64,000 nucleotides of DNA. It comes from Hydrogenivirga caldilitoris. Its GTDB lineage: Bacteria > Aquificota > Aquificia > Aquificales > Aquificaceae. This document shows, piece by piece, positions 1-64,000 of this stretch. Every line of letters begins with the position of its first letter. Positions within the stretch are counted from its first letter, which is position 1. A program made the translations under genes and the position numbers. Below the pieces are notes generated by a model. It did not search any database, was not told the DNA's origin, and saw only the letters and a list, made by a program, of their open reading frames with translations. The stretch lies in assembly GCF_003664005.1 (NCBI RefSeq), contig NZ_RCCJ01000001.1, positions 806,001 to 870,000 of the forward strand, given 5' to 3'.

Positions 1-2
1 TC

Positions 3-107
3 CTGGTAAACGGTGAGAAGAGAAAGGTTAAGATAAACAGGGTATTTAAAGACTATGCAGAAGTTCTCGGCTACCCTCCCGGAACGCCCTGTCTCAGCGA
101 GAGGTAA
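3..107 (+). CDS. C-terminal end of an unidentified protein (5' truncated by window)
   Basis: An open frame runs in from the left edge and stops with TAA, giving 34 residues ending GTPCLSER. It is rich in Lys/Arg at first and has a Gly-Tyr-Pro-Pro-Gly turn near the end. I do not recognise the family. Its last 14 bases overlap the end of the convergent P-type ATPase gene, a layout typical of the convergent pairs in this window, which supports it being a real gene end. Confidence 0.5.
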   Translation: MVNGEKRKVKINRVFKDYAEVLGYPPGTPCLSER

Positions 108-2619
108 GCTTTTTCTCAAAGAGAAGCCAAAGAAACTTCCTCATTTCTATGAAGAGGAAGAGACCAAAAGAGGTGAGCAGGACGTAAAGCCAATCTCTAA
201 AGTTCAAAGGAACAGCGTGGAGAAATTCAGGAAATAGGTAGAGGGCGGAGAGCTGGAGAAGAAGACCTATAAGAAGTCCTGCATAGACGTAAGGGTTAAG
301 GGTAAAGTTTCTCCAGGGTCTGTAAAAGAAGGGCAGGTCCCTTATAGTCTGAACTCCGTTGAACCACTGGTTCACAACCATTGAAGTGAAGGTAACGCTC
401 AGTGCATGCTCGTAATCGCACATCTCCAAAAGATAGCGAAACAGGAGTATGTTAGCAAATCCCACAAAGAGGGCCGTTGAAAGTGTATCAATAAGCTGTC
501 TCCTATCAAAGAAGACCTTCTCCGGTTTTCTGGGTTTCTCTCTCATAAGGTCCCTTTCCTCTCCATTAAAAGGGAAAGCTTTATCCTGAACTCCATCGGT
601 AACTAAGTTTATCCAGAGGATTTGGGTTGGATATAGGGGAAAGGGCAGCTTCATGAGGAAGGCTAAGGAGAGGAGAATAACCTCATCAAAACTACTGGAC
701 AGCAGGTAATAGATAGCCCTCCTTATGTTCCTCGCAATCACTCTTCCCCACCTGACTGCGTCCACTATGACCGAGAGGTTGTTGTCCGCTATGACCATTT
801 TAGCCACGTCCCTTGCCGCCTGAGCTCCGGAGCCCATGGCTATGCCTATGTCCGCCACCTTGAGGGCTGGAACATCGTTTATTCCGTCTCCGGTAACGGC
901 TACCACCTCACCCCTGCTCTGAAGAACCCTGACTATCCTGTACTTGTCTTCGGGTAGTGCCCTCGCAACGACCGTTATCCTTTTAAGGGCATTGTAGAGC
1001 TCCTCATCGGTGTAACTCTCTATCTGCCTTCCTTCCACAGCCCAGCTTCCTTCCCCGTATATTCCCACCTCTCTACCCACAGCTTTAGCTGTTTTGAGGT
1101 TGTCCCCGGTGAGCATTATCACCCTTATCCCTGCTTTCTTAGCTATCTCTACCGCTTCCCTTACACCCTCCTTGGGAGGGTCCAAAAAACCCACAAGCCC
1201 GACAATTCTTATCTTTACTTCTTCCGGAGAGCTCGGTATCTCTTCTACCTGTGCATACCCGAAAGCGAGAACCCTAAGCCCCTCCTCAGCCATTCTATCG
1301 TGCTCTTCAAGGATATCTTTCGGGACGTCTTCTGATAGGGAGCCAAGGCTTTCAAGGGCTCCTTTAATAAGGAGCAGTTTCCCTCCATCGCAGCGATGAA
1401 CTGTGGTCATGTAGCGCTTCCTGGTGTCAAAAGGAAACTCCCTTAATCTGGGACAGGCTTCCCTCACACGGAGGACATCAAAATCCATACCCTTAAGCCA
1501 TTTCACAAGGGCGACCTCAACCGGGTCTCCGGAAGACCCATCTGAGTTGTTGCACAGAGCAGCCACAAGTCTGAGCATTTCGGCATCCACTTCATAGACC
1601 TTCATGACCTTCAGCTTCCCCTCCGTTATAGTTCCTGTTTTATCGGTAGTTATGTAAGTGGTGCTACCAAGGGTCTCTGCCGCTGGAAGGTACCTTATGT
1701 AAGTCTTCCTCCTGCTCAACCTCACAGCGCCAACCACCAAGACAAGGGTTATTACTATTGGAAGACCTTCTGGAACTGCGGAGACAAGTTCGGCTATAAC
1801 AAGGAGAGCCACCTCATAGATACCTCTTCCCTGAAGGACACCGACAGCAAGAAGTAGGAGCAAGAGAAAGAGGAGGAGGAGCATCCACCTCCTTGAGAAA
1901 GCCTTTAGCGCTCTTGTGAGTGGTGTATCCGGAGACTTTTCCTCTGCCCTTAAACTTATCTTCCCAAGCTCAGTCCTGGCTCCGGTTGCATAAACAACCC
2001 CCTCACAGTGCCCCTTCACGACTATGGTCCCCTTGAAGAGTAAGTTTTTCCTCTCATAAATAGGGGCGTCCTCAGAAAGTAGCACATCCGAATCTTTCTC
2101 AACGGGAATGGATTCTCCTGTCAAAACCGACTCATCCACCAGAAGTCCTTCAGCCTTTAAGAGCCTTATGTCTGCAGGGACAACGTCCCCTTCACTCAAG
2201 GAAACTACATCACCGGGGACGAGGAAACTTGAAGGGACAAGCTTCACCACACCCTCCCTCTTTACCCTCACCTTGCTCTCGGTCATTCTTTTAAGAGACT
2301 CAAGAGAACTGATGGCACGATGCTCTTGAATAAAACCTAAGAGAGAGTTTACTAAGATTATGCCAACTATAAGGATAAAGTCAAAGGTCTCCCCTATGGC
2401 TATAGAGACTAAGGATGCTGCGATCAGTATATAGACCAGTGGGCTTTTAAACTGGCGGAAGAATATTTCAAGGGAGCTCTCCCTCTTTTGCTCAACCTCA
2501 TTCCTTCCATAAATCCTGAGTCTTCTCTGGGCTTCCTCCTCGGAAAGCCCATTTATGCTTGTACCAAGCCTTTCAATCAAATCTTCGGGCGTGAGTGTGT
2601 GAGCTTTATAGTTATCCAT
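94..2619 (-). CDS. P-type (IIA-like) cation-transporting ATPase
   Basis: An 841-residue ATP-driven cation pump of the inner membrane. Seen in order: N-terminal cation-ATPase domain with Leu-rich helices, TGES actuator loop (about 167), PEGLP in the M4 helix (about 283), the phosphorylation site DKTGT (Asp at 326), a KGA nucleotide-binding motif (about 419), TGD (about 504), TGDGIND hinge (about 576) and WINLVTDG in M6 (about 669). This is the Ca2+/Na+/K+-type P2 family rather than a heavy-metal pump: there is no CPC motif and no metal-binding domain. Compared with SERCA, the M4 Glu and M6 Asn/Asp are kept, but the M5 Asn position is Ser and the M8 Glu seems absent, so a single-site Ca2+ pump or a different ion is possible. 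It diverges from the permease gene across only 23 bases. Confidence 0.9.
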   Translation of the reverse strand: MDNYKAHTLTPEDLIERLGTSINGLSEEEAQRRLRIYGRNEVEQKRESSLEIFFRQFKSPLVYILIAASLVSIAIGETFDFILIVGIILVNSLLGFIQEHRAISSLESLKRMTESKVRVKREGVVKLVPSSFLVPGDVVSLSEGDVVPADIRLLKAEGLLVDESVLTGESIPVEKDSDVLLSEDAPIYERKNLLFKGTIVVKGHCEGVVYATGARTELGKISLRAEEKSPDTPLTRALKAFSRRWMLLLLFLLLLLLAVGVLQGRGIYEVALLVIAELVSAVPEGLPIVITLVLVVGAVRLSRRKTYIRYLPAAETLGSTTYITTDKTGTITEGKLKVMKVYEVDAEMLRLVAALCNNSDGSSGDPVEVALVKWLKGMDFDVLRVREACPRLREFPFDTRKRYMTTVHRCDGGKLLLIKGALESLGSLSEDVPKDILEEHDRMAEEGLRVLAFGYAQVEEIPSSPEEVKIRIVGLVGFLDPPKEGVREAVEIAKKAGIRVIMLTGDNLKTAKAVGREVGIYGEGSWAVEGRQIESYTDEELYNALKRITVVARALPEDKYRIVRVLQSRGEVVAVTGDGINDVPALKVADIGIAMGSGAQAARDVAKMVIADNNLSVIVDAVRWGRVIARNIRRAIYYLLSSSFDEVILLSLAFLMKLPFPLYPTQILWINLVTDGVQDKAFPFNGEERDLMREKPRKPEKVFFDRRQLIDTLSTALFVGFANILLFRYLLEMCDYEHALSVTFTSMVVNQWFNGVQTIRDLPFFYRPWRNFTLNPYVYAGLLIGLLLQLSALYLFPEFLHAVPLNFRDWLYVLLTSFGLFLFIEMRKFLWLLFEKKLTSR

Positions 2620-2625
2620 TTACCC

Positions 2626-2631
2626 TATAAA
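2626..2631 (+). promoter_or_regulatory. -10 box TATAAA of the permease, overlapped by the opposite promoter
   Basis: TATAAA ends 11 bases before the ATG at 2643. The near-palindromic AT tract TATAAAATTTTA also offers a -10 element for the divergent ATPase gene starting at 2619. No clear -35 box is visible; it would lie inside the opposite gene. Confidence 0.5.
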
Positions 2632-2642
2632 ATTTTAAGGTT

Positions 2643-3899
2643 ATGAACCACATCCTGTTCGTCAGTCTTAAGCTTATATTTCAAAGGCGAAGGCAGACAG
2701 TGGTCTCCACTCTCGGAGTAGCCATAGGCATGGCTGCCTTTGTCGTTATGAGCTCCCTGATGTTTGGTTTTCAGAAGCACTTCATAAACCAGGTGATAGA
2801 CCTTGACGCCCATATATCGGTTAAACCGGAGTTTAATTACGATGAAAAGAGGATACTTAAGAAGGTATTCAACAAGGACGTTATTGTTGAAATACTTGGT
2901 TCCAAACCAAAGGATGTCAGAGACCGGCTCAGTAATTACAGAAGGATTATTGAGGAGCTTTCCCATAGGGAAGGTATAGTGGGTGGCTCACCACACCTGC
3001 GGGGCAACGCCATAGTCAGATTCGGACCTATGGACGTACCCGTTAACCTGTTTGGTATAGAGCCTGAGTTTGAAAGAAGAGCAACGAGTATAGACAGATA
3101 CCTTGAGAACAATAAGCTGGATATCCTTAATGTGAAGAGAAACGGAATAATATTGGGAAGACTTGTGGCAAGGGACCTGGGCATAAAAGAGCCTGGGAAG
3201 AAGGTTGTACTTGTAGCTCCCAACGGAACCTCCCAGGTATTTGAGGTAATTGACTTCTTTAACTCAGGAATAACCACGATAGATAAGAGTAGAGCGTACA
3301 TACACCTCAGGACTATGCAGAAGCTCTACGGCAGACCCAATGAGGTAAATGAACTCGTTATAAAGGTCAGGGACGTGAATGAAGCGGTAAGGATAGCAAG
3401 GTACATTGAAGAGAGAACTGGTTACGACGCCCAGAGCTGGCAAGAGGCATACAGTAACTTTTTACAGCTCTTTAAGATACAAAACACCATAACCTATATG
3501 GTTGTAGGAGCAATTCTTCTGGTCTCGGCTTTCGGAATATTTAACATCTTAATGATGACCGTTTTAGAAAAGCAAAGGGACATAGCTATACTCAAAGCCA
3601 TGGGTTATTCAAGTTCTGACATAGTGGCTATATTCCTACTTCAAGGTTTCCTGATAGGGGTGGTTGGAGTTGTTGTGGGAGGAATCGGTGCTTACCTGTC
3701 TCAGGAGTACCTGGCAAGTGTGGAGATAGACCTTGAAGGACTTATAAGGGCAAAGGGTTTCATTCTTGACAGGTCTTTCAGGTATTACGTTGGGGGTGCT
3801 CTCTTCGCCCTTATTTTCTCGTGGCTTGCCTCCGTCTATCCAGCCCGCAGGGCTGCCAGATTGAACCCCGTTGATATATTCAGAAGCGGAGGAGTCTAA
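2643..3899 (+). CDS. ABC transporter permease, FtsX/MacB/LolCE type
   Basis: A 418-residue inner-membrane permease. An N-terminal membrane helix (about 15-40) is followed by a large periplasmic MacB-PCD-like domain (about 45-265) and a C-terminal FtsX block of three helices, with the typical cytoplasmic loop sequence EKQRDIAILKAMGYSSSDI (about 303-321) and a PARRAARLNPVDIFRSG tail. This is the architecture of LolC/E and MacB-type mechanotransmitters that move lipoproteins or hydrophobic substrates. The ATPase partner is not adjacent. It could serve lipoprotein release (LolE-like), which would suit the many lipoproteins here, but the substrate cannot be read from the sequence. Confidence 0.85.
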   Translation: MNHILFVSLKLIFQRRRQTVVSTLGVAIGMAAFVVMSSLMFGFQKHFINQVIDLDAHISVKPEFNYDEKRILKKVFNKDVIVEILGSKPKDVRDRLSNYRRIIEELSHREGIVGGSPHLRGNAIVRFGPMDVPVNLFGIEPEFERRATSIDRYLENNKLDILNVKRNGIILGRLVARDLGIKEPGKKVVLVAPNGTSQVFEVIDFFNSGITTIDKSRAYIHLRTMQKLYGRPNEVNELVIKVRDVNEAVRIARYIEERTGYDAQSWQEAYSNFLQLFKIQNTITYMVVGAILLVSAFGIFNILMMTVLEKQRDIAILKAMGYSSSDIVAIFLLQGFLIGVVGVVVGGIGAYLSQEYLASVEIDLEGLIRAKGFILDRSFRYYVGGALFALIFSWLASVYPARRAARLNPVDIFRSGGV

Positions 3900-4620
3900 A
3901 GGATGCAACAGTCCCAAAGAGGTATAGGAGATAAAGGTTAAGGAGCGTTACGGCCGGGGCTAAAAGTGCTAAGGGAGTTATAAAGGCTATCAAAAGGTTT
4001 AAAACCAACAGACATAGCGTTATTAAAGACACGATAGCTGAAGACTTTATGTAATCCCAGTTCAGTATGGTCTTCCAGCTTATCTCTGCATAAAGGGAAG
4101 TTAAAAAGTAGCTCAAAGTCTGGGAGAAGCCCTTTCCCCTGAGCATGGCTCTCCCGAAGAATATCGGAAAAGACGTAACAACTGAGAAATAAACGAATAG
4201 AGAAAGAACAAGGCTTAGAACCAAACCTGTCCAGCTGACATCACCGCCCATGAATAGGGGCTTGATAACCGACCATACCCCTCCAACACTAAAGACGATT
4301 AGAGCAAACAAAATCGCTCCAAGGGTCAACAGGAACTGAGCTACCAAAACACCTATGGTTTCCGAAGCGTAGGAATACAAGAATTTAATAGGGCTGTTTG
4401 TAGCCTCCTCAAAGGTACTGGGGTTACCCTCCGTTTCTATGTACTTCTTTGACATGAATACCACGTAAGAAAAGGTCAGGTAGTAATTGAAAAGCAGGGC
4501 AGGAAGGCTAAAGGGAGGCATGAAGGTAAAGACGCTGAATAGTATGAGCAAGAAAGCAGCCACGAGAGTCGGGATTTTAAGTACGCTTATCTTCCAGAAG
4601 AGTAGAGCTTCTCTCCACAC
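3880..4620 (-). CDS. Polytopic membrane protein of unknown function
   Basis: A 246-residue hydrophobic protein with about five or six predicted membrane segments, and a conserved-looking loop with FGRAMLRGKG near 165. No family was recognised. The frame stays open upstream, but the start at 4620 (GTG, Val-Trp-Arg-Glu) is preferred because it is preceded at 7 bases by a perfect TATAAT on this strand and avoids overlapping argG; longer starts (ATG at 4671 or 4728) would sit inside argG. Its 3' end overlaps the convergent permease gene by 20 bases. Confidence 0.65.
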   Translation of the reverse strand: MWREALLFWKISVLKIPTLVAAFLLILFSVFTFMPPFSLPALLFNYYLTFSYVVFMSKKYIETEGNPSTFEEATNSPIKFLYSYASETIGVLVAQFLLTLGAILFALIVFSVGGVWSVIKPLFMGGDVSWTGLVLSLVLSLFVYFSVVTSFPIFFGRAMLRGKGFSQTLSYFLTSLYAEISWKTILNWDYIKSSAIVSLITLCLLVLNLLIAFITPLALLAPAVTLLNLYLLYLFGTVASFRLLRF

Positions 4621-4627
4621 TGAGGGT

Positions 4628-4646
4628 ATTATAGTAGAGATATAAT
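4628..4646. promoter_or_regulatory. Divergent leaderless promoter pair, membrane protein / argG
   Basis: Two perfect TATAAT hexamers lie back to back: minus strand at 4628-4633, 7 bases before the GTG at 4620, and plus strand at 4641-4646, 8 bases before the ATG at 4655. With normal initiation 6-8 bases past the -10 box, both messages would begin at or within a base or two of the start codon. Neither gene has a Shine-Dalgarno sequence. Confidence 0.65.
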
Positions 4647-4654
4647 AATTTTCT

Positions 4655-5854
4655 ATGGCTAAGAGGGTCATTCTTGCATATTCGGGTGGACTTGATACAT
4701 CTGTGATAGTTCGCTGGTTAACCGACAAGGGGTATGAGGTTATAACCTATACAGCAGACGTAGGTCAGGGGGAGGAGCTCTCCGAGATACCTGACAAGGC
4801 AAGAGCTTCCGGGGCGGTTGAAGCTATAGTAGAGGACATAAAGGAGGAGTTTGCAAGAGATTTTTGTATGCCAACACTGAGGGCTTTGGCTCTATACGAG
4901 GGGAAGTACCCTCTGACCGCCTCTCTCTCAAGACCCCTTATATCAAAGAAACTCGTTTACTATGCAGAGAAGTTCAAAGCCGACTACATAGCACATGGCT
5001 CAACGGGAAAGGGGAATGACCAGGTAAGGTTTGAGCTGTCCGTGTGGGGATTAAATCCAGACATTGATGTGCTGGCTCCGGTTAGAGAGTGGGAATTCAA
5101 AGCAAGGGAAGAACAGGTAGAGTATGCCAAGAAGCACGGCATACCAGTTAAGGTCACAAAAGAAAAACCTTACTCTATAGACAGAAACCTCTGGGGAGTG
5201 TCAATAGAATGCGGTCCCCTTGAGGACCCTTGGACCGAACCCCCGGAGGACGCCTATCAGATAACCACCTCTCCCGAAAAGGCTCCCAATGAGCCGGAAT
5301 ACGTCACAATCGGCTTCAGAGAAGGTTCTCCTGTTTCTCTTAACGGAAAGGAGTACAAACTTCTGAGCGAGTTGATCCTTGACCTTAACAGGTTGGCAGG
5401 GAAGCACGGGGTGGGAAGAATAGATATGGTTGAAAACAGGCTTGTGGGTATAAAGAGCAGGGAAATATACGAAGCTCCCGGTGCGATAGTCCTATATGAA
5501 GCTTATAGAGACCTGCTCTCTCTTGTAACTGACAGGTTCACCTTTCACTACTTTATCAACCATATTCCTCACGAGTATGCAAAGCTTGTGTATGAAGGTC
5601 TATGGTTTACGCCCCTGAGAGAAGCCCTTGACGCCTTCACTGAAAGACTTGCGGGAGACGTGACAGGAGAAGTGAGACTTAAGCTCTACAAGGGACATGT
5701 GAGTGTTGTTGGAAGAAGGTCTCCCAACTCCCTTTACGTTGAGGACCTTGCCACCTATTCGGAGAAAGACGCCTTTGACCATATAGCCGGTAAGCACTTC
5801 ACAAAGGTATGGGGCTTACCCATCAGGGTTTTGGGAAGGAGAGGTAAGAGTTAA
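4655..5854 (+). CDS. argG: Argininosuccinate synthase
   Basis: A 399-residue cytosolic enzyme that ligates citrulline and aspartate with ATP to form argininosuccinate, the penultimate step of arginine synthesis. The PP-loop nucleotide motif AYSGGLDTS is at residues 9-17, followed by ADVGQGEE and the substrate loop GSTGKGNDQVRFE (about 116-128). Full length for the family. The gene stands alone with a TATAAT 8 bases before its ATG and no Shine-Dalgarno. Its stop codon lies in the palindrome TTAA at 5851-5854, which also supplies the stop of the convergent pntB. Confidence 0.97.
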   Translation: MAKRVILAYSGGLDTSVIVRWLTDKGYEVITYTADVGQGEELSEIPDKARASGAVEAIVEDIKEEFARDFCMPTLRALALYEGKYPLTASLSRPLISKKLVYYAEKFKADYIAHGSTGKGNDQVRFELSVWGLNPDIDVLAPVREWEFKAREEQVEYAKKHGIPVKVTKEKPYSIDRNLWGVSIECGPLEDPWTEPPEDAYQITTSPEKAPNEPEYVTIGFREGSPVSLNGKEYKLLSELILDLNRLAGKHGVGRIDMVENRLVGIKSREIYEAPGAIVLYEAYRDLLSLVTDRFTFHYFINHIPHEYAKLVYEGLWFTPLREALDAFTERLAGDVTGEVRLKLYKGHVSVVGRRSPNSLYVEDLATYSEKDAFDHIAGKHFTKVWGLPIRVLGRRGKS

Positions 5855-7224
5855 CCTTCCTTTAAAGCGTTGACTATATCCTGAACAGCCTTCTTGGCAT
5901 CGGCAAAGAGCATAAGGGCGTTGTCCATAGCGAAAAGGGGGTTGGGTATTCCTGCAAATCCGGGGCTGAGACTTCTCTTTATCACGACCACCGTCTTTGC
6001 CTTCCAGACCTCAAGGACAGGCATACCTGCTATCGGACTTTTAGGGTCAGTCTGAGCCAGTGGGTTAACGACATCATTCGCCCCTATAACTATGACCACA
6101 TCTGTCTGTTCAAAGGTAGGGTTTATATCCTCTAACTCCTTCATCTTTTCGTAGGGTATGTCCACCTCTGCAAGCAGAACGTTCATGTGTCCGGGCATCC
6201 TTCCCGCAACGGGATGTATCGCAAATTCAACCTCAACGCCTCTTGACTCTAAAAGGTTGTATAGGTCTCTGACCGCATACTGAGCTTGAGCAACAGCCAT
6301 TCCGTAACCTGGAACGATAACCGCCCTCCTTGCCCCCTCCAGAAGGAGAGCTACCTCTTCGGGTGAAGTAGCTTTCACCTTTCCTGCGTATATGTCCTCC
6401 TCTGAAGTCTGAACTACCTCTCCGAAGCCGCCAAATAAGACGTTAAGAAGTGATCTGTTCATGGCTTTGCACATCAGATTCGTAAGTATTATTCCCGAAG
6501 CTCCAACGAGTGAACCTGAAATTATAAGGGCGTTATTCTGGAGGACAAAACCTGTAGCTGCAGCGGCAAGACCTGAGTAGGAGTTAAGTAGGGCTATCAC
6601 AACGGGCATATCGGCACCGCCTATGGCTATGGTAAGCAGGACACCGAGAACCGAAGAGAGCCCGGTTATAACCCAGTATAGATGTAGGTTTTGTGGGTTA
6701 AGCACCAGATAAGCTCCAAAGGTAACGGCTGCAATGGCAAATAGCGCTTTTACAACCTGCTCACCTGTATACCTTACAGGTCTTTCATTTATAATCCCCT
6801 GAAGCTTTCCGAAGGCAACACCGCTACCAAAAAAGGTCACCGCCCCTATTATTCCAGAAGCAACCGAAGCTGTAGTAAAAAGGTAATCAGGGTTCTTTGT
6901 CTCATAAAGGGCGGCACCCGCCACCAGTGCAGAAGCGCCTCCTCCCAGTCCATTAAAAACCGCAACAAGCTGGGGCATTGCGGTCATTTCAACCTTGAGG
7001 GCAAGAAGCGTCCCGATAGCTGCCCCTATCACAAGTCCAGCTATTATTAGGGAAAAGTCAGCTATCTTCTTGTCCAGAAGTGTAACCACAACCGCTATGA
7101 GCATACCTAGGGCACCGAGCATATTACCTCTTACGGCTGTTCTTGGATGGGAGAGTCCTTTAAGCCCGAATATGAAGAGAGAAGCAGAGAGGAGGTACGC
7201 AAGGTTTACTATTATCTTCTCCAT
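5851..7224 (-). CDS. pntB: NAD(P) transhydrogenase subunit beta
   Basis: A 457-residue membrane subunit of proton-translocating transhydrogenase, which transfers hydride between NADH and NADP+ using the proton gradient. The N-terminal two thirds holds about nine membrane helices (domain II); the C-terminal domain III binds NADP(H), seen in VPGYGMAVAQAQ (about 305-316) and GANDVVNP (about 387-394). Last gene of a three-gene operon with pntA2 and pntA1; its ATG directly follows the TGA of pntA2. Supplies NADPH for biosynthesis. Confidence 0.96.
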   Translation of the reverse strand: MEKIIVNLAYLLSASLFIFGLKGLSHPRTAVRGNMLGALGMLIAVVVTLLDKKIADFSLIIAGLVIGAAIGTLLALKVEMTAMPQLVAVFNGLGGGASALVAGAALYETKNPDYLFTTASVASGIIGAVTFFGSGVAFGKLQGIINERPVRYTGEQVVKALFAIAAVTFGAYLVLNPQNLHLYWVITGLSSVLGVLLTIAIGGADMPVVIALLNSYSGLAAAATGFVLQNNALIISGSLVGASGIILTNLMCKAMNRSLLNVLFGGFGEVVQTSEEDIYAGKVKATSPEEVALLLEGARRAVIVPGYGMAVAQAQYAVRDLYNLLESRGVEVEFAIHPVAGRMPGHMNVLLAEVDIPYEKMKELEDINPTFEQTDVVIVIGANDVVNPLAQTDPKSPIAGMPVLEVWKAKTVVVIKRSLSPGFAGIPNPLFAMDNALMLFADAKKAVQDIVNALKEG

Positions 7225-7506
7225 TCACTCCTTCCTCCTGAACATCTCAAGCATCCTGTGGGTTACCAGAAAACCACCAACAACGTTCACGGTTGCAAAG
7301 ACTAAGGCTACAAAGCCGAGTAAAGTCGTGAGGGTGGTGTGGTGGGACCCGGCAGATATGAGGGCACCCACTATGGTTATGCCCGATATAGCGTTAGAAC
7401 CAGACATCAGAGGGGTATGAAGCGTAGGAGGAACTTTTGTTATAACCTCAAAACCAACAAACATTGAGAGAACGAATATCGTGAAGTACATCATGAAGTC
7501 TTCCAT
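7225..7506 (-). CDS. pntAB: NAD(P) transhydrogenase subunit alpha part 2
   Basis: A 93-residue membrane protein with three to four helices, carrying the conserved THTPLMSGSNAISGI sequence of the C-terminal part of PntA. In many thermophiles the alpha subunit is split in two, as here: the soluble NAD domain is the upstream gene. The ATG at 7506 overlaps the upstream stop as TGATG and has GGAGGAG about nine bases ahead; a GTG one codon earlier is also possible. Works with pntA1 and pntB as one complex. Confidence 0.93.
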   Translation of the reverse strand: MEDFMMYFTIFVLSMFVGFEVITKVPPTLHTPLMSGSNAISGITIVGALISAGSHHTTLTTLLGFVALVFATVNVVGGFLVTHRMLEMFRRKE

Positions 7507-8660
7507 CACCCGGCTCCTCCGCTTATAAGCTCTCTAATCCTTTCATTTACCAGCTCTCCGTTTCTGAAAAGAAGTGTGTCCCTCACTATCTCATCCTCAA
7601 GGCTTATGTGAAACTCCCCCTCTTTCACAAGGAGACTAAGAAAGTTAAATAGGTTCCTTGAGTACATCTGGCTTGCATCGTAGGGGACTTGCGATGGAAG
7701 ATTTACAGCTCCAACTATCCTTACCCCGTACCTTTCAACAACTTCTCCTGGAACGGTAAGTTCACAGTTTCCCCCCCTCTCTGCAGCGAGGTCAACTATA
7801 ACAGAACCTGGTCTCATGCCCTTAACCATGTCTTCTGTCACCAGAACTGGAGCTTTCTTTCCAGGAACCATAGCCGTGGTTATAACTACATCGCTTTCCG
7901 ATACAACCTCGGTCATCATCTCCCTCTGTCTCCTGTAAAACTCCTCGTCCATCGCTCTTGCGTACCCGCCTTTATCCTCAGCCTGTTCGCTTTCAAGTCC
8001 GAGCTCCACAAACTTTGCTCCCAAGCTCAAAACCTGCTCCTTAGCAGCGGGTCTTATATCATAAGCCTGAACCACAGCACCCAGTCTCTTGGCGGTAGCT
8101 ATAGCCTGAAGACCGGCTACCCCGGCACCCACCACAAAGACCCTCGCAGGGAGAACTGTCCCAGCCGCGGTCATGAGCATCGGGAACATCTTGGGCAGCA
8201 TGTTTGCAGCTATGAGAACCGCTTTATAGCCCGCTACTGTTGCCATAGAGGAGAGAGCGTCCATGCTCTGAGCTCTCGTTGTCCTGGGTATTAGCTCCAT
8301 AGCAAAGGCGGTTAAATTGAGAGAGTTAACCCTATCAAGAATATCACCCACAGCAAAAGGCTCAAGGAAACCTATTAGAACTTTGCCAGAGTATCTCTCA
8401 ATTTCTCTCAAAAAGTTCTCCTGGTCTGCCATAAGGTCTCTTACCTTCAGTATCACTTCAGCCTTGGAAAAAACCTCTTCCCTATCCAAAACTTTTGCAC
8501 CAGCCTGTGAATATTCCTCGTCGGAAAATCCAGCTCCTTCGCCAGCCCCCCTTTCAACGAGGACTTCAACACCCATCCTGCCTAATTTCTGGACTTCAGA
8601 CGGTATCAGGGCGACCCTCTTCTCGTTGGGATACGTCTCTTTGATGACTCCAACAAACAT
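7506..8660 (-). CDS. pntAA: NAD(P) transhydrogenase subunit alpha part 1 (NAD-binding domain)
   Basis: A 384-residue soluble domain I that binds NAD(H). The start MFVGVIKET is typical of the AlaDH/PNT family; the Rossmann motif GAGVAGLQAIATAKRLGA is at about 178-195, followed by YDIRPAA. First gene of the pnt operon. An in-frame start 18 bases upstream would overlap the divergent gene; the ATG at 8660 is chosen because TAAAAT lies 8 bases before it and homologues begin here. Confidence 0.95.
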   Translation of the reverse strand: MFVGVIKETYPNEKRVALIPSEVQKLGRMGVEVLVERGAGEGAGFSDEEYSQAGAKVLDREEVFSKAEVILKVRDLMADQENFLREIERYSGKVLIGFLEPFAVGDILDRVNSLNLTAFAMELIPRTTRAQSMDALSSMATVAGYKAVLIAANMLPKMFPMLMTAAGTVLPARVFVVGAGVAGLQAIATAKRLGAVVQAYDIRPAAKEQVLSLGAKFVELGLESEQAEDKGGYARAMDEEFYRRQREMMTEVVSESDVVITTAMVPGKKAPVLVTEDMVKGMRPGSVIVDLAAERGGNCELTVPGEVVERYGVRIVGAVNLPSQVPYDASQMYSRNLFNFLSLLVKEGEFHISLEDEIVRDTLLFRNGELVNERIRELISGGAG

Positions 8661-8664
8661 GGTG

Positions 8665-8674
8665 TATAATTTTA
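8665..8674. promoter_or_regulatory. Overlapping divergent -10 boxes, pntAA / lipoprotein
   Basis: Only 16 bases separate the two start codons. TATAAT on the plus strand (8665-8670) lies 6 bases before the ATG at 8677, and TAAAAT on the minus strand (8669-8674) lies 8 bases before the ATG at 8660. The boxes physically overlap, so the two promoters probably exclude each other. Both messages would be leaderless. Confidence 0.6.
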
Positions 8675-8676
8675 GC

Positions 8677-9129
8677 ATGAGAAGGGTTTTAATCGCTTCA
8701 TTTGCAACGTTTCTGCTTTTCGGAATAAAGTCCTGCGGTGAACCTTACGGAGCAGCTAAAGATACAGTTGAGGAATTCCTGGAAGAAGTTAAGGACAAGA
8801 AAGGGCAGGAAGCTCTCAGGTATTTGCATCCGACCTTTAGAGACAGCCTTGCCAAAGAGGTAAAGTTGCCCATAGAGCTGACAGAGCTCAAACCCTCTCA
8901 AGTGCTTGCCTGTTTTCTAAGTAGTATGGGAGCCAACATAGACGAGATTAAAGTCATGGAGGGAAAACCCCTCGGTAAGGAAAATGCTATGGTTAAGGTT
9001 AAGGTTGTAGACGGCAGTGGAATAGAAAAACTATTTAACTTTGTACTTATTAAGGAAGGAGACAAGTGGTTGATAGTTGATATCACCCCCTATAAACCAG
9101 AAATCAAGAAAGAACAAAAGGAAAAGTGA
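8677..9129 (+). CDS. Small lipoprotein, DUF4878-like
   Basis: A 150-residue protein with a lipoprotein signal (MRRVLIASFATFLLFGIKSC, lipobox Cys at 20). The rest resembles the NTF2-like DUF4878 fold: a helix KDTVEEFLEEVK followed by strands ending DKWLIVDI. Family membership is by resemblance only. The start is set by the signal peptide and the TATAAT 6 bases upstream; longer in-frame starts lie inside pntAA. Translation is coupled to the heptosyltransferase by a GTGA overlap. Confidence 0.8.
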   Translation: MRRVLIASFATFLLFGIKSCGEPYGAAKDTVEEFLEEVKDKKGQEALRYLHPTFRDSLAKEVKLPIELTELKPSQVLACFLSSMGANIDEIKVMEGKPLGKENAMVKVKVVDGSGIEKLFNFVLIKEGDKWLIVDITPYKPEIKKEQKEK

Positions 9130-10076
9130 AATTCCTCATCTGGCAGACAGCATTTCTGGGCGATGTTATCCTAACAACTCCTTTGATAAGAACCATTGAG
9201 AAGAACTATCCGAAGGCGGGCATAGCTTTCGTGGGAAGACCCTTCATAAGGGAGCTATTCAAGGGATGGAACTTAGAGCTCATACCCTTCTCAAAGGGTC
9301 TAATGGAGAGCTTCTCAATTTTAAAGAGGCTAAAGGGCTTTGACGTAGCCATAGTTCCCCACAGGTCACTGAGGACCGCTCTCATAATGCTTTTCTCAGG
9401 TATACCGATTAGAGTTGGTTTTGACAGGTCAGAATTTCCCAAAGCTTATACCCACATAGTTGAGCACAGGTGGGAACTCCACGAGGTTGATAGAAACCTC
9501 ATGCTCCTGAAGGCTTTGGGGATAAAGGAGCTGACCAGGGAAACGTTTCTACCGATGGAGGAAGAAGAGTTTAAAGACACCTTAAAGAGGTTCTCTCTTA
9601 AGGAGAGAGAGTATGTGGTTATAAACCCCTTTTCCAACTTCCCCCTTAAGGAGTGGAGTCTTGATAACTGGACTGATACCATAAAGGCTTTGAAGGGTAT
9701 TGATGTGGTTGTTACGGGATTGCCCTCAGACAGGGATAAGGTTGAAATCTTACGTTCCAGAGTGGAGTTCATAAATCTTGTTGGAAAAACAAGCTTAAGA
9801 GAGCTTATGGCAGTCATAAAAGGTTGCCGTGTTGTGCTATCCAATGACTCCTCTCCTGTTCACATTGCAAATGCCTTGGGAGTCCCTGCAGTTACTGTGT
9901 ACACCGCAACATCTCCAAAGTATGGGTTTTACCCCCTTGCAGGCGCTTATCTTGAAAATCCTGCACCCTGCTCTCCATGTTCCCCAAACCCTAAAAGGTG
10001 TAAAACAGGCACCTTTGAGTGTTTAAGTCTTCCTCCTGCTCAACTTCTCCTTGAAGTTGTTAAAGAGTTCCTTTAA
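9126..10076 (+). CDS. waaF: ADP-heptose:LPS heptosyltransferase, GT9 family
   Basis: A 316-residue glycosyltransferase family 9 enzyme that adds heptose to the LPS inner core at the inner membrane. Seen: N-terminal LIWQTAFLGDVILTTPLIRTIEK (family motif about 3-25), FVGRPF, and the C-terminal nucleotide-sugar region SNDSSPVHIANALGVPAVTVY (about 240-260). WaaF rather than WaaC is a tentative choice. Starts at GTG overlapping the stop of the lipoprotein (GTGA). The 3' end overlaps the convergent membrane protein by 54 bases. Confidence 0.85.
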   Translation: MKFLIWQTAFLGDVILTTPLIRTIEKNYPKAGIAFVGRPFIRELFKGWNLELIPFSKGLMESFSILKRLKGFDVAIVPHRSLRTALIMLFSGIPIRVGFDRSEFPKAYTHIVEHRWELHEVDRNLMLLKALGIKELTRETFLPMEEEEFKDTLKRFSLKEREYVVINPFSNFPLKEWSLDNWTDTIKALKGIDVVVTGLPSDRDKVEILRSRVEFINLVGKTSLRELMAVIKGCRVVLSNDSSPVHIANALGVPAVTVYTATSPKYGFYPLAGAYLENPAPCSPCSPNPKRCKTGTFECLSLPPAQLLLEVVKEFL

Positions 10077-10694
10077 GGCTATGGCTTCCTTACCCTTGGG
10101 AACTTTTTCATAAGCGTAGAATACACCCCCTTCCTCAACCACGTTCACATCTTCAAGCTTTTTCCACCTCTTGGTGTCTTTTGCCTTGACGTACAACTCC
10201 TTAACCTCACCGAAGGGTAAGCTCTCTCTCTCCAAGAAGAAGTCTATTTCCTTCATAAGCTTTATCAGATGGTCACAGGAATCAAAATAGTAAGTGTAAC
10301 TTCCTATCTTCATAGTGCACAGCTCATCTTCCTTTATTATGATAGCCTTGCATACAGGACACCTACACTTTTCTGGTGGTGTAAAGTCCCTCGCCTTTTC
10401 AGGGTTCTTGCTGACGTAAAGGACTACACCACCCAGGACGCCAGCTGTAAGAAGGAGGTCCGCAAGAGCTATATACTCAAAGTATTCCCTGGCAAGTAAT
10501 CCTGCTGTGCTTGATATTAAGCTTAAAACAACAACACCCCCAACTAGATAAACGTACTTTAACTTGTAACCTCTGAACATCAAGAAGATGGTTGTTATTA
10601 TTCCCAGAAACTCAACCACTCTACTCAAAACTATCAGAATCGTCGTTTCCTTGAACATGGATAAAAGTATTGTAAATAAGTACTTTCTCGTCAA
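10023..10694 (-). CDS. Membrane protein with NosL-like metal-site domain, function unknown
   Basis: A 223-residue protein with three to four N-terminal helices and a C-terminal soluble part. That part contains CRCPVCKAII (about 114-123) and YTYYFDSCDHLIKLMKE, which recalls the copper-binding NosL/TRASH style (Cys-Pro-Val-Cys, then Tyr-Phe-Asp before a Cys). The resemblance is weak and unverified. The chosen TTG start overlaps the stop of lpxB (TTGA); an ATG at 10658 is the alternative. Co-transcribed behind lpxB, it may be an envelope protein. Confidence 0.6.
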   Translation of the reverse strand: MTRKYLFTILLSMFKETTILIVLSRVVEFLGIITTIFLMFRGYKLKYVYLVGGVVVLSLISSTAGLLAREYFEYIALADLLLTAGVLGGVVLYVSKNPEKARDFTPPEKCRCPVCKAIIIKEDELCTMKIGSYTYYFDSCDHLIKLMKEIDFFLERESLPFGEVKELYVKAKDTKRWKKLEDVNVVEEGGVFYAYEKVPKGKEAIALKELFNNFKEKLSRRKT

Positions 10695-11809
10695 CCCAGA
10701 AGTTCTCTAAATAAACTCCTGAGCCTCACAATCACCTCCTTCCCACCGAGCCTACTCTTCAGCTCACCGAACCTATACCTCATACGCTCTCTCTCCTTAT
10801 CCTCTTCAAGAAGGGTAATGGCTGCTCTCGTTATCTGAGATGGGCTTTTATTTATAAGCTCTGGGATAACCTCTTCGTTCAAGATAAGATTTGGCAAGCT
10901 CACATACTCAACCCTAACGAGAAACCTTGCAAGCATGTATGTCAACGGGTTCAGACTGTAAAAAACTATATGGGGATTATAGGCAAGAGCAGCCTCAAGG
11001 GAAGAGGTGCCAGAAGCTACGATAGATAGTTTTGAGTAAAACATGGAGTTGTAAGAGGGGTAGCTTACGTCCCTATCCGTGATAACCTTAACAGGTAAAC
11101 CGCTAAAACTATCCTCTATGTATTCCCTGAAATCTTCAAAGGTAGGGAGGATAAAATCCTTAACCCTACCCTGAAGGTTCTTTACCACCTCCTTAAGGAT
11201 AGAGGAGTGGCGTTTCACCTCTCCCCATCTGCTACCGGGCATAAGGTTGACGGGCTCCTCATCTATGCCAAGAATTCTGTAGAACTCCTCCCGGCTTACA
11301 CTTGGTTTTACCATGTCTACAAGGGGATGTCCCACATAATGAACCTTAAATTTCCCGCTCTCAAAGTTTCTGTATATTTCCACCTCAAAGGGGAGTATCA
11401 CGATAAGGTCATCTACGTATTCAGCTATAATCTTTGCCCTTCCTGGCTTCCAAGCCCAAACCTGAGGGGAGATAAAGTAGACCACCTTCTCAACACCCAT
11501 TCTGCGAGCCTCTTTTATAAGGCGCAGGTTAAAACCCGGTGCATCGCAGGCGATAAGAACATCACAATCCCGAAGAACCTCAATACTCCTTTTATAGAGC
11601 CTCCTTATCTTAAGGAGTCTCGGCAGTACCTCCGCTATCCCAACAACGGACAACTCTGATATCTGCCCCACACTTTTAATCCCGATACTTTCAAGCCTTG
11701 TGTTGGTAATACCGAGAAATTCAAAATCCTCAAAGCCCTCTTTCAGTATCTCATACAGGTAATTCGCCGCGGATATATCGCCAACGGAGAGAAACACTTT
11801 CACAGACAT
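10691..11809 (-). CDS. lpxB: Lipid-A-disaccharide synthase
   Basis: A 372-residue GT19 enzyme that joins UDP-2,3-diacylglucosamine and lipid X into the lipid A disaccharide on the inner face of the inner membrane. Seen: SVGDISAANYLYEILKE (about 7-23, a variant of the usual GEASGD), YFISPQVWAWKPGR (about 116-129), GHPLVD and MPGSRWGEVKRH. The frame is open for 55 codons upstream, but MSVKVFLSVGD at 11809 is the family start and leaves a 16-base gap to the divergent gene. LpxI elsewhere in this window makes its substrate. Confidence 0.92.
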   Translation of the reverse strand: MSVKVFLSVGDISAANYLYEILKEGFEDFEFLGITNTRLESIGIKSVGQISELSVVGIAEVLPRLLKIRRLYKRSIEVLRDCDVLIACDAPGFNLRLIKEARRMGVEKVVYFISPQVWAWKPGRAKIIAEYVDDLIVILPFEVEIYRNFESGKFKVHYVGHPLVDMVKPSVSREEFYRILGIDEEPVNLMPGSRWGEVKRHSSILKEVVKNLQGRVKDFILPTFEDFREYIEDSFSGLPVKVITDRDVSYPSYNSMFYSKLSIVASGTSSLEAALAYNPHIVFYSLNPLTYMLARFLVRVEYVSLPNLILNEEVIPELINKSPSQITRAAITLLEEDKERERMRYRFGELKSRLGGKEVIVRLRSLFRELLG

Positions 11810-11811
11810 GC

Positions 11812-11821
11812 TATTATTAAA
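11812..11821. promoter_or_regulatory. Overlapping divergent -10 boxes, lpxB / phosphatase-like gene
   Basis: Start codons lie 16 bases apart. TATTAT on the plus strand (11812-11817) is 8 bases before the ATG at 11826. On the minus strand TTTAAT (11816-11821) is 6 bases before the ATG at 11809. No Shine-Dalgarno for either gene. The arrangement repeats that of pntAA/lipoprotein. Confidence 0.5.
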
Positions 11822-11825
11822 GACC

Positions 11826-12224
11826 ATGAAGATCGGTTTTATCAGCCACAAAAATGCGGTAAGGAGTGTAATGGCTGAGGCTGTGGCAAGAAAATTACTC
11901 TCAGACTTAGGCATAAAGGCGGAGGTGTTTTCCGCAGGTGTGGAGCCTGCAAAAGAGGTAAACCCATTAACCATTAAGACCCTTAGAGATAAGGGTTATA
12001 CGGTAAACGGTCTGTATCCAAAACCCGTGAGTAAAATTCCGTACAGAAAGCTGGACGTGGTTGTAACGATCGGTAATGAGGCTAAGGAAAGGTGTGAGTT
12101 CGTAGTCGGTCATAAGAGGAGAGAGAACTGGCTAATAGAGGAGCCCTCTGAAAGTGAAGAATCCTTCAAGAGAACCCTTGAGGATATTGAAAGCCACCTG
12201 AAGGGTTTACTAAAGCTCTCCTGA
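11826..12224 (+). CDS. Arsenate-reductase / low-MW phosphatase family protein lacking the catalytic Cys
   Basis: A 132-residue protein with the low-molecular-weight tyrosine phosphatase/ArsC fold. The family P-loop (Cys-x5-Arg-Ser) reads ISHKNAVRS at residues 6-14: the nucleophilic Cys is Ser7 while Asn10, Arg13 and Ser14 are kept. FSAGVEP (about 39) and VVTIGNEAKERCEF (about 84) match the family, but of the ArsC redox cysteines only one remains. It is therefore unlikely to be an ordinary phosphatase or arsenate reductase. The start MKIGFISHKN is set by family length and the -10 box 8 bases away. The 3' end overlaps waaA by 15 bases. Confidence 0.8.
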   Translation: MKIGFISHKNAVRSVMAEAVARKLLSDLGIKAEVFSAGVEPAKEVNPLTIKTLRDKGYTVNGLYPKPVSKIPYRKLDVVVTIGNEAKERCEFVVGHKRRENWLIEEPSESEESFKRTLEDIESHLKGLLKLS

Positions 12225-13289
12225 TATGGTCCTAATGTAGCACTCTTTAACCTGTTGGGAATAGCTCTTGAGGTCTCCTGCCGGGGTAAAGCCTTCCTTA
12301 AGAAGTTTTTCCACAGTAGCCACCAGTTCTTTTAGTGAGCTAACTTTGAAACCGTATCCACTGGAGAGCAAGAACTCTTCAAGGTCTCGTACCTTGTAGG
12401 TACTGGGTCCAAAGACCACAGGCTTGCCAAAGAAAGCCGGTTCTAAAAGGTTGTGTCCACCTGCGGGGTAGAAGGTGCCTCCAACAAACGCAACGTCAGC
12501 CAGCGAATACATAGCCTTAAGCTCCCCAAGGGTATCTACGAGCAAGATATCCCACTCCTCCCCCATAGAGCTCCTTCTTGCATAAGATAAGCCTTTTCCC
12601 CTCAAAACCTTTTCCACCTCTTTCACACGGGATACATGTCTGGGAGCTATCACAAGCTTGAGTGGTAAACTTTTCCGGACTTCAAGGAAGGCTTCTAATA
12701 TAATCTCCTCTTCACCTTCCCGTGTGCTTCCTGCAACCCAGAGTTTATAACCTTCCGGTATCTTAAGGTTTATGGGTTGAAGATCGTTTTCCTGCACAAA
12801 CTTCAGGTTTCCACAGGAAACAACTTTGCCTGCTCCTTCCCTCTCAAAGAGCTCCCTATCTCGTTCAGTTCTCGCAATTATAAGCTTAAAGTTAGGGAGA
12901 AGGAGCTTTTCAAGAAAATTACCCCTGGCGTATGCATTTACGAGGATTTTTTTCACCCTGGTAGCCTTGATTAAAGCAGGCCAGAACTCCCTTTCAACTA
13001 TTATGAGCACCTTCGGTTGAATTAGGGATTCAAATCTCCTCAGGAGGAAAGGTAGGTCTAAGGGAAGCGGAAAGAGAAGGTCATAAAGCCCTGATTGCTT
13101 TTCAAGGTAACCCTTCGCCCGGGGCGAGAAGTAGGTCAATACCACCTGCTCCCTGCTTTTCAGCTCTCTGAGTATAGGTTTAAAGGTGTTAAACTCACCC
13201 ACGCTTGCGCAATGCACCCAAATAGGCTTTGATAGGTTATCAACATTTGGTTTCTCCAATAGAAATCTTTTCTTAAGACAAAAGTGCAT
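12210..13289 (-). CDS. waaA: 3-deoxy-D-manno-octulosonic acid transferase (Kdo transferase)
   Basis: A 359-residue GT30 enzyme that adds Kdo to lipid IVA. The start of the catalytic domain IWVHCASVGEFNTF (about 23-36) contains the base Glu; VVEREFWPALI (about 94), SCGNLKF and the C-terminal GGTFYPAGGHNLLEP (about 255-269) are family motifs. Most WaaA proteins have an N-terminal membrane anchor; here only a short LKKRFLLEK stretch precedes the domain, as in the Aquifex enzyme. Located beside lpxB in an LPS neighbourhood. Confidence 0.93.
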   Translation of the reverse strand: MHFCLKKRFLLEKPNVDNLSKPIWVHCASVGEFNTFKPILRELKSREQVVLTYFSPRAKGYLEKQSGLYDLLFPLPLDLPFLLRRFESLIQPKVLIIVEREFWPALIKATRVKKILVNAYARGNFLEKLLLPNFKLIIARTERDRELFEREGAGKVVSCGNLKFVQENDLQPINLKIPEGYKLWVAGSTREGEEEIILEAFLEVRKSLPLKLVIAPRHVSRVKEVEKVLRGKGLSYARRSSMGEEWDILLVDTLGELKAMYSLADVAFVGGTFYPAGGHNLLEPAFFGKPVVFGPSTYKVRDLEEFLLSSGYGFKVSSLKELVATVEKLLKEGFTPAGDLKSYSQQVKECYIRTISGEL

Positions 13290-13297
13290 GGGTGTTT

Positions 13298-13307
13298 TAG
13301 AATTATA
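13298..13307. promoter_or_regulatory. Divergent -10 boxes, waaA / unknown gene
   Basis: In the 20-base gap, TAGAAT (plus, 13298-13303) lies 6 bases before the ATG at 13310. On the minus strand TATAAT (13302-13307) lies 12 bases before the ATG at 13289, giving waaA a leader of a few bases. Confidence 0.5.
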
Positions 13308-13309
13308 GT

Positions 13310-13843
13310 ATGAAAGCTCTATTGGTTCTTTACTCTGAACTACTTGAAAACGGCAAGGATAAGTTCTACAGGGAGCTTGAAAAGAACCTATATTACCTCA
13401 GAAGGGTGGTTGGCATAGACAACATATACGCCTCGGTGAGTTCTCATTTTAAGGATATATTTGATAGATTCCCGGACGTATGTCTGATAAACAACCTCAA
13501 GGACACGCCTGTCTTTGGTGCTTACAAGGGTTTGAGGAAGTTAAGAGGAGATGATGTGCTTTTGATAGACGGAGGCGTGAAGCTATCAAAGGAAGTTCTG
13601 TTGAGGTTCTTCAACAGGCTTAACGTTACCGTTGGCGTTGTGAAGGAGAATTGGTCTGGCATAGCCCTTGTAAAGATGCGTGACGTTGACTATATGGTAA
13701 GGAGCCTTGAGAGGAACTTTGAGAACAGCATGCTGGATGCTTTTTACACTCTTAGGGATATATACAGCATAGTTACAGAATTCATTCCGCTTGAAAATGA
13801 ACGCTCTCTTCCGACTTTAAACTTAAAGGAAGTCAAACCTTAG
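13310..13843 (+). CDS. Unknown protein, weakly nucleotidyltransferase-like
   Basis: A 177-residue soluble protein. The alternation of hydrophobic strands and helices (MKALLVLYSELL, NIYASVSSHF, DVLLIDGGVKLS) and a loop TPVFGAYKGLRKL that recalls the Gly-Ala/Pro-x-Gly-Leu region of MobA-like nucleotidyltransferases suggest a Rossmann-like fold; this is a weak inference. No signal peptide. It has no Shine-Dalgarno and a -10 box 6 bases upstream. The next gene follows after 11 bases, so the two are probably an operon. Confidence 0.65.
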   Translation: MKALLVLYSELLENGKDKFYRELEKNLYYLRRVVGIDNIYASVSSHFKDIFDRFPDVCLINNLKDTPVFGAYKGLRKLRGDDVLLIDGGVKLSKEVLLRFFNRLNVTVGVVKENWSGIALVKMRDVDYMVRSLERNFENSMLDAFYTLRDIYSIVTEFIPLENERSLPTLNLKEVKP

Positions 13844-13854
13844 GGGGGTGTGAC

Positions 13855-14280
13855 ATGGTAGACCCGGACATACTTCTCATAGCCATGGTTGAGCTTATTG
13901 AAGGTGTTAGGAATTTGATAGGGGACAAGGGAGCCAACGCTGTCCTTAGGGATGCCGGGAGGCACAGTGGACCAAAGCTACTTGAGAGCCTGATAGGTCA
14001 TCTACCTGAGGTCCTGGAGAGGGAAGAGGCTTTAAGAAGAACCTGTATGCTCCTTGAAGAGCTCGGCTTTGCCAAAAAAATTGAAAAGGAGGACTCAACA
14101 ATAAGCATACAGGACGACATATTCAGTGATGCCATAAGAGCTGAAGATATACAGAAGTCCCCCGTAGTTTACTTCTTTATGGGTCTTATAGAAGGGTTTG
14201 TCCAGTTTATGTCGGGAAACAAAGTCACTCTGAGTCCTAAACAGATAGAGAAAGGCAGGTTTGTATTCTCTTACGCCTGA
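13855..14280 (+). CDS. Unknown 141-residue protein, possibly V4R-related
   Basis: A mostly helical soluble protein. ANAVLRDAGRHSGPKLLESL (about 29-48) and the C-terminal FFMGLIEGFVQFMSGNKVTLS resemble the V4R/heme-NO-like ligand-binding fold, but without its cysteine cluster; the link is weak. ATG at 13855 follows the G-rich ribosome site AGGGGGGTG. It overlaps the end of the convergent rlmD gene by 10 bases. Confidence 0.65.
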   Translation: MVDPDILLIAMVELIEGVRNLIGDKGANAVLRDAGRHSGPKLLESLIGHLPEVLEREEALRRTCMLLEELGFAKKIEKEDSTISIQDDIFSDAIRAEDIQKSPVVYFFMGLIEGFVQFMSGNKVTLSPKQIEKGRFVFSYA

Positions 14281-15548
14281 ACCCTTAGATAGCTCACGCT
14301 TTCAATGTGGTACGTTTGAGGAAACATATCAACCAGCTTGACCTGTTCAAGTCTGTAGCCCCCTTTCAGGAGAGCCTTTAAGTCTCTGGCAAGGGTTGCA
14401 GGGTTACAGGATATGTAAACAATCCTTTCTGGCTGGTTATTAACAAGTAAATCAATCTCTTTCCTCTCAAGACCGCTTCTGGGTGGGTCCAGAACAACAA
14501 GGTCAAGAACCTCTCCTCCCCTGTTCTTGAGGTGCCTGTAAGCGTCCGACTTTATAAAGACCACGTTGTCTCTGTTGTTGAGCTTGGCGTTGTACTCCGC
14601 ATCGTTTATAGCCCAGGGGTTACTGTCGGAGCCTTCTATGAAGTTGCCCTTCTCTGAGAGAGGTATGGTAAAGAATCCTACACCACAGTGCAGGTCTATC
14701 GCTTTACGGAAAGGGTCCACATCGCTTACCGCCCTTATGAAACTCTCCCAAAGAGTCCAGTTTACCTGAAAGAAGGAATCGGAGCTAACCCTGAACTTCC
14801 ACTTTCCGACATCTATAAAAAGATACTCTTTGCCTATCCAGAACCTTCGGTTCAGTATCGTTCTTAACCTTGAATAATCTCCAACACCAACAACATCTTC
14901 AGGAAGACAGTCTCTCTTCAGATTGCCCAGAAACTCCCTGTCTATCTCTGTAGGTGTTACGAATTTCACGAGGAATTTGTCCTCCGATGGAGAGTAGGTA
15001 ACATGAATCTCCTGAAGCTCCCTTATATACTTGACACATTCCTTAAGGGGTTTGATGAGTTCGTTTATCCTTGGATGAGCTATTGGACAGTGTTCTATAT
15101 CAACTATCTCGTGCTCATCCCACCTGTAAAAACCCAGCTTGCCATTCTTAACTTTAAACTGAACCCTTACCCTGTACCCAAACTCTTGCCCGGACTGGAT
15201 AGCTTCTCCCAGTGGAACCTCCCTGATCTTTCCTATCCTTTGGAGAGTTTCCAGAAGTATGGACTCTTTACTCTCTACCTGAGTGTTATAGTCTACATGC
15301 TGGAGCTGGCACCCACCACATACACCAAAGTAGGGGCAAGGTGCTTCTCTTCTGGAAGCCGAAGAGAGGATAACGTCTTTTACATAAGCTTCCGAGTAAT
15401 CTTTCTTTTCCTGGATTACCTCCACATCAACGAGTTCACGGGGAGCGGCAAACCTGACCAGAACAACCTTATCTCTATGGTGGGCTAAACCGTAGCCTCC
15501 ATGCACTAACTTTTCTATGCTGAGTCGTAAGTTTTCCTCTTTACTCAC
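14271..15548 (-). CDS. rlmD: 23S rRNA (uracil-5-)-methyltransferase, TrmA/RlmD family
   Basis: A 425-residue SAM-dependent RNA methyltransferase with an N-terminal TRAM-like domain (LSIEKLVHGGYGLAHHRDKVV), a [4Fe-4S] cluster motif CPYFGVCGGCQ (about 71-81) plus a later EHCPIA cysteine, SAM motif DLHCGVGFFTIPL (about 279-291), DPPRSGL and the catalytic-Cys motif ISCNPATLARDL (about 381-392). RlmD rather than RlmCD or TrmA is by resemblance. The GTG at 15548 overlaps the nusA stop by 8 bases; an upstream ATG at 15584 would overlap by 44. Co-transcribed with nusA and rimP. Confidence 0.88.
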   Translation of the reverse strand: MSKEENLRLSIEKLVHGGYGLAHHRDKVVLVRFAAPRELVDVEVIQEKKDYSEAYVKDVILSSASRREAPCPYFGVCGGCQLQHVDYNTQVESKESILLETLQRIGKIREVPLGEAIQSGQEFGYRVRVQFKVKNGKLGFYRWDEHEIVDIEHCPIAHPRINELIKPLKECVKYIRELQEIHVTYSPSEDKFLVKFVTPTEIDREFLGNLKRDCLPEDVVGVGDYSRLRTILNRRFWIGKEYLFIDVGKWKFRVSSDSFFQVNWTLWESFIRAVSDVDPFRKAIDLHCGVGFFTIPLSEKGNFIEGSDSNPWAINDAEYNAKLNNRDNVVFIKSDAYRHLKNRGGEVLDLVVLDPPRSGLERKEIDLLVNNQPERIVYISCNPATLARDLKALLKGGYRLEQVKLVDMFPQTYHIESVSYLRVQA

Positions 15549-16542
15549 CTGACTCTGACTCTCTAAGCTCTGTGAGCCTCTCAAAGTCTTCCTCCGACAT
15601 TACATCAATATGCCACCCCGTTAGTCTGTGGGCAAGTTTTACGTTGGTTCCCCTCTTGCCTATTGCCAGGGAAAGCTGGTCTTGGGGTACTGCCACCTCA
15701 GCCCTCTCCTCTTCCGGTATGAGCCTTATAGCGGTAGGCTTAGCCGGTGACAATGCCCTCCTTATGAACTCCTCTTCATCTTCTGTCCATCGCACCACGT
15801 CTATCTTTTCCCCATGTAGTTCTTCGGATATTGGTTGTATCCTGGAACCTCTTAAGCCCACAACTATACCAACAGGGTCCATCTTCATATCTTTTGCATA
15901 AACGGCGACCTTTGCCCTTTCTCCGGGGATACGGGCGACAGCCTTTATCTCTATCTCCTTTTCAGCTACCTCTGGTATCTCCGTTTCAAGAAGCCTCTTC
16001 AAGAACAAAGGGTGGGTTCTTGACAGTATAAGACGGGGTTCTCCGTGTTGCTTTTTTACCTCTATGAGGAGAGCCTTGAGCCTATCACCCACATGGTAAG
16101 TTTCACCGGGTATCTGCTCTCTACGGGGGAGCACAGCTTCAACCTTACCAAGGTCAACGAGTATGTCCCCATTCTCGTGCACCTTTCTGACTATACCTGT
16201 TACTATCTCTCCCTCAAGCTCCTTGTACTCAAGGAATCCTCTCTCCCTTTCTGCCCTTTCCAGCTCACTCAGGAACTCTTCCTTAGCTGCGTAAGCTGCT
16301 ATTCTATTTACATCTTCGGTAGATATATCCAAGGGAAACCTTTCTTTGCTTTTTCCTTTCCTTCTAACTATGTATACCTTTATTCCCTCGTCGGTAAACT
16401 CTATATCAAGGTTGTCCCTTATCCTCTTGTCTTTCTTTATAGCTATGGCTATAGCGTTCTTAAGGGCATACTCAACCACCCTTTCAGGCAGATCCTTTTC
16501 CTTGGCAACCTGCTCTATGAGCTTTCTGATGTTCTTTACCAT
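15541..16542 (-). CDS. nusA: Transcription termination/antitermination factor NusA
   Basis: A 333-residue RNA polymerase-binding factor. N-terminal domain (about 1-105), S1 domain beginning EGEIVTGIVRKVHENGDILVDLG (about 108-130), and two KH domains with DPVGIVVGLRGSRIQPISEEL (about 221-241) and LAIGKRGTNVKLA (about 292-304). The acidic C-terminal repeats of enterobacterial NusA are absent, as in most thermophiles. Follows rimP with a 7-base overlap, the classical rimP-nusA arrangement; infB is not next, rlmD is. Confidence 0.96.
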   Translation of the reverse strand: MVKNIRKLIEQVAKEKDLPERVVEYALKNAIAIAIKKDKRIRDNLDIEFTDEGIKVYIVRRKGKSKERFPLDISTEDVNRIAAYAAKEEFLSELERAERERGFLEYKELEGEIVTGIVRKVHENGDILVDLGKVEAVLPRREQIPGETYHVGDRLKALLIEVKKQHGEPRLILSRTHPLFLKRLLETEIPEVAEKEIEIKAVARIPGERAKVAVYAKDMKMDPVGIVVGLRGSRIQPISEELHGEKIDVVRWTEDEEEFIRRALSPAKPTAIRLIPEEERAEVAVPQDQLSLAIGKRGTNVKLAHRLTGWHIDVMSEEDFERLTELRESESGE

Positions 16543-17009
16543 TTCTCTGGCTCCAATCTACCTTTGGCAATCGCTGAGAAGGGTATGTATAACGTTTCCC
16601 CTTTTTCCTTCTCCCTGAGGGTTATTATACCCTCGCTGACCTCCTCAACGTATCCGGTCGCTTCTCTTTTTCCTCCCACCGGTTCTCTGAGAAGAACTTT
16701 TATAAGCCGACCTTTAAAAAATTCATAATGCTCAGGTTTTTCAAGCTCCCTTGTAAGTCCCGGAGAAGATATCTCAAGCATGTAGGAAAAAGGTATGATG
16801 TCTTCCACATCCAGAAGAGCGCTTATCCTCTTACTTACCTCCTCGCAGTCTCTTATGGTGACTCCACCCGGTTTATCTATGATCACTCTCAGAACCCACC
16901 CCCTCTCAGGTTTAAATTCAACGTCAAAGAGCCTGTAACCCATCCTTTTCACTATGGGTTCAACCAGCTCTTTAACTTTCCTCGCTATTTCCTTACTATC
17001 TATATTCAT
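16536..17009 (-). CDS. rimP: Ribosome maturation factor RimP
   Basis: A 157-residue protein needed for 30S subunit maturation. Seen: VEPIVKRMGYRLFDVEF (about 17-33), RVIIDKPGGVTIRDCEEVSKRI and YMLEISSPGLTRELEKPEHYEFFKGR (about 77-102), the most conserved part of the family. First gene of the rimP-nusA-rlmD operon. TAAAAT lies 7 bases before its ATG. Confidence 0.95.
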   Translation of the reverse strand: MNIDSKEIARKVKELVEPIVKRMGYRLFDVEFKPERGWVLRVIIDKPGGVTIRDCEEVSKRISALLDVEDIIPFSYMLEISSPGLTRELEKPEHYEFFKGRLIKVLLREPVGGKREATGYVEEVSEGIITLREKEKGETLYIPFSAIAKGRLEPEKW

Positions 17010-17016
17010 GAGTATT

Positions 17017-17026
17017 ATTTTATAAT
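17017..17026. promoter_or_regulatory. Overlapping divergent -10 boxes, rimP / M50 protease
   Basis: Minus-strand TAAAAT (17017-17022) is 7 bases from the rimP ATG. Plus-strand TATAAT (17021-17026) is 10 bases from the ATG at 17037. The 27-base gap has no Shine-Dalgarno for either gene. Confidence 0.55.
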
Positions 17027-17036
17027 TCTCACTGCT

Positions 17037-17690
17037 ATGAACCTTAGCGAAGCTATATTATCCATTCCTGCCTTAATGATAGCGGTCATACTCCATGAAG
17101 TAGCCCACGGTTGGGTAGCTTACAGGATGGGAGACCCAACAGCCAAGCTCGCGGGAAGATTGACCCTCAATCCTATTCCCCACATTGACCCAGTTGGAAC
17201 CCTGATACTCCCAGCGATGTTCATAGTTCTAAACTCACCGGTGATATTTGGTTGGGCAAAACCCGTTCCTATAAATCCTCTAAACTTTAGGGACTTACGG
17301 ATTGGTACTTTCCTGACTTCCATAGCGGGTGTTGTTATGAACCTCACCCTTGCGGTAGGTTTCGGAATTACCTACAGAGTTCTTTCGGGACTTTCTGAGA
17401 GTGTTGACCCTTTTGTTGCTAACTCGGTCATCTATCCCATGCTCATTTTCTCTGCAAAATCTGTGCTTATAAATCTTATCCTGGCTCTCTTTAACATAAT
17501 ACCCATACCTCCTCTGGACGGAAGCAAAGCGCTGATGAGCTTTCTTTCCTTCAAATACTGGGAGGTTTTTTACAAGTATGAAGTTTACGGTTTCCTCGTT
17601 ATAACCTTGCTACTTTTTACCGGCGTACTTGGAAAGCTCATATATCCACCCCTTGTATTCTTATACCACCTGATACTGGGAGGAGTATAA
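17037..17690 (+). CDS. Site-2 protease (M50) family membrane protease
   Basis: A 217-residue inner-membrane zinc metalloprotease of the small, PDZ-less M50B type. The zinc motif HEVAHGW (HExxH) is at about 23-29 and the third-ligand motif FNIIPIPPLDG at about 153-163. About five membrane segments. The frame is open for 103 codons upstream, but that region is antisense to rimP; MNLSEAILSIPAL at 17037 is the natural start with TATAAT 10 bases ahead. The substrate is unknown. Confidence 0.9.
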   Translation: MNLSEAILSIPALMIAVILHEVAHGWVAYRMGDPTAKLAGRLTLNPIPHIDPVGTLILPAMFIVLNSPVIFGWAKPVPINPLNFRDLRIGTFLTSIAGVVMNLTLAVGFGITYRVLSGLSESVDPFVANSVIYPMLIFSAKSVLINLILALFNIIPIPPLDGSKALMSFLSFKYWEVFYKYEVYGFLVITLLLFTGVLGKLIYPPLVFLYHLILGGV

Positions 17691-17705
17691 ACTTTGATAA
17701 AGGAC

Positions 17706-17711
17706 TATATT
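17706..17711 (+). promoter_or_regulatory. -10 box candidate for hemN
   Basis: TATATT lies 10 bases before the hemN ATG at 17722, in a 31-base gap without a Shine-Dalgarno; TTAAAT a few bases later is an alternative. Either gives a very short or no leader. Confidence 0.4.
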
Positions 17712-17721
17712 AAATAAGACC

Positions 17722-19092
17722 ATGAGAACTGTATTTGATAGGAAGCTTATAGAAAAGTATGACAGACCGGGTCCGAGATACACCAGTTATCCACCGGCAA
17801 CGGAGTTTACCGAGCAGGTTGGTGCCGAGGAGTATAGAGAACGTCTTCTAAGAAGCAACGATAGGAAGACCCCTCTCTCCCTATACTTCCATATACCCTT
17901 CTGTGAAAGCGGGTGTTACTACTGCGGATGCAACATAATAATTTCTCACAGGAAAGGTATAGAAAAACCCTACATAGAGAGAGTCTATAAAGAGATGGAT
18001 ATGGTATCTTCACTCCTTGATAAGGAGAGGAGAGTTGAGCAACTCCACTGGGGAGGTGGAACACCTAACTACCTTGAGCCTGAAGAGATAAAAGAGTTCA
18101 TGGAGGAGATAAGGAGCAGGTTCGTTTTCTCAGAAGATGCCGAGGTGAGCATAGAGATAGACCCGAGGTACGCAACCGATGAGCAGTTAAAAACTATTAG
18201 GGAGGTTGGTTTTAACAGGGTGAGCATGGGTCTTCAAGACCTTGATGAGAAGGTCCAAAGGGCTATAAACAGGATACAACCCTATGAGCTTATGGAGAGG
18301 TCTATGAAAAAGCTCAGAGAGCTTGGCTTCCACAGTATAAACCTTGACCTCATATACGGGTTGCCTTACCAGACCAAAGAGAGTTTTGAGAAAACGGTTG
18401 ACAAGGTTATAGAACTTGACCCTGACAGGATAGCAGTTTACAGCTTTGCTTACGTTCCCTGGGTAAAACCCATTCAAAAACATATAAATCCGGAAACCCT
18501 CCCCTCTCCCGAGGAGAAGCTGGCGATACTGGAGATGGTCATAGAAAGATTTCAAGATGCTGGCTACGTTTACATAGGTATGGATCACTTCGCCAAGCCT
18601 GAGGACGAACTTGCTGTTGCTCAAAGGGAGGGCAAGCTCTGGAGAAACTTCCAGGGTTACACTACAAGAAAGGGTGTTGAGCTTATAGGCTTTGGAGCAA
18701 CTTCTATAGGAATGCTGTACGACTCCTATTTCCAGAACTATAAAACCCTCAGAGAGTACAACGTGGCTATTGACGAGGATCGTCTTCCCGTATTTAGAGG
18801 TTACATCCTTAATGAGGATGACTTTATAAGGAGAGAGGTGATAATGGATATCATGTGCAATCTCGGTGTAAGCTTTTCCAGGATAGAGGAAACCTTCGGT
18901 ATAAATTTTGAAAGCTATTTTGAAAACGAGCTTGAAGAGCTAAAAGAGCTTGAAAAGGACGGACTTATAAAGGTGAAGGACAGAAGGATAGATATACTAC
19001 CCGTAGGCAGGCTCCTTATAAGGAATATAGCTATGGTTTTTGATATCCACCTGAGGTCAAAGAAGGAGTTGAGGTTCTCCAGAACTATATAA
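17722..19092 (+). CDS. hemN: Oxygen-independent coproporphyrinogen III dehydrogenase
   Basis: A 456-residue radical SAM enzyme that decarboxylates coproporphyrinogen III to protoporphyrinogen IX without oxygen. Seen: [15 protein letters not shown] (about 13-27), the cluster motif [10 protein letters not shown] (about 59-68, CxxxCxxC plus a fourth Cys), [10 protein letters not shown] and the substrate loop [15 protein letters not shown]. Length and features match true HemN rather than HemW. Heme supply for a microaerobic respiratory organism. Confidence 0.95.
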
Positions 19093-19119
19093 TGCTCATG
19101 GAGGATCTATGGGAGGTAA

Positions 19120-20037
19120 ATGGATACTCTGATTGAAACCAGAAACCTCACAAAAACTTACAGGTTAAAAAGGGGATTGTTCGGAAAAGAGGACATATAC
19201 GCCCTTAAGGATGTTTCCCTCTCAGTGAGAAGGTCTGAGATCTTGGGCGTGGTTGGCGAATCGGGTTCTGGCAAGAGTACACTTGGCAAGCTCATACTCC
19301 GACTTGAAAAACCCTCCTCCGGTGAAGTTGTCTTCATGGGTAAGGACGCTTTTAAAATAGGAAAGGAGTATACAAAGGAGGTTTCGGTAGTTTTTCAAGA
19401 CCCCAGAAGTTCCCTAAACCCTAGAATGAGGGTGAAGGAAATCATAGAAGAGCCATTGATAGTTCATGGCGTAAAAAATAGAAAGGATATACTTGAAGAG
19501 GTACTTCAGAAGGTTCAACTCCCCCTGGAGTTCCTTAACAGAAAGCCAGATGACCTATCGGGAGGACAGAGGCAAAGGGTTGCTATTGCAAGAGCCATCG
19601 CTTTGAAACCCAAATTGATAGTTGCAGATGAGCCCACAGCATCCCTTGACATGTCCGTTCAGCAAGAGATACTTAAGCTTTTTGAGAACTTGAAACACCA
19701 AGGTATAGCTTTCCTGTTCATAACCCACGATATCAGGGTTATAGACAAAATTGCTGACAGGGTAGCGGTAATATACGGAGGCATGCTTATGGAGTTAGGA
19801 CACAAAGAAGAAATTCTGAGTAACCCTCTACATCCATACACAAGATTCCTTTTGAGCAACGTTCCTGTAAAACACCCAAAATTCCGGAGAGAAGAGGACT
19901 TTAAAGAGGTTGAATACACAGTTCCTCAAGAGGGATGCCCCTTTGCACCCAGATGTCCTGATTACATGCAAGAATGCTCTAAAAGCGTTAGGAGGTCAGA
20001 GTTTAATGGAAGGCTCGTTAGCTGCAATTTATACTGA
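19120..20037 (+). CDS. ABC transporter ATPase, OppF/DppF type (orphan)
   Basis: A 305-residue ATP-binding subunit of the peptide/nickel importer family. Walker A GESGSGKST (about 47-55), Q-loop VVFQDPRSSLNPRMR, signature LSGGQRQRVAIARA (about 147-160), Walker B LIVADEPTASLD, and the C-terminal oligopeptide-ABC zone CPFAPRCPDYM. No permease, binding protein or OppD partner is adjacent, so it must act with components encoded elsewhere. GGGAGG precedes the ATG. Overlaps the next gene by 32 bases. Confidence 0.88.
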   Translation: MDTLIETRNLTKTYRLKRGLFGKEDIYALKDVSLSVRRSEILGVVGESGSGKSTLGKLILRLEKPSSGEVVFMGKDAFKIGKEYTKEVSVVFQDPRSSLNPRMRVKEIIEEPLIVHGVKNRKDILEEVLQKVQLPLEFLNRKPDDLSGGQRQRVAIARAIALKPKLIVADEPTASLDMSVQQEILKLFENLKHQGIAFLFITHDIRVIDKIADRVAVIYGGMLMELGHKEEILSNPLHPYTRFLLSNVPVKHPKFRREEDFKEVEYTVPQEGCPFAPRCPDYMQECSKSVRRSEFNGRLVSCNLY

Positions 20038-21274
20038 CATTCTAGTCTTCGTACTTCTTCTATTCGCTTCAGGGTTCTTCGCCTCTTCAGAGGTTGTATT
20101 CTTCAGCGTCAGCAAGCCCTTCCTAATGAAATACTCTAAGAGCAGACTGTATCGCCTGCTCATGGAACTCCTATCTAAACCAAAAGAAGTTCTTATATCC
20201 ATCCTTATAGGAAATGAGCTTGTTAACGTCCTCATATCCTCTTATGGAGCAAAGCTGTTTACCGAGAATTTAGGAAAGGAAGGTGCCCTCTTGTCAGCAG
20301 TTTTGATGTCCTTCTTGATATTTATTTTCGGGGAAACCTTGCCGAAAAATGCGGTTCTTCCCGTAGCCGACAGACTTTCCTTAATATACACGCCCGTGTT
20401 TTACCTCTTCCACACGATCATATTCCCTATTAGGCTCATCTTCCTGCTTCCCGTACAGAACCTCTTGAAGAAGCTCGGTGTTGATAGCAAGGAGGAAGTG
20501 TTTGAGCTCTCTGAAGAAAAGCTCCTGGGCATAATTGAGATGGGTATAGATGCCGGGGAGTTCTCAGAAGACGAAAGGATAATGATAAAGAAGGTCTTTG
20601 AAATGGATGAAGTTCTCGTCAGGGAAATAATGACCCCAAGACCTGACATATTCGCCCTGCCAGAAAACCTTAAGGTTGGAGAAGTTATAGAGGAGGTCAG
20701 AGGCAAAGGGCACAGCAGGATACCTGTCTATAAGGAAAAGCTTGACGATGTGACTGGAGTAGTTCACGTTAAGGACCTGCTACCTGTAAACAGGAACAAG
20801 GATAGAGTCTTAGGAGAGTTTAAAAGAGAAGTTCTTTTCGTGCCTGAAGTTATGAGCGTTGAGAGCCTCCTTCAGGAGTTAAGGAAAGCCAAAACTCAAA
20901 TGGCTATTGTGGTTGATGAGCACGGTGCAGTTTCTGGCTTGGTAACCATGTATGACGTGCTTAGATGGCTTTTGGGAGACGTACCTGAAGAATGGGAGGA
21001 AGAAAAGGAGATAGAGAAACTCTCCTACGATATGTTCAGGATAGAGGGTTCTGCCGACATAGAGGAGGTTGCTGAAGCTCTTGGTTTTGAGCTCCCTGAG
21101 GAGTATGACTACGATACGGTGAGCGGTTTTGTCATGGCAAATCTAAACAAGGTACCTGAGAAGGGGGATGAGTTTGAATACGATGGTTTCAAGTTCATAG
21201 TGGGAGAAGTAGAAAAGAATAGGGTCAAGGAGGTAATAGTAAAGGTCCTGAAAAGGGCTGAGGAAAAAACCTAA
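20006..21274 (+). CDS. CNNM/CorC-type transporter with CBS domains
   Basis: A 422-residue membrane protein: DUF21 (CNNM) membrane domain with about four helices including FFASSEVVFFSVSKPFL (about 17-33), then two CBS motifs (VREIMTPRPDIFALP about 205, and a second near 270) and a C-terminal CorC/HlyC domain (FRIEGSADIEEVAEAL onward). The family handles Mg2+ or Co2+ efflux. The ATG at 20006, preceded by AGGAGG at 10 bases, lies within the end of the ATPase gene. Confidence 0.88.
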   Translation: MEGSLAAIYTDILVFVLLLFASGFFASSEVVFFSVSKPFLMKYSKSRLYRLLMELLSKPKEVLISILIGNELVNVLISSYGAKLFTENLGKEGALLSAVLMSFLIFIFGETLPKNAVLPVADRLSLIYTPVFYLFHTIIFPIRLIFLLPVQNLLKKLGVDSKEEVFELSEEKLLGIIEMGIDAGEFSEDERIMIKKVFEMDEVLVREIMTPRPDIFALPENLKVGEVIEEVRGKGHSRIPVYKEKLDDVTGVVHVKDLLPVNRNKDRVLGEFKREVLFVPEVMSVESLLQELRKAKTQMAIVVDEHGAVSGLVTMYDVLRWLLGDVPEEWEEEKEIEKLSYDMFRIEGSADIEEVAEALGFELPEEYDYDTVSGFVMANLNKVPEKGDEFEYDGFKFIVGEVEKNRVKEVIVKVLKRAEEKT

Positions 21275-21312
21275 CCCCATATAGACTTAGAAAAAAGTTC
21301 GTAAGTTACAAA

Positions 21313-21352
21313 TATACTTCTCAAAATGAGCCTACCTAATCTAAGAAAGGAG
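21313..21352 (+). promoter_or_regulatory. dnaE promoter and ribosome binding site
   Basis: The 88-base gap before dnaE holds TATACT (21313-21318) and a strong AAGGAGG (from 21346) 10 bases before the ATG at 21363, so dnaE has a leader of about 38 bases, unlike the leaderless genes nearby. No clear -35 box is visible. Confidence 0.5.
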
Positions 21353-21362
21353 GCTATTATCA

Positions 21363-24300
21363 ATGAAAGTTATGAAAGAGGGGGTAAAGGATTTTGTTCA
21401 TCTCCACCTTCATACCCAGTTCTCGCTCCTGGATGGAGCTATTAAGATAGGAGACCTGGTAAGGAAGGCGAAGGAGTTCGGGTACAAAGCTGTAGGGGTG
21501 TCTGACCACGGAAACCTCTTCGGTTCCTACCAGTTTTATAAAGCCTTGAAGTCGGAGGGGATAAAACCTATAATCGGCATGGAGGCTTACTTCACCACCG
21601 GTTCAAGGTTTGACAGGAAGAGCAAAGGCAGCGAGGACAACATAACCGACAAATACAACCATCACCTGATACTTATAGCCAAGAACGATACGGGACTCAA
21701 GAACCTCTTTAAGCTATCAACCTTAGCCTACAAAGAAGGGTTCTACTACAAGCCCAGAATAGACTATGAGCTCCTTGAGAAGTATGGGGAAGGGCTCATA
21801 GCTCTTACCGCGTGTCTGAAAGGGGTTCCCACTTATTATGCTTCCATAAACGAGACCGAAAAAGCGAGGGAATGGGTAAGGAAATTCAAGGACATATTCG
21901 GGGAAGACCTGTACCTGGAGCTGCAGTCAAACGATCTTGACGAACAAGCTGTGGCTAACAGGAACCTTATAGATATAGCCAAAAAATACGGTGTGAAACT
22001 CATAGCAACCAACGATTCCCACTACCTTAACCCTGAGGACAAGGAAGCCCATACAGTTCTAATGGCTATACAGATGAAGAGAACCATACATGACATAACC
22101 AGAGGTGGATTCAGGTGTGCCAACGATGGATTACATTTTGCCTCTCCAGAAGAGGTATGGAGAAAGTTTGAAGGCAAATTTGATGGTTGGGAAAAGGCTC
22201 TTCTGAACACCCTTGAGGTGATGGAAAAGACCTCCGATTCTTTTGAGTTTTTTGAAAACAACTCCTACCTGCTCCCAGAATACAGCGTTCCTAAAGATAC
22301 AACCCTTGAAGAGCATTTAAAAGAACTCGCCGTAAAGGGATTAAAGCAGAGGATAGCCAGGGGGCAAGCAAAGAACTCTAAAGAGTATTGGGAAAGGCTT
22401 GAATACGAGCTTGATGTTATAAACCGTATAGGTTTTGCAGGCTATTTCCTTATAGTTCAGGATTTTATAAACTGGGCAAAGACCAACGGTATTCCCGTGG
22501 GACCAGGTAGGGGCTCTGCCGCAGGTTCACTTGTGGCTTACGCTGTAGGGATAACAGATGTGGACCCGATAAAGCATGGACTCCTCTTTGAAAGATTCCT
22601 CAACCCAGAGAGGGTCTCAATGCCAGATATAGACGTAGATTTCTGCCAGGACAACAGGGACAGAGTTATTGAGTATGTGAAGGAGAAGTACGGCAGGGAA
22701 AACGTAGCCCAGATCATAACCTACAACGTTATGAAGGCGAAACAAACGTTGAGAGATGTTGCGAGAGCTCTGGGACTACCCTATTCAACAGCCGACCAGC
22801 TTGCAAAACTCATACCCCAAGGCGATGTTCAGGGAACATGGCTGTCCCTTGAAGAGATGTACCAAACTCCCATAGAAGTTCTGAAGGAGCGTTATGGAGT
22901 CCATAGGGGGGATATAGAAGACAACGCAAACAAGTTCAGAAAGCTGTGTAAGGAAAACCCAGAGATAGAAAAGCTCGTCCAGATAGCTCTGAGACTTGAA
23001 GGGCTTACAAGGCATACCTCCCTTCATGCAGCAGGTGTGGTTATAGCTCCAAAGCCTCTGGATGAACTGGTACCTCTCTTCTACGATAGAGACGGAGCCG
23101 TAGCTACCCAATACGATATGACAAAGCTTGAGGACATGGGGCTCCTCAAGATGGACTTCCTCGGTCTTAAGACGCTTACCGAGCTGAAGGGTATGCGTGA
23201 CCTTGTTGAGGCAAGAAAGGGGGTAAGGGTTGATTTTCTTACCCTCCCCATGGATGACCCTAAGGTGTTTGAGCTCCTTCAAGAAGGGAACACTACAGGT
23301 GTATTCCAGCTTGAAAGCAGGGGAATGAAGGAACTCCTTAAAAGGCTTAAACCTGATAGTTTTGAAGATATAGTCGCCGTTCTCGCTCTCTACAGACCAG
23401 GTCCCCTAAAGAGTGGTCTTGTGGACAGGTATATAAACAGGAAACATGGCAAAGAGGCAGTTGAATACATCTTCCCAGAGCTTGAAGAGGTTTTAAGGGA
23501 AACTTACGGAGTCATAGTCTACCAGGAGCAGGTGATGAAAATGTCCCAAATACTGGCTGGTTTCACGCCAGGTGAGGCTGACACTCTCAGAAAAGCAATA
23601 GGAAAAAAGAAAAAGGACCTTATGGAACAGATGAGGGAAAAGTTCATAAAGGGTGCCGTTGATAGAGGTTTCCCTGAAAACAAGATCACAAAACTCTGGG
23701 AAGACATAGAGAAGTTTGCCTCCTATTCCTTCAATAAGTCTCACTCCGTAGCCTACGGATACATATCCTACTGGACAGCCTACATGAAAGCCCATCATCC
23801 TGCCGAATTCTTTGCGGTCAAACTCACCACTGAAAAAAACGATAACAAGTTTATAAATTTGATAAAAGATGCGAAGCTTATGGGTTTTGAGATACTCCCT
23901 CCCGATGTAAACAGGAGCGATGTAGGGTTCAAGATAGAGGGTGATAAGAAGATAAGGTTTGGTATAGGCAGGGTTAAGGGTGTGGGTGAAGAGGCTGCCA
24001 GGTCCATAGTTGATGCAAGGGATAGGGGAGAGTTTAGAGGCATACAGGACTTCGTGAGAAGAGTGGACGGTAGAAAGGTTAACAAAAAGGTTCTTGAATG
24101 TCTGGTAAAAGCTGGCGCTTTTGACTTTACGGGAAGCAGGAGGGAGGAGCTCCTTGAGAGACTCTCTTCCGGCAAGAGCACTGCAAACCTGGCTCAGAAC
24201 GCTCTCTTTGGTGGAGCACAAAAGAGGAAAAAAACAGACATAAACGATATTCTGAGAATGGAAAAGGAGGTCATAGGATTCTACATATCAGGACACCCTC

Positions 24301-24872
24301 TTGACAAGTACGACAGCCTCTTAGCTACGAAGTATACACCCATAGAGGAGATTGAAACCGCCGGAAAGGGTAGCACCTTGACTATAGCTGGTGTTATCTC
24401 AAACCTACAGGTTAAAAAAACGAAGAACGGAAACTATATGGCGATCTTCAACCTTATAGATAGAAGCGGTGTCTGTGAGGTCATTGTTTTCCCTGATGCC
24501 TATGAAGAATTTAAGGAGAGAATAAAAGAGGACAAGGTGGTGATAATAAAGGGGTATTCGGATGAAGATGAAGAGACGGAAAGTCTCAAGTTTATAGCCC
24601 AGGAGGTTCTATTACCGGAAGAGCTGACCAGAAACGGTAACGGTTACATAACCCTTATACTCAGAAGAGAAGATGCACTGAACGGTAAGATGGAAAAGTT
24701 AAAGGAGCTTCTTGAGAGGTTCAGTAACCCTGAGGGACTGCAAGTTGTCTTTGAAATAAAGGGAAAAGATTTCCACGCTGTTCTTCATCTGCCTCCAGAT
24801 TACAGGATAAACCCAAGTCCGGAATTCATAAATTTCCTAACAAAGAAATTGAAAATTAAAGTTGTAGTGTGA
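21363..24872 (+). CDS. dnaE: DNA polymerase III subunit alpha
   Basis: The 1169-residue replicative polymerase catalytic subunit. PHP domain HLHLHTQFSLLDGA (about 14-27) with the metal-binding histidines intact, as in thermophile DnaE with PHP proofreading or pyrophosphatase potential; Pol3 palm with GPGRGSAAGSLVAY (about 380) and PDIDVDF (421-427, catalytic Asp pair); helix-hairpin-helix region VKGVGEEAARSIV; an internal clamp-binding motif QNALF (945-949); C-terminal OB fold with LTIAGVISNLQVKKTKNGNYMAIF. Single gene with its own promoter. Confidence 0.98.
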   Translation: MKVMKEGVKDFVHLHLHTQFSLLDGAIKIGDLVRKAKEFGYKAVGVSDHGNLFGSYQFYKALKSEGIKPIIGMEAYFTTGSRFDRKSKGSEDNITDKYNHHLILIAKNDTGLKNLFKLSTLAYKEGFYYKPRIDYELLEKYGEGLIALTACLKGVPTYYASINETEKAREWVRKFKDIFGEDLYLELQSNDLDEQAVANRNLIDIAKKYGVKLIATNDSHYLNPEDKEAHTVLMAIQMKRTIHDITRGGFRCANDGLHFASPEEVWRKFEGKFDGWEKALLNTLEVMEKTSDSFEFFENNSYLLPEYSVPKDTTLEEHLKELAVKGLKQRIARGQAKNSKEYWERLEYELDVINRIGFAGYFLIVQDFINWAKTNGIPVGPGRGSAAGSLVAYAVGITDVDPIKHGLLFERFLNPERVSMPDIDVDFCQDNRDRVIEYVKEKYGRENVAQIITYNVMKAKQTLRDVARALGLPYSTADQLAKLIPQGDVQGTWLSLEEMYQTPIEVLKERYGVHRGDIEDNANKFRKLCKENPEIEKLVQIALRLEGLTRHTSLHAAGVVIAPKPLDELVPLFYDRDGAVATQYDMTKLEDMGLLKMDFLGLKTLTELKGMRDLVEARKGVRVDFLTLPMDDPKVFELLQEGNTTGVFQLESRGMKELLKRLKPDSFEDIVAVLALYRPGPLKSGLVDRYINRKHGKEAVEYIFPELEEVLRETYGVIVYQEQVMKMSQILAGFTPGEADTLRKAIGKKKKDLMEQMREKFIKGAVDRGFPENKITKLWEDIEKFASYSFNKSHSVAYGYISYWTAYMKAHHPAEFFAVKLTTEKNDNKFINLIKDAKLMGFEILPPDVNRSDVGFKIEGDKKIRFGIGRVKGVGEEAARSIVDARDRGEFRGIQDFVRRVDGRKVNKKVLECLVKAGAFDFTGSRREELLERLSSGKSTANLAQNALFGGAQKRKKTDINDILRMEKEVIGFYISGHPLDKYDSLLATKYTPIEEIETAGKGSTLTIAGVISNLQVKKTKNGNYMAIFNLIDRSGVCEVIVFPDAYEEFKERIKEDKVVIIKGYSDEDEETESLKFIAQEVLLPEELTRNGNGYITLILRREDALNGKMEKLKELLERFSNPEGLQVVFEIKGKDFHAVLHLPPDYRINPSPEFINFLTKKLKIKVVV

Positions 24873-24908
24873 AATTTCACCTCAAACTTACGGTTTGCTG
24901 GCTATAAT
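24869..24908 (+). promoter_or_regulatory. Promoter of the lipoprotein/MltC cluster, with a 12-base palindrome upstream
   Basis: TATAAT at 24903-24908 is followed by an AAAGGAGGGTGG ribosome site before the ATG at 24932. A perfect palindrome GTGAAATTTCAC (24869-24880) spans the dnaE stop and sits just upstream of where a -35 box would be. A palindrome this short can occur by chance; an operator role is only a possibility. Confidence 0.5.
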
Positions 24909-24931
24909 AAATGCTAAAGGAGGGTGGAACG

Positions 24932-25519
24932 ATGAAAAGAACTTTAGCCTTTTCCCTCGCAGGGCTTGTCAGTGTGGCTCTTATAAGCTCCTGTGGAGGA
25001 AAGAAAGAGGTGGCTACAGGTTTTGAGGGAGACCCATGTTTGAAGGATGCTCCTGCATGGGTTTTAAATCCGCAGGTTGAGGGTTCAAAGGTAGCCGCCG
25101 TTGGCTCTGCAAAAATAGGGAAGGCAGGTCTGCAATTCGCCAGGACTGAAGCTTTAGCCAATGCAAGAGACGAACTTGCCAGGATGATAGAGATAAGGGT
25201 AAAGAACATGGTGAAGAACTTCATGCAGGTTACAGGTGTTGGAGACGCGGAAACAGTTGACAGGGTCTCTGTTCAGGTATCAAAACAGGTCGCCTATCAG
25301 ACGATAAGAGGGTCCAAGCAGGTGGCCATATGGCAGTCTCCCTGCGCAGAGCTCTTCGTTCTTGTCGGAGTTGACCCCCAAATGGTAAAAGATTTCATAA
25401 AGACACAGGTAGAAACAAGCCTAAGGAATGAACAGGCTCTCTGGCAGCTTTATCAGGCTAAGAAAGCCCATGAAGAACTTGACAAGGAGATAGAGAAAGA
25501 GTTCAAGGGAGGACAGTGA
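24932..25519 (+). CDS. LPP20-family lipoprotein
   Basis: A 195-residue lipoprotein: signal MKRTLAFSLAGLVSVALISSC with lipobox Cys at 21. The body starts DAPAWVLNPQ and contains AVGSAKIGKAGLQFARTEALANARDELARMIE, the LPP20 domain pattern (Gly-x-Ala/Ser, then a helix of Ala-x-x-x-Ala-x-x-Glu repeats). Known LPP20 proteins are surface or outer-membrane lipoproteins of unclear function. Strong ribosome site. Followed at once by a second, shorter LPP20-like gene. Confidence 0.85.
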   Translation: MKRTLAFSLAGLVSVALISSCGGKKEVATGFEGDPCLKDAPAWVLNPQVEGSKVAAVGSAKIGKAGLQFARTEALANARDELARMIEIRVKNMVKNFMQVTGVGDAETVDRVSVQVSKQVAYQTIRGSKQVAIWQSPCAELFVLVGVDPQMVKDFIKTQVETSLRNEQALWQLYQAKKAHEELDKEIEKEFKGGQ

Positions 25520-25520
25520 T

Positions 25521-25904
25521 ATAAGTCGGCTGGCCGCCCTTCTGGTTGCCTTTCTCCTCATAGGGTGTGGTGAAAAGAAACCCGAATGGGTTTATAGCTT
25601 CAAACCTGAAAAGGACAGCGTCTGCGGTATCGGCAGTGCGGGTATTCACATGAAGGGGATCGCATACCAAAGGGCTACAGCCATAGCAAGGGCAATTGAT
25701 GAGATTGCGAGACAGAAGGGAGTCACAGTAAACTCCCAGCTTGAATACTTCATGGAAGGGAGTTCTATGGGCGGCAATACATCAGCTCTTTCCGTATATA
25801 GCGTTCAGACAACCGAAGGGCAGACTATAAAAGCTCGCATTGTTGAAGCTTACTACGATAAAGAAAGTCAGCTCTTCTATGTCCTTATGTGTGAGGAGAA
25901 ATGA
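25521..25904 (+). CDS. Second LPP20-like lipoprotein, apparently initiated at AUA
   Basis: A 127-residue lipoprotein. The conserved body (PEWVYSFKPEKDSVCGIGSAGIHMKG, then AYQRATAIARAIDEIARQKG) and a complete signal peptide SRLAALLVAFLLIGC lie in one frame, but that frame has no ATG, GTG or TTG before the signal after the in-frame stop at 25491. An ATA at 25521 sits 8 bases after GGGAGG (25507-25512) and gives MSRLAALLVAFLLIGC. The first ATG (25650) would remove the lipobox. Either AUA is the start or a base differs in the real sequence. ATGA overlap with the next gene. Confidence 0.7.
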   Translation: MSRLAALLVAFLLIGCGEKKPEWVYSFKPEKDSVCGIGSAGIHMKGIAYQRATAIARAIDEIARQKGVTVNSQLEYFMEGSSMGGNTSALSVYSVQTTEGQTIKARIVEAYYDKESQLFYVLMCEEK

Positions 25905-27085
25905 CGGATATGACCAGGAGAGAACTACTTACCCTCTTGCTTACGGGTAGCGTTTTTGCTCAGGAGAGCTTCAAAGAATTCCTGAAAGAGGAGCTTGAAG
26001 GTTTTAGGGAGGAAAAGAGGGGGTTCAACAGATACCTTGAAGAGGTAAACAGAGAGTTTGAAGAGTACAAGAGTATAGTCCGTAAGGAGTTTGAGAGCTT
26101 TAAGAGAGAGATTTTGAGGCACTGGGACACCTTTGAAGGAACCGACAAGAAGAAACTGGTTCAGTATTCTCCGGACTTCAGGACTAAAAGGGTCTTTGAC
26201 TTTGAAAAGGGTGAGTTAAGGGTAGAAGTCAGTGGTGAGGTGAAAAACCTGCGGGAATTTGTGAAGGGGGAAATTGAAGAATTCGTTAAACAGGACAAAA
26301 GGGAAGTCTTTGAGTCTGACCAGTTCTTGAGGAAAACCGAGGAAAGGGTCAGAAAGCTGAAGTATATAAGGACAGGAGTTATAGAGAGAGAACCGGTCCT
26401 TACCCCCGTTATTTTTGGTAAGGAAAGCGTTAACCCCTCAGAGCTGAAGGAAGGAGTCAGGAAACTGATAGAGGAGGGCAGCTTTGTAGAAAAACCAACC
26501 GGTATGGGAAAGGTGGGCACGTTCACCGTGAGCATACCCCCTGAAAAGGTTTTGAGGAAAGCCCGCCGGTATAAATCCATAGTGTCAAGAGAGTCTGAGA
26601 GATGGAAGCTTGAACCGTCCCTAGTATTCGCTATAATTCACACTGAAAGCTACTTTAACCCCCTTGCGACTTCACCAGTTCCGGCTTATGGTCTCATGCA
26701 GATAGTTCCCCACTCCGCGGGTAAAGACGTCACCGAGTTTCTCAACGGGCGACCGGTTATACTCTCTCCCTCCTACCTTTACAACGCTGAAAACAATATA
26801 AAAGTAGGAACCACTTACGTTTATATGCTCTACTACAGGTACTTCAGCGAAGTAAGGGACCCTGAAAGCAGACTATACTGTACCATAGCAGCCTACAACA
26901 CAGGACCAGGAAACGTAGCGAGAACATTCACCGGAACAACGAACCTCGGCAAAGCCGTTAAAGTTATAAACTCATTGACACCAAAGGACACTTACGGTGT
27001 GCTCTTGAGAAACCTTCCCTATCAGGAGACGAAAGATTACTTACGTAAAGTTTCTAAAAGAATAGCCGTATATAAAAACCTGTAA
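25901..27085 (+). CDS. Membrane-bound lytic murein transglycosylase, MltC-like
   Basis: A 394-residue peptidoglycan lyase. An N-terminal signal with twin arginines (MTRRELLTLLLTGSVFA) is followed by a charged coiled-coil region (about 25-90), a DUF3393-like domain (about 95-220) and a C-terminal SLT domain (about 225-390) with catalytic Glu in HTESYFNPLA (about 248-257), YGLMQIVPHSAG and AAYNTGPGNVARTF. Unlike enterobacterial MltC it has no lipobox Cys. Starts either at 25901 (ATGA overlap) or at 25910 (ATG, 11 bases after GAGGAG). Clustered with two lipoproteins and an outer-membrane barrel. Confidence 0.88.
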   Translation: MTDMTRRELLTLLLTGSVFAQESFKEFLKEELEGFREEKRGFNRYLEEVNREFEEYKSIVRKEFESFKREILRHWDTFEGTDKKKLVQYSPDFRTKRVFDFEKGELRVEVSGEVKNLREFVKGEIEEFVKQDKREVFESDQFLRKTEERVRKLKYIRTGVIEREPVLTPVIFGKESVNPSELKEGVRKLIEEGSFVEKPTGMGKVGTFTVSIPPEKVLRKARRYKSIVSRESERWKLEPSLVFAIIHTESYFNPLATSPVPAYGLMQIVPHSAGKDVTEFLNGRPVILSPSYLYNAENNIKVGTTYVYMLYYRYFSEVRDPESRLYCTIAAYNTGPGNVARTFTGTTNLGKAVKVINSLTPKDTYGVLLRNLPYQETKDYLRKVSKRIAVYKNL

Positions 27086-27101
27086 GGTAAGGAGGTAAAA
27101 G

Positions 27102-27854
27102 ATGAGAAAGGTTGTTTTTGGTGGAGCTTTGCTTTTTACAGGAAGTACCTTTGCCCTTCCACTGGTAAACATAGACCTTTCCATAGGAGCTATGAGCCAC
27201 GACCCTTCGGGATACGTTCAGTATCAGGGAGATAAAGTAGACCTAAAAGATGACTTCGGACTAGATAAAAAAACAAAACCATTTGCAAGAGCGAAGATAG
27301 AAATTCCTATAGTTCCTAACCTTTACCTTCAGTATATTCCTATGGAGTTTAAAGGTAGAAAGAATAAAAGTTTTACTTATGGAGGTTATACCTTTACAGG
27401 AACAGTTGACACCAAAGTAAAGGTTGACCACTACGATGTGGGACTGTATTACAACCTTCCCTTTATAGGTGCTGCAACGGGCGGATTGTTCGATCCTGAG
27501 ATAGGTATAAACGTAAGGATTTTAGACTTTGAAGGAACTGTCAAGGAATTAACAACATCACATACCGAATCTAAGTCCGCAACCATCCCCGTCCCTATGG
27601 GCTACGCCGGGCTTTCACTTAACCTGCCCTACGTTTCCCTGATAGGTGAGCTCAGAGGAATAACTTACGCTGGCAACAGGTATTACGACGTAACGGGAGA
27701 GGTGAGGCTAAAACCTATCTCTGTACCCGGTATGGCTTCGCTGTTTATCGGGGTTGGATACAGATATGAGCAGCTTAAGCTTGATGACGTGAGCGATATA
27801 AACGCTGATTTGAAGATAAAGAGTCTCTTTGCCAACGTGGGTGTTTCCTTCTAA
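27102..27854 (+). CDS. Outer-membrane beta-barrel protein
   Basis: A 250-residue protein with a Sec signal (MRKVVFGGALLFTGSTFA) and alternating amphipathic strands ending with Phe (KIKSLFANVGVSF), the typical barrel-terminal aromatic. Length and the phrases VNIDLSIGAMSH and FARAKIEIPIVPNLYLQYIPM resemble the TIGR04219-type outer-membrane family; the function is unknown. AAGGAGG precedes the ATG. It shares the CTAA stop tetramer with convergent hisH. Confidence 0.8.
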   Translation: MRKVVFGGALLFTGSTFALPLVNIDLSIGAMSHDPSGYVQYQGDKVDLKDDFGLDKKTKPFARAKIEIPIVPNLYLQYIPMEFKGRKNKSFTYGGYTFTGTVDTKVKVDHYDVGLYYNLPFIGAATGGLFDPEIGINVRILDFEGTVKELTTSHTESKSATIPVPMGYAGLSLNLPYVSLIGELRGITYAGNRYYDVTGEVRLKPISVPGMASLFIGVGYRYEQLKLDDVSDINADLKIKSLFANVGVSF

Positions 27855-28471
27855 AGGACCGCTTCGCAGTAGTTCTTGAAGTTTTCAAGGAGCCGGAGCC
27901 CTTTGCTCTGGCTCTTCTCCGGATGGAACTGGACAGCCCAGACGTTTTCTTTCTCAACGGCAGACACGAAATAAACCTCATAGTCTGTAGTTGAGGCGAT
28001 TACGCTCTCATCCTTTGGAACTACATGGTAAGAGTGAACAAAGTAAAAGAAATCTCCGTCCTTTATACCCGAATATAATCCTCTCTCCTTCTTTATCCAG
28101 ACCTGATTCCAGCCTATGTGGGGTATCTTAACCCTTGGCGGAAGAAGGATAACTTCCCCTTCAAAAACTCCAAGCCCTTCCGTTTCCCCGTGCTCGTAGC
28201 TCCTCTCAAAGAGGAGCTGGAGACCGAGACATATACCCAGGAAGGGTTTACCTCTATCTATGTGAGATAGGATAGGTGAGATCAAAGAAAGCTTCTTCAG
28301 GTTTTCCATAGCCTTTTTAAAGGCACCTTGCCCAGGAAACACCAATACCTCTGACCTTCTTACAGTTTCTGGGTCAGAAGTTACAGAGACCTCTTTAAAA
28401 CCAACGTACTCAATGGCTTTTGCTACGCTCCTCAGATTACCCATACCGTAGTCAACAACGGCTACCTTCAT
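27851..28471 (-). CDS. hisH: Imidazole glycerol phosphate synthase, glutamine amidotransferase subunit
   Basis: A 206-residue class I glutaminase that feeds ammonia to HisF in histidine synthesis. Seen: VDYGMGNLRSVAKA (6-19), FPGQGAFKKAM, nucleophile motif LGICLGLQLLFERSYE (Cys about 81) and VQFHPEKSQ with the His-Glu of the triad (about 184-192). Translation is coupled to ccdA (ATGA overlap), although the two pathways are unrelated; hisF is not nearby. Confidence 0.96.
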   Translation of the reverse strand: MKVAVVDYGMGNLRSVAKAIEYVGFKEVSVTSDPETVRRSEVLVFPGQGAFKKAMENLKKLSLISPILSHIDRGKPFLGICLGLQLLFERSYEHGETEGLGVFEGEVILLPPRVKIPHIGWNQVWIKKERGLYSGIKDGDFFYFVHSYHVVPKDESVIASTTDYEVYFVSAVEKENVWAVQFHPEKSQSKGLRLLENFKNYCEAVL

Positions 28472-29310
28472 ATACCCACACCGAGAGAAGCAAACCAGCT
28501 GAGTTTGTCAAGGACTAAAAGGATGCCTAGGGTTATCAATAGGAGCCCACCTACGAACTCAACCACCCCAAAGAACCTTCCGAACCTCTTTACAAAGTTC
28601 AGAAACACTGAGAATAGCAAGCCGGCTATCAAAAAGGGGATTCCTAAACCGAAGGAGAAGACCATAAGCATAACTGCCCCTTCTCTGACAGTTTCCTGCT
28701 GAGAGGCTAAGAAGAGTATTGAACCAAGTATCGGACCTATACAGGGAGTCCATCCGAAAGCAAAGACGATACCTATTATAAAGGCTCCTATGTAAGAGGC
28801 TTTTGTCTTCGCTTCGGTCTTTAGCTGTCTGTATAGGTATTCGTGAACACCGAAGAGGTATAGGGTAAGTACCACAGCCATGGCACCGGTAAGGCTAAAG
28901 AATACCTCCTGGTTTATAACCTTGAAAAGGTAGAGAGCCGTTATGAAAGCTTGCACACCTATAAGCTCTTTGAGGAAGTTTTGTCTTAGAAAAGCCCCGG
29001 CAAAATGCAGACCAAAGAATATCACTATGCCTCCACCAACCTTTGCGATCTCAGTCTGATAAGCTCTTAGAAACTGACCGATAAAAGAGGCTCCTGCTCC
29101 GAGTAACGTAAACACAAGAGAGAAGCCTACAACAAAGAAGAGGGTTGCAAGAAATATCTTTGTATTGAAGAGCCTTCTGTCCTTTTGAACTTCCTCAATA
29201 CCCACTCCGGATATGTAGGAAAGGTAAGCAGGTATTATAGGAAGAACACAGGGGGAGAGAAAGGCTAATACGCCGGCTACGAATGCTCCTAAGAATGTAA
29301 CCTCAAACAT
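28468..29310 (-). CDS. ccdA: Cytochrome c biogenesis protein CcdA / DsbD membrane domain
   Basis: A 280-residue inner-membrane thiol-disulfide transporter that moves reducing equivalents to the periplasm for cytochrome c maturation. Two inverted-repeat halves each carry a redox Cys: LSPCVLPIIPAYLSYISGVG (about 18-37) and WTPCIGPILGSIL (about 183-195). About seven to eight helices. TATAAT (minus strand, 29319-29324) is 8 bases before the ATG with no Shine-Dalgarno. It is separated from the PP2C gene by 19 bases. Confidence 0.92.
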   Translation of the reverse strand: MFEVTFLGAFVAGVLAFLSPCVLPIIPAYLSYISGVGIEEVQKDRRLFNTKIFLATLFFVVGFSLVFTLLGAGASFIGQFLRAYQTEIAKVGGGIVIFFGLHFAGAFLRQNFLKELIGVQAFITALYLFKVINQEVFFSLTGAMAVVLTLYLFGVHEYLYRQLKTEAKTKASYIGAFIIGIVFAFGWTPCIGPILGSILFLASQQETVREGAVMLMVFSFGLGIPFLIAGLLFSVFLNFVKRFGRFFGVVEFVGGLLLITLGILLVLDKLSWFASLGVGI

Positions 29311-29318
29311 GACTTTAA

Positions 29319-29324
29319 ATTATA
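29319..29324 (-). promoter_or_regulatory. -10 box of ccdA-hisH, leaderless type
   Basis: Perfect TATAAT on the minus strand, 8 bases from the ccdA start, no ribosome binding site between. Confidence 0.6.
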
Positions 29325-29329
29325 TAGCC

Positions 29330-29962
29330 TTAATCTACCCTGACTATGATGAAGGATAAATCTTCCTGGGGAGAAACTTCCCTGTAAAGATTGAGCAGTT
29401 TCTGTGCACTCTCCTCTATATTATGACTCAATAGCTTCTCAAGCTCCTCCTCCTTTAGAACTTCCACCGCCCCGTCAGATATAATCAGGAAAAGGTCTCC
29501 TTTGGCAGCATTCCCTTCTACGAGAAAGGTTTCAGGTTTCCAGTCTATACCCAAAGCGGAAACATACTTCCTTCCCTCTTTAACCCTTATCTGGTCTTGG
29601 GTCAAAACTTCAAGGGTCCCTTCTCTCCACAGATATATCCTTGAATCACCTATATGCCCTATAAAGTACTTCTTCTCTTGAAAGGATATCAGGCTTAAGG
29701 TTGTACCGGCTACGTGTCTATCACCGAGCTTTGCCGTCTCCTCCATTATAGACAGATTGGCTCTCTGGAAGAAGTCTTCTATTTCCTTTAAAGAGGTAAA
29801 AGGTCTGTGCAGGCTCACCAGCTCTATCGCCTTTTCGGCTGCAACCCTTGCTCCGTAACCAATGCCCATACCATCCGCAATAGCAAAGGTGTCCTCAGAG
29901 TAGAAGGCTCTGTCGGCAAATGTTTCCCTGTCTCTATAAAACTCTCCTGTCACGTATTTCAC
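29330..29962 (-). CDS. PP2C-family serine/threonine phosphatase
   Basis: A 210-residue Mn2+/Mg2+-dependent phosphatase. FAIADGMGIGYGARVAAEKAIEL (about 26-48) has the metal-binding Asp-Gly; HVAGTTLSLISF, FIGHIGDSRIYL (about 95-106) and LFLIISDGAVEVL (about 151-163) are the remaining family motifs. It overlaps the kinase gene by ATGA, so the two are an antagonistic PknB/PrpC-like pair. The start is short of usual N-terminal RxxNED; YRDRETFADRAFYSEDTF may be its variant. Confidence 0.88.
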   Translation of the reverse strand: MKYVTGEFYRDRETFADRAFYSEDTFAIADGMGIGYGARVAAEKAIELVSLHRPFTSLKEIEDFFQRANLSIMEETAKLGDRHVAGTTLSLISFQEKKYFIGHIGDSRIYLWREGTLEVLTQDQIRVKEGRKYVSALGIDWKPETFLVEGNAAKGDLFLIISDGAVEVLKEEELEKLLSHNIEESAQKLLNLYREVSPQEDLSFIIVRVD

Positions 29963-30786
29963 ACGAGCCCCTCCACAACCAGGTAATCTTTAAGCTCGGC
30001 AGCCGTTCTGAAACGCTTTTTGTAGTCCCTCTCAAGCATCCTTTCCAAGAGCCCCCTCACCTTATCGGAGACACCCTCCGGTGGCAGGTAAAGACCCTCT
30101 TTATTTCGCTTAAGCTTCTCCTTTCTGTCCTCGGAGTGGAAAGGGTCCCTTTGGAAGAGGGTGAAGTAAAGGAGACAACCTAAGGAGTATATGTCGCTGC
30201 TCCTGTGTATCTCGCCCCTGAAAACTTCAGGAGCTATGTACCCCAATGTCCCCTTTATATCCAGCACCGACACAGAGCCTCTTATCTTGAGAAGACCGAA
30301 GTCTCCCAGTTTCCAGACTATGCTCTTTAAAACCTTTTTGCCAAAAACGTTCTCTGGCTTTATATCGCTGTGGATATACCCCCTGCTGTGCAAAAAGGCA
30401 AGTCCGTTTGTTATGTTCCAGAGAACCTTTAGAGCCTCCTTCTCCGATAGTCCTCCTTTTGATAGAACGTATTCCTTCAAGTCCCCCACATCCATCAGCT
30501 CGTACAGGACGTACAACTCACCCCTGTCCTTTTTGTAAAGATAACTCTGCAGGGATATTATGTTAGGATGGTTAAAAAGTATCAGTGTCTGGGCTTCCTT
30601 CCAGAGATACTCAACCCCGTAAGGGTTGGAGGCAACCTTTAGGGCGAGTATTTTACCTCTGTACCTTCCCCTTACGCCTCTCACCCTGTAAACGATACCA
30701 AAATCACCCCTTCCAATCACACTCAGCACTTCATAGTAGCCAAGTATGATGTCTCCTTCTTTAAACTGGTGGGACAGGTCTTCCAT
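29959..30786 (-). CDS. Serine/threonine protein kinase
   Basis: A 275-residue Hanks-type kinase without membrane or sensor domain. Gly-rich loop GRGDFGIVY (about 25-33), ATP Lys in ILALKVAS (about 50), Glu of helix C in WKEAQTL, catalytic loop YIHSDIKPENV (His-Ser-Asp in place of His-Arg-Asp, about 136-146), DFG (about 163-165), GTLGYIAPEV activation segment. An HSD catalytic loop indicates a non-RD kinase that may not need activation-loop phosphorylation. Soluble and paired with a PP2C phosphatase; targets unknown. Confidence 0.9.
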   Translation of the reverse strand: MEDLSHQFKEGDIILGYYEVLSVIGRGDFGIVYRVRGVRGRYRGKILALKVASNPYGVEYLWKEAQTLILFNHPNIISLQSYLYKKDRGELYVLYELMDVGDLKEYVLSKGGLSEKEALKVLWNITNGLAFLHSRGYIHSDIKPENVFGKKVLKSIVWKLGDFGLLKIRGSVSVLDIKGTLGYIAPEVFRGEIHRSSDIYSLGCLLYFTLFQRDPFHSEDRKEKLKRNKEGLYLPPEGVSDKVRGLLERMLERDYKKRFRTAAELKDYLVVEGLV

Positions 30787-30790
30787 ACTA

Positions 30791-31675
30791 TTAATTTACG
30801 AGGGGTAGGTTGTACTTCTTTAAGACCTCTCTAAGCTTCTCCTCGTTTTCGGGTTTCATTTCACACATAGGAAGTCTGAACTCCTTTTCACACATGCCAA
30901 GCATCCAGCAAGCAGTTTTTACCGGGATAGGGTTCGTTTCAATAAAAAGAGCCTTAAAGAGTTCGTGAAGTTGATAATGAAGCTCTTTAGCTTTACTAAA
31001 CTTACCTTCTCTTGCGAAAGTTGTTAGTGCCTTTATCTCCCTCGGAACTATATTGTTAGCCACCGATATGACACCTTTAGCACCGAGAGCCATCATGGGC
31101 AGAGTGAGACTGTCATCTCCTGAAAGTATCGTGAAGTTCTCCCCAAGTCTCTTGTATATCTCGGATATCCTGTCCATATTTGGGGTTGATTCCTTAGAAC
31201 CAACTATGTTCGGATAGTCCGATACAAGTCTGTACATTGTATCAACAGCTATCTCAACCCCTGTCCTTGAGGGAATGTTGTACAGGATTATAGGTATATC
31301 TACCTCCTCAGCGACGGCTGCAAAGTGTTTGTAAAGCCCTTCCTGTGTAGGCTTATTGTAGTAGGGAACCACAAGCAGGGCTGCATCGGCACCTACTTCT
31401 TTAGCATGGGCTGTAAGATGCACAGCCTCATGGGTTGCGTTGGCACCGGTCCCAGCTATTATCTTTATCCTCCCCGCCGCATGCTTCACCGCAAACTCAA
31501 CTACCCTGTCATGCTCTTCAAAGGTAAGGGTTGGGGATTCACCGGTAGTTCCGCACACGAGAATAGCATCGGTGCCATTATCCACGTGAAAATCTATCAG
31601 CTTTCCTAAAGCCTCGTAATCAACCTCACCATCCTTGAAGGGAGTTATAAGAGCAACTATTGAACCTTCAAACAT
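30791..31675 (-). CDS. dapA: 4-hydroxy-tetrahydrodipicolinate synthase
   Basis: A 294-residue aldolase that condenses pyruvate with aspartate semialdehyde, the first committed step to diaminopimelate and lysine. Seen: VCGTTGESPTLTFEEH (about 40-55), VVPYYNKPTQEGLYKHF (about 102-118), YNIPSRTGV and the Schiff-base Lys in VGSKES (about 158-163). Start by TAAAAT at 7 bases and family length. Diverges from hpt. Confidence 0.96.
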   Translation of the reverse strand: MFEGSIVALITPFKDGEVDYEALGKLIDFHVDNGTDAILVCGTTGESPTLTFEEHDRVVEFAVKHAAGRIKIIAGTGANATHEAVHLTAHAKEVGADAALLVVPYYNKPTQEGLYKHFAAVAEEVDIPIILYNIPSRTGVEIAVDTMYRLVSDYPNIVGSKESTPNMDRISEIYKRLGENFTILSGDDSLTLPMMALGAKGVISVANNIVPREIKALTTFAREGKFSKAKELHYQLHELFKALFIETNPIPVKTACWMLGMCEKEFRLPMCEMKPENEEKLREVLKKYNLPLVN

Positions 31676-31682
31676 GAGAATA

Positions 31683-31707
31683 ATTTTAACCTACTCCTTG
31701 ATAAAAT
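31683..31707. promoter_or_regulatory. Divergent leaderless promoters, dapA / hpt
   Basis: TAAAAT on the minus strand (31683-31688), 7 bases from the dapA ATG at 31675; TAAAAT on the plus strand (31702-31707), 8 bases from the hpt ATG at 31716. No Shine-Dalgarno for either gene in the 40-base gap. Confidence 0.6.
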
Positions 31708-31715
31708 AGGGAACT

Positions 31716-32252
31716 ATGGAGACCATAAGAGGGAAAAGGCTTTCATTGCTTATAAAGGAAGAGGATATAAAGAAAAGGGTTAAGGAGTTGGGCAGGGAGG
31801 TTGAGAGGGATTTTGCAACATCAAAGGAGTTGATAGTGGTTGGACTCCTGAAGGGTGCTTTCATATTTATGGCTGATCTTGTAAGGGAGATAAAGTTACC
31901 TCTGAAGATAGACTTCCTTTGGGTTTCAAGTTACGGGCAGAGTATGGAAAGTTCCGGAAACATAAAGATAGTTAAAGACATAGACGTTGATATTGAGGGG
32001 AGAGAGGTCCTTCTTGTGGACGACATACTGGACACGGGTCTGACCTTAAAAGAGATATACGAATTCCTGAGGATAAGGAATCCTTCAAAGCTCAAAACCT
32101 GTGTACTCTTGGACAAAAAAGAGAGGAGGAAAGTGGACTTTAACGCAGACTACGTAGGTTTTGAAGTTCCGAACTTATTCTTGGTTGGTTACGGGCTTGA
32201 TTGGGGGGAGCTTGGAAGGAACCTACCTGGCGTATACGCTGTTGAAGATTAA
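31716..32252 (+). CDS. hpt: Hypoxanthine phosphoribosyltransferase
   Basis: A 178-residue purine salvage enzyme converting hypoxanthine or guanine and PRPP to IMP or GMP. The PRPP motif VLLVDDILDTGLTL (about 99-112), GLLKGAFIFMADLVRE (about 44-59), and VGFEVPNLFLVGYGLDWGE (about 147-165) are typical. Stop codon shared in a TTAA tetramer with the convergent GGDEF gene. Confidence 0.95.
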   Translation: METIRGKRLSLLIKEEDIKKRVKELGREVERDFATSKELIVVGLLKGAFIFMADLVREIKLPLKIDFLWVSSYGQSMESSGNIKIVKDIDVDIEGREVLLVDDILDTGLTLKEIYEFLRIRNPSKLKTCVLLDKKERRKVDFNADYVGFEVPNLFLVGYGLDWGELGRNLPGVYAVED

Positions 32253-33964
32253 GACACAACTACCAGGTTTTTACCCTTTTTCTTGGCTCTGTACATAGCT
32301 CTATCGGCTCTACTTAGGAGACCTTCTATACAATCTCCATCTCGGTAAGCTGTTAAGCCTACACTTACACTTATGTCCATACCGAGCTTTCTGTTAAAGA
32401 AGCCTCTAACTCCCACCCTTAACTTCTCAGCAACCGCCGTTCCCCCCTCAATTTCCGTCTCAGGCATAACAACTAGGAACTCTTCCCCGCCCCAACGTGA
32501 GTAAAGGTCTGTACTTCTCAGCAGCTCTCTTAAAGCCTGAGCCATACCTTTTAGCACCTCGTCCCCCTTCTGGTGCCCATAGGTGTCGTTTATAAGCTTA
32601 AAGTTATCAATGTCCACCATGAGAACGCAGAAAGATTTACCGTACCTTTCCGTTCTCCTTATCTGCTCTTCCAAGAGAGCTATCATCTTCCGTCTGTTGT
32701 ACAAGCCCGTTAAAGGGTCCCTCTCTGCGAGTCTCTCCAGTTTATCGTTAGCGTCCTTTAATTCACCAGTTATAGTGTTTACCAGAGATACCAGTGCCCT
32801 GAACCTTATAAGGTCCCTACCAGGCTCTTCTTCCAGTTCCTGACCTTCAGAGTTCTGGGTAAATTCCCTTTCCGATAGGGAAACCGCCGTGAAGGTGTAG
32901 TTCATGAATCTATTTTTACCGTCAAGGTTATAGAACTCTCCGTAAGTCATAAACCCGGACGTAGGAGACACGCTCTGGAGATGCTTGCTTTCAACCTCAG
33001 CCTCCCCGCCAATAAGGTACTTCCTTGCAAGGCATGTATATACGAACACACTCTCTGACGGGTTGGACCTAAACTTCTTCAAGTTTTCAGCAGCGGAGTC
33101 TAACATAACCCCTGTATCCCATATGCTAAACCTTACCTTCTCACCCTCCTTTATAACACCTGTGTACAACATAGAGCCGTCCTCTGCGATACCCAAACAG
33201 GCTCTTGCCAGCATTACACCGTCTCTCTCCAGAACCAGAGGAAACTCAATTGCAACGTAAGGGAGTAGCTCTTCAGCTTCAGCCCCAAGATAACTCTTGT
33301 AAACCTCAACGACCGGTTTTCCCTCTATCTCATATATCCTGTTGCCTGCGGTCCTGGTCACTACCATCCCTTTACCGACGGGTACCCAAGCAAGGTTGTA
33401 GTGGGTGCTGATTTGGAGTTTATCTGTATTCACGGAAGCCCCAACAACACCTCTATCGGTTACATCCCTGGAGGTGAATACGTAGGTTCCTTTGAAGGTA
33501 AAGTTATCCCCTGCAAGACCACCAACTACTGGTACACTCTGCGCTTCTTCATTAATAGCATCTATAAGGTCGTCCCCGTTAGTGTTGAGTCCGTCCGCAA
33601 AGATTATCATGAGCTTTGTGTCCTCATCCAGAATCCTTCCTACCAGTTCCCTTCCAGTCCTTAAAGCATCTGCGCCTTCAACCAGAGCTGTTTTTACCCA
33701 TGCCCGCTCAAAAACTGTGAAGGACAGCACTGTTGAGTTTTCGTATACCTCGCCGTTGAATATCTCACCTCCCGTAGAGGTTCCTATTACGCCAGCTTTG
33801 TTGAAGAGTTTTTCCAGCTCCCTCTGAAGGTTCTCAATGTACCGACGTTCGGGTACTCCTGTGAAAACCTGGACAAGAAGCCTAGGTGTATCTTCAATAC
33901 CTTTTTCCTCAACAAATCTGGTTACATCTCCCTCCTGTTTATACAATAAGTTATATGTCTTCAT
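32249..33964 (-). CDS. FIST-domain diguanylate cyclase (GGDEF)
   Basis: A 571-residue signalling protein: FIST N domain (about 30-200, GVIGTSTGGEIFNGEV), FIST C domain (about 215-360, with LQSVSPTSGFMTYGEF), a short coiled linker (about 385-410) and a GGDEF domain (about 412-571) with DPLTGLYNRR, FKLINDTYGHQKGDEVLKGMA and active-site GGEEF (about 499-503). The inhibitory site RSTD lies five residues before GGEEF, so product inhibition by cyclic di-GMP is likely. FIST domains are thought to sense small ligands such as amino acids. No membrane segment. TAAATT lies 6 bases before its ATG. Confidence 0.92.
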   Translation of the reverse strand: MKTYNLLYKQEGDVTRFVEEKGIEDTPRLLVQVFTGVPERRYIENLQRELEKLFNKAGVIGTSTGGEIFNGEVYENSTVLSFTVFERAWVKTALVEGADALRTGRELVGRILDEDTKLMIIFADGLNTNGDDLIDAINEEAQSVPVVGGLAGDNFTFKGTYVFTSRDVTDRGVVGASVNTDKLQISTHYNLAWVPVGKGMVVTRTAGNRIYEIEGKPVVEVYKSYLGAEAEELLPYVAIEFPLVLERDGVMLARACLGIAEDGSMLYTGVIKEGEKVRFSIWDTGVMLDSAAENLKKFRSNPSESVFVYTCLARKYLIGGEAEVESKHLQSVSPTSGFMTYGEFYNLDGKNRFMNYTFTAVSLSEREFTQNSEGQELEEEPGRDLIRFRALVSLVNTITGELKDANDKLERLAERDPLTGLYNRRKMIALLEEQIRRTERYGKSFCVLMVDIDNFKLINDTYGHQKGDEVLKGMAQALRELLRSTDLYSRWGGEEFLVVMPETEIEGGTAVAEKLRVGVRGFFNRKLGMDISVSVGLTAYRDGDCIEGLLSRADRAMYRAKKKGKNLVVVS

Positions 33965-33992
33965 TACTTAAATTTATCCTCCGGAGGAGAAT

Positions 33993-35024
33993 ATGAAAGC
34001 GGTAATATTGGAAGGTTTCGGTGGAATAGAGAACTTGAAACTTGTTGAAAACTTTCCAGAACCAGCGCTCAAGGAGGACCACGTTCTGGTTAGGGTAAGG
34101 GCTGTTGCTCTAAACCATCTTGATATATGGGTAAGGATGGGAGCCCTTGCCGTAAAGCCTGAACTTCCCCACATACTTGGTTCTGATGTTAGCGGTGTGG
34201 TTGAAAAAGTTGGGAGCCTTGTTAACAACGTAAAGGAAGGGGATGAGGTGATAATAGCTCCTGGATTATCATGCGGAGTTTGTTACGACTGCCAGAACGG
34301 ACGTGACAATCTCTGTAAGAGCTACGACATACTGGGTCTGATGAGCAAGGGAGGCTACGCTGAGTACGTTTCCGTCCCTGCAAGAAATGTGATAAGGAAG
34401 CCGAGGAATCTAAGCTTTGAGGAGGCTGCAAGTTATCCACTCACCTTCCTTACCGTGTGGAACGCCCTGGTTGAAAAGGGGAGTCTGAAGCCTCATTCAA
34501 GGGTTCTAATATGGGGCGGTTCTTCAGGTGTTGGTGTTGCAGGCATACAGGTTGCAAAACTCTTCGGAGCATTCGTTATAGCTACCGCCGGGAATGAAGA
34601 GAAAGCAAGAAGGGTAAAAGAGCTTGGTGCGGACGTGGTTATAGACCACTACAAAGAGGATGTTGTTAAAAGGGTCCGGGGACTTTTTAAGGAGGGGGTG
34701 GATATAGTTATGGACCACGTAGGGAGCGCAACCTTTGAAAAGAGCATAGCCTGCCTTAGAAAGGGAGGTGTGCTAACCTTCTTTGGGACAACAACAGGTA
34801 GCCAGGCGAACATAGATATAAGGTACCTATTCGTCAGAGAGATATCCCTTAGGGGAACCTATATGGGTAGGCGGGCGTCCCTGTTCAAGATCACTGAGCT
34901 CTTTGAAAGGGGATTGCTTAAGCCTGCCGTTGACAAAACTTTTCCCCTTGAAGCGGCACAAGAAGCCCATAATTATCTTGAAGACTCAAAGCATTTTGGA
35001 AAGGTTGTACTTAAAGTAGATTAG
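33993..35024 (+). CDS. MDR-family oxidoreductase (quinone oxidoreductase-like) with structural zinc lobe
   Basis: A 343-residue NAD(P)H-dependent medium-chain dehydrogenase. The catalytic-zinc Cys position reads ALNHLDIW (Asn) and the usual GHE reads GSDVSG, as in zinc-free quinone oxidoreductases, yet the structural-zinc cysteines are present in CGVCYDCQNGRDNLC (about 92-106). Rossmann motif GGSSGVGVAGIQVAKL (about 173-188). Substrate unknown. Strong GGAGGAG ribosome site 5 bases from ATG. Shares a TTAG stop tetramer with the convergent gene. Confidence 0.88.
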   Translation: MKAVILEGFGGIENLKLVENFPEPALKEDHVLVRVRAVALNHLDIWVRMGALAVKPELPHILGSDVSGVVEKVGSLVNNVKEGDEVIIAPGLSCGVCYDCQNGRDNLCKSYDILGLMSKGGYAEYVSVPARNVIRKPRNLSFEEAASYPLTFLTVWNALVEKGSLKPHSRVLIWGGSSGVGVAGIQVAKLFGAFVIATAGNEEKARRVKELGADVVIDHYKEDVVKRVRGLFKEGVDIVMDHVGSATFEKSIACLRKGGVLTFFGTTTGSQANIDIRYLFVREISLRGTYMGRRASLFKITELFERGLLKPAVDKTFPLEAAQEAHNYLEDSKHFGKVVLKVD

Positions 35025-35353
35025 GAGAGAGCATTCTTGAGGGCGTTCAGGGCGATCTTCGCCCTGTTTTCCATCTTCTCTTTCTCCTTCTCCTCCGGAA
35101 ACTTAGAGAGTAACTCCTCAACGGTAGGTGGGTTCCCTGTTTCTTTCAAGAGCTCACACATATAGTCGGTTATAGCCAGGAGTTTCTTACACCTCTTGGT
35201 AGAATTAAACTTGCAGTCAACGACCTTTCCATCCTTAAACTTGACGAATACCGTTACCTTGTGGACACCCTCGGAATAGGCTCCCTGTTTGCCTTCCGCT
35301 TCACCCTCAACGAAGTTTTTAAGCCCTTCTTTTATATAATCGGACACCTTCAT
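35021..35353 (-). CDS. Degenerate IscU/NifU-N-like protein
   Basis: A 110-residue soluble protein. KVTVFVKFKDGKVVDCKFNSTKRCKKLLAITDYMCELLK (31-69) followed by TVEELLSKFPEEK and a C-terminal helix RAKIALNALKNAL follows the order of the IscU/NifU-N scaffold, but the three cluster-binding cysteines are mostly missing: only the Cys near the second position (about 55) remains. Assignment is by pattern and uncertain. TATAAT lies 8 bases before its ATG, inside the end of rimI. Confidence 0.6.
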   Translation of the reverse strand: MKVSDYIKEGLKNFVEGEAEGKQGAYSEGVHKVTVFVKFKDGKVVDCKFNSTKRCKKLLAITDYMCELLKETGNPPTVEELLSKFPEEKEKEKMENRAKIALNALKNALS

Positions 35354-35361
35354 GGTGCTCT

Positions 35362-35367
35362 ATTATA
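35362..35367 (-). promoter_or_regulatory. -10 box of the IscU-like gene, leaderless type
   Basis: Perfect TATAAT on the minus strand overlapping the last codons of rimI, 8 bases from the ATG at 35353; no Shine-Dalgarno. The gene may be transcribed from here apart from rimI. Confidence 0.5.
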
Positions 35368-35800
35368 GCTCAAGCTCCATCACGAGGGCAGATTCCCCGT
35401 CTGAGTAAAACTTGGGTCTTTCCCTGACTATCTTGAAACCCAAGGACCTGTAAAGTTTTATAGCAGGAAGGTTTGATTTTCTCACATCAAGCTGGATAAC
35501 CTTCGCACTTTCTCTGAGTCGGTCTATAAGTTCACTCAGAAACAGCTTACCTATCCCCTTTCCTCTGTACTTGGGAGCTATAGCAAAGGTCATTATAAAG
35601 GCTTCCTCCTTTATAAGCCACAGGATAGCGTAGCCTACTATCTCACCACCAACCTCAAGGACAAACTTCAACGAGTAGGAAAGGTTGAACTCCCTTTTCA
35701 GGGAGTCCAGACTCCATGCATCCGTTGTAAAGGAAAGCCTGTTTATCTCATAAACCCTTGGTAGGTCTTCCTGGGTCATGTACCTGACGTGAATATCCAT
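35363..35800 (-). CDS. rimI: Ribosomal-protein-alanine N-acetyltransferase
   Basis: A 145-residue GNAT acetyltransferase; RimI acetylates the N-terminal Ala of ribosomal protein S18. Seen: DLPRVYEINRLSFTTDAWS (about 13-31, with the Trp after the turn typical of RimI), IMTFAIAPKYRGKGIGKLFLSEL (acetyl-CoA loop, about 69-91) and LDVRKSNLPAIKLYRSLGFK (about 101-120). TATAAT lies 8 bases before the ATG. Confidence 0.85.
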   Translation of the reverse strand: MDIHVRYMTQEDLPRVYEINRLSFTTDAWSLDSLKREFNLSYSLKFVLEVGGEIVGYAILWLIKEEAFIMTFAIAPKYRGKGIGKLFLSELIDRLRESAKVIQLDVRKSNLPAIKLYRSLGFKIVRERPKFYSDGESALVMELEL

Positions 35801-35808
35801 CGCCTGAA

Positions 35809-35816
35809 ATTATAAT
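35809..35816. promoter_or_regulatory. Palindromic bidirectional -10 box, rimI / nfeD
   Basis: The palindrome AATTATAATT contains a perfect TATAAT on each strand: plus 35811-35816, 6 bases before the nfeD ATG at 35823, and minus 35809-35814, 8 bases before the rimI ATG at 35800. One AT-rich element seems to serve both leaderless genes. Confidence 0.65.
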
Positions 35817-35822
35817 TAATGC

Positions 35823-37151
35823 ATGGCGTTGAAAATTTTTCTCAGTCTTCTCTTGATACTCAGCTTTTCCTTTTCAAAAGTATTCGTTGCTAAGTGGGAT
35901 GGAGCTATAACCCCTATAACAGCCGACTTCATAGATAGAGCCCTGACTAAAGCTGAAAAGGAAGGAGGTAGAGTGTTTGTTCTCCAACTGAACACGCCGG
36001 GAGGCTTAGCAGAATCCATGAGGAAGGTAGTCCAGAAGTTCCAGGGTAGCCACCTCCCGGTTGTGGTTTTTGTTTACCCCCCCGGTGGGAGGGCGGCTTC
36101 AGCAGGAGCTATTATAACGGTGGCAGCAGACATTGCGGCTATGGCACCGGGTACAAACATAGGTGCAGCCCATCCTGTCCAGATAGGAGGTCTGCCGAGC
36201 GAGGATAAAAAAGAGGGCAAGGGAGAGAAAGATAGGGACATTATGAAGGAAAAGATACTTCAGGACATGCTTGCTTTTGTCAGGAGTATAGCCAAGGAAA
36301 AGGGAAGAAATGTAAAGGTTGTGGAAAGAATGGTAAAGGAGAGCCTCTCCCTCTCGGCGGAAGAGGCTTTAAAGGAACGAGTTATTGACCTCATAGCAAC
36401 AGATATGAACGACTTGCTTAACAAAATAGAAGGCAGGAAAGTCTATAAGTTCGGTAGGGAGATAGAAGTCAAAGTCAGAGGCGAGGAGGTTGTATACATA
36501 GAGGAGAGCTTCAAAGAGGAGCTTCTGAAGATCATAACCAACCCCACCGTAGCTTATATCCTGCTGATGCTGGGTTTTTACGGAATATTCTTTGAGCTCT
36601 ACAATCCTGGAGCGGTCATACCGGGTGTGGTGGGAGCTATATGTCTCCTTCTGGGGCTCTACGGTCTCTCCCTCATATCCATGAACTGGCTTGGTCTGTT
36701 TATGATAATTTTAGGGATACTCCTCTTTGTTTTAGAGCTGATAACACCTACCTTTGGAGCTCTTGCGCTGGGAGGCGTGATAGCCTTGGCTTTGGGTTCC
36801 CTCTTTCTTATAGAGCCAGAATCCCCCTATGGGGAGCTTCCCAAATCTGTTATAACTGCCGTTGTTCTTGCCAGCGCTCTGTTCTTTCTGGTGGCCGGAA
36901 GGCTTGGACTAAAAGCTCAGAGGAGGAGAAAGCTTACCGGTGCAGAAGGTATGCTCGGGGAGGAAGGTGAGGCTGTAACGGACTTTGAGAGAGGAAAAGG
37001 GAAGGTGCTTGTCCATGGAGAAATATGGAATGCAGAAAGTAGCCATGACATCAAGAAGGGAGATGCTGTTAGGGTTGTCGCTGTAAAGGGGCTAAAGCTT
37101 ATCGTTGAGAAGCCCTCCTCCGAGCCTCCTGAACAAAGACAAGAACTTTAG
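35823..37151 (+). CDS. nfeD: NfeD-type membrane-bound serine protease
   Basis: A 442-residue long-form NfeD. Signal peptide (MALKIFLSLLLILSFSFS), ClpP-like serine protease domain with LQLNTPGGLAESMRK (about 57-71) and catalytic Ser in GRAASAGAIITVAAD (about 89-103), four to five membrane helices (about 235-350), and a C-terminal soluble OB-like domain with GAEGMLGEEGEAV (about 373). The long form is commonly paired with a stomatin; none is adjacent here. Overlaps the convergent FlhB-C gene by 53 bases. Confidence 0.92.
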   Translation: MALKIFLSLLLILSFSFSKVFVAKWDGAITPITADFIDRALTKAEKEGGRVFVLQLNTPGGLAESMRKVVQKFQGSHLPVVVFVYPPGGRAASAGAIITVAADIAAMAPGTNIGAAHPVQIGGLPSEDKKEGKGEKDRDIMKEKILQDMLAFVRSIAKEKGRNVKVVERMVKESLSLSAEEALKERVIDLIATDMNDLLNKIEGRKVYKFGREIEVKVRGEEVVYIEESFKEELLKIITNPTVAYILLMLGFYGIFFELYNPGAVIPGVVGAICLLLGLYGLSLISMNWLGLFMIILGILLFVLELITPTFGALALGGVIALALGSLFLIEPESPYGELPKSVITAVVLASALFFLVAGRLGLKAQRRRKLTGAEGMLGEEGEAVTDFERGKGKVLVHGEIWNAESSHDIKKGDAVRVVAVKGLKLIVEKPSSEPPEQRQEL

Positions 37152-37374
37152 CCACAGCCTCGTAAAGCACGGGGGGTATCTCCTCAAAGACCTCTATCTT
37201 TAAAAGTGCTTCTATAAGGTATCTGTCTTCAAGCACAGGGACACCCTCTTTCTTAGCAAGCTCTATTATTCTCTCTGCAAGCTCTCCTACACCCTTTGCC
37301 ACCACAACGGGAGCCCTGTCTTTACCTGCCGAGTATTTGAGCGCCGCTGCCTTCTTCTTTTTTTCCATTCTCAT
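37099..37374 (-). CDS. FlhB C-terminal-domain protein (YlqH-like)
   Basis: A 91-residue protein equal to the cytoplasmic domain of the flagellar export switch FlhB: AAALKYSAGKDRAPVVVAKGVGELAERIIELAKKEGVPVLEDRYLIEALL. The autocleavage NPTH motif and the whole membrane domain are absent. Stand-alone FlhB-C genes beside a FliK-like gene are known in other bacteria (ylqG-ylqH). Overlaps the FliK-like gene by 4 bases (ATGA) and nfeD by 53 bases at the 3' end. Confidence 0.85.
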   Translation of the reverse strand: MRMEKKKKAAALKYSAGKDRAPVVVAKGVGELAERIIELAKKEGVPVLEDRYLIEALLKIEVFEEIPPVLYEAVAKVLVFVQEARRRASQR

Positions 37375-38927
37375 ACCCTCAGGTCAAAAACGCTTCGTTC
37401 TCCAAGTTCTCCCCCAAGTTCTCTATCAAATTCCTCCTCTCCTTCTTTTAGGATTTCTATCCTCTTCGTTTTAAGTCCTATGTCGGTTAGCCCTTTTTCC
37501 AGCTCTGGTAGTGAGCTTTCAATAGACCTCCTGAGGCTCTCTATATCGGTCTTGAACACCACACTTACCGAATCAACCCTTCTCCTAGGGGCTTCCATGA
37601 GTATTCCTAGGAAACCCTCCTCAAAGTTAAGCTTTACAAATATTCTAAAAACGTCCCCCAGTGAGAAGGCGAGTACACCCTTTCCCTCCTCAGTTACAAA
37701 AGGAACAACAAACTTCTGTCCCCCCTGAGCCACCAAGAAGGCTTGCATCTGACTTATATACTCCAGCTTCATTAAATTCTCTTTCAGGTTATTGGGAAGT
37801 TCGGCTGTTAACCTTTCCGTAAATACACGAAGCCTCTCAGTCTCATCAACAAGTTCCCTTACCTGTCTGGCAATAAACTCAACATCCTCCGTATTTAGCT
37901 TTGAACCGAGAAAGGTGTTAGCACCTCTGACCAGGTCCCTCAGCGTGGATACAACTTTAGCCTTGTGGAATGGAAGTTCATCAGGATTTTCAACCTTCAG
38001 CCCAAGTAAGCTCAGCTTCTGAACAAACTCCACAAACTTATTGTTCTCCAGACTTTTCAGGGCTTCATTAAGTATACCGATTGCTTTAGGGTTTGATTCC
38101 ATGCTTCTAAAGGTCTTCTCGTTCAAGGTAAGCCTCAGACCTAGGTTTTTAGCCGTTTCTGTAAGGCTTCTTACCATTGAGTGTATGAGTTGCTTAACGG
38201 TATCCCTTATGAAGTGAAGTCTTTGCTCGTTAGATAGTATCCTTTCTCGCAATTCCTTTTCAATGGTAGAAAGCCCGTGGAAGAATTCCAGCCTCTCCCC
38301 TCTCTTAGCCAAGTCAAGTAAGCGGGCTACCTCCTCCTTTGGTATGCCAGGTAAGCTTACATCCTTAAGAAGACGCTCTACACTGCCGGTATCCGCTGCC
38401 CTTAAAAAGCTCAAGACCTGGTACTTCAAGTCGCTCACGAGGTTGTCTTCATTCAGGGCACCTCTCAAGAAATCCCAAACTTTTCTTTCATAAATCAATC
38501 CAGAGTTTTCCACTGCACCCTTGACATCCTGCCCTTTTAGGAGCTGTACACCAAGACCTGAAAGGGACTTTATAAGCTCTTGAACCCCTCTCATACCGGA
38601 GAAGGAGCGTACCACCCTCAAAGTTATAGGCTCTTTTGACTCAAGGACAAGAGTGAGCTCATCCCCAACCTTTATAGGCATTGAAAGTTTGTTCTCAGCT
38701 TCAACTTCGTACCCGTTTTCAAGCAGAAGGAGAACCCTTCCTTGCTCAAAGGCTTTCACAGTCGCCTGGAAACGAGAACCAGGGTTTCCCAGAGAGGCGA
38801 GAAGGGCTTCAGGAACCCTGGAGAGCAAACGTAGCTCATAGACCCTTGCCGTTTCATAAGCTTCATAAGCCTTGTTACGCAGTACAGCTGTGTCTAAAAA
38901 TACACCTTCTATCCTTCTCCCTTCCAT
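37371..38927 (-). CDS. FliK-like hook-length-control-related protein
   Basis: A 518-residue soluble, helix-rich protein. The N-terminal part ends in a beta domain (RFQATVKAFEQGRVLLLLENGYEVEAENKL, about 52-81). The C-terminal 110 residues (VVPFVTEEGKGVLAFSLGDVFRIFVKLNFEEGFLGILMEA, then SLRRSIESSLPELEKGLTDIGLKTKRIEIL) match the FliK C-terminal pattern, the part that touches FlhB. The partner FlhB-C is the next gene. No flagellar genes are seen in the window. Its ATG overlaps the ROK kinase stop by one base (TGATG). Confidence 0.65.
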   Translation of the reverse strand: MEGRRIEGVFLDTAVLRNKAYEAYETARVYELRLLSRVPEALLASLGNPGSRFQATVKAFEQGRVLLLLENGYEVEAENKLSMPIKVGDELTLVLESKEPITLRVVRSFSGMRGVQELIKSLSGLGVQLLKGQDVKGAVENSGLIYERKVWDFLRGALNEDNLVSDLKYQVLSFLRAADTGSVERLLKDVSLPGIPKEEVARLLDLAKRGERLEFFHGLSTIEKELRERILSNEQRLHFIRDTVKQLIHSMVRSLTETAKNLGLRLTLNEKTFRSMESNPKAIGILNEALKSLENNKFVEFVQKLSLLGLKVENPDELPFHKAKVVSTLRDLVRGANTFLGSKLNTEDVEFIARQVRELVDETERLRVFTERLTAELPNNLKENLMKLEYISQMQAFLVAQGGQKFVVPFVTEEGKGVLAFSLGDVFRIFVKLNFEEGFLGILMEAPRRRVDSVSVVFKTDIESLRRSIESSLPELEKGLTDIGLKTKRIEILKEGEEEFDRELGGELGERSVFDLRV

Positions 38928-39802
38928 CAGCTATCTATATCGGACTGATGTTGCTTTATAAAAGCGAGAGCACCTCTGGCACCGAGAAACTCGCCTGCAT
39001 CTGAGAACCTTATAGACAGGCAGGAAGAAGGAAGATCCTCGGAGAGCTCTTTTACCTTCTCCTCAATATCTTCAAGCAGCTCCCTCATACCGTCTATAAG
39101 CCCTCCACCCAGAATTATCCTGTCTGGATTGAATATGTGTACCATATTCATGAGACCAAGAGCCAGGTACTCCTTGAATTTCTCAACAGTTTTTAGGGCT
39201 ATAGCTTCCCCGCTTTTAGCCTTCTCCACTATAACGTAGTCCCCTAAGGTTTCCCCTCCATACTCCCTGTATATCCTCTGTAAGCCATAGGATGAGCAGT
39301 AAGCTTCCCAGCATCCGTGCCTTCCACAACTACAGGGATAGCCACCACTATGTATTATGTGGTGTCCGATCTCAAGGGCCGAACCGCAAACACCAAAGAA
39401 TACCTCCCCACCCACAACAAGACCACCTCCCAGACCTGTTCCAACCGCAACCAGGAGTAAAACCTCGCTGTCTCTGTTATCAAAGAACCATTCTCCGAAG
39501 GCAGCCACACTCACATCGTTTCCCACAACTATCCTTACATCGCTGTCCTTGAAAAGCTCATGAAGTTCAACACCATCAAGGACGGGTATATTTGGGGATT
39601 TGAATACCTTTCCCGTCTTTGAGGTAAAGCCCGCAACAGCGATCCCCACACCGGTTGGGTTCTTATCCAGGACGATATCCCTTAACTTTTCCAGAAACCT
39701 CTCCCTGTTACCCTTAATGTCTTTTATAAAGTGCTTCTCTCTGCTTCCATCTTCCCAGAGCACCTTTATGAAGGTGCCTCCTATGTCAACTCCCTTCAGC
39801 AT
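38927..39802 (-). CDS. ROK-family sugar kinase (glucokinase-like)
   Basis: A 291-residue cytosolic sugar kinase. ATP motif GVDIGGTFIKVLWEDG (4-19), catalytic Asp in VVGNDVSVAAFGEW (about 97-110), GTGLGGGLVVGG (about 121-132), and zinc motif CSCGRHGCWEAYCS (about 157-170). These are the ROK signatures; glucose as substrate is the default guess. The 5' end overlaps the upstream unknown gene by 17 bases. Confidence 0.9.
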   Translation of the reverse strand: MLKGVDIGGTFIKVLWEDGSREKHFIKDIKGNRERFLEKLRDIVLDKNPTGVGIAVAGFTSKTGKVFKSPNIPVLDGVELHELFKDSDVRIVVGNDVSVAAFGEWFFDNRDSEVLLLVAVGTGLGGGLVVGGEVFFGVCGSALEIGHHIIHSGGYPCSCGRHGCWEAYCSSYGLQRIYREYGGETLGDYVIVEKAKSGEAIALKTVEKFKEYLALGLMNMVHIFNPDRIILGGGLIDGMRELLEDIEEKVKELSEDLPSSCLSIRFSDAGEFLGARGALAFIKQHQSDIDS

Positions 39803-40238
39803 AATTTAACCTGGTAATTTTAAATCCGTTTATATCCTTACTACCAGTTATCTCAAATCTGAGCTCCTTTCCCTTACCTTTCATCTTTGCTTTAAGCGTA
39901 ACAGAGCTATCTTTGTACTCTATTCTTTCCTCAATGAGTGTACCCTCCAGAAAACTTAACCTGTTCCTGTTGCATAACTCTATAAGCCCGTCAATACCTC
40001 CCATCTCTTTCAGTAGCTGTGTATCCATATACCCTCCTATCCGTGCTGCTGCTTCTGGCGGGCATCCTTCAAATCCTGCCAGGAATATATAAGCGGTTCT
40101 GAGTACATAGATTTCCTCCGTTTGCCCCTCCTTCTGGGAGTATATAAAGAAGGTTATGAGAAGAGGGTAAAAAAGGGCAAGAACCACAAAGGTTCCTACA
40201 ATCAGGTCTTCAAATTTAAGCCTATGTTTCAGAGCCAC
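39786..40238 (-). CDS. Unknown protein with one membrane anchor
   Basis: A 150-residue protein with a single N-terminal membrane helix (about 13-34) and a periplasmic-looking domain with an EGCPPEAAARIGGYMDTQLL segment. Family not recognised. It starts at GTG behind AGGAGG, overlapping corA by 10 bases and the ROK gene by 17, so it is translated within the corA operon. Confidence 0.6.
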   Translation of the reverse strand: MALKHRLKFEDLIVGTFVVLALFYPLLITFFIYSQKEGQTEEIYVLRTAYIFLAGFEGCPPEAAARIGGYMDTQLLKEMGGIDGLIELCNRNRLSFLEGTLIEERIEYKDSSVTLKAKMKGKGKELRFEITGSKDINGFKITRLNYAEGS

Positions 40239-41170
40239 CCTTTCCTCCTCACCCAGAGAAGAAGAGCCAGGGTTACCAGAACCATCAGCGTTAGGGAGTA
40301 CGGATATCCGTACTTCCAGCCCAGCTCTGGCATATACTCAAAGTTCATACCGAAGATGCTTGCTATAAGGGTTGCGGGCAGGAATATGGTCGCCAGAACG
40401 GTAAAAACCTTCACAGCTTCATTCTGTCTTATCGTTATAAGACCAAGCAGCGAATTCTGTATGCTGTCTATTTTTTCCATGTAAAAGGAAGTGTAATCAA
40501 GCAAGGTGCTCAGGTCGTCAAGGAGTATCTTTAGCTCCCGCTTAGTCTGGGCGTTTATGAGGGGGCTTTTCAGGAAGCGGGAGAGGATCCTCACCTTCTC
40601 ATTTATAGACTCCCTGAGGGTTATGTTAAGTTCATCGTAGTAGGCTATGTCTTTAATCAACTCTTCGGACTGCTCAACGAATATGTGTTTCCATATGTTC
40701 CTGATCCTCCTGCCAAGGATTTCAAGTCTGTCACCGATTCTGTCTACCTCTATGCTCAATATCTCTCCAAACAGGGATTCAGCGAACTGTATGTAAGCCC
40801 TGTTTGTTTTAAGCCGGTTCAGGAATATCAACACGGCAGGTATATCTTTATACCTCAGCGTCACGAAGTATCTCTCCCTTATGAAGAAAAAAACCGGTTC
40901 AACGATTATCTCCTCCTTCTGCTGGATAACAAAAGACATGTTTATGTTTATCGCATCTCCAACCTCCGTATACTTGGAGCTTATCTCTATGTCCCCCATA
41001 ACCTCCTTTGAGGGCATCTCAAAACCTATACTCTCCTCAAGCCAAGCTATCTCCTTCTCGTCGGGGTCTAAAACATCAATCCAAATTATCCCCTTCCGGC
41101 GAGCCTTTTCAAATTCAGAGAATTCCCACTCAGAAATCTCCCTTCCCGAGATAGAGTAGAGCTTTATCAC
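40229..41170 (-). CDS. corA: Magnesium/cobalt transporter CorA
   Basis: A 313-residue divalent cation channel. N-terminal cytosolic domain (IIWIDVLDPDEKEIAWLEESIG, about 28-49; RYFVTLRY), long stalk helix, two C-terminal helices with the selectivity motif GMN (about 273-275) and a positively charged tail LLWVRRKGWL. First gene of its operon; GTG start with TAAAAT (minus, 41178-41183) 7 bases upstream and no Shine-Dalgarno. Confidence 0.94.
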   Translation of the reverse strand: MIKLYSISGREISEWEFSEFEKARRKGIIWIDVLDPDEKEIAWLEESIGFEMPSKEVMGDIEISSKYTEVGDAININMSFVIQQKEEIIVEPVFFFIRERYFVTLRYKDIPAVLIFLNRLKTNRAYIQFAESLFGEILSIEVDRIGDRLEILGRRIRNIWKHIFVEQSEELIKDIAYYDELNITLRESINEKVRILSRFLKSPLINAQTKRELKILLDDLSTLLDYTSFYMEKIDSIQNSLLGLITIRQNEAVKVFTVLATIFLPATLIASIFGMNFEYMPELGWKYGYPYSLTLMVLVTLALLLWVRRKGWL

Positions 41171-41177
41171 GTTAATA

Positions 41178-41183
41178 ATTTTA
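41178..41183 (-). promoter_or_regulatory. -10 box of corA, leaderless type
   Basis: TAAAAT on the minus strand, 7 bases from the GTG at 41170, without a ribosome binding site. Confidence 0.5.
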
Positions 41184-41197
41184 ACCCACGGGAAAGC

Positions 41198-41626
41198 TTA
41201 TTCCCAAAGCTCCCTTATCTCCTCTGGAAGCTGACGAATTGCATCCTCAACCTCTCCCCAAGTCACATGTTTCTTTAACACATTCAAAACCCCTCTAACA
41301 ATCCTCTCAGCCTCTTCTTCGGGGATATCCATACCCCTTACAAGACCTGGGTCATTCATAACTTTCTGAATGAATTCCCTCTTCCTTTTGATGCTCTTAT
41401 CCGGACCCCTGGTCGGGTCCCAGCCGTCACACCAAACAGCTTTCAGAACCATGGGAAGTTGAGCCACAAAGTCTTTTCCTTCTCTGGGGTCAAGACGATC
41501 CCTCAAAGCGTGCAGGACAGCTTTAGTTACCCTGAAAGCCCTATGCTCATCCTCAATATTAAGCTCCTTCATAACGTCGTGTAGAAAGTCGTGTCCTTTC
41601 TGAACCCATTCATCAAAGAGTCCCAT
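41198..41626 (-). CDS. DUF2267 family protein
   Basis: A 142-residue soluble helical protein. FRVTKAVLHALRDRLDPREGKDFVAQLPMVLKAVWCDGWDP (31-71) and the mirrored RIVRGVLNVLKKHVTWGEVEDAIRQLPEEIRELW (108-141) are two copies of the DUF2267 repeat. Molecular function unknown. The ATG is preceded by AAGGAGGTGG, one of the strongest ribosome sites in the window, suggesting high expression. Confidence 0.88.
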   Translation of the reverse strand: MGLFDEWVQKGHDFLHDVMKELNIEDEHRAFRVTKAVLHALRDRLDPREGKDFVAQLPMVLKAVWCDGWDPTRGPDKSIKRKREFIQKVMNDPGLVRGMDIPEEEAERIVRGVLNVLKKHVTWGEVEDAIRQLPEEIRELWE

Positions 41627-41647
41627 CCTCCACCTCCTTCTTATATT

Positions 41648-42622
41648 CTATTTCCTTCTACGCATACGGGCTACGTTTTTCCTGTGCTGGGAGTACGTTG
41701 AGCTAAATATATGGCGTCTCTTCTTTGGGTCTACAACGAAGTACAGATATTCCACATCAGCAGGCTCTATGGCAGCTTTTAGGGAAGATACACCCGGATT
41801 GCATATGGGCGTTGGAGGAAGCCCAAAATAAAGGTAGGTGTTGTAAGGGTCTTCTATCTGCAAGTCTATTTTCTTCAGGTTCCCGTTCCATGCACCTCTC
41901 CTTTTTAAGGCGTATATAACGGTTGGGTCTATCTGAAGCTTCATACCCTTCTTTAGTCTGTTGTATATAACAGCTGCTATCAGGGGCTTTTCCTCTTCCC
42001 AAAAAGTTTCTTTCTCCACCATGGAGGCTATAGTCACCCATTTCTCAAGGGACAGCCCTCTTTCGGCAACGCTTGGTCTGAGGTCAACGGTTTTCTCTAA
42101 GAAGTTCCTGTACATGGTGTCTATAACCTTGAGGGGGTGGGTATTCTTTGAAAAGAAGTAGGTATCTGGAAAGAGAAATCCCTCCATTGTTGGAGTTGAA
42201 AGACCGTAACTCTTTGCAGTTGTTTCCGATGTAGCGTAACGTAGGAAGTCTTCTTTTTTACACACACTCTCAGCCTCTAAAATCTCTGCTATGTCATAGA
42301 GATCACTACCTTCAACAACAACTATCCTGTGAAGTTTATGAAGTCCTTTAGATAGTTTTTCATAAACATCAAAGGGTGATACATACCCGCTAAACTCGTA
42401 CTCTCCAGCCTCCAGCTTATCCTTCCTGAAAGCATGGATTACTATGAGGGAAAGCCTGCTCCTTATTAAACCTTCGCTGTAGAGGGTGTCTATTATACTC
42501 AGCGTCGGTGTTCCATATGGAATGTCAATGGTTTTAGTGTTGACGTACACAGGCAGGAAGGCATAGGTCAGGTATCCCAAGGTCAATATGAAGAGGGTTG
42601 AAATTAAAATGAGCTTTCTCAT
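41648..42622 (-). CDS. mltG: Endolytic murein transglycosylase MltG
   Basis: A 324-residue inner-membrane lytic transglycosylase that cuts nascent glycan strands. N-terminal anchor (about 4-24), LysM-like part, MEGFLFPDTYFF (about 146-157), catalytic Glu in ASMVEKETFWEEEKPLIAAVIYNRLKKGMKLQ (about 200-231), and YNTYLYFGLPPTPICNPG. Overlaps ruvX by 4 bases, the widespread ruvX-mltG neighbourhood. Confidence 0.94.
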   Translation of the reverse strand: MRKLILISTLFILTLGYLTYAFLPVYVNTKTIDIPYGTPTLSIIDTLYSEGLIRSRLSLIVIHAFRKDKLEAGEYEFSGYVSPFDVYEKLSKGLHKLHRIVVVEGSDLYDIAEILEAESVCKKEDFLRYATSETTAKSYGLSTPTMEGFLFPDTYFFSKNTHPLKVIDTMYRNFLEKTVDLRPSVAERGLSLEKWVTIASMVEKETFWEEEKPLIAAVIYNRLKKGMKLQIDPTVIYALKRRGAWNGNLKKIDLQIEDPYNTYLYFGLPPTPICNPGVSSLKAAIEPADVEYLYFVVDPKKRRHIFSSTYSQHRKNVARMRRRK

Positions 42623-43017
42623 CGGGATTGAAGGTAATCTTCCAAGATAATCTGCGCGGAAAGAGCGTCAAGTATCTCTTTTCTTTTCTTCGGAGGAAGG
42701 TTCTTTAAACGCCTCTCAGCCTCCATACTTGTATACCTTTCATCTAAAAGCTCTATCTTCACATCCTGGAGCTTATCTCTCAGTTTATCTACAAACTCCC
42801 TGACAAGTTTAGCCCTCTCTCCTTCCTTTCCGGAGGGCGTCAGCGGTAAACCCACCACAACCCTCTCCACCTTCGCAGAGTGGATAATTTCCAGCAGCTT
42901 ATCTATCAGGTACTGGTCATTCTTCAAAACTCCTTTGGGGACAGCTATTCCCAGCTCAGTGTCCCCTACCGCTATCCCTACCCTTTTAGTTCCAAAATCT
43001 ATAGCAAGAATTTTCAA
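42619..43017 (-). CDS. ruvX: Putative pre-16S rRNA nuclease / Holliday junction resolvase-like
   Basis: A 132-residue YqgF protein: LAIDFGTKRVGIAVGD (4-19, RNase H-like first Asp), VVVGLPLTPSGKEG (about 58-71), LLDERYTSMEAERRL (about 94-108) and a final Asp in DALSAQIILEDYL. YqgF trims the 5' end of 16S rRNA. ATGA-type coupling to its neighbours on both sides. Confidence 0.93.
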   Translation of the reverse strand: MKILAIDFGTKRVGIAVGDTELGIAVPKGVLKNDQYLIDKLLEIIHSAKVERVVVGLPLTPSGKEGERAKLVREFVDKLRDKLQDVKIELLDERYTSMEAERRLKNLPPKKRKEILDALSAQIILEDYLQSR

Positions 43018-43208
43018 GCCTCTTTTGCAGTTTTAAATCCAACCACTTTATAGAGCGGGCAGAAGCCAACTACGGAGGTAATTAGGAAGACTATGCCTAT
43101 TATGCCAAGAACCCACCAGGCTCCACCTTTATCATAGGCAAGGTAGAGGAATACAACTGCGAGTATTATCCTTACTATCCTGTCCCAGGAAGCCATATTC
43201 TTTTCCAT
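43014..43208 (-). CDS. DUF2892 (YgaP-like) inner-membrane protein
   Basis: A 64-residue protein with two membrane helices: SWDRIVRIILAVVFLYLAY and WWVLGIIGIVFLITSVVGFCPLYKVVGF, where the GFCPLY-x-GF end is the DUF2892 hallmark. ATG at 43208 lies nine bases after GGAGG; a GTG three codons earlier is less likely. First gene of the operon leading to ruvX and mltG. Confidence 0.85.
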   Translation of the reverse strand: MEKNMASWDRIVRIILAVVFLYLAYDKGGAWWVLGIIGIVFLITSVVGFCPLYKVVGFKTAKEA

Positions 43209-43247
43209 GGCTCTCACCCTCCTTTAATTAAATAGGTTTATGTCTTT

Positions 43248-43253
43248 ATTATA
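43248..43253 (-). promoter_or_regulatory. -10 box of the DUF2892-ruvX-mltG operon
   Basis: TATAAT on the minus strand between the tRNA and the operon, about 40 bases before the ATG. The operon might instead be read through from the tRNA gene. Confidence 0.45.
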
Positions 43254-43267
43254 AACCTGGAGTTTAG

Positions 43268-43359
43268 TGGCGGAAGGGGAGGGATTTGAACCCTCGGTAC
43301 CCGAAGCCGGGTACACGGCGTTTCCAGCGCCGCGCCTTCGGCCGCTCGGCCACCCTTCC
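43268..43359 (-). tRNA. tRNA-Ser (anticodon GGA)
   Basis: A 92-base tRNA with encoded CCA. The acceptor stem GGAAGGG pairs with CCCTTCC, discriminator G73. Anticodon stem CGGCG/CGCCG encloses loop CTGGAAA, giving anticodon GGA (Ser, UCC/UCU). The long variable arm, a hairpin closed by TACCCGG/CCGGGTA-like pairing, is typical of tRNA-Ser; the T arm contains GGTTCAAATCC. Lies 36 bases after the exonuclease gene on the same strand. Confidence 0.96.
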
Positions 43360-43395
43360 TTAGAGTTTATTATTTTAGCTCAGAGGCAAGGAAGG

Positions 43396-44109
43396 CTAAA
43401 GCCCAAATACATCCCCCAAAGTCTCGTAGAACCTCTGGTATATCTTTGCCGTAACTATTGTATCCTGCAGGTTGTATAGGGCTATATCCCTGTATCTACC
43501 CTGGGAAAAGTACTCCTTTACCTGATGTCCGTCCATGAGCTCTTTAGGTGATTCAATACCAAGCCTTCTGCACACGAAATCAAGGGAATACTTTCTTCCC
43601 TGTCCATGAAAGGTGAGAGCATCAAGGAGGTCAAGGTGATTTTCGTAGCTGTAACGGCTGCCAAGTAAATTCCTGGTTGCCTTTACACCCAGGATAAAAG
43701 ACCTCAGCATAAGGAACACCGAATCAAATCTCCTGCCATTGAAAGATACTAACCTTTGATCCCTTCTCTCTCCCACCTTCTTCCAGAAGTGCCGGAGTAT
43801 TTTCCTCTCCGCATCTTCAATACCTTCTCCTATGGAGAAGGACCTCATAAAGACTTTAAAACTATCCTTTTCTATCTCCTCTGTATTTTCGTCGTTAGAT
43901 AGGTACATAACAAGGGCTTTCTTGCCAGACAGGTCTAAGAGGGTAACGCTTACAAGGTGGGCGGTAAAAGCCCAGAAACTGAGCCTTTCCTTTTGTTTCT
44001 CTTCATCTTCCTCAGTTTCAGCGTACTTGAGTATATACTCCCAGTCCTTATCGTCAAAGCTATCCTCCCCCACAGATACCGTCTCAATATCAAATACAAC
44101 AACCTCCAT
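43396..44109 (-). CDS. Predicted 3'-5' exonuclease, PolB-exonuclease-like
   Basis: A 237-residue stand-alone exonuclease domain of the family B polymerase type (PF10108-like). ExoI VVFDIETVS (about 4-12, DxE), ExoII LVSFNGRRFDSVFL (about 119-132), ExoIII YNLQDTIVTAKIY (about 214-226, Tyr-x3-Asp). No polymerase domain. Possible repair or RNA/DNA processing role. Here TATAAT and a GGGGAG ribosome site precede the ATG. Confidence 0.85.
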   Translation of the reverse strand: MEVVVFDIETVSVGEDSFDDKDWEYILKYAETEEDEEKQKERLSFWAFTAHLVSVTLLDLSGKKALVMYLSNDENTEEIEKDSFKVFMRSFSIGEGIEDAERKILRHFWKKVGERRDQRLVSFNGRRFDSVFLMLRSFILGVKATRNLLGSRYSYENHLDLLDALTFHGQGRKYSLDFVCRRLGIESPKELMDGHQVKEYFSQGRYRDIALYNLQDTIVTAKIYQRFYETLGDVFGL

Positions 44110-44128
44110 AAGACTCCCCGAGAAAGAT

Positions 44129-44134
44129 TATAAT
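44129..44134 (+). promoter_or_regulatory. -10 box of the trk operon, leaderless type
   Basis: TATAAT 8 bases before the GTG at 44143. Its complement region also provides TATAAT for the divergent exonuclease gene, but 17 or more bases from that ATG and with a Shine-Dalgarno. Confidence 0.55.
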
Positions 44135-44142
44135 TCCTAAAG

Positions 44143-45480
44143 GTGAGGTTTACAAAACCCGGTCCACCGCAGGCTGTGTTGCTCTCCTACGTAGCTCTTA
44201 TAGCGGTGGGGGTCTTGTTATTTATGCTATTACCCACAACAAAGGCAAAGGTGTCTCCGATTGATGCACTCTTTACTGTTACCTCAGCGGTAACGGTTAC
44301 AGGATTGACAGTTATAAACACAGAAACCCAGCTCACGGATACAGGCAAGTGGCTTATCCTCTCCCTTATACAGATAGGTGGTCTTGGGTATATGACTCTC
44401 ACCACTTTCCTCCTCATAACCTTTCGGAGGAAGATAGGGGTTAAGGAGCGGCTCATACTATCAGAGTCCTTGAACTATCCCGGAGTTTACGGTCTTGTCC
44501 GCTTCCTTAAAAGAGTCGTTCTATTTGTCTTTATTATAGAAGCTGCCGGCTGCCTTCTCCTTTATATTCACTGGGTACCGAGTATGGGGATAACAGGAGC
44601 TGCGTTTCCTGCTTTCTTCCACTCTGTATCCGCCTTTAACAACGCCGGGTTTTCCCTTTTTACTGATAATCTTATCCCCTTCAGGGGAGACCTTTACGTC
44701 AATCTGGTTATTTCAGCCCTCATATTCCTTGGGGGCATAGGTTTCTTTGTGATACACGACATCTACCTCCTGTTCACCAAAAGGACGGAAAGGCTATCAA
44801 CCCACACAAAGCTTGTACTATCCCTGAGCATAATGCTTGTGGTTTTTGGATGGCTGGGGCTTATCCTTACCGAATTTGCCCATTACAACGGTATATGGTC
44901 TCTCAACTGGAAGGAGAGGCTACTTTCAACCCTGTTCCTGAGCGTATCTTCAAGAACTGCCGGCTTTAATACTGTTGATATCGGCTCCCTTTCCGAGTCT
45001 TCCCTTTTCCTCCTAACGATTCTTATGTTTATAGGGGCTTCTCCAGGGAGTACCGGAGGGGGCATAAAGACAACAACCTTCTCGGTCATACTTCTCTCGG
45101 TCTTATCTTACGTAAGGGGAAGGAGTGAAGTGGTCGTGTTTAACAGGAGTATACCCCAGGATTTGATACATCGTGCCATGGTTGTTATGGCTCTTGCTTT
45201 CACTTATATAGCTTTTGTTAATCTGCTCATAGATCGTATTGAGGAAAAAGATTTCCTGAGCACGCTGTTTGAAGTTGTTTCTGCTTTTGCGACTGTAGGG
45301 TTGTCTGTAGGAGGTGGTGAGGGATTGAGTTTCAGTGCCCAGTTCTCTTCCTTTAGTAAGATATTGATAGTTCTGAGCATGATAGTAGGTAGGGTTGGTA
45401 TAGTAAGTTTTGCATTGGCTCTCGTAGGCAGAGAAGAGGAGAGCAGGATAAAACACCCTGAGGCGAGGTTGCTCCTGTGA
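44143..45480 (+). CDS. trkH: Potassium uptake protein TrkH/KtrB
   Basis: A 445-residue K+ channel-like membrane subunit with four pore repeats. Filter regions seen: TVTSAVTVTGLTV (about 46-58), FFHSVSAFNNAGFSLF (about 156-171), SVSSRTAGFNTVDI (about 267-280), VVSAFATVGLSVGGG (about 377-391). Length suits KtrB/TrkH. GTG start with TATAAT 8 bases upstream. The stop overlaps the trkA start (GTGA), so the two subunits are made together. Confidence 0.94.
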   Translation: MRFTKPGPPQAVLLSYVALIAVGVLLFMLLPTTKAKVSPIDALFTVTSAVTVTGLTVINTETQLTDTGKWLILSLIQIGGLGYMTLTTFLLITFRRKIGVKERLILSESLNYPGVYGLVRFLKRVVLFVFIIEAAGCLLLYIHWVPSMGITGAAFPAFFHSVSAFNNAGFSLFTDNLIPFRGDLYVNLVISALIFLGGIGFFVIHDIYLLFTKRTERLSTHTKLVLSLSIMLVVFGWLGLILTEFAHYNGIWSLNWKERLLSTLFLSVSSRTAGFNTVDIGSLSESSLFLLTILMFIGASPGSTGGGIKTTTFSVILLSVLSYVRGRSEVVVFNRSIPQDLIHRAMVVMALAFTYIAFVNLLIDRIEEKDFLSTLFEVVSAFATVGLSVGGGEGLSFSAQFSSFSKILIVLSMIVGRVGIVSFALALVGREEESRIKHPEARLLL

Positions 45481-46124
45481 AGAAGATATTTGGAGTTATA
45501 GGGCTTGGAAAGTTTGGGTTCCATGTGGTTAAAACTCTTGCAGAAGCCAAGGTTGACGTGATCGCTATAGATAAAGACCCGGACAGGGTCAGACAAGTAG
45601 AGGAGTTTGTCACTCACGCATACGTGGCAGACGCCCTTGATGAGAAAGCCCTTGAAGAGTCTGGTATATTTACAGCTGACACGGTCATAGTTAGCATAGG
45701 TCAGAACATAGAGGCGAGTATCCTTGTTACGGTTCTTCTGCTTAACAGAGGGGTAAAGGATATCATAGCTAAGGCGATAAACCCTCTACACGGAGAGGTT
45801 CTCAACAGGCTCGGTGTTAAAAGGGTAGTGTATCCAGAGATGGAAACCGCCGTTAAGCTTGCCCGCTCGCTCATCATAACAGGTATGGTTGCAGAGATAC
45901 CTTTCGCACCCGGTTACAGCATCTTTGAGATAAGAGCTCCCGAAAGGTTAACGGGCAAGTCTTTAGCGGAACTTGACCTCAGGAAGAAGCACGGCATAAC
46001 AGTGCTGGCGATTAAGAGGGGGGATAAGGTCCTCGTAAACCCTTCAGCTAAGGACGTTATAGAGGATAAAGACCTTCTCCTCGTACTCGGTAGTGAAGAG
46101 AGCGTACATAGTATAGTGGAATAG
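45477..46124 (+). CDS. trkA: TrkA/KtrA potassium uptake regulatory subunit
   Basis: A 215-residue cytosolic RCK protein: Rossmann motif FGVIGLGKFGFHVVKTL (5-21), VIAIDKDPDRV (nucleotide-binding Asp), and a C-terminal RCK-C domain from about 130 (FEIRAPERLTGKSLAELDLRKKHGITVLAIKR). Single RCK pair, as in KtrA. Gates TrkH in response to nucleotides. The only convergent neighbour here without overlap (12-base gap). Confidence 0.93.
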   Translation: MKKIFGVIGLGKFGFHVVKTLAEAKVDVIAIDKDPDRVRQVEEFVTHAYVADALDEKALEESGIFTADTVIVSIGQNIEASILVTVLLLNRGVKDIIAKAINPLHGEVLNRLGVKRVVYPEMETAVKLARSLIITGMVAEIPFAPGYSIFEIRAPERLTGKSLAELDLRKKHGITVLAIKRGDKVLVNPSAKDVIEDKDLLLVLGSEESVHSIVE

Positions 46125-46136
46125 AGCTTTAAGCTA

Positions 46137-46457
46137 TCAAAAGCTCATGCCTCTTAACTCTTCAATCCACTGCCTGTACTCTTCAGCCATTGACGGGTGG
46201 TTATACTTAAGAGCCTGCTTTATGCCCTCTTCAAGAACGTCCATGGCTTTGTTGAATTCACCGAGCTCTTCATAACATTTGGCAAGGAGGCGGTAAACAG
46301 CTCCCTCATCTTCCTGAAGCCTCAGATAGCTCTCTATATGCTTTATGGCATTCTCGTAATCCCTCACCTTGTAGTACTCTTGGGCTAGGGAGTAATGAAC
46401 CATAGGATTGTCCGGCGCCTTATTCAGCAACTCCTTAAAATAACTCAGCCTGTCCAT
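46137..46457 (-). CDS. TPR-repeat protein
   Basis: A 106-residue soluble protein made of about three tetratricopeptide repeats (HYSLAQEYYKVRDYENAIKHIESYL, YRLLAKCYEELGEFNKAMDVLEEGI). A protein-interaction module of unknown partner. Ribosome site GGAGGT five bases before the ATG; its start overlaps the DUF3108 gene by 23 bases, so the two are coupled. Confidence 0.85.
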   Translation of the reverse strand: MDRLSYFKELLNKAPDNPMVHYSLAQEYYKVRDYENAIKHIESYLRLQEDEGAVYRLLAKCYEELGEFNKAMDVLEEGIKQALKYNHPSMAEEYRQWIEELRGMSF

Positions 46458-47178
46458 TCTTTACCTCCACAAAAAGGTCTCTGTTTCCCTTTACCCTTTC
46501 AAGGAAAACCTGTGCGCTCCCTATAGTAAATTTAACACTCAACTTTACAGGTATGTTCGTTTCCTTATCTATCCATACAAACCACTCTCCCTTGGGTTTC
46601 AATATACCTTTAGTATCAACCTCAGGTACCAGAAGAACCTTCCAGGTAGGATAGGTTTTATCAAAGACCTCAACAACCTCCTCGCCCACCGTTTTGTAAT
46701 AGACACTCTGAACCTTTTCATCGTAGAACACGTAAATCCTATCGCCTCTGTAGTTAGGTGTATCCAGGTATACCAGGAGCGAGGTTGAAAAGGGGTCAAA
46801 AAGGTACACAGAGCTCTCATAGAACCCCTCTTTTACATCTACCCCTTCTTCTTTATATCTGACGATTCTATACGCTATACCTCTTTTCATGAACGAATAG
46901 GTGTGGTCCCTTATAAAACTCCCTTCCCTTTGATATAGGGAAAAGCTCTTAGGTTTAAGGGAGAGTAGCTCGGCTTCCCCCCAGTTGTTGACTCTCTTGA
47001 CCAGCTTACCCACGACGATGGTTTTAGCCCAGGAACGTATCCTTAGTTCTTCACCCTTTAAGGAATACTCAACACAGCTTTGGGCAACGGGAAGGAACCA
47101 GAAGTAGATTCTGTAGCAAGTCTCCAGCTCCTTTGCCAGCAAAAGGAAAGGAAACAGAAGTACAAAGAGAAATCTCAT
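46435..47178 (-). CDS. DUF3108 periplasmic protein
   Basis: A 247-residue exported protein: signal MRFLFVLLFPFLLLA, then a beta-rich domain with ETCYRIYFWFLPVAQSCVEYSL and WFVWIDKETNIPVKLSVKF near the end, the DUF3108 pattern (related to lipoprotein-binding folds). Function unknown. The ATG overlaps the pilB stop (ATGA). Confidence 0.82.
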   Translation of the reverse strand: MRFLFVLLFPFLLLAKELETCYRIYFWFLPVAQSCVEYSLKGEELRIRSWAKTIVVGKLVKRVNNWGEAELLSLKPKSFSLYQREGSFIRDHTYSFMKRGIAYRIVRYKEEGVDVKEGFYESSVYLFDPFSTSLLVYLDTPNYRGDRIYVFYDEKVQSVYYKTVGEEVVEVFDKTYPTWKVLLVPEVDTKGILKPKGEWFVWIDKETNIPVKLSVKFTIGSAQVFLERVKGNRDLFVEVKNGQAELF

Positions 47179-48332
47179 TGCATGAGCACTCTGTTTACCT
47201 CTTCAATGGAGGTTATTCCCTTCCTTACCTTCAGTATACCTGCCTGATAAAGGGTTCTCATACCCTTTTCCTTTGCAAGCTCCCTTATGTCATCTGCTGT
47301 ACCACCCTTTATTATGAGCTTCCTGAGCTCTTCATCTATCTCCATAATCTCATGAACCGCCGTTCTTCCCTTGTAGCCGGTATTATTACAGGTGGCACAA
47401 CCCTTCTCACTTGCTTTGTATATGGTTATATCCTCATCGGGAGACTTAATTACACCCAACCTCACAAGGGCTTCCTTTGGCACATCATGGGGAACCTTGC
47501 AATCCGGGCATAGCTTCCTTATAAGCCTCTGGGCGACAACCAGAACAAGAGAAGAACCTACAAGGAAAGGCTCTATACCCATATCTGTCAACCTTGTAAT
47601 AGTTGTGGGGGCATCGTTTGTGTGAAGGGTGGAGAACACGAGGTGTCCGGTCAGGGAGGCTCTTATTGCGATATCTCCAGTTTCCAGGTCCCTTATCTCA
47701 CCCACCAGTATTATGTCCGGGTCCTGTCTAAGGAAGGCTCTCAAAACGCTTGAGAAGGTTAGACCGATCCTTTCGTTCACCTGTACCTGGTTTATACCAG
47801 GTATAGAGACTTCAACGGGGTCTTCAGCTGTCATTATGTTCACATCGGGGTGGTTTCTCTCCATCAGGGCTGAGTAGAGGGTCGTCGTCTTACCGGAACC
47901 GGTCGGACCTGTAACGAGTATCATTCCCCAGGGCTTCCATATAGCGTTCCTGAACTTCTCCAGATCATCGGGTTCAAAGCCTAGGTCCTCAAGCTTAACA
48001 TTAAGGTACTTTTCAGCCTCCTGAATCCTCATGACAACCTTTTCACCGTAAACTGTCGGGACAGTTGAAACCCTGAGGTCTATCTTCTTCCTCTCAATTT
48101 TTATCCTTATCCTTCCATCCTGGGGTTTCCTCTTCTCCGCTATATCAAGACTTGACATTATCTTGTACCTGGCTACCAGGCTGTCCCTTATATTTACAGG
48201 CAGCTGGTGGTATATCCTTAAAACGCCGTCAACCCTGTACCTAACTATAACCTTCTTCTCCTGAGGCTCTATGTGTATGTCTGAAGCTCCCATCTTCACA
48301 GCTTCAAATATGAGCCCGTTTGCAAGCTTCAC
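47175..48332 (-). CDS. pilB: Type IV pilus/type II secretion ATPase PilB (C-terminal part of an interrupted gene)
   Basis: Holds the whole ATPase core of a PilB/GspE protein: N2-type domain (ASDIHIEPQ), Walker A GPTGSGKTTTL, Asp box, Walker B DIILVGEIRD, His box STLHTNDAPTT, and the zinc site CPDC...GCATCNNTGYKGR. It is in the same frame as the upstream N-terminal part (48399-48872) and separated from it only by an amber codon at 48399-48401. If translated separately, the first usable start is GTG at 48332, which lacks a good ribosome site. The motor extends type IV pili or drives competence. Confidence 0.8.
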   Translation of the reverse strand: MKLANGLIFEAVKMGASDIHIEPQEKKVIVRYRVDGVLRIYHQLPVNIRDSLVARYKIMSSLDIAEKRKPQDGRIRIKIERKKIDLRVSTVPTVYGEKVVMRIQEAEKYLNVKLEDLGFEPDDLEKFRNAIWKPWGMILVTGPTGSGKTTTLYSALMERNHPDVNIMTAEDPVEVSIPGINQVQVNERIGLTFSSVLRAFLRQDPDIILVGEIRDLETGDIAIRASLTGHLVFSTLHTNDAPTTITRLTDMGIEPFLVGSSLVLVVAQRLIRKLCPDCKVPHDVPKEALVRLGVIKSPDEDITIYKASEKGCATCNNTGYKGRTAVHEIMEIDEELRKLIIKGGTADDIRELAKEKGMRTLYQAGILKVRKGITSIEEVNRVLMQ

Positions 48333-48398
48333 TATCGGTGCTTCTTCCGTAGCATGGATAAGCTGCTCTATCGGTGTGTCAACCTCTTCCTTCTCCAG

Positions 48399-48872
48399 CT
48401 ACACTTCGGTTTCCTCTATCTGGCTCAGTACGTCACCGAGCTGAGGAAACTGTTTATCCAGAATCTTCTCAATGGTTGACAGGGGTGCAACGTAGGGTAT
48501 TATGCTTTGAGCCTTGGTATAAAATCTCAACTCGTTTATGAGGTTCTGGTTGAGTGGGTTTAGCATTATCACATGGAGCTTGCCTTTATCGTACATTACG
48601 GGCACAACCTTAAACTTCCTCATGAACTCCTGAGGTATTGAGTTAAGAATATGGGAAGGAACCTGAAGCTCCTGAACCTCTTCCTTCCACACTTTCTGCG
48701 GGAGTATAGTCTGGAAGAACTTAGTTATGTCCTTCTCAGAGAGTAACCCCAGTCTTAGAAGGGTCTGGAATATGTCCTCATCTTCCTTGCGCTCTGAAAG
48801 TATCTTCTTTATATCACCTTCCTTTACGTATCCGGCTCTGAGAAGCAAGTTCAAAATCTTCTCATGTTCCAT
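48399..48872 (-). CDS. pilB: PilB N-terminal (T2SSE-N) part, ended by an in-frame amber codon
   Basis: A 157-residue N-terminal domain: MEHEKILNLLLRAGYVKEGDIKKIL, then PSHILNSIPQEFMRKFKVVPVMYDKGKLHVIMLNPLNQ, the MshEN/T2SSE-N pattern. Ends EETEV-TAG; reading on gives LEKEEVDTPIEQL and runs without a break into the ATPase core. A full-length product would be 565 residues, normal for PilB. ATG at 48872 has AGAGGA five bases upstream; it overlaps panB by 11 bases. CAG to TAG would explain the stop. Confidence 0.8.
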   Translation of the reverse strand: MEHEKILNLLLRAGYVKEGDIKKILSERKEDEDIFQTLLRLGLLSEKDITKFFQTILPQKVWKEEVQELQVPSHILNSIPQEFMRKFKVVPVMYDKGKLHVIMLNPLNQNLINELRFYTKAQSIIPYVAPLSTIEKILDKQFPQLGDVLSQIEETEV

Positions 48873-49665
48873 AACTTTCCTCTTCGGAAGGGAACTCCCC
48901 CTTCTCAACTTCTATTTTAAATTTTGTGAGGGCTTCTCTGAAAATTTTTGCACCTTCCGCATACCTCCTGACAAATTTAGGTTTCGCTTCCTCATAGAGC
49001 CCCACCAGGTCGTGAAATACAAGCACCTGTCCATCACAAAATTTTCCCGCTCCTATCCCTATAGTTATTACTTCGGAACTTTCTGTCAACTCCTTAGCGA
49101 GTCTCCAAGGGACACTTTCAAGAACTATCATATCAACACCCGCTTCTACAAGGGCTTTGAAGTCTATCCTCAATCTCTCTGCTTCCTTCTCCTCTTTACC
49201 CACAACCCTTGGAACTCCGAAGAGGTTTATTGACTGGGGAGTGAAACCCAAATGCCCCACAACAGGGATACCCACACCGGTAAGCCTGTAAACGAGCTCT
49301 GCAACACTCTCACCACCCTCTATCTTTACCGCCTGAGCTCCCGTCTCTTTTATTACCCTACCACAATTCTTTATCCCCTCCTCAATAGAAACCTGGTAGC
49401 TCATAAAAGGCATATCAACAACCAAAAAAAGTTCAGGGGCACCTCTCCTCACAGCCCTGGCATGGTAGATGACCTCCTCAAGGGTAACAGGTAGCGTTGA
49501 GTCCAGACCTTGGAAAACCATTCCCAGGGAATCTCCTACCAGAACAGAATCAATGCCAGCCTCTTGACAAAGCTTGGCGGATAGGAAATCGTAAGTAGAT
49601 ATCATCGTTATCTTTTCTCCCCTCCACTTCTTTTTCCTTAAGCTCCAAAGGGTTACTCTTCCCAT
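48862..49665 (-). CDS. panB: 3-methyl-2-oxobutanoate hydroxymethyltransferase
   Basis: A 267-residue enzyme making ketopantoate for pantothenate and CoA. Seen: ITMISTYDFLSAKL (about 19-32), VGDSLGMVFQG (about 42-52, metal-binding Asp), VVDMPFMSYQ (about 81), AVKIEGG (about 111), GHLGFTPQSINLFG (about 135-148) and GIGAGKFCDGQVLVFHDLVGL. ATG at 49665 with TAAAAT 7 bases upstream. Confidence 0.96.
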   Translation of the reverse strand: MGRVTLWSLRKKKWRGEKITMISTYDFLSAKLCQEAGIDSVLVGDSLGMVFQGLDSTLPVTLEEVIYHARAVRRGAPELFLVVDMPFMSYQVSIEEGIKNCGRVIKETGAQAVKIEGGESVAELVYRLTGVGIPVVGHLGFTPQSINLFGVPRVVGKEEKEAERLRIDFKALVEAGVDMIVLESVPWRLAKELTESSEVITIGIGAGKFCDGQVLVFHDLVGLYEEAKPKFVRRYAEGAKIFREALTKFKIEVEKGEFPSEEESYGT

Positions 49666-49670
49666 CAACT

Positions 49671-49907
49671 TTATTTTAAGTTAAGCCTCCTATGGTAAAC
49701 CACATATATGAGTATGCAACTCGTAACCTTTCTCTGAAAGGAATTCCTCTCACCCTGGTATCTTTTGAGCATCCTTAGGAATCTCTCCTTTTTAAGGAAT
49801 CCCACAACATAAAGAAACGCGAGCAGAAAGGGTATCCCTGGCAGGACGGGGAGAATTATCCCTACTATTCCTATAGCCAGCAGGGCAAAGGCTAAAACAA
49901 ACCTCAT
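49671..49907 (-). CDS. Small membrane protein, DUF454-like
   Basis: A 78-residue protein with one or two helices: FALLAIGIVGIILPVLPGIPFLLAFLYVVGF, whose Gly-Ile-x-Leu-Pro-x-Leu-Pro-x-x-Pro-Phe pattern is that of DUF454/YbaN. The C-terminus (RYQGERNSFQ...HRRLNLK) is basic. Overlaps the DMT gene by 4 bases. Function unknown. Confidence 0.7.
   Translation of the reverse strand: MRFVLAFALLAIGIVGIILPVLPGIPFLLAFLYVVGFLKKERFLRMLKRYQGERNSFQRKVTSCILIYVVYHRRLNLK
49673..49678 (-). promoter_or_regulatory. -10 box of panB, leaderless type
   Basis: TAAAAT on the minus strand, 7 bases from the ATG at 49665, overlapping the end of the upstream gene; no Shine-Dalgarno. Confidence 0.45.
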
Positions 49908-50323
49908 CTTGATAAGGTTATCAGAACAACACCTGTTACCACAAGAATGGTGCCTACAAGTTTCATAGGAGTGAAGTGTTCTCCAAGGAGCACAAAGGCA
50001 AACAGGCTAGCCCAGAGAGGAGAGCTCGCCACAATAGGAGCAACAACCGACACGTCACCAAGTTTTATAGCCTTGTAGTAGAGCAGGAGTCCAAGGAAGC
50101 CAGAAACGAAACCGCCGAAGGATATTATCGTAATATCTCTGAGAGGGTAGCTAAAACCCTCTTTTAAAATCAGCATTGACACCAGGGCAAATATAGAAGC
50201 TGTTAAATTATGAAAGAATATCCCTACAAGAGGAGGCACATCACCTCTAAGACCCAGCTTGAATATTAGGGGTGCTGTTCCCCACACCAGAGCAGAAAGA
50301 AGGGCAAAGATAACAGCTTTCAC
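49904..50323 (-). CDS. EamA/DMT-superfamily half-size transporter
   Basis: A 139-residue membrane protein with four to five helices forming a single EamA unit: ALVWGTAPLIFKLGL, GLLLYYKAIKLGDVSVVAPIVASSPLWASLFAFVLLGEHFTPMKLVGTILVVTGVVLI. Full-size members have two units; this one must dimerise. Substrate unknown. Its ATG overlaps the xth stop. Confidence 0.88.
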   Translation of the reverse strand: MKAVIFALLSALVWGTAPLIFKLGLRGDVPPLVGIFFHNLTASIFALVSMLILKEGFSYPLRDITIISFGGFVSGFLGLLLYYKAIKLGDVSVVAPIVASSPLWASLFAFVLLGEHFTPMKLVGTILVVTGVVLITLSR

Positions 50324-51096
50324 AGCTCAAAGACTCCAATTACAGGTGCATGGTCTGAGGGTTTAGGTGTTCTCCTTATCCTGGGCCACAGGTCAACGTA
50401 AACATCTTTTAGATACTTCAGAAGAGGGGTTGTCACAAGTATGTAATCTATTCTCATACCCTTGTCTTTCCATATCATACCCCCTATGTAATCCCACCAT
50501 GTGAACTGAACTTTTTCGGGATACAGATACCTGAAGGCATCTATAAAACCCCACTCAAGGATTCTGGTAAAAGCTTCCCTTTCTTCCCTCATGGTTCCGA
50601 TGGTATCCCTCAGGAGTTCAGGGTCAAAGACGTCTATGTCCTCCCTCGCTACGTTGAAATCCCCAACCATGCATACAGGCTCTTCAGGAGAAAAGTTCTC
50701 GGACAGATAAGAGAGAAGCTTTTCGTAGAACGAAAGCTTGTAGTAAAACTTGTCTGTACCTCTTAAATCTCCATGGGGGGCGTAAACGTTCACAATCCAG
50801 ATACCCTTAACCTTTGCCTTTATTATCCTCTTTTGCCGGTCAAAATAAGGCTCACCAAAACCCTTCCTGACATCTTCCATAGGCAGCTTTGAGCATATGC
50901 ATACCCCGTTGTAAGCTTTCTGGGAGAACACCTCACATTTATAACCTCTCTCTTCAAACTCTCTAAAGGGAAAGTTCTCCTCTTCCTGTTTTAACTCCTG
51001 TAGGCAGAGCACATCCACGGGTTCCCTTTCAAGCCAGCTAAAGAGTAGCTCTTTCCTTGCCTTTATGGAGTTGATGTTGTAGGATGCGACCTTCAT
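50320..51096 (-). CDS. xth: Exodeoxyribonuclease III
   Basis: A 258-residue AP endonuclease/3'-5' exonuclease of base excision repair. Seen: ASYNINSIKARKELL (3-17), LCLQELKQEEENF (metal Glu, about 31-43), NVYAPHGDLRG (about 105), VGDFNVAREDIDVF (about 144-157), FTWWDYIGGMIW and the final SDHAPVI. An upstream in-frame extension would lie inside the tRNA gene; ATG at 51096 is just 9 bases after the tRNA 3' CCA. No Shine-Dalgarno. Confidence 0.94.
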   Translation of the reverse strand: MKVASYNINSIKARKELLFSWLEREPVDVLCLQELKQEEENFPFREFEERGYKCEVFSQKAYNGVCICSKLPMEDVRKGFGEPYFDRQKRIIKAKVKGIWIVNVYAPHGDLRGTDKFYYKLSFYEKLLSYLSENFSPEEPVCMVGDFNVAREDIDVFDPELLRDTIGTMREEREAFTRILEWGFIDAFRYLYPEKVQFTWWDYIGGMIWKDKGMRIDYILVTTPLLKYLKDVYVDLWPRIRRTPKPSDHAPVIGVFEL

Positions 51097-51105
51097 ACTT
51101 CTATC

Positions 51106-51196
51106 TGGCGGAGGGGGTGGGATTCGAACCCACGGAGGGCTGCGAACCCTCAAGGGATTTCAAATCCCCCGCCTTAGTCCGCTCGGCCACCCCTCC
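51106..51196 (-). tRNA. tRNA-Ser (anticodon TGA)
   Basis: A 91-base tRNA with encoded CCA. Acceptor GGAGGGG pairs with CCCCTCC, discriminator G73. Anticodon loop TTTGAAA gives anticodon TGA (Ser, UCA). A long variable arm (GAGGGTTCGCAGCCCTC-like hairpin) and T arm GGTTCGAATCC confirm the serine type. Directly followed by xth, preceded by a small unknown gene. Confidence 0.96.
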
Positions 51197-51208
51197 AGTC
51201 TTTTAAAC

Positions 51209-51514
51209 TTAACCTCCTCCATACTCGCTCTGGTCAATTTCCATTTCAAATTCTTGTATAAAATGCTCTATAAGATTTACGAGGTCGTCAAGTTCCTTCT
51301 TAAGATGGTACTCGTACAATTCTATCTTCCTCTCATGGTAATGGTCGTTAACGTAATACCTTACCCTCACGTAAGGAACCCCCACTTCGGAATCGTATCC
51401 CTCGTCCTCGGGTAAAAGCACCTCCACTTCTACCTCTGTTCCCTCATTCTTGTTCTTAAAAATCTGCTTAAGCTCAAGGACTTTTTCCCTGTAGTTTTCC
51501 CAGTTGTGTTTCAT
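51209..51514 (-). CDS. Unknown acidic protein
   Basis: A 101-residue, strongly acidic soluble protein: helix WENYREKVLELKQIFKN, central beta stretch EVEVEVLLPEDEG...PYVRVRYYVNDHYHERKIELYEYHL, then a C-terminal helix rich in Glu. Not recognised. TAAAAT lies about 9 bases before its ATG. It lies between lpxI (12 bases) and tRNA-Ser (12 bases) on the same strand. Confidence 0.6.
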   Translation of the reverse strand: MKHNWENYREKVLELKQIFKNKNEGTEVEVEVLLPEDEGYDSEVGVPYVRVRYYVNDHYHERKIELYEYHLKKELDDLVNLIEHFIQEFEMEIDQSEYGGG

Positions 51515-51526
51515 AGTGAGTTCATT

Positions 51527-52312
51527 TTAGCATAACCCAACGACAGATATACCGAACCTGTCCGCTTTCTGGAGAAACTTGTCTTTGTCCAGTATGTAAA
51601 CTTTACCAGCTTCCAAGAAAAGGGCATCAGCTCTAATCTCCTTCAATACATCAAGGGTTTCAAGCCCCACCGTTGGGACGTCTATCCTGAAGTCCTGGTT
51701 TTTACGGGCGACCTTCACCACCCTTGTACCCTTTCCCCCTATCTTTCCCCCTCTCCTTATGGCTTCCTGCGTCCCCTCCATAGCTTCAACTGCCACCACT
51801 GCCTTGTTTTTAACAACCACAGTCTGCCCCACGTCAAGCTCAGCTATCTCCTTAGCTATAAGAAAGCCGAAGAGTCCGTCCTCCATAGCCTCTTCTGAAG
51901 GCACCCTCCTACCCATAATTCCTTCCTGAGCGAGGAGACTTTCAAGGTATGGTCTGGGGTCTATAAACTCAAAGCCTTCCTCTTCAAGGGAAGACATAAA
52001 AGCCTTTATAAGGCTGGCTGGCCTTTTATCCTCAGCCCTCCTGAGTACACTGAAGGCTTTCATGTCAAAGTGAAGTATGCTTGTGTATATGAGCCTGTGC
52101 TCAAACTTCCCTAACATAACAACTTTATCTACTCCTTTCTTCTTAAACAGCTTGACAAGCCTGCCAACCTTACCAACAGGCAGGATTTCGTCCGCTTCCA
52201 TTTCGGTTATACCCTTCACACCTACGACAACCAGTTCCTCCCCCCTTTCAATAACTTTTTCGCGAAATACCTCCGGAAGACGTCCTTTTCCAGCTATAAG
52301 ACCTATAGGCAT
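51527..52312 (-). CDS. lpxI: UDP-2,3-diacylglucosamine pyrophosphatase LpxI
   Basis: A 261-residue enzyme hydrolysing UDP-2,3-diacylglucosamine to lipid X, the step before LpxB. Seen: LIAGKGRLPEVF (4-15), VGKVGRLVKLFKKKGVDKVVMLGK (about 46-69), VAVEAMEGTQEAIRRGG (about 172-188) and a C-terminal FRIDVPTVGLETLDVL. LpxI (DUF1009) replaces LpxH in many bacteria. Diverges from rng across 28 AT-rich bases. Confidence 0.92.
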   Translation of the reverse strand: MPIGLIAGKGRLPEVFREKVIERGEELVVVGVKGITEMEADEILPVGKVGRLVKLFKKKGVDKVVMLGKFEHRLIYTSILHFDMKAFSVLRRAEDKRPASLIKAFMSSLEEEGFEFIDPRPYLESLLAQEGIMGRRVPSEEAMEDGLFGFLIAKEIAELDVGQTVVVKNKAVVAVEAMEGTQEAIRRGGKIGGKGTRVVKVARKNQDFRIDVPTVGLETLDVLKEIRADALFLEAGKVYILDKDKFLQKADRFGISVVGLC

Positions 52313-52325
52313 CCTTAAAATACTT

Positions 52326-52331
52326 TAAAAT
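52326..52331 (+). promoter_or_regulatory. -10 box of the rng-bamD-rsfS-lapAB-mglA operon
   Basis: TAAAAT 9 bases before the rng ATG at 52341 in a 28-base AT-rich divergent gap; no Shine-Dalgarno. All seven genes to 58821 follow with overlaps or gaps below 10 bases, so this is probably their main promoter. Confidence 0.5.
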
Positions 52332-52340
52332 ATCTACTCA

Positions 52341-53738
52341 ATGGACGTTAGGCTTATCATTTCTGCTAGCAGAAACCTTGTCCTCACTTTCCTTCTGAAG
52401 GACAAAGACATATCCGAGATAAAGGTTGAGAAGAGGGGAGAAAAGAGGCTGTCGGGGAGCATATTTAAAGGGAGGGTGAAACGCTTTGCCAGAAGCCTTG
52501 ACGGAGTTTTCGTTGATATAGGGATTGATAAAGAAGCTTACCTACCCCTCAAGTCTTATGAAGGGTTTTCCGAAGAGGAGGAAAACTGCCCTGCACCTGA
52601 CGAGGGTTCAGAGATCCTCGTTCAGATGAAGAGAGAACCTATGGAGAACAAGGGAGCTAAGCTTACATGCAGGATAAGTCTTCCTGGGAAGTTCCTCGTG
52701 TATTTGCCCACAACCAACAGGATATTCATCTCCTCAAAAATAGAGGATGATAGTAAGAGAAACTACTTCAAAGAGCTCTTTGAAAAACATCTGGACAAGG
52801 ATGGCGTTATAGTGAGAACTTCCGCTGAATTCGCAACGGAAGAAAAGCTCTTACAAGAATTGCAAAGGCTAAGAAAAGTCTGGGAGGATATAAAGAGGAA
52901 AGCAGCGAGCATAAAACAGGGTATGGTTTATGAAGAGTTACCCGCCTATATGCAGCTTGTGAGGGATTACTGGAGTGATATATCGGAGATAGTAGTTGAC
53001 GACAGGGAACTGTGGTCTGAGCTATTGGTCCAACTTGAGGAACACTCCCCAGAGCTCATAAGTAAGGTCAGGTACGTAAAGAACATCAGCGTATTTTTCA
53101 AGAAATACGGGCTTGATAAGGCGCTTACAAAACTGTTTGCCCGTTACGTATGGCTCAAAAGCGGAGGGTACATAATAATTGAAGAAACGGAAGCCATGAC
53201 AGTTATAGACGTGAACAGCGGTGCCGGTTGCGGGGAAACCTTGGAAGAAAATGCTCTAAAGACGAACATAGAGGCAGCCCATGAGATAGTTAGACAGATA
53301 AAGTTAAGGGGAATAGGAGGGATAGTGATAATTGACTTTATAGACATGAAAGATAAGAGAAATAAGAACCTGCTTGTAGATAAGGTTAAGGAACTCTTCG
53401 CCGATGAAGGCTCCAACGTTCACGTTTACGGAATAACCCAACTGGGGCTTTTAGAGCTCACACGGAAAAAAGAGACACCGAGCGTAACCAGACTGCTATC
53501 CATAGACTGCCCCTTCTGTAAGGGTAAAGGGTACATAAAGAGCCCAGAAGTGGTCCTATACGAAATTGAAAAGGAGATCAACTACTTTAAGGGAAGGTAC
53601 TTAGAGATAAAGGTAAACCCAGCTCTGAAAGATAAGGTTGAGAGCCTCCTTGAAAAGAGCAATATGAAACAGTGGGTATCTGTGAAAGAGGAGTGTGATG
53701 CTCCTCTTGATTACTACGAAATGTTTCTGACAGGATGA
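52341..53738 (+). CDS. rng: Ribonuclease G/E family
   Basis: A 465-residue endoribonuclease. S1 domain GSIFKGRVKRFARSLDGVFVDIGIDKEAYLPL (about 33-64), catalytic DNase I-like region with MTVIDVNSGAGCGETLEENALKTNIEAAHEI (about 285-315) and VIIDFIDMK (about 330, metal Asp), zinc-link CPFCKGKG (about 391-398). The length matches RNase G, without the C-terminal scaffold of RNase E. Processes rRNA and mRNA. Its stop overlaps the bamD start. Confidence 0.94.
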   Translation: MDVRLIISASRNLVLTFLLKDKDISEIKVEKRGEKRLSGSIFKGRVKRFARSLDGVFVDIGIDKEAYLPLKSYEGFSEEEENCPAPDEGSEILVQMKREPMENKGAKLTCRISLPGKFLVYLPTTNRIFISSKIEDDSKRNYFKELFEKHLDKDGVIVRTSAEFATEEKLLQELQRLRKVWEDIKRKAASIKQGMVYEELPAYMQLVRDYWSDISEIVVDDRELWSELLVQLEEHSPELISKVRYVKNISVFFKKYGLDKALTKLFARYVWLKSGGYIIIEETEAMTVIDVNSGAGCGETLEENALKTNIEAAHEIVRQIKLRGIGGIVIIDFIDMKDKRNKNLLVDKVKELFADEGSNVHVYGITQLGLLELTRKKETPSVTRLLSIDCPFCKGKGYIKSPEVVLYEIEKEINYFKGRYLEIKVNPALKDKVESLLEKSNMKQWVSVKEECDAPLDYYEMFLTG

Positions 53739-54661
53739 TGGGTATGAAAAAAGGTTTAAGCTTCCTTCTCCTTGTGTTTGTTTTTATAGCGGGTTGCGCA
53801 AAGATGACCGAGGAGAAGAGAGCCCGAAATGCTCAGGAATACTACAGGGAGGCGGTTAACGCCTATGCTAATAAAGACTATGGAGACGCCGCATGGAGTT
53901 TCAATGAGGCTCTTAAGTATATGGACTATCTGACGCCTGAACAGATAGAGAATGCAAAATTCCTGCTCGGAAAGAGCTATTACTACGACGGTAATTACGT
54001 AAATGCAGTTGTTGCCCTTGAGGATTACATATTCTATTACCCTAAACTGAGCAGGACGGAAGAGGCGTACTACTTACTGATAGACAGCTACATAAAGGTT
54101 TCCCCTGACCCGTACAGAGATCAGGAGTATACCTGGAAGGCTATAGACAAGGCGAAAGAGTTCCTGAGCAAGTTCCCTAAAAGCTCCTTTGCTCAAAAAG
54201 TCCAGGGACTTATAGACACAGCCTACAGAAAAATTGCCCAGTACGAGCTCAACATAGCAGAGTTTTACGAAAATTATGGCTACACCTATTCAGCAGCTTT
54301 AAGGTACAGGGAAGTTCTTATCAACTTTCCAGGACAGGTAAACGAGCCAGAGGTTGCCTACAGGTACATAATGTGTCTGCTGACAACGGACAGGCAGGTA
54401 AACATTGAGAAGGAGAAGATGGAAAGTCTGATAAGGGAGGCAAAGGATAAGCTTGAGGAGGCGAGAAGTGAAGAAGAAAAGAAGGCGGCTCAGAAGAGGC
54501 TCTCATTTTTAGAGAGCGAAGTCAAACGCTGGGAGGAGATAGGAAAAAAAGCTCTAGAAGAAGCCAAGGAAGCTCTTGCCAAATACAGAGAGGTTTACGG
54601 TGAAACCCTATACTATAGGAAGCTGAAGGAACTGGCAAAAGAGAAAGGATGGAAAAGTTAA
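53735..54661 (+). CDS. bamD: Outer-membrane assembly lipoprotein BamD
   Basis: A 308-residue lipoprotein: signal MKKGLSFLLLVFVFIAGC, lipobox Cys near 21, then TPR-like repeats starting AQEYYREAVNAYANKDYGDAAWSFNEALKYM and VVALEDYIFYYPKLSRTEEAYYLLIDSYI, as in BamD, the essential partner of BamA. The C-terminal 80 residues are a long charged coiled coil (about 225-290), longer than in enterobacterial BamD. An ATG at 53744 fits the signal peptide best; ATG at 53735 couples to rng. Confidence 0.85.
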   Translation: MMGMKKGLSFLLLVFVFIAGCAKMTEEKRARNAQEYYREAVNAYANKDYGDAAWSFNEALKYMDYLTPEQIENAKFLLGKSYYYDGNYVNAVVALEDYIFYYPKLSRTEEAYYLLIDSYIKVSPDPYRDQEYTWKAIDKAKEFLSKFPKSSFAQKVQGLIDTAYRKIAQYELNIAEFYENYGYTYSAALRYREVLINFPGQVNEPEVAYRYIMCLLTTDRQVNIEKEKMESLIREAKDKLEEARSEEEKKAAQKRLSFLESEVKRWEEIGKKALEEAKEALAKYREVYGETLYYRKLKELAKEKGWKS

Positions 54662-54978
54662 AACTTATTAAAAAACTACTGGAGGACAAGAAGGCCGAGG
54701 ATATAGTTGTGCTTGACGTTTCAAACCTAACAAATATAGCTGACTACTTTCTGATAGCCTCAGCAAACTCAACCGTTCATGCAAGAGCACTTGCAGAGTA
54801 TCTGGTTGAAGAGCTTAAGAAGGCTGGCTATACCATTGATCATATTGAAGGAATGGAGTTTGGGAACTGGATACTTATAGACCTGCTTGATGTTATAGTG
54901 CACATATTTACTCCTGAATGGCGGGAGCACTACGGTATAGAATGGATATGGGCAGAGGCGAGGAGATTAGAGGTATGA
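54649..54978 (+). CDS. rsfS: Ribosomal silencing factor RsfS
   Basis: A 109-residue protein that binds L14 and blocks subunit joining in starvation. Seen: KAEDIVVLDVSNLTNIADYFLIASANSTVHARALAEYL (15-52) and DVIVHIFTPEWREHYGIEWIWAEA. Overlaps bamD by 13 bases and the next gene by 4. Confidence 0.95.
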   Translation: MEKLKLIKKLLEDKKAEDIVVLDVSNLTNIADYFLIASANSTVHARALAEYLVEELKKAGYTIDHIEGMEFGNWILIDLLDVIVHIFTPEWREHYGIEWIWAEARRLEV

Positions 54979-56072
54979 TGCTTGTAAAAGTAGTGCTCTT
55001 GATAGTCCTCCTTATACTCGCCCTTATATTTGCCTACTTTAACCTTCAGAGTGTAAAGGTATCCTTTTTTCGCTTTTCTTACGAAGTTCCTCTATTTCTA
55101 ACTGTATTTGCAAGTTTCATAATGGGTTTTCTGATAGCCTACATTGTGTCTGAGATCAAAGGTCTAAAGTGGAAGAGATACAGTGAGAAGCTTAGTAAAG
55201 CTCTTGAAAGCCTCTGGACAGGCTATCCTGAAAAAGCTCGTGGGGAGCTTGCAAAGCTCATTGACAGGGAAGAGGTAACCCCGCTTTACGCTAAGGCTAT
55301 GAAGGAGCTAGAAAGGGAAGCCTCGGTTTATCTGCAAAGATACTCCCTTGGAATAGTTGAGACTACTATAGCGGAAGACGTGTTCAGAAGAGATATAGAT
55401 AGAGCTCAGGACTTACTTGAAAAGGCTCTTGGGAAGAACTGGAAGAACTTAAAGGCACTGAGAATGCTCAGAAGTGTGTACTACATGAGGGGAGAACAGG
55501 AAAAGGCCATTGACCTACAAAGAAAGCTCATTCAGGAGAGTGAAAAGCCCCTCAAGGAGCTGGAAAAGAAGGTACTTGCCTCAATGCTCGCCCAAAGCAA
55601 GGGTGTTGACGCTCTGAAAGAGATAGAGGCACTTCCCCTAACCCCTTCTTCGCTTGCGATTCTGTGTTCCCATCCGGAAGGTAAGGAAAGGAGAAAGGCT
55701 GCTGCTCTTATGTTTCAGGAAGGCATGCAGAACGAAGCCCTATTAGTGATAATAAGCAAGAATCTGCTTACGCCAGAAGTCATTGAAAAGGTGGAGGAGA
55801 ACAGGGATAAAGTTGATGTATCGGTACTTGCCTTACTGTATCTTAGCGTTGGCATGTATGAGAAGTTTAACGAGCTAAAGGATTACCTCCCCGCTCCGAT
55901 AAAAAACTTAACAAGTAAAGGGTACGGAGAGGACAGAGAATGTTACAGAGAGCTCCTATCCCTTGTAAGGCTTTTAGAATGCGAGGAGTGCGGGAAAGAG
56001 TATTCCCATTATTCTCCTCTGTGTGTAAACTGTTTGAACTGGAATAAATTAAAAACAAAAGGAGGGAGTTAG
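54975..56072 (+). CDS. lapB: LapA-LapB fusion: LPS-assembly membrane protein with TPRs and zinc ribbon
   Basis: A 365-residue protein. The N-terminal LapA (DUF1049) unit has two membrane helices with LIFAYFNLQSVKVSFFRFSYEVPLFLTVFASFIMGFLIAYIV (about 14-55); a TPR-like helical body follows (about 65-320), and the C-terminus is a rubredoxin-like zinc site CEECGKEYSHYSPLCVNC (about 339-356), the LapB signature. In E. coli LapA and LapB are separate neighbouring genes; LapB controls LpxC turnover and lipid A supply. A frame starting at 54918 exists, but ATG at 54975 overlaps the rsfS stop. Confidence 0.85.
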   Translation: MMLVKVVLLIVLLILALIFAYFNLQSVKVSFFRFSYEVPLFLTVFASFIMGFLIAYIVSEIKGLKWKRYSEKLSKALESLWTGYPEKARGELAKLIDREEVTPLYAKAMKELEREASVYLQRYSLGIVETTIAEDVFRRDIDRAQDLLEKALGKNWKNLKALRMLRSVYYMRGEQEKAIDLQRKLIQESEKPLKELEKKVLASMLAQSKGVDALKEIEALPLTPSSLAILCSHPEGKERRKAAALMFQEGMQNEALLVIISKNLLTPEVIEKVEENRDKVDVSVLALLYLSVGMYEKFNELKDYLPAPIKNLTSKGYGEDRECYRELLSLVRLLECEECGKEYSHYSPLCVNCLNWNKLKTKGGS

Positions 56073-56074
56073 GC

Positions 56075-56647
56075 ATGCTTATTGACTCTTCTAAAGGGAT
56101 TGTAAGGTTTAAGGTCGTTTATCACGGAATAGCTATGTCTGGGAAAACCACAAATATAGAGCAATTAGCTCAGCAAAGCGGTCTTGATGTATTGAGCTTT
56201 GATACAAAGGAGGAGAGAACCCTCGTTTTTGACTTCATAACTAAGAAGATAAAGGTAGACGGTTTCACATTGACCTTCTCCATATACACTATACCTGGCC
56301 AGGATATATACAGAGATATAAGGAAGATGGTTATGAGAGGAGTTGATGCGGTCGTGTTTGTGGTTGATTCCTCAGAGAGAAGACTTTCAGAGAACAAAGA
56401 GTTCGTTAGGACTCTGGAGGGTGACTTAAAACTTTACGGTAAAGATATAGAAAGCACACCTATAGTTGTCCAGTACAACAAAAGGGACTTACCTGACGCT
56501 CTTCCCCTTGATGTACTCCAAAGGGAAGTCTCCATACCGGGGAAGAAAACCACTGAAGCGGTTGCCCTCCAAGGCAAAGGCGTTCAGGAAACCTTTGACC
56601 TTATAGTTGAAGAACTCATGGAGAAGTTCCGGAAGATGGTAGGATAA
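56075..56647 (+). CDS. MglA-like small GTPase
   Basis: A 190-residue bacterial Ras-like GTPase. P-loop VVYHGIAMSGKTTN (about 14-27), G2/G3 region FSIYTIPGQDIYRD (Pro-Gly-Gln, about 68-81, as in MglA), MVMRGVDAVVFVVDSS, and NKRDLP base-recognition motif (about 130-135). MglA proteins set cell polarity and position type IV pili or motility machinery. The usual MglB roadblock activator is not adjacent; the next gene is an unknown 474-residue protein. AAAGGAGGGAG ribosome site. Confidence 0.88.
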   Translation: MLIDSSKGIVRFKVVYHGIAMSGKTTNIEQLAQQSGLDVLSFDTKEERTLVFDFITKKIKVDGFTLTFSIYTIPGQDIYRDIRKMVMRGVDAVVFVVDSSERRLSENKEFVRTLEGDLKLYGKDIESTPIVVQYNKRDLPDALPLDVLQREVSIPGKKTTEAVALQGKGVQETFDLIVEELMEKFRKMVG

Positions 56648-56656
56648 ACTAAAAGT

Positions 56657-58081
56657 ATGTTCTATGGCTATATCGGTGATACCCGGGGGCTGAGTGACGT
56701 AATAACAGGGTTGCTCCAGGGAAGGTCAGGAACTTTAGAGCTCTTCGTCAACAGATACTTCCTGTCCCTCAAAGTTGAAGAGGGGCTCATCACAGGGTTT
56801 AAATGTGACATAGGTTCCTTTAATAAGAAAAAGGTTAACTACTATAACCTTTTGGTTTATTGTCTTGCTGAGATGCTTGCAAACCCAGAGGGTTTCTTTG
56901 CCTTTTATGAAGAGTCTAGATCAGCCACTACTCCTCTGGAAAACCCTATAGGCAGTGACGAACTCATGATACAGGCAACCATAGTGAGGAGAGAGCTTGA
57001 TGAGATAGTTGACAAGATAATATCTCCCTATGCCATATTCAAGGCTACAACCACGGACAAGGAACTCTCCTTCTTTGAGGGTAAAAATGTTATAGATGCC
57101 GTCGCCCTTACCAACGACTCCATAGTATCCATCGTAAGAAAGATGAAAGACTCGTTGGTGGAAGGCAAACTTGACATATACGAGTTTCGTGAAAGCGAGG
57201 TCACAGAGGAGCATGATGTTGATTACATGATGGAAAGTGTCCCTCTTAAAAGGGTCAACGTGGTTGCCATACTTGAAAGCTTGAAGACGGGTAGCTTTTC
57301 AGGTATTGCCAAGATTTCATCACCAACATACACCATAAACCTCTTCTACGAGAACGGTGAAATGTTCGCCGTATACCCGGTTGACTTTGACATATTTGAG
57401 TTCTTCTTATCCCCCGATAAGAATGCAGAGTTAAGCCTTGTAGCTCTTGACAGCAATATAGTCAAGTTTATAGCCATGAGATTTCTTGCAAAACCTGAGA
57501 TAGACACGGTAAGCAGTCACTTCATGGAGATAAGTAAGCTCTTTTTGGGCTTGAGTAAACACAGGAAGGACGCCTTACTCCTGATTTCCGAAAAGAAAGG
57601 AGACAGGTTCATAGTGTTTCGGGAGGGCAAGCTGCTCATATCCCTGATTGAAACTGAAGGGAAGTTCAAACCCTCTTCTTCCCTAAGATTTGAAGAGCCT
57701 TATTTTGTAAGCCTTTTCTTTTACAAGAACGTTGCCAACATAGCACCGATAGTTTATCTCTTCATGATAAACGAGGTAATAAGCGTATTCATAAAACACG
57801 CTCCTACAAAGATGAACACTATGGTTCTTAGAGAGGCTGTTAGATACCCTTTCCTTGTATTCTCGGAAGGGAAATTTCATCTCACTAAGAATCCCGGTGA
57901 GGAAGAGGAGCAACGGCTCCTAAATCTGCTTAGCTTTATGCTTGAGCTTGGAGCTCAGGAATTTGGTGAAAAGAAGCAAGAGGAGGAGCTTGAGTTCCAG
58001 CTAAGACCTTTTAAGGACATATTCAAAGTCCTTGATGTAGAAAAATACCTTAAGGTGAGGCATTACGGAAGTAAGGACTGA
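56657..58081 (+). CDS. Unknown MglA-associated protein, DUF4388/PATAN-like N-terminus
   Basis: A 474-residue soluble protein. Residues 12-60 (DVITGLLQGRSGTLELFVNRYFLSLKVEEGLITGFKC) resemble the DUF4388/PATAN domain; a second similar unit occurs near 205-245 (NVVAILESLKTGSFSGIAKISSPTYTINLFYENGEMFAVY) and perhaps a third from about 305 (KDALLLISEKKGDRFIVFREGKLL). Internal repeats of this kind are known in polarity and gene-regulation proteins that work with small GTPases. Not otherwise recognised. No Shine-Dalgarno; ten bases after mglA. Confidence 0.7.
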   Translation: MFYGYIGDTRGLSDVITGLLQGRSGTLELFVNRYFLSLKVEEGLITGFKCDIGSFNKKKVNYYNLLVYCLAEMLANPEGFFAFYEESRSATTPLENPIGSDELMIQATIVRRELDEIVDKIISPYAIFKATTTDKELSFFEGKNVIDAVALTNDSIVSIVRKMKDSLVEGKLDIYEFRESEVTEEHDVDYMMESVPLKRVNVVAILESLKTGSFSGIAKISSPTYTINLFYENGEMFAVYPVDFDIFEFFLSPDKNAELSLVALDSNIVKFIAMRFLAKPEIDTVSSHFMEISKLFLGLSKHRKDALLLISEKKGDRFIVFREGKLLISLIETEGKFKPSSSLRFEEPYFVSLFFYKNVANIAPIVYLFMINEVISVFIKHAPTKMNTMVLREAVRYPFLVFSEGKFHLTKNPGEEEEQRLLNLLSFMLELGAQEFGEKKQEEELEFQLRPFKDIFKVLDVEKYLKVRHYGSKD

Positions 58082-58821
58082 TGTTCCAAGAGGGAGACTG
58101 GATACTCGTAAGATACCTTGACAAGAAGTACCTTAAACGGCTTGAACTGAAACAATCTCTGAACGTGAAGAAGAATACCCTGAAATTCTCAGAGGTTATA
58201 GGCAAACCTGATGGAATAAAGATTGGCAAGTTTGAAGTTTTTAAACCAACCCTTGAAGAGATAATAGTCTTAGGGTTTGAGAGGAAAACCCAGATTATAT
58301 ACCCAAAGGACGCCTTTTACATAGCCTTTAAACTTGGGCTATCTAAAGAGAAAAGGGTGCTTGAGTTTGGGACAGGCAGTGGGGCTCTGTGTGCTGTCCT
58401 CTCACAGCTTGCAGGAGAGGTTTATACCTATGAAGCAGTTGAAAGGTTCTATAACACTGCCAGAAAGAATTTAGAAAGGTTCAACCTCGGTAAAAATGTA
58501 AAGTTTCATAACCTTGATTTTTCGGAAGTTGAGGTTGAAAAGGGCTTCTTTGACGCAGCCTTTGTAGACGTTAGAGAACCCACACCCTACCTAAGAAAGC
58601 TTCATACCTCTTTAAAAGAAGGTGCACCCGTTGGGTTTCTGCTTCCAACTTCAAATCAGGTCGTTGAGCTTCTTAAGAATACGGAGGGACTGTTCGGAAA
58701 TGTAGAGGTCCTTGAAATATTGACGAGGTACTATAAAACGGTTCCAGAAAGGTTCAGACCTGAAGATACTATGGTAGGACATACCGCGTATCTGCTCTTT
58801 TGTAGAAAAGTTATATCTTAG
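58081..58821 (+). CDS. trmI: tRNA (adenine(58)-N1)-methyltransferase
   Basis: A 246-residue SAM methyltransferase, TrmI class. N-terminal beta domain (EGDWILVRYLDKKYLKRL), the linker IIYPKDAFYIAFKLGLSKEKRVLEFGTGSGALC (about 77-109, SAM motif EFGTGSGAL), and FVDVREPTPYLRKL (about 161). m1A58 stabilises tRNA at high temperature. Coupled to the unknown gene by TGATG; overlaps the convergent DUF501 gene by 11 bases. Confidence 0.88.
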   Translation: MFQEGDWILVRYLDKKYLKRLELKQSLNVKKNTLKFSEVIGKPDGIKIGKFEVFKPTLEEIIVLGFERKTQIIYPKDAFYIAFKLGLSKEKRVLEFGTGSGALCAVLSQLAGEVYTYEAVERFYNTARKNLERFNLGKNVKFHNLDFSEVEVEKGFFDAAFVDVREPTPYLRKLHTSLKEGAPVGFLLPTSNQVVELLKNTEGLFGNVEVLEILTRYYKTVPERFRPEDTMVGHTAYLLFCRKVIS

Positions 58822-59251
58822 AAAGAACAAACTCACCTATGGGATTCATAAACTCTTTCTCTCCCAGATGATAGGCTGTCCATAGATGAAGGCATCTGAC
58901 CTTGAAAGGTTTACTCCTGTAATTCCTTATTCCTCCTATACCCACGTTAGGGTCAAGGAGAACCTTCTTACAAGCTATATCCCACTTACCTTCTCCCTCG
59001 TAAACCTGCGGGAAACTTGTTTTAAGTAACTCCTTTCTCCTCTTAACCTCCCTTTCGTGGAGTCCTATAAAGAAATTGAAAAGCTCCTCATCCTGGCTAA
59101 TCTCTTCGGAAAGCTTCTTTATATACCCCTCCGATTCCAGCCTTGATATGGCTCCTCTAAAACTCTTATCCAGTATCCAGAACCTGGTAGGCTCTGGTCT
59201 GTATATGTCTCTTTCAAAAACCACGATGGGATTCTCCACAACCTTGAGCAT
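58811..59251 (-). CDS. DUF501 family protein
   Basis: A 146-residue soluble protein. TRFWILDKSFRGAISRLESEGYIKKL (22-47) and the C-terminal GGIRNYRSKPFKVRCLHLWTAYHLGEKEFMNPIGEFVL match the DUF501 pattern (Phe-Trp-x, SRLE-x-x-Gly, CLH, NP-x-G). In other bacteria DUF501 genes lie near ftsB/eno; molecular role unknown. Its start is 11 bases from the divergent mnmH start. Confidence 0.82.
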   Translation of the reverse strand: MLKVVENPIVVFERDIYRPEPTRFWILDKSFRGAISRLESEGYIKKLSEEISQDEELFNFFIGLHEREVKRRKELLKTSFPQVYEGEGKWDIACKKVLLDPNVGIGGIRNYRSKPFKVRCLHLWTAYHLGEKEFMNPIGEFVLSKI

Positions 59252-59256
59252 ATTAT
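59251..59256 (+). promoter_or_regulatory. -10 box of mnmH within an 11-base divergent gap
   Basis: TATTAT begins on the first base of the opposite start codon and ends 6 bases before the mnmH ATG at 59263. On the minus strand, TATTTA lies 6 bases from the ATG at 59251. Confidence 0.5.
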
Positions 59257-59262
59257 TTAAAT

Positions 59263-60324
59263 ATGGCCTATAAGGATATAGAAGTTCATGAACTTTTTCA
59301 GCTTGAGGATATGGTTATCGTTGACATAAGGAGTCCACAGGAGTTTGAGGAATTTCACATACCTGGGGCGATAAACGTGCCTCTTTTTGAGAACGACGAG
59401 AAAAAACTTATAGGCTTCATATACAGAGAAGAAGGGCTTGAGAGGGCTAAGGAATTAGGACAAGAGCTCGCACGGAAGAAGTTGGAAGAGTTCTATGCAC
59501 GTTTCAGAGGGCTGAAGGATAAGCATAAGAACGTTGTTGTTTACTGCTGGCGGGGTGGTATGAGAAGTCAGGGAATGTGTAAAGCCATGTCCGAGATGGG
59601 AATTGATCTCCTTCGTCTCAAAGGCGGATACAGGGCATACAGGCAGTTTATTCTGAAAGATATGGAGAGGTTGCTTGAAAATGTGAATTTTCTGGTTATT
59701 ACGGGAAAGACGGGGGTGGGAAAAACCAAAGTCATAAGAGCGTTGAAACAAGAAGGTTTGCCAGCAATAGACCTGGAAGACCTGGCTAAAGACAGAGGGT
59801 CCGTGTTCGGGAGCGTGGGAATTGAGGAAAGGGTATCCCAAAAACAGTTTGATTCTCTGCTTTATGAAGAGTTAAGGCGTATAAATGGAAACAATGTATT
59901 CATAGAAGATGAGAGCAGAAGAATCGGCAACGTATACATACCTGAAGCTTTCTGGAGCAAGAAGGATAAAGGTTTGTACATAGAGCTCACCGCAAGCATA
60001 GATACGCGTATAAGGAACATAATCTCAGACTACACTCAGAAAGAGAACTGGGAGGAGGAAGCCTTTACAGCAGTTCAGAAGATAAGGAAGTATTTAGGAC
60101 CTCAGAAGTTTGAGTTGGTAAAGGAGCTCTTTGAGCAAAAAAACTATGAAGAAGTCGTGAGATTCCTGATAGAGGAATACTATGACAAGAGATACAGGCA
60201 GTTTGGAGAACCCCTCTTAGAGGTCAGTTGTGATAACCTTAAAGATTGTGTGGAGCAGTTGAAGGAATTCTACTCGCAGGTTGAGTCCGGCATATTAAAA
60301 AGAGATGAGGTTGCAAAGCCTTAA
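59263..60324 (+). CDS. mnmH: tRNA 2-selenouridine synthase
   Basis: A 353-residue enzyme that replaces sulfur by selenium in wobble 2-thiouridine. N-terminal rhodanese domain: VDIRSPQEFEEFHIPGAINVPL (about 21-42) and catalytic Cys in VVVYCWRGGMRSQGM (about 91-105). C-terminal P-loop domain VITGKTGVGKTKVIRAL (about 145-161) and DLEDLAKDRGSVFG (about 169). Implies a selenophosphate supply (SelD) elsewhere. Confidence 0.92.
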   Translation: MAYKDIEVHELFQLEDMVIVDIRSPQEFEEFHIPGAINVPLFENDEKKLIGFIYREEGLERAKELGQELARKKLEEFYARFRGLKDKHKNVVVYCWRGGMRSQGMCKAMSEMGIDLLRLKGGYRAYRQFILKDMERLLENVNFLVITGKTGVGKTKVIRALKQEGLPAIDLEDLAKDRGSVFGSVGIEERVSQKQFDSLLYEELRRINGNNVFIEDESRRIGNVYIPEAFWSKKDKGLYIELTASIDTRIRNIISDYTQKENWEEEAFTAVQKIRKYLGPQKFELVKELFEQKNYEEVVRFLIEEYYDKRYRQFGEPLLEVSCDNLKDCVEQLKEFYSQVESGILKRDEVAKP

Positions 60325-60364
60325 TGGCTATCATGTTTAACGTTATCGTATACTTCATTTACCT

Positions 60365-60721
60365 ATGAGGGTGAAGTTCAGAATATCTTTGTACCTTGAG
60401 GGTAAAAAACTGAAGAAGACCGACCTAAAGAATAGGAAAGACCCTTTAAGTATAGGCATGAGGTACATAACAGAGTTCAAGTACCTTGAAGCTACCAAAT
60501 GGTTACTTCTTGCACCGGACTCCTATGAAAAATACGCGCTGCTTGGACTTATAAATCTTGCTCTTGGTCAAGTAGAACAGGCGAGGGAGTTTTTTTCAGC
60601 CCTTGAGGACGCTGAGAGGGAAACCCCCCTAAAGGTTGTGATTGAAATACCGGAAAAAGATAAAAGGATAGAGGTGCAGAACATTTCGGATATAGCAGGA
60701 GTTTTAGGGTTTACTCCTTGA
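60365..60721 (+). CDS. Unknown TPR-like protein
   Basis: A 118-residue protein: basic N-terminus ([23 protein letters not shown]), helix pair [47 protein letters not shown] resembling one TPR, and a beta tail. Not recognised. TATACT lies 10 bases upstream of the ATG. It ends 56 bases before rplS and may share its transcript. Confidence 0.6.
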
Positions 60722-60777
60722 AAAAAAGTCCCTTTTGTAGGATAATTCTTTATTCCATACTCTCAGGAGGAGAAGAT

Positions 60778-61263
60778 ATGAACAGCATTCTGGAAAAGGT
60801 TCAGAAAAGGTACATACAGGAGAAGGAATACCCAGATTTCAAGGTAGGAGATACTATAAAGGTTTATTACAGGATAAAGGAAGGAGACAGAGAGAGAATA
60901 CAACCTTTTGAAGGAGTCGTTATAAGAATAAGGGGTGGTGGAGCTGACAAGACCTTCACGGTGAGGAAGGAATCTTACGGTGTAGGTATTGAGAGGATAT
61001 TTCCTTTTTATAGCCCCAATATAGAGAAAATAGAGATAGTTAAAATAGGTAGGGTCAGAAGGGCTAAACTCTACTTCCTGAGGGAGCTCAAAGGAAAGGT
61101 AGCCCAGAGGAAGATTAAGGAGATAAAGAGGTGGGAATACGAGGCTATGCAGAGGAAGAAGGAGGAAGCTCGGAGGCAGAGGGAGGAAGAGGCTAAGGCT
61201 GAAGAAGTTCAAGAGCAAACAACGGAGGAAATCAAAGCTGAAGAAGCTCCGCAGGAAGAATGA
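60778..61263 (+). CDS. rplS: 50S ribosomal protein L19
   Basis: A 161-residue ribosomal protein. Family core: [35 protein letters not shown] (21-55), [48 protein letters not shown] (about 63-110). About 45 extra C-terminal residues form a charged, then acidic tail ([18 protein letters not shown]). Start by AGGAGGAG 5 bases before ATG. Coupled to rnhB by ATGA. Confidence 0.97.
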
Positions 61264-61832
61264 TTGAGTATGAAGAAAAGTTCTGGAGGGAAGGTCTTAC
61301 CGTAGCTGGTGTGGATGAAGCCGGGAGGGGTCCCCTCGCGGGTCCAGTGGTTGCCGCTGCGGTCATACTTCCACCCTTTACAGAACCTTTCTTGAAGGGA
61401 GATTCCAAAAAGCTAACTAAGAAGGAGAGGGAGGAACTCTACGAATTTATAAGAGAGACCGCCGTGGCGGTGGGGACCGCGGTGGTAGACAGTTCCGTCA
61501 TAGACAGGATAAACATATATCAGGCTACCAAGCTCGCCATGAAGAGGGCTCTTAGAGACTTGAAACATACCTTTGACGTGGTTATAAGCGACTATGTGAA
61601 GCTGGAAGAATTTAACTGTCTGCCTCTCGTGAAGGGAGATGAAAGGAGTCTGAGCTGCGCCTGTGCAAGTGTAATAGCAAAGGTTCTGAGGGATAGAATA
61701 ATGGAGAGATTCCATGAGGTTTACCCCGAATACGAGTTTGTAAAACATAAGGGGTATCCGACCAGGAAACACAGGGAGCTTATAAGGAAGTTCGGCATAA
61801 CGGAGATACACAGGAAGAGCTTCAGGCTATGA
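61260..61832 (+). CDS. rnhB: Ribonuclease HII
   Basis: A 190-residue enzyme removing ribonucleotides from [26 protein letters not shown] (15-37, active-site Asp-Glu), [11 protein letters not shown] (about 48), [38 protein letters not shown] (about 108-145). Follows rplS, a common arrangement. Confidence 0.96.
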
Positions 61833-62038
61833 AGAGGGAGGAGTTTTACGCATTAGTCGTTAAAGGGCTGGGAATACTCTTTATGTTCGTCCTTGGATAC
61901 TTAGCGGAGATAGGAAGGCACTATCCAAAGTGGACGGAGGGAGAAAGGATAGTATTTTTACTTGGTGTATCTCTTGAAACTGTGGTTGCTATAACAATGG
62001 CTGCGTTTATATTCAAACTCTGGAGGATGACCAGATGA
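61829..62038 (+). CDS. Small two-helix membrane protein, unknown
   Basis: A 69-residue protein with two membrane helices (about 10-27 and 41-63) joined by a charged loop [17 protein letters not shown] overlap with rnhB before it and with the tiny gene after it. Not recognised; the strict coupling suggests it is real. Confidence 0.65.
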
Positions 62039-62148
62039 GCTGGGAGTGGTACTTTTTCATGATACCTATATTTATATTTATAGTTTCTTTGCTCTTTCTA
62101 ACTTACGAGGTTCTGAAAACTCCCGACAAGGAAGAGAAAACCACCTGA
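62035..62148 (+). CDS. Tiny single-span membrane protein, 37 residues
   Basis: ATG at 62035 overlaps the previous stop (ATGA), and its TGA overlaps the rsmH ATG (TGATG at 62146-62150). The product [27 protein letters not shown] plus a charged tail DKEEKTT is a clean single-span peptide with small periplasmic and basic/acidic cytosolic ends. Not recognised. Coupling on both sides argues that it is translated. A GGAGGATGA stretch precedes the ATG. Confidence 0.55.
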
Positions 62149-63017
62149 TGCACGTTCCAGTTTTGCTTGAAGAGTCAACAGACCTTTTACTTGGAAACGG
62201 AGGTAAGCTCTACGTTGACTGCACCCTCGGTCTCGGAGGGCACACGAAGAGAATATTGGAGAAGAATCCTGAAGCTTTCGTTATAGGTATAGACAGGGAT
62301 GAGGAAGCCATAGAGCTCGCCAAGGAGACCCTGAGGGAATTTGAAGGGAGGTTTGCTATATACAAAGCGGACTTTGCCGACCTTGATGCCGTCCTTGAAG
62401 CCGAGGGTATAGATAAGGTTGATGGTTTCCTATTTGACCTCGGTGTCTCCATGTTCCAGCTGAAGAGTGAAAGGGGCTTTTCCTTTCAGATAGAGGCTCC
62501 CCTTGACATGAGGATGGACAGAGAGCAGAGGCTTACCGCCTACAGGGTGGTGAACGAGTATTCTGAGAAGGAGCTTGCGAGGATAATCTGGGAATACGGG
62601 GAGGAGAAGCTGAGCAGGAAGATAGCCAGAGCGATGGTTGAGTACAGGAAGAAGAAACCAATAGAAACCACGAAGGAGCTTGCCGACATAATCCTTTCCG
62701 TTTACCCAGAAAGACTCAAACACGGGAGGATACACCCGGCAACTAAGACCTTTCAGGCTATAAGGATAGAGGTAAACAGGGAGCTTGAAAACCTTAAGGA
62801 AGCTCTGGAAAAGACTGTGGATAGGCTGAACAAGGGAGGAAGACTCGTGGTTATAAGCTTCCACTCCTTAGAGGACAGGATAGTTAAGAACTTCTTCAGA
62901 GAGCACTCTCAGGAGTTTAGGATTCTGACGAAGAAACCAATAACACCCTCCGAGGAGGAGGTAAAGATGAATCCGGCTGCCAGAAGTGCTAAATTAAGAG
63001 CAGGGGAGAGGATATGA
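62148..63017 (+). CDS. rsmH: 16S rRNA (cytosine(1402)-N4)-methyltransferase
   Basis: A 289-residue MraW/RsmH enzyme. [11 protein letters not shown] (1-11), SAM motif [15 protein letters not shown] (about 24-38), [45 protein letters not shown] (about 93-125), [18 protein letters not shown] and [14 protein letters not shown]. Typical head of the cell division/wall cluster. Start overlaps the tiny gene; a frame open upstream to 62046 is not used. Confidence 0.96.
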
Positions 63018-63307
63018 ACCCGTTTCTGATTGTCGGCTTAGGGCTCCTGATATTCCTTGCCAACATGCTTTACTCGGCATACTCCATAAAAGTACTCAGG
63101 GAACACTCCCAAAAGCTCAGCACCTACAAAAGTTTGAAGGAAGAGAATCTTAAACTAAGGGCTGAGATAGAGAATATCTTAAATATAAGAGAGCTTGAAA
63201 GATACGCCCTCAAGCAGGGCTTTAAACCCTTCAACTGGGAGGATTTTGCCTTAATTCTCTTTAAAGAACCTTCAGAGAAAGGTCGCACCAAGAAGCGCCG
63301 TAGATGA
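63014..63307 (+). CDS. ftsL: FtsL-like cell division protein
   Basis: A 97-residue bitopic protein: N-terminal membrane helix (about 3-25) followed by a coiled coil [44 protein letters not shown] (about 29-72), then a basic tail ending KKRRR. Position right after rsmH (ATGA overlap) is the standard place of ftsL. Septal peptidoglycan complex. Its end overlaps the convergent nadC by 47 bases. Confidence 0.82.
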
Positions 63308-64000
63308 TGGAGCCGGAGGAGATATAGTTTACCCCCTCTACAGCATATTCTTTTACGTTTTCCAGGGTTATGTTGCCCGAAACTTCCACCTCCGCCCTCT
63401 CCTTCACGAGCTTCACCGCCTCCTTCACCTCTTCGGGAGAGAAGTTGTCTAACATAACTATATCAACGCCCAGAGTGAGAACCTTATCAAGCTCCTCCAA
63501 ACTTTCCACCTCCACCTCTATTTTGTATGCAGGGCTGACCTTTTCTTTTATCCTCCTTATCACCTCCTCCACTTCTCCCGCTACCCTCTTGTGGTTATCC
63601 TTTATAAGAACCATATCGTAGAGGGCGAACCTGTGGTTCTTTCCGCCTCCGACCCTAACTGCATACTTTTCAAAGAACCTGTAACCCGGCGTGGTCTTTC
63701 GGGTATCTAAAATCTTTACCCCCGTTCCCTCCAGTGCCTTTACGAACTCCCTTGTGCGCGTGGCTATACCGGAGAGACTTTGAAGGATGTTCAGAGCAAG
63801 CCTTTCTCCCATGAGTATCTGATCCGCTCTCCCTTCAAGTTCTATCAGAGTATCTCCTCTCTTGAACTCCGAACCTTCGCTCACGCAAGGTCTTACATAA
63901 ACACCTCCCAGCATTAGAAATAGCTCCTGAACAAAGGGAAGACCGGCAAGGATACCATCAGACTTCGCCTTTATCACGGCTCTGACGGTTTCCTCGGAAC
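63261..64000 (-). CDS. nadC: Nicotinate-nucleotide pyrophosphorylase (carboxylating), 5' truncated by window
   Basis: Quinolinate phosphoribosyltransferase of NAD synthesis. The frame remains open to the right edge (…SEETVRAVIKAKSDGILAG), so about 30-40 N-terminal residues lie outside; the GTG at 63977 is internal. Seen: GERLALNILQSLSGIATRTREFVKAL, ILDTRKTTPGYR, VRVGGGKNHRFALYDMVLIKDNH, VDIVMLDNF and [14 protein letters not shown] near the C-terminus. Confidence 0.95.
   Translation of the reverse strand, partial: SEETVRAVIKAKSDGILAGLPFVQELFLMLGGVYVRPCVSEGSEFKRGDTLIELEGRADQILMGERLALNILQSLSGIATRTREFVKALEGTGVKILDTRKTTPGYRFFEKYAVRVGGGKNHRFALYDMVLIKDNHKRVAGEVEEVIRRIKEKVSPAYKIEVEVESLEELDKVLTLGVDIVMLDNFSPEEVKEAVKLVKERAEVEVSGNITLENVKEYAVEGVNYISSGSIIYGASWCDLSLKVL

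What the first reader, a model, noticed from the sequence alone, without database searches (positions are those of the whole stretch)
56075..58081. MglA-like GTPase with an unknown repeat-containing partner inside an envelope operon
The GTPase carries MglA motifs (Pro-Gly-Gln switch, NKRD) but has no MglB neighbour. Instead a 474-residue protein follows, with two or three DUF4388/PATAN-like units. Both lie in one operon with bamD and a LapAB fusion, so this pair may link cell polarity or pilus placement to outer-membrane and LPS assembly. I know of no described system of this composition.
Basis: partly seen in the sequence, partly recalled or inferred. Interest (0 to 1): 0.62.

Follow-up and report, generated by a model that had tools for sequence, protein, structure and literature searches.

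The report
MglA-type GTPase paired with triple-PATAN protein
In heat-loving Aquificaceae bacteria, a Ras-like molecular switch of the kind that sets cell polarity is always encoded next to one dedicated partner protein built from three copies of a domain known in cyanobacteria to contact the pilus motor, so the two most likely control where or when surface pili are made, not how the outer membrane is built.

Summary
Window 56075-56647(+) encodes a Group-1-type MglA GTPase; its best solved relative is Thermus MglA (E 2e-41). Window 56657-58081(+) encodes a 474-residue DUF4388/PATAN protein with three PATAN-like units plus a winged-helix-like segment. The pair follows rng-bamD-rsfS-lapAB. Across Aquificaceae the two genes adjoin on the same strand in 51 of 51 genomes where both are seen (gap -1 to 29 bp); within the phylum the partner family occurs only there. 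In one genus and one further genome the pair is missing as a unit while bamD-rsfS-lapAB remain, and in one genome it sits away from lapAB. It is therefore very likely a functional pair, but not part of outer-membrane or LPS assembly. The genome's two other MglA-family GTPases also adjoin PATAN-type proteins, and those loci do have roadblock (MglB-type) genes. MglA-PATAN neighbourhoods were already reported (Wuichet & Sogaard-Andersen 2014), and PATAN domains bind the pilus motor PilB in Synechocystis. Best reading: a polarity or pilus-control switch, with the PATAN protein as MglA's adaptor/effector and a GAP acting in trans or absent. The GTPase-PATAN contact and the pilus output are inferred. 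New variant of a known kind.

The parts
56075..56647 (+). MglA-type small GTPase (MglA1), 190 aa
   Evidence: Arf/Ras Pfam matches; Thermus MglA 2.3e-41
56126..56152 (+). G1 P-loop GIAMSGKTT (residues 18-26)
   Evidence: Sequence; G18, G23, K24, T26 invariant in alignment A2
56216..56221 (+). Arg finger R48 and G2 Thr49 (EERTL), equivalent to M. xanthus R53/T54
   Evidence: PMC4316618 and PMC6876712 for the role
56288..56302 (+). G3 motif TIPGQ (residues 72-76), MglA form with Thr in place of Asp
56477..56488 (+). G4 motif NKRD (residues 135-138)
56657..58081 (+). Tri-PATAN (DUF4388) partner protein, 474 aa
   Evidence: Pfam DUF4388 5.9e-8; 18/18 orthologues match
56657..57010 (+). PATAN unit 1 (residues 1-118)
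   Evidence: AF2 model of residues 1-178: pLDDT 87.6, pTM 0.85; hhalign to PATAN E 5e-5
57029..57190 (+). Winged-helix-like segment after unit 1 (residues 125-178)
   Evidence: Predicted strand-helix-helix-strand; assignment by inference
57239..57511 (+). PATAN unit 2 (residues about 195-285)
   Evidence: hhalign to PATAN E 5.5e-6 and to unit 3 E 4.8e-6
57512..57976 (+). PATAN unit 3 (residues about 286-440)
   Evidence: Pfam best stretch 290-420; hhalign E 1.3e-4; low-confidence model
53735..54661 (+). bamD (YfiO), operon neighbour
   Evidence: TIGR03302 2.5e-35 over cut-off
54649..54978 (+). rsfS (ribosome silencing factor), operon neighbour
   Evidence: TIGR00090 5e-34
54975..56072 (+). lapAB: LapA domain + TPR + probable zinc ribbon; exact start uncertain
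   Evidence: PF06305 8.9e-8; LapB model 1.6e-5
52341..53738 (+). rng/cafA (RNase G-like), first gene of the conserved run (name recalled from sequence, not scanned)
   Evidence: Conserved position in 17 of 20 loci
47175..48908 (-). pilB-type extension ATPase next to panB, about 7 kb from mglA; interrupted by one in-frame TAG at 48399-48401

Best explanation
mglA1 and the tri-PATAN gene encode a two-part switch. MglA1 cycles between GDP and GTP using its own Arg finger. In the GTP state it binds the PATAN protein, which acts as adaptor/effector and passes the signal to the type IV pilus extension motor PilB, setting where or when pili are extended. Switching off uses the MglB encoded elsewhere (or the small roadblock protein) in trans, or is slow and intrinsic. 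Shown here: family membership of both proteins, strict adjacency, joint loss, recurrence of PATAN partners beside the other MglA paralogues, and pilus ATPase genes in the genome. Inferred: physical binding, direction of signalling, and the pilus output.
For: Adjacent on one strand in 51/51 genomes with both genes, gap -1 to 29 bp. Joint absence from an otherwise syntenic operon. MglA2 in the same genome is also followed by a related PATAN-type protein: the window-partner profile hits 12 members of that family at 4e-7 to 9e-4, none of them used to build it, and hhalign gives probability 94.6, E 6.7e-8. The third GTPase locus holds Robl-DUF4388-GTPase. All family genomes searched encode PilT-type ATPases. 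In genus g11 pilB-pilT-pilC lie one gene away from the pair, and the orthologous panB-pilB is about 7 kb away in the window. Literature: MglA-GTP promotes pilus formation through the effector SgmX, which matters for PilB localisation, in M. xanthus (PMC7519303); the PATAN domain directly contacts PilB in Synechocystis (PMC10519157, PMC7690835).
Against: The genus lacking the pair keeps PilT, so pili do not require it. No binding data or complex model was obtained. The C-terminal two thirds of the partner is poorly modelled. M. xanthus MglA's known pilus effector, SgmX, is a TPR protein, not PATAN. The proximity to pilB covers few independent lineages.
Confidence: 0.5

Rival explanations
1. The tri-PATAN protein replaces MglB: it is the nucleotide-state regulator (GAP- or GEF-like) of MglA1, giving an MglB-free MglA switch.
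For: No MglB at the locus. Genomes G037 and G051 (99% complete) keep MglA1 plus the PATAN protein with no other MglA match, and show only the small roadblock protein of the type that belongs to another GTPase locus.
Against: At the MglA2 locus MglB and a PATAN-type partner coexist, so PATAN does not stand in for MglB there. A confident model of unit 1 matches no solved fold, roadblock included. The Pfam roadblock model can miss divergent MglB: the one in G050 was found only by phmmer.
Confidence: 0.2
2. The pair couples polarity to envelope assembly: the membrane-anchored TPR protein LapAB (or BamD) is MglA1's effector, placing LPS or outer-membrane assembly at a pole.
For: lapAB directly precedes mglA in 19 of 20 loci. 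The known MglA pilus effector SgmX is a TPR protein (PMC7519303).
Against: The pair is missing from intact bamD-rsfS-lapAB operons in genus g4 and in G041. In L055 (G051) the pair lies between glmU-like and phosphoglycerate-mutase genes. The operon also carries translation/RNA genes (rsfS, rng).
Confidence: 0.1
3. The pair feeds a two-component or transcriptional response: the PATAN protein with its winged-helix-like segment is a signalling hub for the OmpR-type regulator and histidine kinase that follow it in several genera.
For: patan is followed directly by OmpR-type regulator and kinase genes in L046 and L059, and by same-sized genes in L050 and L054.
Against: These genes are absent downstream in the window and several other genera, and in G041 a regulator and kinase stay in place although the pair is gone.
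Confidence: 0.12

Closest known systems
MglA/MglB polarity module (Myxococcus, Thermus), MglA Group 1
   Same: GTPase motifs, Arg finger, TxPGQ G3, NKRD, closest solved structures
   Different: No adjacent MglB; about four residues fewer between G1 and G2 than Thermus MglA (alignment); own monophyletic clade (FastTree support 0.999); Arg finger is Lys in part of one genus
MglA-PATAN gene neighbourhoods (Wuichet & Sogaard-Andersen 2014, PMC4316618; Makarova 2006 for MglB-PATAN)
   Same: PATAN gene beside a Group 1/5 MglA; similar loci seen here in Zixibacteria, Ignavibacterium, Sumerlaeota and Fibrobacteria
   Different: There described as occasional and in a set where most MglA is coupled to MglB; here obligate, MglB-less, and with a three-unit partner
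PATAN-CheY regulators of cyanobacteria (PixG, PixE, PilG, LsiR)
   Same: PATAN domain; those bind or act on PilB1 (PMC7690835, PMC10519157)
   Different: No receiver domain here; three PATAN units; paired with a GTPase instead of phosphotransfer input

Membership tests
MglA family (Group 1) | P-loop GxxxxGK[ST] and [NT]KxD | tested here: met
   GIAMSGKT and NKRD; invariant positions in A2
MglA family (Group 1) | Arg finger next to the G2 threonine | tested here: met
   R48-T49 in the window; R in most orthologues, K in several of genus g6
MglA family (Group 1) | G3 TVPGQ in place of DxxGQ | tested here: met
   TIPGQ; T72, P74, G75, Q76 invariant
MglA family (Group 1) | Branches with Group 1 in a tree | tested here: inconclusive
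   Own clade (0.999) beside 80 mostly MglB-coupled MglAs relative to a Group-5-like outgroup (0.964); the sample was picked by similarity and Wuichet's reference set was not used
MglA/MglB module | MglB encoded next to MglA | tested here: not met
   No roadblock gene at the locus; roadblock genes at 434 and 472 kb only
MglA/MglB module | MglB stimulates GTP hydrolysis | not testable with these tools
   Needs purified proteins
PATAN / DUF4388 (PF14332) | Match over the curated Pfam cut-off | tested here: met
   33.2 vs 25 bits; 18/18 orthologues match at E <= 0.01
PATAN / DUF4388 (PF14332) | PATAN fold with helical insertion | tested here: inconclusive
   Unit 1 predicted beta-alpha-beta3-(alpha)-beta2-alpha, pLDDT 87.6; no PATAN structure found in the PDB to compare with
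PATAN-CheY response regulators | C-terminal receiver domain | tested here: not met
   Only DUF4388 found in the Pfam scan
PATAN pilus regulators | Binds PilB | not testable with these tools
   Needs two-hybrid or pull-down

The most novel reading that the evidence does not exclude
An MglB-free Ras-like switch in which a triple-PATAN protein is both the nucleotide-state regulator and the effector of its own MglA, a non-roadblock regulator of the MglA family maintained across the Aquificaceae.
Probability: 0.15. Interest if true: 0.68.

Novelty: new variant of a known kind. Interest (0 to 1): 0.42.

Why it matters
PATAN domains and MglA GTPases are each tied to type IV pilus control in separate model systems (cyanobacteria and Myxococcus), and I found no shared mechanism established. 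An obligate MglA-PATAN pair, plus PATAN-type partners beside each MglA-family GTPase in one small thermophile genome, suggests PATAN is a general MglA partner and gives a compact, probably thermostable protein pair in which GTP-dependent binding can be tested directly.

Tried and rejected
Full-length AF2 model (3-row alignment) reached only pLDDT 60, pTM 0.43, and its Foldseek matches to sliding clamps (best E 0.05, prob below 0.1) are noise. The confident N-terminal model matched no solved fold either. Viral contigs hold no relative. The partner has no relative in the PDB by sequence. Recent duplication of MglA2 into MglA1 was considered and not favoured: the tree separates them. Pilus presence as the reason for keeping the pair was tested and not supported, since PilT-type ATPases are in 64/64 family genomes, with or without the pair. 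Absence of the pair in G048 was set aside, because its contig ends just inside lapAB. A read-through translation joining the two proteins was made but not folded, since the second structure job was better spent on the N-terminal unit.

Full report
Observation. The two genes are present as described. The GTPase is an MglA by motif and by similarity. The 474-residue protein passes the curated DUF4388 (PATAN) cut-off, and its orthologues match the same family. An alignment of PATAN proteins taken mostly from MglA loci of other phyla matches three separate units of the protein. A model of residues 1-178, made with such PATAN proteins in the alignment, is confident (pLDDT 87.6, pTM 0.85) and shows a PATAN unit followed by a small strand-helix-helix-strand segment that resembles the winged-helix-like region following PATAN in other proteins (inference).

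Conservation. The partner family was found in 52 genomes, all in one family of the phylum and in nine of its eleven genera; 136 genomes of the phylum were searched with a profile. Window-type mglA was found in 52 genomes. Of the 51 with both, all 51 have them adjacent, same strand, same order, with gaps of -1 to 29 bp. The partner falls to about 27-34% identity while the order is kept, so this is not simply recent shared DNA. Upstream, rng-bamD-rsfS-lapAB is kept in 17 of 20 loci inspected; lapAB directly precedes mglA in 19 of 20.

Natural deletions. In genus g4 and in genome G041 the operon is assembled through the site where the pair belongs. In G041 and G029 lapAB runs directly into a response-regulator gene, and no MglA or PATAN gene is in the fetched stretch of these or of G032 and G033 (the regulator was read by eye from its sequence). 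Genus g4 shows at most one weak MglA match, no roadblock gene, no DUF4388 over the cut-off, and still PilT-type ATPases. So the pair is lost as a unit, in g4 together with the other MglA, roadblock and PATAN genes, while outer-membrane and LPS genes stay. In G051 the pair lies away from lapAB. This argues against a role in envelope assembly and for a role in the same process as the other MglA/MglB/PATAN loci. Genus g4 counts as one evolutionary event and G041 as another, so the number of independent losses is small; G041 is 90% complete.

The other GTPase loci of the genome. At 471-473 kb: Cache/HAMP sensor, MglB, MglA2, then a 377-aa protein with no Pfam match. This 377-aa family directly follows MglA2 in 14 of 18 Aquificaceae MglA2 loci inspected and lies upstream in three more. 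It is related to the window partner: profile hits of 4e-7 to 9e-4, hhalign probability 94.6, E 6.7e-8 over 248 columns. At 434 kb: a 118-aa roadblock protein, a 230-aa DUF4388 protein and a GTPase with GTPGQ (Group-5-like). Further MglA genes in genera g3 and g8 also lie next to roughly 420-aa DUF4388-like proteins, below the Pfam cut-off (compare coordinates). PATAN is thus a regular companion of MglA-family GTPases in these bacteria. In a sample of 78 MglA loci from other phyla, PATAN genes appear near MglA in ten, mostly with one or two roadblock genes.

Mechanism. In Myxococcus, MglA-GTP stimulates pilus formation through an effector that matters for PilB localisation (PMC7519303), and MglB works by moving MglA's own Arg finger into place (PMC6876712). 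In Synechocystis the PATAN domain directly contacts the extension motor PilB (PMC10519157; PMC7690835). Joining the two gives MglA1-GTP, tri-PATAN adaptor, PilB. Genome context supports this weakly: pilB-pilT-pilC lie one gene from the pair in genus g11 and the orthologous panB-pilB about 7 kb away in the window. The genome has pilus ATPases. Binding, direction and output are inferred. The main rival, that the PATAN protein is MglA1's regulator in place of MglB, is kept open by near-complete genomes with MglA1 and no evident MglB of its own, but is weakened by loci where MglB and a PATAN-type partner coexist.

Novelty. MglA-PATAN neighbourhoods are in the literature (PMC4316618), and two M. 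xanthus PATAN proteins were listed, without further study, among candidates in a search for pilus regulators that found SopA (PMC11580455). What is new is the obligate, MglB-less, three-unit form, its cassette-like loss, and the recurrence of PATAN-type partners beside each MglA-family GTPase of one genome. I rate it a new variant of a known kind, of moderate interest.

Noticed in passing
window 47175-48908 (-), stop at 48399-48401: The pilB-type gene next to panB is split by a single in-frame TAG between its N-terminal and ATPase parts; relatives in L039 (84% identical) and L042 (73%) align along nearly the whole length. Real interruption or sequence error not decided.
   Followed up: partly
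L003 and L143-L160 (own genome 471-473 kb and orthologues): Sensor (Cache/HAMP)-MglB-MglA2-PATAN-type locus, often with a second sensor or second PATAN-type gene; the 377-aa family has no Pfam assignment.
   Followed up: yes
L033 168-1779 (own genome 434 kb): Roadblock-DUF4388-GTPase locus with GTPGQ motif, next to a 241-aa probable coiled-coil membrane protein; the roadblock and DUF4388 genes are kept together across the family.
   Followed up: partly
L083, L084, L104, L116, L123, L106 (alignment A5): The helical insertion of PATAN proteins near MglA in other phyla matches the N-terminal domain of PilB/PilF/MshE in the PDB (best 2.3e-15), a sequence-level tie between PATAN and pilus motors that I have not seen stated.
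   Followed up: no
L050, L051, L052, L059 MglA1: The Arg finger is replaced by Lys (EEKTL) in part of one genus and in a metagenomic relative, which by M. xanthus data could slow GTP hydrolysis.
   Followed up: no
L046, L050, L054, L059 downstream of patan: An OmpR-type response regulator and histidine kinase follow the pair in several genera; in G041 such genes follow lapAB directly although the pair is gone.
   Followed up: partly
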